NCBI GenBank assembly: GCA_007279945.1
Contig: QYPG01000022.1
Location: forward strand, 1-33,463
DNA length: 33,463 nt
Source: Streptomycetaceae bacterium
GTDB taxonomy: Bacteria > Actinomycetota > Actinomycetes > Nanopelagicales > Nanopelagicaceae
Direction of reading: 5' to 3'
Positions 1 through 33,463 of the stretch are shown piece by piece. Under the pieces are notes generated by a model. It was given only the letters and a program-made list of their open reading frames with translations, did no database searches and was not told the origin of the DNA. The number at the start of each line of letters is the position of its first letter. The stretch's first letter is position 1. Both the position numbers and the translations under genes were made by a program.

Positions 1-3
1 GAG

Positions 4-86
4 CGGAGGATGAGGGATTTGAACCCTCGAGACTTTCATCTACGCGTGTTCGAGACGCGCGCACTCGGCCGCTATGCGAATCCTCC
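4..86 (-). tRNA. tRNA-Ser (anticodon CGA), copy 1
   Basis: Read on the minus strand, an 83-nt class II tRNA folds fully: acceptor GGAGGAT/ATCCTCC, D-stem GCA/TGC, anticodon stem CGCGT/ACGCG, loop CTCGAAC (anticodon CGA, reads UCG), a long variable arm, and T-stem GAGGG/CCCTC. The discriminator is G and CCA is not encoded. It is identical base for base to the copy at 3148-3230, which is unusual in so compact a genome. It lies downstream of the cytosolic protein A gene and has its own promoter at 93-121. Confidence 0.96.
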
Positions 87-92
87 ACACGA

Positions 93-121
93 ATCATACA
101 AAGATTGGCATTGTTTCACAA
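93..121 (-). promoter_or_regulatory. Promoter of tRNA-Ser(CGA) copy 1
   Basis: On the minus strand, a -35 box TTGTGA (121-116), a 17-bp spacer and a -10 box TATGAT (98-93) end six bases before the tRNA. The same architecture is kept in front of copy 2, with -10 TATCAT, although spacer and flanks have diverged. That conservation supports a working promoter. It lies just past the stop codon of the 132-629 gene. Confidence 0.7.
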
Positions 122-131
122 AGCTTTTACC

Positions 132-629
132 TTATGCATTTAGCTTTTTCATCAAATCTGAGTCGTTAATTCTCAATTTATTAATTAATCCAACAATCCG
201 ACTACCACCATTCGAAAAATATCTCAGATCAAAATAGGGGTAAGCGATGATGCAGTAACCCGCCTCATCCTGTGGGTTTCGACCTTGAAGGGGGTAGTTC
301 CAAATGATTTCAACTTCCGTCTGGGCGAAGAATTTGACGAGTTTTCTAACGCGATATCTTGAAAGGCCCTTGAGTTTTACCTCTCGCACATTTTCTTGGT
401 ATGCCAAATTTCCTTTCTTTCGAGCAGAATAACTAACTGTGTCTCCACTTAAAGAATAGAAGATGTCGCCATTAGCTATATTCCTTTTTAAACTTTTCGA
501 CTCTATGAGCTCAAATGCATCTAAGCTGTAGAGTTTGGACTTAGTTTTGATGAAGAATTCGTACAATGCCAGCCGCTCTCGATCATGCAAGTGCTGGCCA
601 AGAGTAAGAAGCTCTTCATAAAAACTCAT
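132..629 (-). CDS. Uncharacterised cytosolic protein A (FFAQTE-motif family)
   Basis: A protein of about 165 residues that I do not recognise. It has no signal peptide or membrane segment. Near residue 108 it carries FFAQTEVEII, matching FFAKTEANIL in the 3293-3631 protein and LFAQSDAGLI in the 2138-2467 protein, so the three look like diverged paralogues. A further C-terminal part of about 50 residues, absent from the other two, ends in KKLNA. Start choice is ATG at 629; an in-frame GTG at 644 would overlap the upstream gene's stop. Each paralogue directly follows a secreted four-cysteine gene, so the pair is probably co-transcribed and may work together. Function unknown. Confidence 0.72.
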   Translation of the reverse strand: MSFYEELLTLGQHLHDRERLALYEFFIKTKSKLYSLDAFELIESKSLKRNIANGDIFYSLSGDTVSYSARKKGNLAYQENVREVKLKGLSRYRVRKLVKFFAQTEVEIIWNYPLQGRNPQDEAGYCIIAYPYFDLRYFSNGGSRIVGLINKLRINDSDLMKKLNA

Positions 630-633
630 TCCC

Positions 634-1143
634 CTATTTTGCACTAATTCGACAGTTCATGGGGTTAGGTTTATCAGAGTTATCTGAAACAGCAACTGTG
701 CGCATATCTTTGAGATGTACCTGTCCGTATGCCCGCCCAGAGTAATCTACCCTTCCTTTTCCATTGCATGGAACCGTCACATTCTCAATCAAAACGTAAT
801 TTGGCCGGCCAGGTTCAGGCCGAGCAATTATGTTTGCAATTACTTTCACAACTTTGTTGCCACGATTAGGCAAAACTTCTTCAAACTTAACTGTGAGTGA
901 TGTATATGCCTGGGGCACATCACAGAGCGTACTTATCTTGAGTTTCGCTTCACTTAATTTTTGAAATTCAAGTGAATATGTTGATTGGTGCACTCTTTGC
1001 ACGTTTATTCTGCAGCTGGGCTCACTCTGCTTGTTTGTATTACTAACTACATATTGAGCAGCTAGTAACCCAATTAGGAGCCAAATTGGGACCTTAGCTC
1101 TGATGATGGCGGGGATTAGTGGCTTTGGATTTGGTTGAAACAT
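634..1143 (-). CDS. Secreted or membrane-anchored four-cysteine protein A
   Basis: 169 residues, unrecognised. An N-terminal hydrophobic stretch (about residues 18-34, following basic residues) looks like a signal anchor or long signal peptide. The exported part has four cysteines in the contexts SCRIN, LCDVP, PCNGK and NCRIS, and a DYSGRAYG motif. The secreted genes at 2483-2950 and 3646-4119 show the same four-cysteine order and a Y-x-G-x-A-Y motif, so this is the most diverged of three paralogues. Two disulfides outside the membrane are plausible. The cytosolic partner gene follows directly, with overlap or near-overlap. No enzyme motif is visible. Confidence 0.74.
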   Translation of the reverse strand: MFQPNPKPLIPAIIRAKVPIWLLIGLLAAQYVVSNTNKQSEPSCRINVQRVHQSTYSLEFQKLSEAKLKISTLCDVPQAYTSLTVKFEEVLPNRGNKVVKVIANIIARPEPGRPNYVLIENVTVPCNGKGRVDYSGRAYGQVHLKDMRTVAVSDNSDKPNPMNCRISAK

Positions 1144-1219
1144 CTCATCAAATTAATAAGGTTCGGCTTCGAAGTGAATCAGGGTAACCCCACCCGTAGT
1201 TTGGAGCGGTAGTCGCTCT

Positions 1220-2092
1220 CTAGAGAGTTAAGGAGCGAATCGCCGCATTTAGAATTTCGGCGCGTTTTTCTACCATGATACTGCCATGATGTTGACCTTC
1301 TAAGAGTTCTAATGTTGGGTTGCAGAGATTTTCATTGAACCATCTAGCCATATGAGGTGACACGCTCAAATCATCTAGACCTTGCCAAATAACGACTGGA
1401 ACACGAACATCTTTAACTTCAAACCCCCAATTTCTAAGAAATGCGTATTCGTCTTCGGCATATCCAATAACACCAACTCTTAAAGCGTCACGGAGTGAAA
1501 GACTCAAGTCTTCTGCAAATGCGCGGTATACATTCTCAAATGAACTAAAACTCGCACGCTTCGCATACTCAACTAAAAACTCTTCTGCTTTTCGGTCACG
1601 AATTTCTGCGTAGTAGCCCTGCTTAAAGGCAATGGAGTCTGCCAGGCTTGCTACAGATATTTTTGCCTCCTCAATGCTTTCAGGACTTTGATCTTGAAAC
1701 CAATCAAAATCTTCTGCATCATAAGGAGACACGCTCGCGATCAATTGGACTCCAGAGCATCTTTCCAAAAGCCCTGAAGCCAATGCGTATGGTCCACCAC
1801 CTGACCATCCAATAGAGACGAAGTTTTCTACTTCTAGGTGGTTTAAAATTTCTTCCAGATCATTATTTGCGCTAATAACCGTATGATCAACTTTTCTATC
1901 GCTACCGGCATATCCAGGGCGAGTGAATGCAATAGCTCTAATTCCTACTTCTGCAATGGCTGCTAACCATGTGCCCCAAACAGCCATCGATGTTGGAGTT
2001 CCGTGATGAAGGATTAATGCCGACTTAGATGAAACTCCATTGTCGGTATAGTCGAGCGCGCGACCATCCGAGAGCTTGAGGGAGCTACTCAT
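1220..2092 (-). CDS. Alpha/beta-fold hydrolase
   Basis: 290 residues with the alpha/beta hydrolase signature: HHGTP oxyanion loop (about residue 29), nucleophile elbow GWSGGG with the serine near residue 96, an acidic residue in GLDDLSV (about 240) and the catalytic histidine in GQHHGS (about 268). No signal peptide, so cytosolic. Substrate cannot be told; the fold covers esterases, epoxide hydrolases, C-C hydrolases and prolyl peptidases. It sits between modules B and A of the repeated secreted/cytosolic pair and has no counterpart in module C, so it looks like a passenger or an insertion. No Shine-Dalgarno sequence is seen before the ATG. Confidence 0.88.
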   Translation of the reverse strand: MSSSLKLSDGRALDYTDNGVSSKSALILHHGTPTSMAVWGTWLAAIAEVGIRAIAFTRPGYAGSDRKVDHTVISANNDLEEILNHLEVENFVSIGWSGGGPYALASGLLERCSGVQLIASVSPYDAEDFDWFQDQSPESIEEAKISVASLADSIAFKQGYYAEIRDRKAEEFLVEYAKRASFSSFENVYRAFAEDLSLSLRDALRVGVIGYAEDEYAFLRNWGFEVKDVRVPVVIWQGLDDLSVSPHMARWFNENLCNPTLELLEGQHHGSIMVEKRAEILNAAIRSLTL

Positions 2093-2137
2093 AAGAACTT
2101 ATTGCCTGACTTAAATTTGTCTCGAAAGAGATCCAAA

Positions 2138-2467
2138 TCATTGAATTAAACCAGCATCACTTTGTGCAAATAGCTCAATTAATTCCTCGACTTGGTCTGC
2201 TCTGGCTTCTGGGATGGGGGCAAAAGTTGAGTAATTATCACCCGTGGGTAACTTAGATGTTGCAGTACACGCAAACTGGTTGTCTTCTATAGAAAACTCA
2301 AACAGATAACCGTTCGTTTCTGATGAAAAGTACCCTAAATCTAAAAATTCGTTGGCTTGTTTTTCATATCTTGAGCGCTCATCCTGCATTAATCTGAAGC
2401 ATTCCCGAATGACAACCGATTCCCGGCGCTTTTGCTCAGAAGTTAAAAATACTTCCTCAGATTCCAT
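2138..2467 (-). CDS. Uncharacterised cytosolic protein B (FAQS-motif family)
   Basis: 109 residues, rich in Glu and Arg at the N-terminus, no signal peptide or membrane segment. The C-terminus ELFAQSDAGLIQ matches the FFA-[QK]-T-E segment of the proteins at 132-629 and 3293-3631. The middle (GYLFEFSIEDNQFACTAT) parallels GYSVKYTLDRTGCWFDAT of protein C in spacing and pattern. It starts 15 bases after the stop of secreted protein B, so the two are very likely co-transcribed. I do not recognise a known family. Confidence 0.7.
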   Translation of the reverse strand: MESEEVFLTSEQKRRESVVIRECFRLMQDERSRYEKQANEFLDLGYFSSETNGYLFEFSIEDNQFACTATSKLPTGDNYSTFAPIPEARADQVEELIELFAQSDAGLIQ

Positions 2468-2482
2468 AGTAGTAAGAGTATC

Positions 2483-2950
2483 TTAAGTACCACAATTCAA
2501 AGGGATAGTTTCTAAAGAAAGCACATGGCGAGCGTACTGCCATTTCCCCGCAATGAATGCCTTCGAGTATGCCACACCGTAATAACTTGTTCTCGCTATA
2601 TTCTCACAAAATTTATAGGTTGAAAAGTTGTTCACTTGACTTCCCGGGTAGGTCGTACCGGAACTATTTATGGTCTTTGTGAGAACTAGATGATTTTGCA
2701 ATTTCCCTTTCTTCCAAATTTCCACAGTAATCGTGACATTGGTTTGTGGAATATTGCATTTTGATGAGGCATTAACTTTTACGGCCCGGATGTTAAATTT
2801 TTCAAAGAGATCTGTAGATATGTGCGCAATGCCGACTTGGAGGCGGCATGGCGGCTTTGGTTGCTTTTTACTTGGCTGATTTCCCGCTGCCGAGCTCATA
2901 TTTATCAGTAAGAAAATGATTAGTAAGCCAAAAGCTTTGTGTAGTTTCAT
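2483..2950 (-). CDS. Secreted four-cysteine protein B
   Basis: 155 residues. A classical signal peptide (MKLHK, a hydrophobic core to about residue 17, then SSAAG) suggests Sec export. The mature part has four cysteines in the contexts PPCRL, SKCNI, KFCEN and LNCGT (C-terminal), plus SYYGVAYSKAF. It aligns along its whole length with the 3646-4119 protein: VKVNASSKCN against IKVNARSRCN, ITVEI against LTVEI, YYGVAY against YYGEAY, and NCG at both ends. The mid region resembles an all-beta exported domain, which is inference only. The cytosolic partner follows after 15 bases. Function unknown. Confidence 0.78.
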   Translation of the reverse strand: MKLHKAFGLLIIFLLINMSSAAGNQPSKKQPKPPCRLQVGIAHISTDLFEKFNIRAVKVNASSKCNIPQTNVTITVEIWKKGKLQNHLVLTKTINSSGTTYPGSQVNNFSTYKFCENIARTSYYGVAYSKAFIAGKWQYARHVLSLETIPLNCGT

Positions 2951-2988
2951 ATTCGAAGCGTCACAGGAACTGCGACGTTGCCCAGAAG

Positions 2989-2997
2989 TTATCCACA
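2989..2997 (+). promoter_or_regulatory. Single consensus DnaA box
   Basis: TTATCCACA matches the consensus DnaA box exactly and lies about 40 bp upstream of secreted gene B. It is the only perfect box I noticed. A chance match on either strand of a window this size is not improbable, so a regulatory role is only a suggestion and this is not an origin. Confidence 0.3.
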
Positions 2998-3018
2998 GCC
3001 TTTTAAGAAAGTGACGGA

Positions 3019-3057
3019 GAGTGATTCAGCCGAAGCGAGTAAAACGAGTGGAGGATG
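3019..3057. repeat. 39-bp direct repeat, orphan copy containing the 3' tip of a tRNA-Ser
   Basis: Matches 3118-3156 at 37 of 39 positions. In the other copy the last nine bases belong to the tRNA-Ser(CGA) acceptor end and discriminator region, and the first 30 are its 3' flank. Here the match stops after GGAGGATG and the rest of the tRNA is missing. It is either a relic of a deleted third tRNA copy or an attachment-site-like repeat left by an insertion at the tRNA 3' end. Confidence 0.8.
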
Positions 3058-3117
3058 TCCGAGCTTGTGATTTCTAAACTAGGCACTGGTTCCAGCCAAA
3101 CCACTGAATAGTTAAAT

Positions 3118-3156
3118 GAGTGATTCAGCCGAAGCGAGTGAAACGAGCGGAGGATG
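3118..3156. repeat. 39-bp direct repeat, copy joined to intact tRNA-Ser(CGA) copy 2
   Basis: Partner of the repeat at 3019-3057, 99 bp apart. It runs from the tRNA's 3' flank into the acceptor stem. The three bases kept at the very start of the window (GAG before the copy 1 tRNA) agree with the same flank, so copy 1 probably has it too, but most of it lies outside the window. Confidence 0.8.
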
Positions 3157-3230
3157 AGGGATTTGAACCCTCGAGACTTTCATCTACGCGTGTTCGAGAC
3201 GCGCGCACTCGGCCGCTATGCGAATCCTCC
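3148..3230 (-). tRNA. tRNA-Ser (anticodon CGA), copy 2
   Basis: Identical over all 83 nt to the tRNA at 4-86, with the same fold and CGA anticodon. It is preceded by a matching promoter (3237-3265) and followed by a flank that recurs 99 bp further on. It lies between the cytosolic protein C gene upstream and the secreted protein B gene downstream. Confidence 0.96.
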
Positions 3231-3236
3231 TTGGGA

Positions 3237-3265
3237 ATGATACAAAGTTTGGCATTGATTCACAA
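3237..3265 (-). promoter_or_regulatory. Promoter of tRNA-Ser(CGA) copy 2
   Basis: -35 TTGTGA (3265-3260), 17-bp spacer, -10 TATCAT (3242-3237), ending six bases before the tRNA. The hexamers and spacing match copy 1, apart from one base in the -10 box. Confidence 0.65.
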
Positions 3266-3292
3266 AGCTCTTACCTTATGCACTTAGTTTTT

Positions 3293-3631
3293 TTAGAGCT
3301 CTTCCGGCATCAAGATATTTGCTTCGGTTTTCGCAAAGAAATCAGGCAGGGCTTTTCTTTTCGCCTTTTTACCCCAACCGAATCTATTCCAGGATCTTTT
3401 TCCTATTCCCTTGTCTGAATTAGTCGCATCAAACCAACACCCGGTTCTGTCTAGTGTGTACTTCACCGAGTACCCACTAAGTTCTAACTCAATACTTTTC
3501 TTGTGAAGCAAAAGTTCGGTTTGCTCTAGATAGCGGTGAGAATTCTTAGTTCGAAGTTCTATGACGAGAGAAAAATAGGCATCATCCCATTCTTGGTCAG
3601 CTATCAATCCACTTTCATCGCTCGAACTCAT
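3293..3631 (-). CDS. Uncharacterised cytosolic protein C (FFAKTE-motif family)
   Basis: 112 residues with no export signal. FFAKTEANIL near the C-terminus matches FFAQTEVEII in protein A and LFAQSDAGLI in protein B. The segment from about residue 20 to 60 (SLVIELRTKNSHRYLEQ onwards) parallels protein A in pattern. Compared with A it lacks the C-terminal extension: a stop follows EEL, and the DNA for the KKLNA-like end remains downstream out of frame, which suggests loss of the tail. It starts 14 bases after secreted gene C. Function unknown. Confidence 0.7.
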   Translation of the reverse strand: MSSSDESGLIADQEWDDAYFSLVIELRTKNSHRYLEQTELLLHKKSIELELSGYSVKYTLDRTGCWFDATNSDKGIGKRSWNRFGWGKKAKRKALPDFFAKTEANILMPEEL

Positions 3632-3645
3632 GCCTGAATTCTACG

Positions 3646-4119
3646 CTAATTACCGCAATTCACGGTGATGGTTTTTTCTGTCAAAACATGAAGAGTTTTC
3701 AGACGCTCACCTTTTATAAAGGCGGAAGCGTATGCTTCTCCGTAATATTTCGAAGATTTCGAGTTTTTACACTCCACGTAGGTTCCTTGATTCTTGATAA
3801 TCGTGTTCGGGAATATTGGGCCCTCAACTCTTATTTCTCTACTGGCAACCTTGTAATCCCTCAGAAAACCAAGTTTGTGAATTTCAACCGTTAATACAAG
3901 GTTAGTCATCTGCCGATTGCACCGAGATCGGGCATTAACTTTTATCGCCTGGAAGCCTTTTCTAATTTCTACTGACTTTGAATAATGAGGGTTATCCAAT
4001 TTGATATTGCACTTAGTAAGTGGAGGGGTTGCTTCAGAAAAAGGTAAAGAAGCAAAGAGGTTGATAAGAATCAGCGAAAGAAAAAAGAGGGGGCTTTTGA
4101 ATGATTTGATTGTGGTCAT
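3646..4119 (-). CDS. Secreted four-cysteine protein C
   Basis: 157 residues. Signal peptide with basic start (MTTIKSFK), a hydrophobic core over about residues 10-25 and a likely cut after SEA. Four cysteines occur in the contexts TKCNI, SRCNR, VECKN and VNCGN, plus KYYGEAYASAF. It aligns end to end with protein B and more loosely with protein A. No Shine-Dalgarno sequence precedes the ATG. The gene begins about 65 bp downstream of the 3' end of tRNA-Ser(GGA), on the same strand, and is followed after 14 bases by its cytosolic partner. No known domain recognised. Confidence 0.78.
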   Translation of the reverse strand: MTTIKSFKSPLFFLSLILINLFASLPFSEATPPLTKCNIKLDNPHYSKSVEIRKGFQAIKVNARSRCNRQMTNLVLTVEIHKLGFLRDYKVASREIRVEGPIFPNTIIKNQGTYVECKNSKSSKYYGEAYASAFIKGERLKTLHVLTEKTITVNCGN

Positions 4120-4183
4120 GCCGCGAGGATGACAAAAACTCCAGACAAGCCCTCTTGGTTATCCTCAGAGTAAGTAAATCTGG

Positions 4184-4268
4184 CGGAGGATGAGGGATTT
4201 GAACCCTCGAAAGGTTGCCCTTTACACGCTTTCCAAGCGTGCGCACTCGGCCGCTATGCGAATCCTCC
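4184..4268 (-). tRNA. tRNA-Ser (anticodon GGA)
   Basis: 85-nt class II tRNA on the minus strand. Acceptor GGAGGAT/ATCCTCC and the D-arm are the same as in the CGA isoacceptors. The anticodon stem is CACGC/GCGTG with loop TTGGAAA, giving anticodon GGA (reads UCC and UCU). The variable arm forms AAAGG-GCAA-CCTTT. Discriminator G, no encoded CCA. Its 5' side faces the SRP RNA gene, so the 40-odd bases between them must hold divergent promoters. Confidence 0.96.
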
Positions 4269-4299
4269 TGAGGGGGCAAACTCTATCGGTGGTCTTAAC

Positions 4300-4305
4300 T
4301 ATGAT
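4300..4305 (+). promoter_or_regulatory. -10 box of the SRP RNA gene
   Basis: TATGAT lies six to seven bases before the predicted 5' end of the SRP RNA, the expected distance for a sigma-70-type promoter. No convincing -35 hexamer is seen 16-18 bp upstream. The region is shared with the divergent tRNA-Ser(GGA) gene. Confidence 0.5.
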
Positions 4306-4310
4306 TACGC

Positions 4311-4402
4311 CAGATCCCTCGTACGGCGTTACCGTACCGAACTCCCCCAGGGCAGGAATGCAGCAAGGGTAGGTCCGCTCTGGCGGGTGTACGAGGGGTC
4401 CT
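4311..4402 (+). ncRNA. ffs: Signal recognition particle RNA, small bacterial (4.5S) type
   Basis: A single long hairpin. The outer stem GATCCCTCGTAC (4313-4324) pairs with GTACGAGGGGTC (4389-4400). The apical part holds the conserved Ffh-binding region, with ACTCCCCCAGG on one side, GGAA tetraloop closed by GCA/TGC, and AGCAAGGGTAG on the other. It binds Ffh to deliver nascent membrane and secreted proteins. CCTTTT after the closing stem may end transcription. An SRP RNA just before dnaX is common in actinobacteria. Confidence 0.93.
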
Positions 4403-4450
4403 TTTCACGGTTTAATTCGAGCGGGCGCAGATCAGTAGAGGAGCACAGCG

Positions 4451-6142
4451 ATGTCTTTAGCTTTATATCGTAAGTATCGCCCCTCTGTATTTGCCGATGT
4501 TATTGGACAAGAACATGTCACCGTTCCATTATCAAATGCTTTAACTGGCGATCGCACACACCATGCATATTTATTTTCAGGTCCACGTGGTTGCGGCAAA
4601 ACATCAAGTGCACGAATCATGGCGCGCTCGCTGAACTGCGAAAAAGGTCCAACACCAAATCCATGTGGCGAGTGTCAATCATGTAAAGACTTAGTAGCAA
4701 ACGGTCCGGGTTCATTAGATGTTATTGAACTCGATGCTGCCACACATGGCTTAGTAGATGATGCACGCGATCTTCGCGACAAAGCTTTCTTTGCACCAGT
4801 GCAAGGACGTTACAAGATTTATATTATCGATGAGGCCCACCAACTTGGACCGGGCGCAGCTAACGCGTTATTAAAAGTTGTTGAAGAGCCGCCTCCGCAC
4901 GTAATCTTTATCTTTGCAACAACTGAACCAGATAAGTTAATCGCAACTATTCGTTCGCGTACACACCATTATCCATTCCGTTTAGTTCCTCCTGGAATTC
5001 TCGCTGCCCACCTTGAAAAGATTTGTAACTCAGAAGGTGTCAGCGTTGCTAAAGGTGTTATTCCACTAGTTGTTCGCGCATCTGGTGGCTCTGTACGTGA
5101 TGCGCTTTCTGTTCTCGGACAGTTGCTAGCTGGTGCCGGCAATGACGGAGTTAGTTATGACATCGCGATTCAACTATTAGGTTTTACAGATGGCGCTTTA
5201 TTAGATGATGCAATCGATGCGATTGCTGCCCATGATGGTGCGACTTTGTTTAAGACAATCGATCGAGTTATCGAATCTGGTCATGACCCTCGGCGATTTA
5301 CTGCCGACATGTTGGAACGTATTCGCGATTTAATGATTGTTGATGCACTCAAAGACACATCCGTTAACTCTATTTTGCGCGATATGCCCGATGATCAGAC
5401 GGAGCGCATGCGCAATCAAGCATCTCGAATCGGTAGCGCGAACCTATCTAGAGCCGCAGATATTGCCGCCGAAGGACTGACGCAGATGCGGGGAGCTACT
5501 GCGCCACGGTTGATGTTGGAGCTCATTTGTGGCCGAATTCTTCTGCCTATTGGTGATTCCAGTGAGTCAGGAATGTTGTCGCGCATTGAACGTTTAGAGC
5601 GCGCAGAGAACCTTGCCCCAATGTCGGCAGCTCCTGCTCCAGTAGCTCGCACTGCACCACCAGTTGTTAAAAAGAGTGATGAAGCAGAGGTTATAGCTGA
5701 CGTTAAAACGCCTGTGTCAGCAGAACCTGCTGCGAAGAACTCTTCTACACATTCGCATGGCGCATTTGATGTCTCAGCCTTACGCCGTGCATGGCCCGAT
5801 GTGATCGAAGATGTCAAGAAACGCCGTCGCCTAACATGGTCGTTGTTGAGTGCGTCTGCTCAAGTACTAGCTGTTGATGACACGGCAATCATAATTGGAA
5901 TCATCAATGCTGGCGCGCGCGATTCATTTGTTAGATCTGAATCTGATGAGATTTTGCGCAAAGCATTTGTAGACATCGTTGGAATCGATCGCCGTATTGA
6001 ATGTGTAGTAGATCCTTCAATTGATACCAATACTCCTGTAGCTCGTGAGACTCGAACATCGGAAGCACCAACTGATAAAACCTTATTATCTGGTGCAGCA
6101 CTCCTTGCTCAAGAGCTCGGCGCCAAATTGATTGAGAAGTAA
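4451..6142 (+). CDS. dnaX: DNA polymerase III subunit gamma/tau
   Basis: 563 residues, the clamp-loader ATPase that opens and loads the beta clamp. Visible: RKYRP start motif, Walker A GPRGCGKT (44-51), zinc cysteines C63, C72, C75 and C78, Walker B YIIDEAH (124-130), sensor and arginine-finger region around TIRSRT (167-171, with Thr where SRC is usual). Domain III runs to about residue 375, followed by a Pro/Ala linker (about 390-440) and a short tau-like C-terminal domain. The ATG follows GAGGAG at a workable distance. recR follows after two bases. A possible -1 frameshift site in the linker is described separately. Confidence 0.97.
5669..5679 (+). other. Candidate -1 frameshift site inside dnaX
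   Basis: Codons 407-408 (AAA AAG, Lys-Lys) lie in the Pro/Ala linker after domain III. A slip back by one base there reads GAG and then TGA, giving a product of 409 residues shaped like a gamma subunit. The sequence AAAAAGAGTGA recalls the E. coli dnaX site, but the base before it is T rather than A. I see no strong stimulatory hairpin within 10 bases; a CAGCAG/CTGCTG hairpin lies about 40 bases on. Confidence 0.3.
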
Positions 6143-6144
6143 AG

Positions 6145-6747
6145 ATGTCGGGAATGTATGAAGGTGCGATTCAAGATTTGATTGATGCTTTAGGTCGATT
6201 GCCTGGCATTGGCCCAAAATCTGCACAGCGCATCGCATTCCATATTTTGCAGGCTGAACCCGAGATCGCTGCGGCACTAGTTGATTCAATTCGTACTGTA
6301 AAAGAGCGGGTAAAGTTTTGTACTACCTGCGGCAATGTGTCAGAAGAAGATATGTGTCGAATCTGCCGTGACCCACGTCGTGAAAACACATCTATATGTG
6401 TTGTTGAAGAGAGCAAAGATGTTATTGCAATCGAGCGCACTCGCGAATTTCGCGGCAAGTATCACGTTTTAGGTGGAGCAATTTCACCCATCGATGGAAT
6501 CGGCCCTGAGCAGCTACGCATTCGTGAACTCATGGCACGTTTAAGCGACCCTGAGATTGTCGAAGTTATTTTGGCAACAGATCCCAACCTTGAGGGTGAA
6601 GCCACAGCCACATATTTAGCGCGCATGATTAAGCCACTCGATATAAAGGTCTCGCGCCTGGCATCGGGCCTGCCCGTAGGTGGAGATTTGGAATATGCCG
6701 ACGAAGTTACCCTTGGCCGAGCCTTTGAGGGTCGCCGCAACATTTAA
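6145..6747 (+). CDS. recR: Recombination mediator RecR
   Basis: 200 residues, the family's usual length. Helix-hairpin-helix [14 protein letters not shown] (16-29), C4 zinc finger C59, C62, C71, C74, then a Toprim domain ([12 protein letters not shown] onward, [12 protein letters not shown]) and the C-terminal Walker-like region. RecR works with RecO/RecF to load RecA at gaps. The family usually begins [10 protein letters not shown], so ATG at 6154 is an alternative start to the one at 6145. It directly follows dnaX, a widespread pairing. Confidence 0.96.
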
Positions 6748-6776
6748 TCCCACTATGTGGTACGCGACTCGTCTCA

Positions 6777-6782
6777 TATAGT
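6777..6782 (+). promoter_or_regulatory. Candidate -10 box upstream of lysC
   Basis: TATAGT is a near-consensus -10 hexamer 55 bases before the lysC start. The matching -35 position is poor, and no Shine-Dalgarno sequence is seen before the ATG. The 90-base gap is the only break between recR and the lysC operon, so a promoter is expected here. I see no lysine riboswitch; the leader is too short. Confidence 0.3.
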
Positions 6783-6837
6783 AAGAATTTCGGAAAATTG
6801 GTTAGCGCCATAGCTTTATATGCGCCACCATTAATAC

Positions 6838-8109
6838 ATGGGACTGATTGTTCAGAAGTACGGCGGCTCTTCTGTAGCCGATGCCGAGGGAATGAAGCGC
6901 GTAGCTAATCGAATAGTGGCGGCAAAGCGCGATGGAAATCAGGTCGTTGTAGTGGTTTCGGCCATGGGAGATACAACTGATGAGTTGATCGATTTAGCAA
7001 AACAAATCACTCCGATTCCATCAGGACGCGAACTAGATATGTTGTTAACGGCCGGCGAACGAATTTCGATGGCCTTACTTGCAATGGCTATTACAAATTT
7101 GGGGCATGAAGCGCGTTCTTTTACGGGTAGCCAAGCTGGCGTGATTACAACATCGGCCCATGGGCGGGCACGCATTATCGACGTATCGCCAGGGCGTATT
7201 CAAGAGGCACTCAAAGAAGGTGCGATCGCAATCGTTGCAGGCTTTCAGGGAATCTCTCAAGATACTAAAGATGTAACAACTCTTGGTCGCGGTGGAAGCG
7301 ATACAACTGCAGTTGCATTAGCGGCGGCGCTTGAAGCAGATGTCTGTGAGATTTATACCGATGTAGACGGCGTCTTCAGTGCAGACCCTCGAGTAGTGCC
7401 AGCTGCGCGTAAATTAAAGACCGTTACTTATGATGAAATGTTAGAGCTAGCAGCAAGTGGCGCAAAAGTTTTACATTTGCGATGTGTCGAATACGCGCGT
7501 CGCTATGACTTACCAATTCACGTACGTTCATCTTTTTCTACCAACGAAGGAACATGGGTGGTTAAAGACCATCCAGAAGGAGCAGACATGGAACAAGCAA
7601 TCATCTCAGGAATCGCACACGATAAGAGTGAAGCAAAGATAACTATCGTCGGTGTACCTGACCGGACAGGTGTTGCTGCACGTATTTTCCAAGCAATTGC
7701 CGATGCCGACATTAACATCGACATGATTGTTCAAAACGTTTCGGCAGCAGCAACTGGTCTAACCGATATTTCTTTCACTTTGCCAAAGGCTGAAGGTGTT
7801 GATGCCACAGCGATATTGCAGAAGCTTCAAGGCGAAGTTGGTTTTGCTTCGATTCAATACGATGATCAAATCGGAAAGCTTTCACTCGTTGGTGCGGGTA
7901 TGCGCTCACATCCAGGCGTAACCGCTACTTTTTTTGGGGCACTATCTGAAGCCGGAGTGAATATCGAGATGATCTCGACCTCTGAAATCCGTATCTCTAT
8001 TATCTGCCGCCAGGCCGATTTAGAGCGCGGGGCGAAGGCGGCCCACACTGCTTTTGAGCTCGATGCCGATAACAACGAGGCCCTTGTCTATGGAGGCACT
8101 GGCCGATGA
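6838..8109 (+). CDS. lysC: Aspartate kinase (alpha subunit, full length)
   Basis: 423 residues. Phosphorylates aspartate, the first step to lysine, diaminopimelate, threonine and methionine. The kinase domain begins [11 protein letters not shown] (5-15) and includes GRGGSDTTA (about 150-158) and YTDVDGV. Two ACT domains follow from about residue 265 ([31 protein letters not shown]), where lysine and threonine bind in actinobacterial enzymes. An internal ribosome-binding site and Met251 would give the separate beta subunit known in Corynebacterium and Bacillus relatives. The stop overlaps the asd start by four bases. Confidence 0.97.
7577..7590 (+). promoter_or_regulatory. Internal ribosome-binding site and start of the aspartate kinase beta subunit
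   Basis: AGAAGGAG lies five bases before an in-frame ATG at 7588 (Met251), just before the first ACT domain ([13 protein letters not shown]). Translation from here would give a 173-residue regulatory subunit ending at 8109. Alpha2-beta2 aspartate kinases made this way are established for Corynebacterium. The ribosome-binding site is stronger than anything before the main start. Confidence 0.75.
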
Positions 8110-9173
8110 CTAAGAAGAAAAACTCTAAGAAGCCCTCACTGGCAGTAGTTGGCGCAACCGGGGCAGTCGGAACCGTCATGCTCAGTATTTTGTCTGAGCG
8201 CAAAGATGTGTGGGGAGAGATTCGCTTAATCGCTTCAGCACGTAGTGCCGGAAAGAAACTGATGTGCCGTGGCCAAGAACTCACCGTTGTTGCGCTGTCA
8301 CCAGAGGCCTTTGATGGCATCGATGTTGCAATGTTCGATGTGCCCGATGAAATCTCTGCCGAGTGGGCGCCGATTGCAGTAGAGCGTGGTGCGGTAGTAG
8401 TCGATAACTCCGGCGCATTTCGAATGGATCCCAAGGTTCCGCTAGTGGTTCCTGAAGTTAATCCAAAGGATATAAAAAAGCGACCAAAGGGAATTATTTC
8501 AAATCCAAACTGCACAACACTTTCTATGATTGTTGCAATGGGCGTGCTTAATAAAAAGTTTGAATTAAAAGAACTGGTTGTAGCTTCTTACCAAGCGGCA
8601 TCTGGTGCAGGCCAACCCGGTATCGATGCATTGCGCGAACAGATTTCATTAGTTGCTGGAACAAATGCTGGCGAGGCAACTGGCGATATTCGTAAACTTA
8701 TCAAAGACTCTGGACCATTTCCAGCACCTCTTGCTCTTAATGTTGTGCCATGGGCAGGCTCACTTAAAGAAGATGGCTACTCATCTGAAGAGCTCAAGGT
8801 TCGTAACGAATCACGAAAAATTCTTGGAATGCCAAAACTTAAGGTTTCAGTAACATGTGTTCGTGTTCCAGTTTTGACCACACATTCATTGGCAGTACAT
8901 GCAACATTTAAGAAGGAAGTCACTCGTAAGGCTGCCCAGAAGGTTCTTGGAAAAGCCGCCGGGGTAACACTTCTTGATGATCCAGAGACAATGAAGTTCC
9001 CAACACCCACTGATGCAGTTGGAACAGATGCAACATGGGTGGGTCGTGTACGGCAGTCTCTCGATGATAAAAAATCTCTAGATTTGTTCCTGTGCGGAGA
9101 CAATCTACGCAAAGGGGCAGCGTTAAACACTGCTCAAATCGCTGAACTACTAGCAGTAGAGTTCACGTTATGA
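8106..9173 (+). CDS. asd: Aspartate-semialdehyde dehydrogenase
   Basis: 355 residues. Reduces aspartyl phosphate to the semialdehyde with NADPH, using the product of lysC. NADP-binding GATGAVG (16-22), SNPNCTT with catalytic Cys136, and [12 protein letters not shown] in the substrate region. [14 protein letters not shown] holds the expected active-site histidine region. The ATG overlaps the lysC stop (ATGA) and the stop overlaps the next start, so lysC-asd-yqeY and following genes form one operon. A lysine-rich N-terminus (TKKKNSKK) precedes the usual first strand. Confidence 0.96.
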
Positions 9174-9622
9174 GTATTAAAGAGCAGTTACGTTTAGACC
9201 TAACCGAAGCTATTCGGGGCAGAGATGAAGTTGTTTCTGGAACTATTCGCATGGTTCTTAGTGCTATTACAAATGAAGAGGTCGCCGGCAAAGAGGCGCG
9301 CGTACTTAGTGACGATGAAGTTATTACCGTGCTATCCCGCGAAGCCAAGAAGCGCCGCGAAGCTTCAGAAGCATTTGAAACCGCTGGCCGCGCCGACAAG
9401 GCCGCGCTAGAAAAGGCCGAAGGTGAAGTAATCGCTAAATATCTTCCTGCTCAACTTACTGCCGATGATATTAAGTTAATGATTGCTAATGCGATCGCAT
9501 CAACTGGCGCAGCTGGGCCAAGTGATATGGGCAAAGTCATGGGTGCGATTAAACCTTTAATCGCAGGCAAGGCCGATGGTTCCGTAGTGTCTACTTTAGT
9601 AAAGGAAGCGTTAAATAAATGA
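9170..9622 (+). CDS. GatB/YqeY-domain protein
   Basis: 150 residues, typical for stand-alone YqeY. Begins [11 protein letters not shown]; the helical N-terminal half has TIRMVLSAI and [14 protein letters not shown], and the C-terminal half has [12 protein letters not shown] and [12 protein letters not shown], matching the tail domain of GatB. GatB-like tail domains bind tRNA, but stand-alone YqeY proteins have no settled role. Four-base overlaps on both sides tie it to asd and the DUF4177-like gene. Confidence 0.92.
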
Positions 9623-9774
9623 AATTTGAATATGCAACCGTTCCACTACTTTCGCATGCAACTAAGCAGATCCTTGATACATGGGGCTCTGATGGTTGGG
9701 AGCTCGTACAAGTGATTCCAGCACCAGGTACTGGCGAACAACTTGTTGCTTATATGAAAAGAGAGATCAAATGA
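9619..9774 (+). CDS. Small DUF4177-like protein
   Basis: A 51-residue protein starting [13 protein letters not shown] and containing TWGSDGWELVQVIP and LVAYMKRE. This is the pattern of short actinobacterial DUF4177-type proteins, a beta-hairpin plus helix with the typical DGWELV motif. It starts on the ATGA that ends the YqeY gene and ends on the ATGA that begins ridA, so it is translationally coupled on both sides. Function unknown. Its conserved place just before ridA in actinobacteria (from memory) suggests a link, unproven. Confidence 0.85.
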   Translation: MKFEYATVPLLSHATKQILDTWGSDGWELVQVIPAPGTGEQLVAYMKREIK

Positions 9775-10238
9775 ATCCTCTAGATGTGCGCGCAAAGTTA
9801 GCTGATCTAGGTTTTGAACTTCCAGTTGCTGCAAAGCCAGTAGCTGCCTATGTTCCAGCGATTCGTACAGGAAATATTGTCTTTACTGCCGGTCAACTTC
9901 CACTCGTCAATGGCCAAATGGCCGGAGTTGGAAAAGTCGATGGCGAGATAACTCCTGAGCGTGCTTATGAGCTTGCGCGGATCTGCGCACTTAACGCTTT
10001 AGCTGCAGTTGAAACCGTTGCCGATGTAAACAAGATTACAAAGATTGTTCGCGTAGTTGGTTACGTTAACGGAGTATCGGGCTATATCAATGCGCCATTA
10101 GTTGTAAATGGTGCCAGTGAACTCTTTTTAGCTATCTGGGGCGATGGTGCCAAACACGCCCGTAGCGCAGTTGGTATTGCAGAGCTTCCACTGAATTCAC
10201 CAGTAGAGATTGAGCTAACGGTCGAAATTACTGACTAA
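9771..10238 (+). CDS. RidA family protein (reactive imine/enamine deaminase)
   Basis: 155 residues from ATG 9771. A longer in-frame reading upstream (from 9696) only covers the DUF4177-like gene in another frame and is not used. RidA-fold features: GNIVFTAGQLPLVNG (about 35-49), the conserved arginine in HARSAVGIAELPL (about 126-138) and a final strand PVEIELTVEI. RidA proteins hydrolyse reactive enamine/imine intermediates made by PLP enzymes. Last gene of the lysC operon before the convergent crp gene. The long variant suggests the group common in actinobacteria rather than the 125-residue E. coli type. Confidence 0.92.
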   Translation: MNPLDVRAKLADLGFELPVAAKPVAAYVPAIRTGNIVFTAGQLPLVNGQMAGVGKVDGEITPERAYELARICALNALAAVETVADVNKITKIVRVVGYVNGVSGYINAPLVVNGASELFLAIWGDGAKHARSAVGIAELPLNSPVEIELTVEITD

Positions 10239-10307
10239 AATCACTTATAACTGAAGTTGTAACTTAACGCGGAACCTCTCACAACTTAGTGTGACTGTTG
10301 CGCTCGC

Positions 10308-10991
10308 TCATTTACCGCGCTTTGATAAACGTTCTAAGTCAGTAATTAAGACCGCACGACCATCCAGCTTTAACCAACCTCGACCAGCGAAATCTGCCAA
10401 GGCTTTGTTTACCGTTTCACGAGAAGCACCGACTAACTGTGCAAGCTCTTCCTGTGTTAAATCATGGTGAACATAGAGACCTTCAGGAGTTTGTTTTCCA
10501 AAACGGTCGCCAAGATCGATAAGTGCTTTTGCTACACGTCCTGGGACATCAGAGAAGACTAAATCACCAACGGCTTCATTTGTACGACGAAGGCGTTGCG
10601 CCAAACGCTCTAATAAGTGAAGGGCAACGGCAGGGTTTACTGCTAACCATGGAATCAACTCTTTGTGTCCAAGACTTAACAGTTTGGCATCCGTAACAGC
10701 TGTAGCAGTTGATGTTCGTGGACCTGGATCAAAGAGACTTAATTCGCCGAACATATCGCCAGGACCAAGAATCGATAGAAGATTCTCGCGACCATCACCA
10801 CTTGAAGTTCCCAACTTGAGCTTTCCTGCAACAATTACATATAGGTGATCACCATCATCGCCTTCTGCAAAGAGAATATTTCCCTTTGAAATCTTTACCG
10901 GACCCATAGAGGCGCGCAAAGAGGCAGCAGCTTCATCGTCGAGGGCGGTAAAAAGCGGAGCTTTACGAAAGACATCATCTTGTGGGGTCAC
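10308..10991 (-). CDS. Crp/Fnr family regulator, GlxR/Crp type
   Basis: 227 residues, GTG start. Cyclic-nucleotide-binding domain with FGELSLFDPGPRTSTA (81-96), the phosphate-binding cassette almost as in corynebacterial GlxR; a dimerisation helix (about 112-145); and a winged helix with LTQEELAQLVGASRETVNKAL (178-197). In actinobacteria this global regulator binds cAMP and controls carbon and respiratory genes. Placement divergent from nth and near acs matches the mycobacterial crp region. Convergent with ridA. No ribosome-binding site; a TAAAGT box seven bases before GTG suggests a leaderless mRNA. Confidence 0.95.
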   Translation of the reverse strand: MTPQDDVFRKAPLFTALDDEAAASLRASMGPVKISKGNILFAEGDDGDHLYVIVAGKLKLGTSSGDGRENLLSILGPGDMFGELSLFDPGPRTSTATAVTDAKLLSLGHKELIPWLAVNPAVALHLLERLAQRLRRTNEAVGDLVFSDVPGRVAKALIDLGDRFGKQTPEGLYVHHDLTQEELAQLVGASRETVNKALADFAGRGWLKLDGRAVLITDLERLSKRGK

Positions 10992-10997
10992 GAGGAG

Positions 10998-11004
10998 TAC
11001 TTTA
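10998..11004. promoter_or_regulatory. Shared divergent -10 element for crp and nth
   Basis: The heptamer TACTTTA gives TACTTT on the plus strand, six bases before the nth ATG, and TAAAGT on the minus strand, seven bases before the crp GTG. Both fit TANNNT at the spacing expected when transcription starts on the start codon. Only 18 bases separate the two start codons, so leaderless mRNAs from overlapping promoters are the simplest arrangement. No clear -35 boxes. Confidence 0.45.
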
Positions 11005-11009
11005 TCCCT

Positions 11010-11708
11010 ATGCCCGCCGATAAAGAAAGTCAGAAGGCGGCCCGTGCTATGTACCGAGTTCTCACAAAAACCTACCCAGACGTACGCTGCGAATTAGATT
11101 TTTCAAATCCACTTCAGTTAATTATCGCCACAGTTCTAAGTGCCCAGTGCACGGATAAGAGAGTTAACACCGTTACTCCAGCACTGTTTAAAAAGTATAA
11201 GAATGTTAAAGCCTTCGCGCGTGCGGATATTCACGATATTGAGCATCTAATCTTCTCAACGGGTTTTTATCACAGCAAAGCCCGCCATATTAAGGGTTTG
11301 GCGATCAAAATCTTGAGTGACTTCCAAGGTGACGTGCCTTCAACCTTGGAGGAATTAATTACTTTGCCAGGAGTAGGTCGCAAGACTGCAAATGTTGTTT
11401 TAGGACATGCATTTGATATTCCTGGAATAACTGTTGATACACATTTTGGTCGCTTGTCTCGCCGATTTGGTTGGACTATTGAAAAAGATCCAGTAAAAGT
11501 TGAACACATTGTTGGTGAATTAATTCCGCAAGCCGAGTGGACGAATCTTTCACAACGAATGATTTGGCATGGTCGTCGCATTTGTCATTCACGTAAACCT
11601 GCTTGTGGTATCTGTCCAATGGCTAAGTTATGCCCAAGCGTTGGAATAGGCGAAATGGATATTGAGAAAGCTCGACTGCTATTAAAGACAGATGAGGATT
11701 TTAGATGA
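11010..11708 (+). CDS. nth: Endonuclease III
   Basis: 232 residues from ATG 11010; a TTG further upstream would run into crp and is unlikely. Bifunctional glycosylase/AP lyase for oxidised pyrimidines. Helix-hairpin-helix LPGVGRKTA (119-127) with catalytic Lys125, catalytic Asp143 in VDTH, and 4Fe-4S cysteines C192, C199, C202, C208 with the standard CX6CX2CX5C spacing. LSAQCTDKRVN is the usual N-terminal signature. Its stop overlaps the start of the thioredoxin-like lipoprotein gene, as in other actinobacteria. Confidence 0.96.
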   Translation: MPADKESQKAARAMYRVLTKTYPDVRCELDFSNPLQLIIATVLSAQCTDKRVNTVTPALFKKYKNVKAFARADIHDIEHLIFSTGFYHSKARHIKGLAIKILSDFQGDVPSTLEELITLPGVGRKTANVVLGHAFDIPGITVDTHFGRLSRRFGWTIEKDPVKVEHIVGELIPQAEWTNLSQRMIWHGRRICHSRKPACGICPMAKLCPSVGIGEMDIEKARLLLKTDEDFR

Positions 11709-12229
11709 AAAGAATTGCTGTATTAGCTGTCACTCTGTTGCTGACTAGTTGTTCATCATCAGCAAAAGATGTTGCAGGAGAGTTAGTCTCTTGTTCAACC
11801 CTGCAAAGTCAAAGCGTTGCTAAACCAATTGTGCTTGGCTGTTTAGATGGAAGTCCGGGTGCTCCAGTAAATGCATTACAAGGCCCATTAATTATTAATG
11901 TGTGGGGTTCATGGTGTGGTCCATGCAAGCAGGAGCTTCCAATTTTTAGATCTTTTTATAGTAAGAGTAAAGAGAAAGTTCAGTTGGTCGGTATCGACGT
12001 GGAAGAGTCATCGGTAAAAGCGGGTCAGAACTTTGTTCTAAAGAATGGAATGACGTGGCCTAATCTCTATGACGCCGATGGAGCTTCACGAGAGTATTTT
12101 GGAATGGGAGTTCCAGTCACGTGGTTTATTAGCGCAGACGGAACTGTGGTCTACAAGCACATAGGCGTGTTTAAGAATGAAATAGAACTAATTTCACTCA
12201 CCTCTAAATATCTTGGAGTGAAGCTTTAA
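11705..12229 (+). CDS. TlpA/ResA-like thioredoxin lipoprotein
   Basis: 174 residues. A lipoprotein signal ends LLTSC, with lipidated Cys16. A thioredoxin fold follows, with WGSWCGPCKQELP (CxxC at 71 and 74), GIDVEES and VPVTWFISADG with the cis-proline. It would be tethered outside the membrane and act as a thiol reductase, often for cytochrome c or other exported proteins. An extra cysteine pair precedes the domain (C30, C46). The start overlaps nth by four bases; the stop overlaps the convergent acs stop by four bases. Confidence 0.92.
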   Translation: MKRIAVLAVTLLLTSCSSSAKDVAGELVSCSTLQSQSVAKPIVLGCLDGSPGAPVNALQGPLIINVWGSWCGPCKQELPIFRSFYSKSKEKVQLVGIDVEESSVKAGQNFVLKNGMTWPNLYDADGASREYFGMGVPVTWFISADGTVVYKHIGVFKNEIELISLTSKYLGVKL

Positions 12230-14181
12230 TCCTCATCCTTGGCACTTTGTAGACCCTCTGAAATCAACTTCATTACATTTGGATCGGCCAATGTTGTGGC
12301 ATCTCCAACTACACGATCTTCAGCAACATCGCGCAGCAATCTACGCATAATTTTGCCACTTCGCGTTTTAGGAAGTTCGTTGACAATCAAAATCTGACGC
12401 GGCTTAGCAATTGCGCCAATCTCTTTAGCAACATGATTACGAAGTTGAATATTGAGTTCTTCACCATTTGCATGGGCAATACCCCCACGCAAAATAACAA
12501 AGGCCACAATCCCTTGACCCGTCATTGCATCTGCGGCTCCAACAACCGCAGCTTCTGCAACGGCTTCATGAGAAACAAGTGCTGACTCAACTTCTGTAGT
12601 TGAAATGCGGTGACCAGAAACATTCATAACGTCATCAACGCGACCTAGCAACCAAATTGAACCTTCATCATCTAACTTTGCGCCATCGCCAGCAAAATAA
12701 ATATCTTTAAAGCGTGACCAATACGTCTCTTTATAACGCTCGTCTTCACCCCATACACCGCGAAGCATTGATGGCCAGGGTTGATCAAGAATTAAATAAC
12801 CGCCGTGACCATCGCCGACGGGTGTTCCTGTGTCATCGACAACCTGTGTACTAATTCCGGGAATTGAGCGCATTGCAGATCCTGGTTTAGTTGCGGTAAC
12901 CCCAGGAAGTGGCGAAATCATGATGGCGCCAGTTTCAGTTTGCCACCACGTATCAACTATTGGGCAACGACTGCCACCAATTATTTCTCGGTACCACATC
13001 CATGCTTCAGGGTTGATTGGTTCGCCAACGCTTCCGAGTAAACGAAGTGATTCCAAGTTATGTGCCTGTGGGAATTCATCGCCCCACTTCATCCAGGTAC
13101 GAATCAAAGTTGGAGCGGTATACAAAATCGTGACTCCGTACTTTTCAACGAGCTCAAAAATGCGGCCTTTATGCGGGGTATCCGGGGTTCCTTCATACAT
13201 AACCTGGGTTGCACCATTAATAAGTGGGCCATAAACAACGTAGCTATGTCCGGTAATCCAACCCACATCGGCGGTGCACCAGTACACATCGGTTTCGGGC
13301 TTGATATCAAAGACAACCTTGTGGGTATAGGCAACCTGCGTTAAATAGCCACCCGTTGTATGGAAAATACCTTTGGGCTTAGCCGTAGTACCTGATGTGT
13401 ACAAGATAAATAAAGGGTGTTCGGCATCAAAGCTTTCGGCGACATGCTCTTCAGATTGGCGGCCAACAATGTCATGCCACCAAATATCACGATCAGTCCA
13501 GGCCGTTTCTTGTTTAGTTCGTTGAACAACTAAAACTTTTTCTACATTATGTTGACCTTTGAGAGCGTCATCAACGGCAGGCTTAAGTGCAAAAGCTGCA
13601 CCTTTTCTAAAGCCACCATCTGCAGTGATAACTAACTTTGCATCAGCATCTTGAATACGAGATAACAGCGCATCAGCAGAAAATCCACCGAAGACAACCG
13701 AGTGTGGTGCACCGATGCGCGCACAGGCCAACATCGCAATCGCCGCTTCAGGAATCATCGGCATATAAATTGCAACACGATCACCGGCTTTAATTCCAAT
13801 TTCTATTAATGCGTTTGCTGCTTTTTTAACTTCGGTCAAAAGTGCCGTGTATGTAATTGTTTGCGTATCACCTGGTTCACCTTCAAAATGAAAAGCGACT
13901 CGCTCTCCTCGACCTTCTGTAACATGACGATCAAGTGCGTTAACAGAAGCATTCAGTTTTCCGTCGACAAACCATTTAACGTATGGAGGTTGCCAATCTA
14001 AGACCTGTCTCCACGGTTTGTCCCAGACAAGTGCTTTAGCTTGTAGCTCCCAAAATGCCAGTCGATCCTTATCCGCATGCGCATACTCATCGGCTTGTGC
14101 ATTTGCCTGCGCAGCAAACTCAGGGTTCGGTGAGAAGCGACGTTCTTCGCTCAGTAAGTTCTCTAATGACTCTTGGCTCAT
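12226..14181 (-). CDS. acs: Acetyl-CoA synthetase
   Basis: 651 residues from ATG 14181; an upstream in-frame extension of 36 codons is atypical and not used. Converts acetate, ATP and CoA to acetyl-CoA. AMP-binding motif YTSGTTAKPKG (261-271), WWQTETG, and C-terminal RSGKIMRR with Lys610, the residue acetylated to switch off this family. On the minus strand TAATCT lies eight bases before the ATG, with TTGATA 15 bp further up and no Shine-Dalgarno, suggesting a near-leaderless mRNA. Nearby crp agrees with cAMP control seen in other actinobacteria, though no site is visible. Confidence 0.96.
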   Translation of the reverse strand: MSQESLENLLSEERRFSPNPEFAAQANAQADEYAHADKDRLAFWELQAKALVWDKPWRQVLDWQPPYVKWFVDGKLNASVNALDRHVTEGRGERVAFHFEGEPGDTQTITYTALLTEVKKAANALIEIGIKAGDRVAIYMPMIPEAAIAMLACARIGAPHSVVFGGFSADALLSRIQDADAKLVITADGGFRKGAAFALKPAVDDALKGQHNVEKVLVVQRTKQETAWTDRDIWWHDIVGRQSEEHVAESFDAEHPLFILYTSGTTAKPKGIFHTTGGYLTQVAYTHKVVFDIKPETDVYWCTADVGWITGHSYVVYGPLINGATQVMYEGTPDTPHKGRIFELVEKYGVTILYTAPTLIRTWMKWGDEFPQAHNLESLRLLGSVGEPINPEAWMWYREIIGGSRCPIVDTWWQTETGAIMISPLPGVTATKPGSAMRSIPGISTQVVDDTGTPVGDGHGGYLILDQPWPSMLRGVWGEDERYKETYWSRFKDIYFAGDGAKLDDEGSIWLLGRVDDVMNVSGHRISTTEVESALVSHEAVAEAAVVGAADAMTGQGIVAFVILRGGIAHANGEELNIQLRNHVAKEIGAIAKPRQILIVNELPKTRSGKIMRRLLRDVAEDRVVGDATTLADPNVMKLISEGLQSAKDED

Positions 14182-14289
14182 AACGAGTGAGATTACCCGT
14201 TTGTCATTGTTATCAACAGAGTTTGGGCAGTGGTCTTTCTCATTCGGCACGCTCAACCAAAATGCGCAGGACCCAACGAAAGGAGACAT

Positions 14290-14397
14290 ATGACTATCGC
14301 AACTTTTTTCACGCTTTTTCTAAAACTACTGAGTAACCCCACACTGGTCGCAGCCCTTGCCCGCTTTTTAAGCAACGCCTTGAAGAGCTTCATGTAG
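14290..14397 (+). CDS. Unannotated 35-residue hydrophobic cationic peptide
   Basis: ATG at 14290 follows AAAGGAG by five bases, one of the best ribosome-binding sites in the window. The peptide starts MTIATFFTLFLKLLSNP and ends ALARFLSNALKSFM. It has about 18 strongly hydrophobic residues, three basic and no acidic ones, and would form an amphipathic or membrane-associated helix. A strong terminator begins nine bases after the stop, so gene and terminator form a compact stand-alone unit divergent from acs. I recognise no family. A membrane-active peptide, a type I toxin or a dual-function small RNA are possibilities. Confidence 0.6.
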   Translation: MTIATFFTLFLKLLSNPTLVAALARFLSNALKSFM

Positions 14398-14405
14398 GAG
14401 CGAGT

Positions 14406-14440
14406 AGCCCCCAAGAACTGGCACGCCTTGGGGGCTTTTT
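14406..14440 (+). terminator. Strong intrinsic terminator
   Basis: AGCCCCCAAG (14406-14415) pairs with CTTGGGGGCT (14427-14436) as a 10-bp GC-rich stem with an 11-nt loop, followed by a run of five T. It ends the short peptide transcript and insulates fba. The opposite strand lacks a T tract after the stem, so it works in one direction only. Confidence 0.9.
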
Positions 14441-14553
14441 CGCGCCGCTTTTGTGCGCAAGGGCGGGTAAGTGAGAGGATTGGCCGTAAGCCTCTAGATG
14501 GTTCAACGAAGCGCTCTCCTAGAGTTTTACACCAGAGCCAATAGGAGCAGACC
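14441..14553 (+). promoter_or_regulatory. Leader region of fba and the purine cluster
   Basis: Between the terminator and the fba GTG, 113 bases hold no reading frame I trust. TAGAGT at 14520-14525 is a possible -10 box without a good -35. AGGAG seven bases before the GTG is the ribosome-binding site. AGAGG/CCTCT around 14474-14495 could form a small hairpin. The promoter for at least fba must lie here. Confidence 0.4.
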
Positions 14554-15582
14554 GTGCCAATTGCAACCCCTGAAATTTATGTAGACATGTTGGATCGCGC
14601 TAAGAAAAGCGCCTTTGCTTATCCAGCGATTAACGTTTCATCATCACAAACCATCACTGCAGCTATTCGTGGTTTCGCCGAAGCTGAGTCAGATGGAATT
14701 ATTCAATTTTCATGGGGCGGGGCTGAATACGCGTCAGGCTCAACTGTTAAAAAAATGGTTGATGGCGCAGTAGCGCTCGCCGAATACGCACATGTTGTTG
14801 CAAAGAACTACAACGTCAACATTGGAATTCATACCGATCACTGCCCAGCTGAAAAGTTAGATGGCTTCATGCGTCCACTTTTAACATTTGGCGCTGAACG
14901 CATTGCATCCGGTAAAGCACCACTCTTTAACTCACATATGTGGGATGGCTCAGCTGTCTCCATGACTGAGAACATGAAGGTTGCAAAAGAGATGTTAGAT
15001 ATGTCAATTGCTGCTCGCACAATTCTTGAGATTGAAATCGGAGTTGTTGGTGGCGAAGAAGATGGCATCGAAGCCAAGCATGATGCCAAGCTTTATTCAC
15101 ATCCAGAGGATGCGCTGCTAACAATTGAAACTCTTGGAACCGATGCTCGCTATTTGGTAGCTGCAACATTTGGAAACGTTCATGGTGTTTACAAGCCAGG
15201 CAATGTTGTCTTGCAACCAAAAATCTTGGCGACGCTGCAAGAGGCGGTCTCTAAAAAGCTAGGTCTACCAGCAGGAAGTAAGCCAATGGATCTTGTTTTC
15301 CACGGCGGTTCAGGCTCACTGCTCTCAGAGATTCGTGAATCCCTGGATTACGGCGTAATTAAGATGAATATTGATACCGATACCCAATATGCATTTACAC
15401 GCCCAGTTGTAGATCACATGCTTAAGAACTATGACGGTGTGTTAAAGATTGATGGCGAAGTTGGAAATAAGAAGATTTATGACCCACGTGCGTGGGGTAA
15501 GGCAGCTGAAGCTGGAATGGCTGCTCGTGTTGTTCGCGGATGTGAAGATCTTCGTTCTACCGGCACTTCATCACTCAAGTAA
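14554..15582 (+). CDS. fba: Fructose-bisphosphate aldolase, class II
   Basis: 342 residues, GTG start with a good ribosome-binding site. Cleaves fructose 1,6-bisphosphate in glycolysis or joins trioses in gluconeogenesis. Zinc and catalytic motif HTDHC (93-97; Asp95 acid/base, His96 metal), EIEIGVVGGEEDG, the second metal histidine in GNVHGVYKPGN, the third in FHGGSGS, and NIDTDTQYAF for phosphate binding. Length and motifs indicate class IIA as in other actinobacteria. Encoded just before purA with 28 bases between, an actinobacterial arrangement. Confidence 0.96.
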   Translation: MPIATPEIYVDMLDRAKKSAFAYPAINVSSSQTITAAIRGFAEAESDGIIQFSWGGAEYASGSTVKKMVDGAVALAEYAHVVAKNYNVNIGIHTDHCPAEKLDGFMRPLLTFGAERIASGKAPLFNSHMWDGSAVSMTENMKVAKEMLDMSIAARTILEIEIGVVGGEEDGIEAKHDAKLYSHPEDALLTIETLGTDARYLVAATFGNVHGVYKPGNVVLQPKILATLQEAVSKKLGLPAGSKPMDLVFHGGSGSLLSEIRESLDYGVIKMNIDTDTQYAFTRPVVDHMLKNYDGVLKIDGEVGNKKIYDPRAWGKAAEAGMAARVVRGCEDLRSTGTSSLK

Positions 15583-15589
15583 TTTCTAA

Positions 15590-16894
<1,305 letters not shown>

Positions 16895-16897
16895 AAC

Positions 16898-18142
16898 ATG
16901 AAAATCCTCCTAGTCGGAAGCGGCGGTCGTGAACACGCTCTAGCACTAGGACTACATGCAGATTCTGCGTGCACAGCTCTACATGTGGCACCGGGTAATC
17001 CAGGCATTGCGGAGTTTGCACAGTGTCATCCGGTAGATATCTCTAACAACGCAGAAATCGTTGCCCTGGCACAGAAAATCGCGGCAGACTTAGTTGTCAT
17101 TGGCCCAGAGGTTCCTTTAGTTAATGGCGTGGCCGATGATTTACGTCGCTTAAAAATCGCGGTATTTGGTCCATCTAAAGCCGCGGCACAACTTGAGGGA
17201 TCAAAGACATTTGCTAAAGAGGTAATGTCCGATGCTGGAGTTCCAACTGCACATAGCTTTACTTGCACAACGTATGCAGAGTATGAAAAAGCTCTTGATT
17301 CATTTGGTGCACCATATGTAGTTAAAGATGATGGTTTGGCTGGTGGAAAAGGCGTCGTTGTTACACATAATCGACAAGAAGCTTTAGATCATGCAATTGC
17401 TTGTAAACGAGTAGTAATTGAAGAGTTCTTAGTTGGCCCTGAAGTTTCACTATTCGGTATAAGCGATGGAACATCCATTCTTGCTATGCAGCCAGCTCAA
17501 GATTTCAAACGTGCGGAAGATAATGATGAGGGTTTAAATACTGGAGGAATGGGAGCATATTCTCCACTGCCTTGGGCGCCGTCAGACATCATTGAGGATA
17601 CATATACGCAAGTTCTTGCACCGATGATTGCAGAGATGAATGCGCGCGGAACTCCATTCGTTGGACTCCTTTATGCAGGTTTAGCGCTCACCGATCACGG
17701 AGTGCGTGTTATCGAATTTAATGTCCGCTTTGGGGATCCTGAAACTCAAGTTCTCATTCCGTTACTCAAGACGCCGCTGGCCTCGTTGTTATTTAAAGCA
17801 GCAACTTCTGGACTAGCCGATGAAGTTTTAGAATGGAGAGATGATTCAGCCGTGACTGTTGTTTTAGCAGCCGAAGGTTACCCATCAGCACCTAAGAGTG
17901 GTGCTGCCATTTCATCATTTCCATCAATTGAAAATGTGCAGATTTTTCATGCCGGTACAACACAGACTGATCAGGGGTTGATTGCAACTGGCGGACGCGT
18001 TCTTACCGTTACCGGAACTGGCTCAGACTTAACCGAGGCCAGAGATCGCGCCTATCGTGCAATTAGTCAGATCTCCCTGCCGGGCTCCTTCTATCGCAGC
18101 GATATTGCACTCAACGCGTCAGTGGCAGAGAAGGGCAATTAA
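16898..18142 (+). CDS. purD: Phosphoribosylamine-glycine ligase (GAR synthetase)
   Basis: 414 residues, single-function length. Step 2 of purine synthesis, ATP-grasp fold. VGSGGREHAL at the start, FGPSKAAAQLEGSK, KDDGLAGGKGVVV (glycine-rich ATP lid), MGAYSP, and EFNVRFGDPETQ for metal binding. No GART-type PurM or PurN fusion. No clear ribosome-binding site in the three-base gap, so coupling to purA is likely. The purB start immediately follows the stop. Confidence 0.97.
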   Translation: MKILLVGSGGREHALALGLHADSACTALHVAPGNPGIAEFAQCHPVDISNNAEIVALAQKIAADLVVIGPEVPLVNGVADDLRRLKIAVFGPSKAAAQLEGSKTFAKEVMSDAGVPTAHSFTCTTYAEYEKALDSFGAPYVVKDDGLAGGKGVVVTHNRQEALDHAIACKRVVIEEFLVGPEVSLFGISDGTSILAMQPAQDFKRAEDNDEGLNTGGMGAYSPLPWAPSDIIEDTYTQVLAPMIAEMNARGTPFVGLLYAGLALTDHGVRVIEFNVRFGDPETQVLIPLLKTPLASLLFKAATSGLADEVLEWRDDSAVTVVLAAEGYPSAPKSGAAISSFPSIENVQIFHAGTTQTDQGLIATGGRVLTVTGTGSDLTEARDRAYRAISQISLPGSFYRSDIALNASVAEKGN

Positions 18143-19564
18143 ATGACCGATAATTCACCTGTGAGCCTGATAGCGGATAGATATGCATCTGCAGCGATGT
18201 GTAAGATTTTTGCGCCTCACGAGAAAATTATTCTTGAACGTCGCTTGTGGCTATCGGTAATGCGCAATCAGTCATTACTGGGACATCACATTCCAGACTC
18301 TGTTATTGATGATTATAAAAAAGTGATATTTACCGTAGATCTTGCCTCTATCGATGCCCGTGAAAAACAAACTCGTCACGATGTAAAAGCTAGAATTGAA
18401 GAGTTCAATGCTTTGGCTGGGCACGAGGCGATTCATGCGGGAATGACTAGTCGAGATTTGACTGAAAATATTGAAGCAGTACAGATTAGAAATGGTTTAG
18501 AAGTTGTCCATGACAAAGTTGTAACGCTCCTTGCGCGGTTAGGCGAACGTGCTGTGCAGTATGCAGATCAGCCAATTGCGGGGCGTTCACATAATGTTCC
18601 GGCACAGGTTACGACGTTAGGAAAACGTTTCGCTTCGGCGGCCGAAGAGCTTCTATTCGCTTATGAGCGATTGGTATCTTTACAAGATCGATACCCCATG
18701 CGCGGGATTAAAGGTCCAGTAGGGACTGCGCAAGATTCAATTGATTTATTATCTTCATCTGATTCACATACAGCGTTAGAGTTAGCAATTGCTAATGAAC
18801 TTGGCTTCAATCGCGTTTTAGATTCAACAGGACAAATTTATCCTCGCTCCTTTGATTATGACGTTGTAACAACGCTTGTTCAACTAGCATCCGCACCATC
18901 TTCATTAGCAACGTCGATTCGATTAATGGCTGGAGCTGAGTTAGTAACTGAAGGTTTTAAGGCTGGACAAGTTGGCAGTAGTGCGATGCCACATAAGATG
19001 AATACTCGTTCATGTGAACGTATAAATGGTTTATCGGTTGTTTTACGTGGCTACGCTTCTATGGTCAGCGAACTTGCTGGCGACCAGTGGAATGAAGGCG
19101 ATGTTTCATGCAGCGTCGTGCGACGTGTTGCACTCCCTGATGCTTTTTATGCAATTGATGGCTTATTGGAGACCATGCTGACCGTACTCGATGAGTTTGG
19201 GGCATTTCCTGCAGTAATAGCTGCAGAATTAGAGCGTTACCTGCCTTTCTTAGCAACCACCAAGATTTTAATGGCAGCGGTAAAGGCAGGAGTTGGACGA
19301 GAAGAAGCTCACGAGATTATTAAAGAGCACGCAGTTAAAGCCGCGCTTGGTTTGCGCGAAGGCAAAGCCAACACGCTTTTAGATGACCTTGCCAGTGACA
19401 AGGGCCTACCGCTTGATCGAAGCGCATTAGAGGGATTAATTAGCACACCACTCGAATTTTCTGGCGATGCTCGCCAACAAGTTGCTCGAGTTGTTAGTCG
19501 CATCGAAGCGATTACATCCGCGCACCCTGCAGCAGTGCAGTACAAGCCCGGCTCTATTCGGTGA
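18143..19564 (+). CDS. purB: Adenylosuccinate lyase
   Basis: 473 residues. Releases fumarate from SAICAR and from adenylosuccinate, so it serves both IMP synthesis and the AMP branch. Fumarase-superfamily signature SSAMPHKMN (279-287), TRHDVKARIEEFN (77-89) with an active-site histidine, TSRDLTEN, and GRSHNVPAQ. The ATG touches the purD stop, and the stop shares bases with the purC GTG. No unusual residues noticed. Confidence 0.96.
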   Translation: MTDNSPVSLIADRYASAAMCKIFAPHEKIILERRLWLSVMRNQSLLGHHIPDSVIDDYKKVIFTVDLASIDAREKQTRHDVKARIEEFNALAGHEAIHAGMTSRDLTENIEAVQIRNGLEVVHDKVVTLLARLGERAVQYADQPIAGRSHNVPAQVTTLGKRFASAAEELLFAYERLVSLQDRYPMRGIKGPVGTAQDSIDLLSSSDSHTALELAIANELGFNRVLDSTGQIYPRSFDYDVVTTLVQLASAPSSLATSIRLMAGAELVTEGFKAGQVGSSAMPHKMNTRSCERINGLSVVLRGYASMVSELAGDQWNEGDVSCSVVRRVALPDAFYAIDGLLETMLTVLDEFGAFPAVIAAELERYLPFLATTKILMAAVKAGVGREEAHEIIKEHAVKAALGLREGKANTLLDDLASDKGLPLDRSALEGLISTPLEFSGDARQQVARVVSRIEAITSAHPAAVQYKPGSIR

Positions 19565-20442
19565 GCGGATTCGGTCTTGCCGGTCCACCACCGGCAGCAA
19601 AGATTCCCGGGTGGACCCATGTGCGTACGGGAAAAGTTCGCGATTTATATTCAAATGATAAGAGTGAGATTCTATTAGTTGCATCTGATCGGGTTTCAGC
19701 TTTCGATTGGGTAATGCCGACCGTGATTCCAAATAAAGGCGCAGTACTTACACAACTCTCACTTTTTTGGTTTGAATTACTTGAAGATATTATTCCTAAT
19801 CATATTATCTCGGTTGATGTTCCGGCAGTAGTAGAAGATCGTGCTGTCATTGTGCAGCCACTACAGATGTTTGATATTGAATGTGTAGCTCGAGGATATT
19901 TAACTGGTAGCGGTTGGAGTGAGTACCAAAGCAACAGTGCAGTATGTGGAAACTCTTTACCTTCTGGGTTACTAGATGGCTCAAAACTTCCAACAACAAT
20001 CTTTACTCCAGCGACAAAAGCTGCTGTAGGAGATCATGATATTAATATTGATTTTGAAACTACAGTCCAATCCATTGGTGCCGACGATGCAATAGCACTT
20101 AAAGATCTGACTACTCGCCTTTACAACACTGCCGCTGATTTTGCCCAAGAGCGTGGAATTATTTTGGCTGATACAAAGTTTGAATTTGGCCGCAATGCAA
20201 AGGGTGAGATTATCTTGGGCGACGAGGCTCTCACCCCTGATTCATCTAGGTTTTGGGAGCTTTCAACGTGGTCACCAGGGGGAGCACAAGCCTCATTTGA
20301 TAAGCAGTTCTTACGTGACTATCTGGTTTCTAGTGGATGGGATAGAAATAGCCCACCCCCAGAGATTCCAGAAGAGATAGTAGAAAAGACTTCACTTCGA
20401 TACGAGGAAGCTTTTTATCGTTTAACTGGCAGCAAGTTCTAA
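19561..20442 (+). CDS. purC: SAICAR synthetase
   Basis: 293 residues, GTG start within GTGA at the purB stop. Adds aspartate to CAIR using ATP. GKVRDLY (ATP loop region), SDRVSAFDW, ECVARGYLTGSGW, and LADTKFEFG with DEALTPDSSRFW match the family. The length and extended N-terminus fit the actinobacterial/yeast-like type rather than the 235-residue Bacillus type. Eighteen bases with GGGAG separate it from purS. Confidence 0.96.
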   Translation: MSGFGLAGPPPAAKIPGWTHVRTGKVRDLYSNDKSEILLVASDRVSAFDWVMPTVIPNKGAVLTQLSLFWFELLEDIIPNHIISVDVPAVVEDRAVIVQPLQMFDIECVARGYLTGSGWSEYQSNSAVCGNSLPSGLLDGSKLPTTIFTPATKAAVGDHDINIDFETTVQSIGADDAIALKDLTTRLYNTAADFAQERGIILADTKFEFGRNAKGEIILGDEALTPDSSRFWELSTWSPGGAQASFDKQFLRDYLVSSGWDRNSPPPEIPEEIVEKTSLRYEEAFYRLTGSKF

Positions 20443-20460
20443 TACAGGGAGAATAAGACC

Positions 20461-20706
20461 ATGGCAAAGATTGTTGTAGACGTAATGTTGAAGCCTGAAA
20501 TTCTTGACCCACAAGGAAATGCTGTTGCATCTGCACTGCCACGCCTTGGTTTTACTTTTGCCACATCGGTACGTCAAGGAAAACGATTTGAGATTGAAGT
20601 TGTGGGTGATCCAACTCCTGCACAGTTAGCTGAAGTAGAAAAAGCTGCTGAAGTCTTGCTGTCAAACCCAGTAATCGAAAACTATGTTGTAAGAGTTGAA
20701 AAATAA
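20461..20706 (+). CDS. purS: FGAM synthase subunit PurS
   Basis: 81 residues, standard for PurS. Starts [21 protein letters not shown] and contains the typical [10 protein letters not shown] strand and [12 protein letters not shown] end. PurS bridges PurL and PurQ in the three-part FGAM synthase used by Gram-positives, helping ammonia pass to PurL. Its stop overlaps the purQ start by one base. Confidence 0.95.
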
Positions 20707-21374
20707 TGCGCGTTGGGGTTATAACTTTTCCAGGAACCCTTGATGATCGTGATGCTGCGCGCGCAGTTAACGTAGGCGGAGCAGAAGCTGTGTCTCTCTG
20801 GCATGCTGACGCCGATCTAAAAAGCGTTGATGCAGTTATTTTGCCTGGGGGTTTTTCCTATGGCGACTATTTGAGATGTGGTGCAATCTCACGCTTTGCA
20901 CCTGTCATGAATTTAGTCATTGAAGCAGCAGAAAAAGGTATGCCAGTTTTAGGAATCTGCAACGGGTTTCAAGTTTTGTGCGAGTCACATCTATTACCAG
21001 GTGCGCTAACACGTAACTCTGATCTTCACTTTTTGTGCCGTGATCAAGAGATTGAGATTACTAATACACAGACCGCCTGGACTTCATCGTATTCAGTTGG
21101 GCAAAAGATTGTTATCCCATTAAAAAATGGTGAAGGCTCTTTTCAGTGTGATGATAAAACTCTGGCGCAGTTAGAGGGAGAAGGTCGTGTTATAGCTAGA
21201 TATGTTGGGCAAAACCCCAATGGTTCACGGAATTTAATCGCTGGAATTTCCAATGCTCGCGGAAACGTAGTGGGGCTTATGCCGCACCCAGAGCACGCTA
21301 TTGACCCTTTAACTGGCCCAACAGCACAAGGCCTTGGCTTTTTTACATCGATTTTAAATGACATGGTGAAGTGA
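20706..21374 (+). CDS. purQ: FGAM synthase glutaminase subunit PurQ
   Basis: 222 residues, class I glutamine amidotransferase. Nucleophile in GICNGFQVL (Cys near residue 86), [12 protein letters not shown] ahead of it, and MPHPEHA with the histidine and glutamate of the triad. Supplies ammonia to PurL with PurS. One-base overlap with purS and a GTGATG overlap with purL. Confidence 0.96.
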
Positions 21375-23605
21375 TGGCACTCGATACTGTTGCAATTGCT
21401 CAAACGACACCAGAAGCCATCCAACCTTATGCGCAACTGGGTTTGAAGCCCGATGAATATGCACGTATAAGGCAGATTTTAGGTCGCCGCCCAACATCCT
21501 CTGAACTAGCCATGTATTCAGTTATGTGGTCAGAGCACTGTTCTTACAAATCATCAAAAGTTCACTTAAAACAGTTTGGTGATAAAGCACCAAAGTCTGA
21601 TGCACTACTAGTTGGTATCGGTGAAAATGCAGGTGTTGTCGATGTTGGACAGGGCTATGCAGTAACTTTCAAAATTGAGTCCCACAACCACCCATCTTTT
21701 GTAGAGCCCTACCAAGGTGCAGCAACGGGTATAGGCGGAATCGTTCGCGATATTTTAACAATGGGCGCACGGCCTGTTGCGGTAATGGATCCACTTCGAT
21801 TTGGTCCAGCCGATGCGCCTGATACTCGGCGTGTATTACCGGGAATCGTTGCAGGTGTTGGTGGATATGGAAACTGTTTAGGTTTACCAAATATCGGTGG
21901 AGAAGTTATTTTTGATGAAACGTATTCAGGTAATCCTTTAGTAAATGCCTTATGTGTTGGAGTAATGAAGCACAGCGATATTAAATTAGCTAAAGCGGCA
22001 GGTGCCGGTAATTTAGTTGTTTTGTATGGTGCTAAGACTGGTGGCGATGGAATCGGTGGAGTATCAGTCCTTGCATCCGAAACTTTTGGTGCTGGTGGTT
22101 CCACAAAACGCCCAAGTGTTCAAGTTGGCGATCCATTTGTAGAGAAAGTACTCATTGAATGCTCACTTGAAATCTTTGCCGAAGATTTGGTTGTTGGAAT
22201 TCAAGATCTAGGTGGAGCCGGACTTTCATGTGCCACTAGCGAACTTGCTTCTGGTGGCAGTGGGGGCATGAAAGTAGCCCTAGATAAGGTTCCTTTGCGG
22301 GATCCATCACTTTCACCCGAAGAGATTCTAATGTCAGAGTCACAAGAACGTATGTGTGCAATTGTTGAACCTGAAAAACTTGCACGATTCTTAGAGATTT
22401 GCGCAAAATGGGACGTCACTGTTACTGCTATTGGTGAAGTCACTGATGGCGATCGTTTAGTGATTACATGGAATGACGAAATTATTGTCAATGTTCCACC
22501 ACGTACAGTTGCCCACGAAGGTCCTGTTTACAACCGACCAATGGCTCAACCGGCGTACATCGATGACGTGAACTCACAAACTGTGAAAGTTCCGATTCCT
22601 AATACAGCGGCAGAGATTAAAGCAACAGTTTTGGAACTTGCAGCTACTCCTAACTTGGCTGATAAATCCTGGGTTACATCGCAGTATGATAAGTATGTTC
22701 AAGGCAATACCATTCAATCGCAGCCCGATGATTCGGGAATGGTCCGAATCGATGAGTGCACACATTTAGGTGTTGCTATATCAACCGATGCAAATGCCAA
22801 CTGGTCATATTTGAATCCCTATCAAGGCGCGAAGTTAGCTTTAGCTGAAGCGGCACGAAATATCGCTACTGCAGGTGCGCGACCATTAGCAGTCACCAAC
22901 TGCCTTAACTTTGGTTCACCTGAAGATCCTGGTGTCATGTGGCAGTTCGCTGAATCTGTGCGCGGCTTAGCCGATGGATGTTTAGAGATGGGCCTGCCAG
23001 TTACTGGTGGAAATGTTTCTTTCTACAATCAAACAGGTGCTGTTGCAATTTTGCCAACTCCAGTAATTGGTGTCTTAGGTGTTATCGATGATGTTCGAAC
23101 ACGAACTCCGATGAGTTTTGAAAGTGCTGGCTTAGATCTTTATCTTCTTGGTGATACACATGCTGATCTTGCTGGAAGTGAATGGGCTTTCATGCATGGA
23201 CAGCGAGTGGGTCAATCACCAACTGCTGATTTAGCCCGTGAAATGCGCCTTATAGAGGTACTTCTAGCTGGTCGAGTAGAGAAGATCTTTAGCGCAGCGC
23301 ATGATTTAAGTCAGGGTGGACTATCTGCAGGTCTTACCGAAATGGTCTTGCGTCACTCAGTGGGTGCGACTATCACTCTTGCAGATGTTGGAATCTCTTT
23401 ATTGAGCGAAAGCCCAGGACGCGTCATCGTGGCAATTGAGCCAAGCAAAACCGATGCGCTGTCTTCTCTTGCCGCTAAATATCAGATAACACTATCCAGA
23501 TTGGGAACAACTGGCGGGAACGCGTTACGAATTAATGATGCAGTGATTTCTCTTGATGAACTTCGTACTGCCCACACCGCAACCTTTCAGAAACTCTTTT
23601 GTTAA
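21371..23605 (+). CDS. purL: FGAM synthase large subunit PurL (small PurL type)
   Basis: 744 residues, the length of the PurQ/PurS-dependent type. [10 protein letters not shown] near the N-terminus, [20 protein letters not shown] (ATP and metal sites), LPNIGGE, and [11 protein letters not shown], with a second PurM-like half after residue 420 ([23 protein letters not shown]). Turns FGAR into FGAM. Start may be GTG 21371 or ATG 21374, which are adjacent. The next gene begins within a few bases of the stop. Confidence 0.97.
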
Positions 23606-23610
23606 AGTCG

Positions 23611-23907
23611 ATGCGCGATCCTAAAACTTTAGAGCAAGTTAAGCGCACGCTTGCACTTTTGACTGCTAAGGCCCCTGGACGCGCAATTGAAGTACGCGTG
23701 CCACCATACGCAGCGGTGCAATGCGGAGATGGTCCGCTACATACGCGGGGTACACCTGCTAATGTCGTCGAAATGAATGCCCAGACGTGGCTTGCTCTTG
23801 CCGCCGGGGAAATTTTATGGAGTGAAGCCCTCAACAACGGCGCGATTACCGCTTCAGGAGTGCGTGCGGATTTAACACAGTATTTACCGCTTAGGATTAC
23901 TTCATGA
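23611..23907 (+). CDS. Sterol-carrier-like (SCP family) small protein
   Basis: 98 residues from ATG 23611; a TTG at 23599 inside purL is a less likely start. The pattern (RAIEVRVPPYAAVQCGDG, HTRGTPANVVEMNAQTWLALAAGE, then GAITASGVRADLTQYLPL) is that of the short bacterial SCP-type protein found between purL and purF in many actinobacteria, as I recall. SCP2-like folds bind hydrophobic ligands; what this one binds is unknown. It sits five bases after purL and overlaps purF by four, so it is made together with the purine enzymes. Confidence 0.7.
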   Translation: MRDPKTLEQVKRTLALLTAKAPGRAIEVRVPPYAAVQCGDGPLHTRGTPANVVEMNAQTWLALAAGEILWSEALNNGAITASGVRADLTQYLPLRITS

Positions 23908-25379
23908 GCCGGCGTCCAGATGGATTGTTAAATCACAATATTTTGGATGCCGATAAGGGCCCACAAGATGCGTGCGGAGTTTTTGGCGTATGGGCTCCTG
24001 GAGAAGAAGTTGCAAAGTTAACTTTTTACGGTTTGTATGCACTGCAACATCGTGGACAAGAGTCTGCCGGAATTGCAACAAGTGACGGAAAGCGAATTCT
24101 TGTATATAAGGACATGGGACTTGTATCGCAGGTATTTACCGAAAGTGATTTAGCAACATTGCCGGGAGATTTAGCTATCGGGCACTGTCGTTACAGCACG
24201 ACAGGATCGAGTACGTGGGTGAATGCCCAACCAACACTGCGCCCAACTAAGTATGGAACGCTGGCTTTGGCCCATAATGGCAACTTAACAAATACTGGCG
24301 AGTTAGCTGAACTTGTTCAAAAACTTGAGCCAACAACTAGCCGTGATCGTGGTGCAACTACCGATACCGAGATTATGACCGCGCTAATTTCATTACAAAA
24401 TGAGAAAAATGTAGAAGCAAGCGCAATTTCAGTATTACCGCAGCTAGAAGGTGCTTTCTCTTTAGTCTTTATGGATGAGCACACACTGTATGCAGCGCGT
24501 GATCGCCATGGTGTACGGCCACTAGTGCTTGGCAAACTTGAAACTGGTTGGGTAGTTGCTTCAGAAAGCGCAGCGCTAGATATTGTCGGCGCAGCATTTG
24601 TTCGTGAAATCGAACCTGGGGAGTTCATTGCAATCGATGAAAATGGAGTCCGCTCGCAACGTTGGGCAGTAGCCGAACCTAAGGGTTGTTTATTTGAATA
24701 TGTTTATCTCGCACGGCCAGATACATTAATTGCAGGTCAAGGAATTCATGTCACGCGAGTGGCAATTGGTGAACGTCTTGCCAAAGAGGCACCAGTCGAG
24801 GCCGACTTAGTTATTCCAGTTCCTGAATCTGGAACTCCAGCGGCGATTGGTTATGCCAAAGGTTCGGGAATTCCATTTGGGATTGGCTTGGTCAAGAACT
24901 CCTATGTTGGACGAACATTTATTCAACCATCACAAACAATTCGCCAACTGGGTATTCGATTGAAACTGAATCCCTTGCGCGAGATTATTGAAGGTAAGCG
25001 CATCGTTGTGGTCGATGATTCGATTGTTCGCGGAAACACCCAACGTGCAATCGTTCGAATGCTTCGTGAGGCGGGAGCTCGTGAGATTCATGTTCGTATC
25101 TCGTCGCCTCCAGTTAAGTGGCCTTGTTATTACGGAATTGACTTCGCAACCAGAGCTGAGCTAATTGCCAGCGGTTTAGAGATTGAAGAAATTCGTCGCT
25201 CTATAGGTGCCGACTCGCTGGGGTATGTCTCACTTGAGGGCTTGATTGAGGCCACCCAGATTGAGGAAAACAAGCTATGTTCAGCGTGTTTTACTGGCAT
25301 ATATCCAATTCGCATCCCAGCCGATATGTCAGAAGGCAAGATGCGTCTTGAAATCAGCGAAGTGCACAGTCACGAATGA
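23904..25379 (+). CDS. purF: Amidophosphoribosyltransferase (4Fe-4S type)
   Basis: 491 residues. Committed step of purine synthesis: PRPP plus glutamine to phosphoribosylamine. DACGVFGVW puts the catalytic Cys at 24, after a 23-residue propeptide that should be removed. HRGQESAGI, then PRPP motif VVVDDSIVRGNTQ. Cysteines in PKGCLFEY, KWPCYYG and LCSACF match the 4Fe-4S ligands of the Bacillus-type enzyme, so it is probably oxygen sensitive and regulated by nucleotides. Four-base overlaps on both sides. Confidence 0.96.
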   Translation: MSRRPDGLLNHNILDADKGPQDACGVFGVWAPGEEVAKLTFYGLYALQHRGQESAGIATSDGKRILVYKDMGLVSQVFTESDLATLPGDLAIGHCRYSTTGSSTWVNAQPTLRPTKYGTLALAHNGNLTNTGELAELVQKLEPTTSRDRGATTDTEIMTALISLQNEKNVEASAISVLPQLEGAFSLVFMDEHTLYAARDRHGVRPLVLGKLETGWVVASESAALDIVGAAFVREIEPGEFIAIDENGVRSQRWAVAEPKGCLFEYVYLARPDTLIAGQGIHVTRVAIGERLAKEAPVEADLVIPVPESGTPAAIGYAKGSGIPFGIGLVKNSYVGRTFIQPSQTIRQLGIRLKLNPLREIIEGKRIVVVDDSIVRGNTQRAIVRMLREAGAREIHVRISSPPVKWPCYYGIDFATRAELIASGLEIEEIRRSIGADSLGYVSLEGLIEATQIEENKLCSACFTGIYPIRIPADMSEGKMRLEISEVHSHE

Positions 25380-26434
25380 GCACATATAAGGATTCAGGTG
25401 TCGATATCGATGCAGGCGATCGCGCCGTTGAATTAATGAAGGCATCGATTGCTAAAGCTTCACGCGCTGAAGTTGTAGGAAGTATCGGTGGGTTTGCCGG
25501 GCTCTTTGATGCAAGCGCTTTAAAAAGTATGAAAAAACCTTTGCTAGCAACATCAACAGATGGTGTTGGCACTAAGACTGAAATCGCACGAGCCATGGGC
25601 AAGTACGACACAATCGGCGAGGACTTGGTTGCCATGGTTGTTGACGATCTAGTTGTTTGTGGTGCAGAGCCTTTATTTATGACCGACTACATCGCAGTTG
25701 GAAAAGTATTTCCAGATAGAGTCGCTGAAATCGTTGCAGGAATTGCTCGTGGTTGCGCGAAAGCAAACACCGCGCTGATTGGTGGCGAAACCGCCGAACA
25801 TCCAGGCTTACTTGATGAAGATGAATTTGATATTGCTGGAGCTGCAACTGGTGTCGTCGATTCAGATAATCAATTAGGTGCCCATTTAATACACAATGGC
25901 GACGTACTTATTGCCATGCCATCAAGTGGTTTTCATGCCAATGGTTTTTCGCTCGTGCGTCACATTATTAAGAGTAAAAATTTGAGTTTGCAAGCTCACG
26001 TGAGTGAGTACGGCAAGAGTTCCGGTGAAGTATTTCTAGCTCCAACCGAGATCTACGCACTAGATTGTTTAGCCCTCATTAAATCTATGCCTGGGCAGTT
26101 GCGCGCTTTTTCTCACATTACTGGTGGAGGAATTGCCGAAAATACTGCGCGCGTTATTCCAGATCATTTATGTGCGACTTATGAACGTTCAACGTGGTCG
26201 CTGCCAGTCGAGATGGAGTTCATGGCATCAATGGGTGGAGTTCCCCAGATTGATATGGAGCGAACCTGGAACTGCGGAATCGGCATGACTGCCATCGTGG
26301 CTCCAGAGGCGGCCGACCTAGCTATCGCCTCACTAGCGGCCCGGGGCATGAAAGCCTGGGTCGCTGGGCGTGTAAGTCCGCGTCAGGGCTCGGATTTACG
26401 CTCGACTTTGGAGGGCAGGTACGGGGCGCGATAG
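25376..26434 (+). CDS. purM: AIR synthetase
   Basis: 352 residues. Closes FGAM to AIR with ATP. STDGVGTKTEIA with the catalytic-site glycine/lysine region, DDLVVCGAEPLFMTDY, GGETAEHPG, PSSGFHANGFSLVR and HITGGGIAEN are all present. Start overlaps the purF stop (ATGA). Last recognisable purine gene of the cluster. The following 40 bases lead to DUF3073 with its own strong ribosome-binding site. Confidence 0.97.
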   Translation: MSTYKDSGVDIDAGDRAVELMKASIAKASRAEVVGSIGGFAGLFDASALKSMKKPLLATSTDGVGTKTEIARAMGKYDTIGEDLVAMVVDDLVVCGAEPLFMTDYIAVGKVFPDRVAEIVAGIARGCAKANTALIGGETAEHPGLLDEDEFDIAGAATGVVDSDNQLGAHLIHNGDVLIAMPSSGFHANGFSLVRHIIKSKNLSLQAHVSEYGKSSGEVFLAPTEIYALDCLALIKSMPGQLRAFSHITGGGIAENTARVIPDHLCATYERSTWSLPVEMEFMASMGGVPQIDMERTWNCGIGMTAIVAPEAADLAIASLAARGMKAWVAGRVSPRQGSDLRSTLEGRYGAR

Positions 26435-26474
26435 CCTACGCCTCTGAGAAATAGACAGGTAAGGAGGTCGCTTT

Positions 26475-26651
26475 ATGGGTCGCGGCCGAGCAAAAGCAAA
26501 GCAAACCAAAGTTGCGCGGGATTTGAAGTACAACGCACAAGACATGGATCTTGATCGCCTCACTAAAGAACTACATGGCGAAGTTGATCCCTCGAAAAAT
26601 AGAGATGATGACGATCCCTTCGCTGAGGGCAATTACATCCCACGTGCGTGA
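26475..26651 (+). CDS. DUF3073 family small protein
   Basis: 58 residues: starts MGRGRAKAKQTKVARDLKY, acidic second half with DDDDPFAEG. This matches the actinobacterial DUF3073 family, commonly found after purM. AAGGAGG, a full Shine-Dalgarno sequence, lies seven bases before the ATG. The basic N-terminus suggests RNA or ribosome contact (inference only). The stop overlaps the next gene's GTG. Confidence 0.88.
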   Translation: MGRGRAKAKQTKVARDLKYNAQDMDLDRLTKELHGEVDPSKNRDDDDPFAEGNYIPRA

Positions 26652-27463
26652 GACCAACTCCGTACGTCGCTTCACTTCGTATCTACGAGCCGCTTTCAGC
26701 ATTTGAACCTGCCGATCGTTTACGTTGGCAAGGCATTGATATCACCGATGAAAGTATTCTTCGCGAAGAAGAGTTAGCTCTTCTTCGAGTTGTTGTTCCT
26801 GAACCTCCAGTTGGTCGCCCCGATGGAGTTCATATTCTTGAAGTTGATGGCGAGAGATATGTCAGCCCATGGTCAACTGCAACTAGATGTTGGGCAGCCT
26901 TAGATAACTTTAAAGATTCATTACCTAGCACCGTCGTTCCATTTTTTCTTACTCCATCGATGGAAGATGTAATAACTGCGGGTGTAGATTTATTAGAAGA
27001 CAAAGTTCCACATATTCTTAATGAAACGTGGATTATTCCACCTCGTTGGTTTTTACTTTTCGTACCTGAGGAACGATATAGAGGAGAAGATGCTCACGGT
27101 TTAATCACACACTGCCGAACAACAATTTCACTCGCAAAGAATCGGGCTCAATCGGCTCATGAAACCGTCGTAGCCGCTTTTGGTGAGGGACCAGTAGAGC
27201 AAGATCTTGAAAATTTGCTTGCGTGGCTTGAAATGTTTCATCCAAAATCCTATGTCGAACTAGATTACGGCGGATTAGCTAACTATCTTGATAAATCTCT
27301 TCGCGATAATGGCCATAAAGGTTTAGAAGACGACACTTCTATTGAAGATGTTTTGCACTCCATAGTTGGCCTTGCAGCTGCCGATGGAATGCTGGCGGGT
27401 CAAGGATATGAACGACTTATGTCGCGTTGGCGCAATGTACAGGGCCTTGAATCAGCCAATTAA
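26648..27463 (+). CDS. Conserved-looking hypothetical protein
   Basis: 271 residues, GTG start within the DUF3073 stop. Unrecognised. No signal peptide or membrane helix. Begins RPTPYVASLRIYEPLSAFEPADRL, has a middle part with TRCWAALDNFKDSLPSTVVPFFL and ETWIIPPRWFLLF, and an acidic C-terminal third (LENLLAWLEMFHPKSYVELDYGGL onward). It may correspond to the unknown protein near bldC in other actinobacteria, which I cannot check. The coupling suggests co-expression with DUF3073. Confidence 0.8.
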   Translation: MRPTPYVASLRIYEPLSAFEPADRLRWQGIDITDESILREEELALLRVVVPEPPVGRPDGVHILEVDGERYVSPWSTATRCWAALDNFKDSLPSTVVPFFLTPSMEDVITAGVDLLEDKVPHILNETWIIPPRWFLLFVPEERYRGEDAHGLITHCRTTISLAKNRAQSAHETVVAAFGEGPVEQDLENLLAWLEMFHPKSYVELDYGGLANYLDKSLRDNGHKGLEDDTSIEDVLHSIVGLAAADGMLAGQGYERLMSRWRNVQGLESAN

Positions 27464-27477
27464 CTCTTCGAAAGATA

Positions 27478-27506
27478 TTGCTTTGCCCACTTTTACTCGC
27501 AATACT
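27478..27506 (+). promoter_or_regulatory. Possible bldC promoter
   Basis: TTGCTT (27478-27483), a 17-bp spacer and AATACT (27501-27506) form a moderate sigma-70-like promoter in the 73-base gap before bldC. AAGGGGAG before the start codon is the ribosome-binding site. Weak matches, so tentative. Confidence 0.35.
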
Positions 27507-27536
27507 TGCCCACCAGCTTAAAAAGAAGGGGAGAGA

Positions 27537-27734
27537 ATGAGCCGTTTACCTGATGCTGAAGTTCTTCTTACCCCCAAAGAGGTTGCCGCTAGATTTCACG
27601 TAAACCCTAAGACTGTTACACGCTGGGCCAAGGCCGGAAAGTTAACTGCCATTAGAACCTTAGGTGGGCATCGCCGTTATCGCGAGTCAGAAGTCTTAGA
27701 GCGTTTACGTGAGTACAAAGAGAGTACAAATTAA
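27537..27734 (+). CDS. bldC: BldC-like MerR-family regulator
   Basis: 65 residues, only a winged-helix domain. LLTPKEVAARFHVNPKTVTRW (10-30) is the helix-turn-helix, followed by AGKLTAIRTLGGHRRYRESEV, almost the sequence of Streptomyces BldC. BldC binds DNA head to tail without an effector domain and delays development in Streptomyces. In a small planktonic cell its role must differ. Placement after the purine cluster is conserved. Confidence 0.93.
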   Translation: MSRLPDAEVLLTPKEVAARFHVNPKTVTRWAKAGKLTAIRTLGGHRRYRESEVLERLREYKESTN

Positions 27735-27749
27735 AGATAGTATTGGCCC

Positions 27750-27944
27750 ATGGCCGATGACAAGAAACCCGCAGATGATGCTCGCGCAAAGTTTTTAGAA
27801 GCGCTAGAAAAAAAGAAGCATAAAAACTCATCGCTTCCTGGAAGTGGCAACTCATCTGGACCTAAGGTCGGCGGGGCGCAAGCGGGCGGGGCACCAGCTC
27901 CACGTTTTCAACGCAAGTCAGGTCCTTCAGGCTCTGCTGGCTAA
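27750..27944 (+). CDS. DUF5302 family small protein
   Basis: 64 residues: MADDKKPADDARAKFLEALEKK, then a glycine-rich, low-complexity middle and a basic end (RFQRKSG). The plan of charged helix, Gly-rich linker and QRKSG tail matches the actinobacterial DUF5302 family. Probably disordered in part. It lies 15 bases after bldC and is convergent with the oligopeptidase gene six bases away. Function unknown. Confidence 0.8.
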   Translation: MADDKKPADDARAKFLEALEKKKHKNSSLPGSGNSSGPKVGGAQAGGAPAPRFQRKSGPSGSAG

Positions 27945-27950
27945 TAAGTT

Positions 27951-29990
27951 TTACAACAAACCGCGACGCTTCAACAACGGCTCGATCTTTGAATCGCGTC
28001 CTCTAAAGTTTCTAAACATCTGCATCGAATCAATAGAACCGCCGCGACCTAACAACGTATCTCTAAAGTGATCGCCATTTTTGCGTTGTAAGCCACCGTT
28101 TTCTTTGAACCAATCAACAGTGTCGGCATCTAGAACTTCTGACCAGATGTATCCGTAATAACCAGCTGAATAGCCACCATCGAAGATGTGTGAGAAGTAA
28201 GTAGAACGATATCTTGTTGGCACGGGTGCAAAATTAAGGCCGTAATCAGCCAGCGCTTTAGCTTCAAAAGCTTCTACATCAGTTACACCGGCAGCCTCTT
28301 CACTAGTTAATGAGTGCCACGCTAAATCCAGAACCGCTGCAGCTAAGTAACTAGTAGTGGCAAAGCCCTCATTAAATGTTGATGCGGCGTTCAAACTATC
28401 TACCCACTCTTGTTGCATAACTTCACCTGTCTCATAGTGGCGTGCGTAGTTATTGAGAACCTCTGGCCACATAATCCACATCTCATTAACTTGTGATGGG
28501 AACTCCACAAAGTCGCGCTGCACTGCGGTACCCGAAACACGTGGATATTTCACTTGCGAGAGCAATCCGTGAAGAGCATGACCAAATTCGTGGAACAACG
28601 TTGTTGTGAAGTCCAAAGTAAGAAGTGCAGGCTGGCCTGCGGGGGGCTTAGGAATATTGAGGTTATTCACCACGACTGGAAGTTGGTTGAGCAAGAAATT
28701 CTGCTTAACTAATGAGTTCATCCATGCTCCACCACGCTTTGAATCACGTGTAAAAAAGTCACCAATAAATAGACCAAGGGGGCTTCCATCTTCGTTACTG
28801 ACTTCAAAAGCGCGGGCCTCTGGATGGTAAGTAAGTAAATCTGGGCGCTCCTTAAAAGTTATGCCAAAGAGTTTGTTAGCGGCAAAAAAGACGCCATCAT
28901 GGAGAACTCGCTCTAGCTCAAAGTACGGCTGCATTTTTGCCGTATCGATACTGTATTTTTCTAAGCGAACTTTTTCGGTATAGAAACCCCAGTCCCAACT
29001 TTCAATATCACTGCCAGCTGATTTCCTTAGATCTTGCGCCTCTAACTGTGCATTCTTAACGGCCGCAGGGGCAATCTTCTTAAGCATGGCGTGAATATTC
29101 CTTGGATTCTGGGCTGTTTGTACCGCAGTAATGTGCTCGGCATGTGAATTTACGCCAAATAACTGGGCACGCTCTGCGCGTAACTTAACCATTTCAAGAA
29201 GTATCTTCTTATTGTCATTGGCGTTGTTTTGATTACCTTTTTGTAAAGAGGCTTGCATAATGCGTTTGCGTAAATCTCGGTTAGTGAGTGAATCTAGAAG
29301 GGGATTACCAGTGAAGTTAACTTGGGCAAGTAGCCACTTTCCAGAGAATCCTCGCTCACTCGCCGCTGTAGCTGCAGCAGTAATTTGATTCTGCGTTAAT
29401 CCATCTAACTCTTCGGCAGAATCTACAACTATGGCCAAATCATTTGTATCGGCAAGTAAGTTTTTAGAGAACTGTGTTGAGAGTTTAGATAGTTGGCCGT
29501 TTAGTTCAGTCAATCGAGCACGTTGTGCATCACTTAAATGCGCACCAGCCTGAATTAAATCTTTATAATACTTCTCGAGCAACCAAGAATCTTCACTGCT
29601 TAAGTTCAAAGATTCTCGGTTATCAAAGAGCCCCTTGATACGGGCAAAGAATTCTGGATTCAGCATGATTGCATCGTGATGGGCTGAAAGCTTAGGAGCA
29701 ATCTCTCCTCGCATGGCCTCCAGAGCATCATTTGTATCACTTGAGGTTTTATTAAAGAAGACCAAAGAAACTCGCTCAAGAATCTTGCCACTTCGCTCTA
29801 GCGCAACGATTGTGTTCTCAAAGGTTGCAACCCCTGGTGCATTAAGGATCCCTTGAACTTCAGCTAACTGTTGCTGCATTCCGGCCTCAAAAGCAGGAAG
29901 GTAGTGCTCCTCTTTAATTAAAGAAAAGGACGGCAACTCAAAAGTAAGCGTGCTTGGATCTGCGAATGGATTAGCGTCAAGGTTTGTCAT
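27951..29990 (-). CDS. M3 family oligopeptidase / peptidyl-dipeptidase
   Basis: 679 residues. Zinc motif HEFGH (467-471) with the third ligand Glu496 in FVEFPSQ, 25 residues on, as in M3 peptidases. PRVSGTAVQRDFVE and YSAGYYGYIWSEVL near the end are typical of Dcp/PrlC proteins. No signal peptide, so it degrades peptides in the cytosol. The full length and the late GYY(S/A)GYY region favour Dcp or oligopeptidase A over thimet-type enzymes; the exact activity cannot be told. Followed, upstream on the same strand, by the helicase gene. Confidence 0.93.
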   Translation of the reverse strand: MTNLDANPFADPSTLTFELPSFSLIKEEHYLPAFEAGMQQQLAEVQGILNAPGVATFENTIVALERSGKILERVSLVFFNKTSSDTNDALEAMRGEIAPKLSAHHDAIMLNPEFFARIKGLFDNRESLNLSSEDSWLLEKYYKDLIQAGAHLSDAQRARLTELNGQLSKLSTQFSKNLLADTNDLAIVVDSAEELDGLTQNQITAAATAASERGFSGKWLLAQVNFTGNPLLDSLTNRDLRKRIMQASLQKGNQNNANDNKKILLEMVKLRAERAQLFGVNSHAEHITAVQTAQNPRNIHAMLKKIAPAAVKNAQLEAQDLRKSAGSDIESWDWGFYTEKVRLEKYSIDTAKMQPYFELERVLHDGVFFAANKLFGITFKERPDLLTYHPEARAFEVSNEDGSPLGLFIGDFFTRDSKRGGAWMNSLVKQNFLLNQLPVVVNNLNIPKPPAGQPALLTLDFTTTLFHEFGHALHGLLSQVKYPRVSGTAVQRDFVEFPSQVNEMWIMWPEVLNNYARHYETGEVMQQEWVDSLNAASTFNEGFATTSYLAAAVLDLAWHSLTSEEAAGVTDVEAFEAKALADYGLNFAPVPTRYRSTYFSHIFDGGYSAGYYGYIWSEVLDADTVDWFKENGGLQRKNGDHFRDTLLGRGGSIDSMQMFRNFRGRDSKIEPLLKRRGLL

Positions 29991-30014
29991 GACGCCAAGC
30001 CTATCGATTTGTAA

Positions 30015-32126
30015 TTAGTGAGGGCGGCGGCGACGCTGACTTGAGTTAGGACGCGGGCGCTTATTGCCACCACTGCGTACCGACTTTTCAACGATTGGCA
30101 CGATGTATGGAACACCTGATGGCTCCTGCGCGCCAGTAATCTTCATAAGTTCAGTGCTCAATGGAGTTACACCTACAAACTTTGGAGTTACTCCTGCGCG
30201 AGATGTTAAACCACCGATGGATTTTTGCTGCTTGGTCGTTGCGATTGTTACAACAGTTCCGGCCTCACCTGCACGTGCAGTACGACCTGCGCGGTGAAGA
30301 TAATCCTTGTGATCTGTTGGAGCATCAACATGTACAACTAATGAGATTCCATCAACGTGAATACCACGTGCAGCGACATCAGTTGCAACTAGAGCAGCAT
30401 TTACCGACTCCTTGAAAAGTGCAAGAGTACGAGTACGAACAGCCTGCGTTTTTCCACCGTGAAGTGCGCCTACTGCAACACCAGCATATGCCAGTTTGTC
30501 AGCTAAGCGATCCGCGCCTCGTTGTGTTTTAACGAACATGATTGTCTTACCGTTACGCGCAGCGATTTGATTAGTGATGTCATCTTTATCGCCCGGGTTC
30601 ATTACAAGTACGAAGTGCTCCATAGTTGAAACAGAGGCACGGTCGTTTTGTAGTGAGTGGGTCTTAGGATTCTTTAAGTACTGGCGAACCAATGAATCAA
30701 CGCCACGATCAAGCGTTGCCGAGAACAACATACGCTGTCCATCTAACTTGGCTTGATCTAAAATCTCTTTAACAACAGGCAAGAAGCCCATGTCAGCCAT
30801 TTGATCGGCTTCATCAAGGACAGTTATCTCTAACTGATCTAACTGAACTTCACCCTTATTAAGTAGATCGATCAAGCGACCAGGTGTTGCAACCAAGATT
30901 GCAGTTCCACGGCGCATCGCAGTGATCTGCTTTGCATAGGACATTCCACCTGCAACGACAACTGATTCATGACCAATTGAACGTGCGAGTGGCATTAAAA
31001 CCTCATCGATTTGCTGTGCAAGTTCGCGTGTAGGCGTAAGTACTAGCGCCAATGGCTTATGTGGCTTAGCCACCTTGCCATTGAGGTTGTTTAGCAGAGC
31101 TAAACCAAAGGCAAGTGTCTTACCTGAACCAGTTTGTCCGCGACCCAAGATATCAAAGCCAGCGAGTGCATCTGGCAACGTAGCAATTTGAATTGGGAAT
31201 GGATGCATAATTCCCTGCTTAGAAAGGGCATTCACTAGCGGTGCTACAACCCCAAGATCACTAAACGTTGTTGTGATTTCAGTAAGAGGAGTCGCATCAA
31301 TCAAGTTAGCGTCAGCTAAATTTGTTGAGATGTAATTATCATCTGCGCCGAAGTCCACGGCTGCATTGGTGTGAGTCTTTGACGAGTGCTTGAAATCATC
31401 ACGGGCATATGCCGGTGAATCATTGCGACGGTCACGAACGGGCCGTGTTGCACGAAAATTAGCTGCACGAGTATCAGGTGCTTCGCTGCGCTTCTTAGGG
31501 CGGGTTGGATCGAACTTTTCAACTTTACGCGGAACAAAGTTTGGACGACCATCATCGGTACGAGAAACTTTCGCTACGGCAGCATCACGACGATTTGTTG
31601 GACGAGTATCTGATTTTTTGTAATCAGTTTTCTTGAAATCTTTCTTTTCGTACTCAGGCTTTTTATTTTCAGGCTTGACGTACTCTTTTTTCTTGTACTC
31701 AGTCTTTTTAAAATCTGGCTTCTTTTCGATTGGACGCTTAGTGCGCTCTTCGCGAGCAGCCACAAACTTCTTTGCGCGACTCTCAGGCTTTTGTGAATAT
31801 TCAATGCGTGCCTTGCGCTCTTCTGGAGCCTCAATTGGGCGTGGCTTTGACGCTGTTTTTTCTTGGAAGCGCTTTGCACGCAACTTCGAACGATCAGTTA
31901 AACGAACCTCTTTTTTAGAGACCGTTGTTGGATCGGCATCTGAGTAGCGACGTGAAGTCGTAGGTTTTGCCGCCGCTCCCTTACGCGCATTCTTTTCAGC
32001 GGTTGTGTGGCGAGCTTTAGGATCAGCGGCTTTAAATGCAGCTGCCTTCTTTGTTCGCTTTGGCTTACCGACAGATGCGGCGCGACGGGCTTTTCCGGGC
32101 GCGGGAGTACGTGGTTGTAGAGACAT
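30015..32126 (-). CDS. DEAD-box RNA helicase with long basic N-terminal tail
   Basis: 703 residues from ATG 32126; a TTG nine codons upstream is not favoured. The core starts near residue 289: Q-motif region with FPIQ, GQTGSGKT (330-337), PTRELAQQ, DEAD (438-441), SAT (469-471) and HRAGRTARAG (611-620). About 280 residues ahead of it are Lys/Arg/Ala-rich and probably disordered, with a pentapeptide repeat tract. The C-terminus is also basic (RPRPNSSQRRRRPH). It likely remodels structured RNA in ribosome assembly or mRNA decay. No ribosome-binding site is seen. Confidence 0.94.
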   Translation of the reverse strand: MSLQPRTPAPGKARRAASVGKPKRTKKAAAFKAADPKARHTTAEKNARKGAAAKPTTSRRYSDADPTTVSKKEVRLTDRSKLRAKRFQEKTASKPRPIEAPEERKARIEYSQKPESRAKKFVAAREERTKRPIEKKPDFKKTEYKKKEYVKPENKKPEYEKKDFKKTDYKKSDTRPTNRRDAAVAKVSRTDDGRPNFVPRKVEKFDPTRPKKRSEAPDTRAANFRATRPVRDRRNDSPAYARDDFKHSSKTHTNAAVDFGADDNYISTNLADANLIDATPLTEITTTFSDLGVVAPLVNALSKQGIMHPFPIQIATLPDALAGFDILGRGQTGSGKTLAFGLALLNNLNGKVAKPHKPLALVLTPTRELAQQIDEVLMPLARSIGHESVVVAGGMSYAKQITAMRRGTAILVATPGRLIDLLNKGEVQLDQLEITVLDEADQMADMGFLPVVKEILDQAKLDGQRMLFSATLDRGVDSLVRQYLKNPKTHSLQNDRASVSTMEHFVLVMNPGDKDDITNQIAARNGKTIMFVKTQRGADRLADKLAYAGVAVGALHGGKTQAVRTRTLALFKESVNAALVATDVAARGIHVDGISLVVHVDAPTDHKDYLHRAGRTARAGEAGTVVTIATTKQQKSIGGLTSRAGVTPKFVGVTPLSTELMKITGAQEPSGVPYIVPIVEKSVRSGGNKRPRPNSSQRRRRPH
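31605..31724 (-). repeat. Eight charged pentapeptide repeats in the helicase N-terminus
   Basis: Residues 135-174 of the 703-residue protein divide into eight units: KKPDF, KKTEY, KKKEY, VKPEN, KKPEY, EKKDF, KKTDY, KKSDT. The consensus is K-K-x-[DE]-[YF]. The units differ in codons, so this is an older or selected repeat rather than a fresh slippage product. Alternating Lys pairs, acids and aromatics suggest RNA contact or condensate formation (inference). Confidence 0.8.
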
Positions 32127-32286
32127 AGAAATGCATACCAATCGAGACGACAAGCGCGTCTCGGGTGTGACTGGCGCTCATTGGCCGTCAGGGTGGTGAT
32201 AAGACTCGCAAGTAGCGCTGCATGTGCGGCGCTTAGAGGGAAGTTCTTTGATGCGGTTGCATCAACATGGGAAATTCTACCCTGAA

Positions 32287-32607
32287 TTATTGCAACTCTT
32301 TACCACGGGGTTCGTCGGCTAATTTTTCAAGATCGGGGCGTGGAATTTGGGGAATATCCCCTTTAATTAAGCGGCGCCATAAGTAAAAAGATAGGGCGGC
32401 AAAAAATGGCCACTCAAATGTATACACCCATGCGCGCCAATTGCCGCTTTGCGCCCGTCCAAATTCAAACCATCCAGCCCATAAGCAGAATGGAACTACA
32501 ACAAACAACGAGATATTTAGTATGCGTTTTTGCTTATTAGTTACAGGCGGAGTTTCCGAGTTATTCGTGACCCAATCGGGTGCTTCAAACTCTTCACGAT
32601 TAGCCAT
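32287..32607 (-). CDS. Small two-helix membrane protein
   Basis: 106 residues from ATG 32607; an upstream in-frame start would extend further into ctaG. Hydrophilic N-terminus (MANREEFEAPDWVTNN), then two membrane segments, about residues 32-48 (NISLFVVVPFCLWAGWF) and 62-82 (WVYTFEWPFFAALSFYLWRR), and a short charged tail with PQIPRPDLEKL. No family recognised with certainty. Overlap of eight bases with the end of ctaG on the same strand points to coupled expression, so a role near cytochrome oxidase assembly is possible. Confidence 0.78.
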   Translation of the reverse strand: MANREEFEAPDWVTNNSETPPVTNKQKRILNISLFVVVPFCLWAGWFEFGRAQSGNWRAWVYTFEWPFFAALSFYLWRRLIKGDIPQIPRPDLEKLADEPRGKELQ

Positions 32608-33364
32608 TTTCTGCAGCAATCTGGGCATCGATATCTCTTGACTTTTTTTCTTCAGATTTTATCCAGTGGAAAACTGCAAATGACATCCAGACAGTATCGA
32701 TAATCATCGCACCAGCCCACATAAATGAACCACCTTGGCGTTGATCATTGAGCGAATACATATTGTCGTATAACGAACCTGGAGCGGTATAGATAAAGAA
32801 GCCAGTCAATGTTTCTGGCACCATCATTAAGAAAAGCGAGATCACTGCTAACGCTGGTGAAATGCGACGGTTAACTAAGTTGCGGTCTAACAAATTAAAG
32901 TAGAAGAAGTATGGCAGTAGTAAATACAGTGGTACTTCGATAAAAGTATGCGCCCAAGGATTGTCCATAATGAACTTATGAGGCACCGGTAAGTGCACAC
33001 CAATCATTAAGGCGGCATAAGTAAGCCAACTAAACATGGGATTTGTAGCTGCTTTAAAGTATCTATTGTTGGGATGAAATGAGCTAGGAGCCCCAAGAAC
33101 TAATAACGGCCCAGTAATCATCATTAAAGTGATGTGTTGAACCATGTGTAAAGAGAAATAATCCATTGCACGAGCGCCAATTGGCGTAATGATGACAGCG
33201 AGAGCGCTGAGAATCCCTGTATAAAAGAATGCCTGTTGGCGTCTAGTGATTAAGGCTTTGGGTAGGCGCGCATACAAGTAGGTGAGTAATAAAATCGGCA
33301 GAAGAATCTCTGGGGCTAACTGCCACGAGCCCCAGATCGCAATGTTGTGATGATTCATCTCCAT
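32600..33364 (-). CDS. Cytochrome c oxidase assembly protein, caa3 CtaG type
   Basis: 254 residues with six or more membrane segments. ARAMDYFSLHMVQHITLMM (with histidines at conserved membrane positions), GPLLVLGAPSSF, and the late MVPETLTGFFIY and LNDQRQGGSFMWAGAMI segments fit the caa3_CtaG family. It helps build the copper centre of terminal oxidase. The start is ATG 33364 or, two codons later, 33358. TAATCT lies nine bases before the ATG, and no Shine-Dalgarno sequence is visible. Transcribed with the small membrane protein gene. Confidence 0.9.
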   Translation of the reverse strand: MEMNHHNIAIWGSWQLAPEILLPILLLTYLYARLPKALITRRQQAFFYTGILSALAVIITPIGARAMDYFSLHMVQHITLMMITGPLLVLGAPSSFHPNNRYFKAATNPMFSWLTYAALMIGVHLPVPHKFIMDNPWAHTFIEVPLYLLLPYFFYFNLLDRNLVNRRISPALAVISLFLMMVPETLTGFFIYTAPGSLYDNMYSLNDQRQGGSFMWAGAMIIDTVWMSFAVFHWIKSEEKKSRDIDAQIAAENG

Positions 33365-33435
33365 AGGTGCTGAAGATTAGCCCTCGCATACTGCCCCGTA
33401 CTAGTGAAAATCGCCGCCGCATATCCTTTCTATTT

Positions 33436-33463
33436 ATGGCGCTTAGGTCTACCCTGCTAGGAA
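33436..33463 (+). CDS. Possible 5' end of a divergent gene, cut by the window
   Basis: ATG at 33436 opens nine codons (MALRSTLLG) to the edge without a stop. TATCCT lies eight bases before it, compatible with a leaderless start, and the position divergent from ctaG is natural for a gene. Too little is visible to name it, and it may not be a gene. Confidence 0.25.

What the first reader, a model, noticed from the sequence alone, without database searches (positions are those of the whole stretch)
132..4119. Three-copy secreted four-cysteine plus cytosolic partner module
Three gene pairs (4119-3293, 2950-2138, 1143-132) have the same order: an exported protein with four cysteines and a Y-x-G-x-A-Y motif, then a small cytosolic protein with F-A-[QK]-[ST]-[DE] near its end. 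In each pair the second gene starts within about 15 bases of, or overlaps, the first. Paralogues have diverged strongly while keeping cysteines and gene order. Exported plus internal partner, local amplification and rapid divergence recall effector/immunity or recognition systems, but no toxin or adhesin motif is seen. I recognise no described family.
Basis: partly seen in the sequence, partly recalled or inferred. Interest (0 to 1): 0.78.

Follow-up and report, generated by a model that had tools for sequence, protein, structure and literature searches.

The report
Shuffled exported-plus-internal gene pair cassettes
The most abundant freshwater bacteria carry, beside one serine-tRNA gene, swappable pairs of small genes (one exported immunoglobulin-like protein, one protein that stays inside) that are traded between species; no described family matches them, and they look like a recognition or conflict system whose function is still unproven.

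Summary
Each of the three pairs encodes an exported four-cysteine protein (S) and a cytosolic partner (P), and all three are homologous. The pair recurs across the acI family (S in 70, P in 72 of 296 genomes, both in 60; Fisher p 1e-39). It was not detected in class- and phylum-wide samples outside the family. No Pfam, NCBIfam, PHROGs, PADLOC or PDB sequence match was found.

S1 is modelled as an immunoglobulin-like beta-sandwich (pLDDT 71). P1 is modelled as helix-helix-four strands-helix (pLDDT 87), without a clear structural relative.

The pairs sit in one hotspot, dnaX-ffs-tRNA-Ser(GGA)|cargo|ALDH, which is empty in some relatives. They are not local duplicates: they belong to three old classes, and each has its nearest relative in a different species. 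S synonymous divergence is about 3-11 times below that of core genes, which means inter-species exchange. Within classes, S and P reassort. Both genes are under purifying selection. Class-A P genes carry a conserved leaderless-type promoter.

Best reading: a horizontally shuffled surface-recognition or conflict cassette, organised like Thermococcales VARTIG. An effector/immunity role remains possible. Function is inferred, not shown.

The parts
3646..4119 (-). S1: exported protein, class A1, 157 aa, 4 Cys, net charge +13
   Evidence: ORF; homologues; Ig-like model pLDDT 71
3293..3631 (-). P1: cytosolic partner, class A1, 112 aa
   Evidence: model pLDDT 87
3638..3643 (-). TAGAAT, -10-like element 6 nt before the P1 ATG (predicted leaderless promoter)
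   Evidence: TAnnnT placed 4-9 nt before the P start in 28 of 34 class-A-type gaps vs 5% of all ATG/GTG
2483..2950 (-). S2: exported protein, class A2, 155 aa
2138..2467 (-). P2: cytosolic partner, class A2, 109 aa
2475..2480 (-). TACTCT, -10-like element 7 nt before the P2 ATG
634..1143 (-). S3: exported or membrane-anchored protein, class B, 169 aa
   Evidence: class-B profile match
132..629 (-). P3: cytosolic partner, class B, with C-terminal extension; start most likely ATG 629 rather than GTG 644
4181..4268 (-). tRNA-Ser(GGA), fixed left edge of the hotspot
   Evidence: in same place in relatives
3147..3230 (-). tRNA-Ser(CGA), copy 1, between pairs 1 and 2
3..86 (-). tRNA-Ser(CGA), copy 2, after pair 3, at contig end
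   Evidence: contig C47 continues with exact 141-nt overlap
1..149 (-). direct repeat copy (93%); continues into contig C47, 248 nt in all
3145..3293 (-). direct repeat copy; the two copies bound a 3,144-nt unit holding pairs 2 and 3
1220..2092 (-). alpha/beta hydrolase, cargo between pairs 2 and 3, also in other genomes' hotspots
   Evidence: Pfam Abhydrolase_1 E 1e-12; cluster c15
4310..4406 (+). ffs (small SRP RNA), conserved neighbour of the hotspot
   Evidence: Rfam RF00169 62.8 bits
4451..6142 (+). dnaX, conserved neighbour (then recR, lysC, asd)
   Evidence: gene identity from own knowledge of the sequence; synteny

Best explanation
Each pair is a horizontally traded cassette for an outward-facing interaction. 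Shown: the cassettes occupy one chromosomal hotspot behind tRNA-Ser(GGA), belong to a few old classes, move between species and recombine within classes, while both proteins stay under purifying selection. Predicted from sequence or model: S is exported, held by two disulfides in an immunoglobulin-like beta-sandwich, and strongly basic, so it probably stays on the cell envelope (class B probably through an uncleaved N-terminal helix). P stays inside, is expressed from its own leaderless promoter (class A) or by coupling to S (class B), and has a helix-helix-four-strand-helix fold. Inferred: S is an exchangeable surface recognition or blocking protein in conflicts with phages or competing cells. 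P is its class-matched internal half (sensor, effector or self-protection). Frequency-dependent selection on recognition types favours trading alleles between species over inventing them in place.
For: Pair conserved: S in 70 and P in 72 of 296 family genomes, both in 60, Fisher p 1e-39, mostly adjacent with a 14-15 nt gap. Hotspot: nearly all copies lie between tRNA-Ser(GGA) and an aldehyde dehydrogenase gene. The site is empty in G063, G072, G009 and G116, where tRNA and ALDH abut, and holds other cargo elsewhere. Exchange: G000 vs LanE-43 core dS 1.56-2.85 but S1 0.45; G000 vs G104 core 0.38-0.72 but S2 0.067 and P2 0.078; G000 vs G095 ALDH 1.21 but S3 0.14 and P3 0.088. Reassortment: G091 matches G004 over S and the 5' end of P, then G010 over the rest of P (363 informative sites, break p 6e-56, 0 of 2000 permutations). 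LanE-43 S1 is 87% but P1 only 48% identical to the window's. Class lock: S and P identity matrices correlate, r 0.715, 0 of 2000 permutations. S: 4 Cys in 54/55, N-terminal hydrophobic segment in 51/55, mean net charge +12; Ig-like model.
Against: No functional datum links S or P to phages or competitors. No S or P relative in the phage or plasmid records or viral contigs searched, and no PADLOC match. An exported S and an internal P cannot meet after export, so the inner role of P is unexplained. Class lock may reflect physical linkage only. S is modelled at moderate confidence from four sequences. Ig-like folds serve many functions.
Confidence: 0.42

Rival explanations
1. Effector/immunity pair: S is a small secreted antibacterial protein and P is the internal immunity protein that protects producer and kin.
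For: Exported plus internal partner; S strongly cationic. Extra P genes without S lie beside pairs in G111, G131 and G271 and alone in G088, G098, G109 and G191. S is broken while P is intact in G066 and G127, and G082's second S is a relic beside a full-length P. VIA lists an immunity protein (7zhm_C TriTu) among weak P matches, Z 4.6, rmsd 4.1, 73 aligned.
Against: S is a small Ig-like sandwich with no recognisable toxin domain. Intact S without detectable P in G158, G258, G262 and G295. Near-identical S sits with P alleles only 48-63% identical. A cytosolic immunity protein would need S to enter the target cytosol. The structural match is within noise.
Confidence: 0.25
2. P is a dedicated folding, export or regulatory partner of S, and S is an ordinary adaptive envelope protein (for example binding a ligand or tuning the cell surface), traded as niche adaptation without any conflict.
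For: Purifying selection on both; weak VIA similarity of P to type III secretion chaperones ExsC and SpcU (Z 3.9 and 3.3) and weak Foldseek similarity to nucleic-acid-binding Whirly/MRP proteins (E 0.1-0.4, TM about 0.35); class lock.
Against: P has its own promoter signal and exists without S; S exists without P; several classes coexist in one genome; high exchange and patchy presence (40% of good genomes) are unusual for a core envelope function; all structural matches weak.
Confidence: 0.2
3. Gene content of a recombination-prone tRNA hotspot with little benefit, kept by exchange alone.
For: Patchy distribution; some broken copies; many different cargos in the same slot.
Against: dN/dS 0.04-0.6 and invariant cysteines show function is maintained in streamlined genomes; the pair also occurs outside the hotspot in G189, G190 and G237.
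Confidence: 0.08

Closest known systems
VARTIG modules of Thermococcales (PMC8416519)
   Same: Surface Ig-domain protein encoded first, partner genes following, restricted to one lineage, diversified by recombination between species, subfamilies matched to particular partners, no toxin domain and no integrase found.
   Different: VARTIG centres on a large multi-domain Ig protein with predicted membrane partners in archaea; here one small four-cysteine Ig-like domain plus one cytosolic protein in actinobacteria. No sequence relation was tested or found.
Polymorphic toxin / immunity systems (PMC3482391, cited from search listing and own knowledge)
   Same: Exported protein plus internal partner, orphan partner genes, shuffling by recombination.
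   Different: No large trafficking protein, no C-terminal toxin domain; S itself is about 130 aa after the signal; S alleles occur with divergent partners.
tRNA-bounded genomic islands
   Same: Insertion slot directly behind a tRNA gene, repeated tRNA copies flanking cargo, empty sites in relatives.
   Different: No integrase or recombinase among the annotated cargo; exchange pattern fits homologous recombination in conserved flanks and within genes.

Membership tests
VARTIG | Ig-domain surface protein | tested here: met
   S1 model is an Ig-like sandwich, pLDDT 71; VIA best Z 9.2 to unrelated Ig-like domains; generic fold only, surface location predicted not shown
VARTIG | large protein with several Ig domains, hypervariable C-terminal Ig domain | tested here: not met
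   S proteins are mostly about 155-180 aa with one domain
VARTIG | restricted to Thermococcales | tested here: not met
   Window genome and all hits lie in one actinobacterial family; LanE-43 is Ca. Planktophila
Polymorphic toxin system | recognisable toxin domain on the exported protein | tested here: inconclusive
   No Pfam, NCBIfam, PADLOC or PHROGs match supports one; an unknown toxin is not excluded
Polymorphic toxin system | adjacent cognate immunity protein that neutralises the toxin | not testable with these tools
   Adjacency shown; neutralisation needs experiment; complex prediction not available
Integrase-driven tRNA genomic island | insertion slot at a tRNA gene with empty site in relatives | tested here: met
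   tRNA-Ser(GGA) next to ALDH in G063, G072, G009, G116
Integrase-driven tRNA genomic island | site-specific integrase in the element | tested here: inconclusive
   No integrase recognised among the cargo representatives scanned; not every singleton ORF was annotated
PC4/Whirly/MRP-like nucleic-acid-binding fold (for P) | four-strand sheet plus helix matching solved members | tested here: inconclusive
   Whirly and MRP entries among top Foldseek rows but E 0.1-0.4 and TM about 0.35; charge of P not conserved
Known anti-phage defence systems | match to a PADLOC model | tested here: not met
   No PADLOC hit for S1-S3 or P1-P3 up to E 0.1

The most novel reading that the evidence does not exclude
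A previously undescribed, lineage-specific bacterial recognition or defence system in the acI freshwater actinobacteria: class-matched pairs of an Ig-like surface protein and a cytosolic partner, kept as an inter-species allele pool at one tRNA-Ser hotspot and reassorted by homologous recombination, acting as a bacterial counterpart of VARTIG in phage or kin interactions.
Probability: 0.3. Interest if true: 0.8.

Novelty: new variant of a known kind. Interest (0 to 1): 0.52.

Why it matters
acI bacteria dominate freshwater plankton and have very small genomes without CRISPR (PMC10202952), so an actively traded, maintained gene pair of unknown function in about 40% of good-quality family genomes is notable. 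A 2024 study reports that secreted proteins of genome-reduced freshwater bacteria are unusually conserved (abstract of PMC11039613); this exported protein is an exception, because it is traded between species. One carrier, LanE-43, is in culture with two lytic phages, so a role in phage interaction can be tested directly.

Tried and rejected
Local tandem duplication: rejected, the three pairs are three classes with nearest relatives in different species. Positive diversifying selection: rejected at gene level, dN/dS 0.04-0.6 in close pairs (site-level tests not run). Known families: no supported hit in Pfam, NCBIfam, PHROGs, PADLOC or PDB sequences (sub-threshold chance-level rows only). Phage or plasmid origin: no relatives in phage records, plasmids or viral contigs; not all six proteins were tried in each. 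Alignment-based viral scans failed because no conserved stretch was long enough. P had no clear structural neighbour: best VIA row 9ukm_I (phage P1 head) Z 6.2 over 73 residues, within the range expected by chance. Literature: no paper found that describes this pair or hotspot. A TAnnnT element before S starts was not general (15 of 55).
Full report
What is there. The window is one whole contig (C29, 33,463 bases) of a 1.33-Mb genome. A strain in the same genus is LanE-43, 'Ca. Planktophila landstejnensis', order 'Ca. Nanopelagicales' (acI), so the window very probably comes from Planktophila. On the minus strand, reading away from dnaX, the order is: ffs (opposite strand), tRNA-Ser(GGA), S1-P1, tRNA-Ser(CGA), S2-P2, alpha/beta hydrolase, S3-P3, tRNA-Ser(CGA), contig end. 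The end overlaps contig C47 of the same genome by exactly 141 nt. C47 continues with a second alpha/beta hydrolase and then ALDH, an APC-type permease and tadA. So the island is probably bounded by tRNA-Ser(GGA) and ALDH; the join rests on an overlap inside a repeat. The repeat around the two tRNA-Ser(CGA) copies is 248 nt at 93.5% identity and bounds a 3,144-nt unit with pairs 2 and 3. Names of the flanking genes (dnaX, recR, lysC, asd, ALDH, permease, tadA) are my reading of their sequences.

Is the observation sound? Yes. Cysteines, motifs, order and spacing are as described, with two corrections: P3 probably starts at ATG 629, and its FAQTE is not near the end. Homology of the three pairs was tested without circularity by comparing class-specific profiles (S A vs B E 1.8e-19; P comparisons 1.8e-11 to 2.4e-8). 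In 55 full-length S proteins, Cys1, Cys3 and Cys4 are invariant and Cys2 is missing once; His45 and Ser47 of S1 are also invariant.

Distribution. A 25-sequence S profile (A3) finds S in 70 of 296 genomes of the family (43 of 108 good ones, 8 of 17 genera). A separate search with a 29-sequence P profile (A4) finds P in 72. Both occur in 60, Fisher p 1e-39. The order search returned the same 296 genomes. In an evenly drawn class sample of 395 genomes all 20 hits were in the family, and a phylum sample of 396 gave only the window genome. Restriction to the family is therefore supported for detectable relatives, not proven.

Place. In nearly all fetched loci the pair lies between dnaX-ffs-tRNA-Ser(GGA) and ALDH-permease-tadA. 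Genomes without the pair have an empty site (G063, G072, G009, G116) or other cargo. Exceptions are G189 and G190, where the pair lies beside genes I read as an ABC-F protein and ribosomal-protein genes, and G237, beside tRNA-Ile and tRNA-Ala. Cargo includes alpha/beta hydrolases, DUF952, and a Fic/Doc protein behind a short possible antitoxin (the antitoxin match is below Pfam's cut-off).

History. The three window pairs are not duplicates of one another. S1 is nearest to LanE-43 (87%), S2 to G104 (91%) and S3 to G095 (99%), while S2 and S3 are 34% and 20% identical to S1. Synonymous divergence shows exchange between species: core dS to LanE-43 is 1.56-2.85 against 0.45 for S1; to G104 0.38-0.72 against 0.067 for S2; to G095 1.21 (ALDH only) against 0.14 for S3. 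The larger dS values are near saturation, so the ratios are rough. Within classes the two genes reassort: G091 carries an S and P start like G004 and a P body like G010, with a sharp break about 100 nt into P; the LanE-43 and window S1 genes are near-identical in blocks but their P genes differ beyond codon about 20. Between classes S and P identity matrices agree broadly (Mantel r 0.715, 0 of 2000); linkage alone could produce this. dN/dS in close pairs is 0.04-0.61, so both genes are maintained by purifying selection.

Expression. In class A the S stop is followed by TAnnnT placed 6-7 nt before the P start in 28 of 34 cases, against 5% for all ATG/GTG in the same loci when a 4-9 nt distance is allowed. 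Two more fit if a GTG start is used (my reading of the printed sequences). This is the arrangement of leaderless actinobacterial genes (own knowledge; related papers listed). In G117 another gene (cluster c11) sits in the P slot behind the same element. Class B genes are coupled, with the P start 2-4 nt after the S stop. No transcript data were available.

Structure. S1: beta-sandwich, mean pLDDT 71 from four sequences, best model much better than the others. Foldseek and VIA place it among many Ig-like and related sandwiches, best Z 9.2; this gives the fold class, not a function. P1: helix-helix-four strands-helix, pLDDT 87, all five models alike in confidence; no match above noise. S is basic (mean net charge +12), P near neutral on average.

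Interpretation. Shown: a maintained, exchanged, recombining two-gene cassette in a hotspot. Inferred: an exported Ig-like binder plus an internal partner used in conflict or recognition. I put this at 0.42, effector/immunity at 0.25, and a non-conflict envelope function at 0.2. Points for effector/immunity are the extra P genes (G111, G131, G271; alone in G088, G098, G109, G191) and broken S beside intact P (G066, G127). Points against are intact S without P (G158, G258, G262, G295) and reassortment. The closest described organisation is VARTIG, for which its authors leave the same three functions open: conflict, innate immunity, and self/non-self recognition. This pair fails VARTIG membership on size and lineage, so I call it similar in organisation, not a member.

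Noticed in passing
L066:4757-5134 (G117); also L062, L063, L069, L074, L077, L079, L080: A third small gene (cluster c11, about 95-132 aa, no Pfam hit) often sits beside the pair; in G117 it occupies the P slot with the same 14-nt gap and promoter-like element, so it may be an alternative partner.
   Followed up: partly
window 3147-3230 and 3-86; own contig C47:56-139: tRNA-Ser(CGA) is repeated inside a 248-nt direct repeat that bounds a 3,144-nt unit; in several other genera this tRNA lies between the permease and tadA, so it seems to have moved or been copied into the hotspot.
   Followed up: partly
window 3019-3057 and 3118-3156: A 39-nt direct repeat (95%) that includes the last bases of tRNA-Ser(CGA) and its downstream flank, possibly a remnant of an earlier insertion or duplication.
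   Followed up: no
L075:4156-4986 and L076:3231-4061: In two genomes of another genus the pair lies outside the hotspot, between an ABC-F-like gene and genes that look like rplM-rpsI-glmM-glmS.
   Followed up: no
L063:2205-3119 (oriented), L066:5291-6196, L111:322-1227, window 1220-2092: Two alpha/beta hydrolase families (c13, c15) recur as cargo next to the pairs in many species; their link to the pair is unknown.
   Followed up: partly
L069:5775-6493, L089:2843-3414 (oriented): A Fic/Doc protein behind a short ribbon-helix-helix-like gene, probably a toxin-antitoxin pair, shares the hotspot in other species.
   Followed up: partly
L057:4759-5307, L065:4286-5132, L068: Extra P genes without their own S stand in tandem before complete pairs.
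   Followed up: partly
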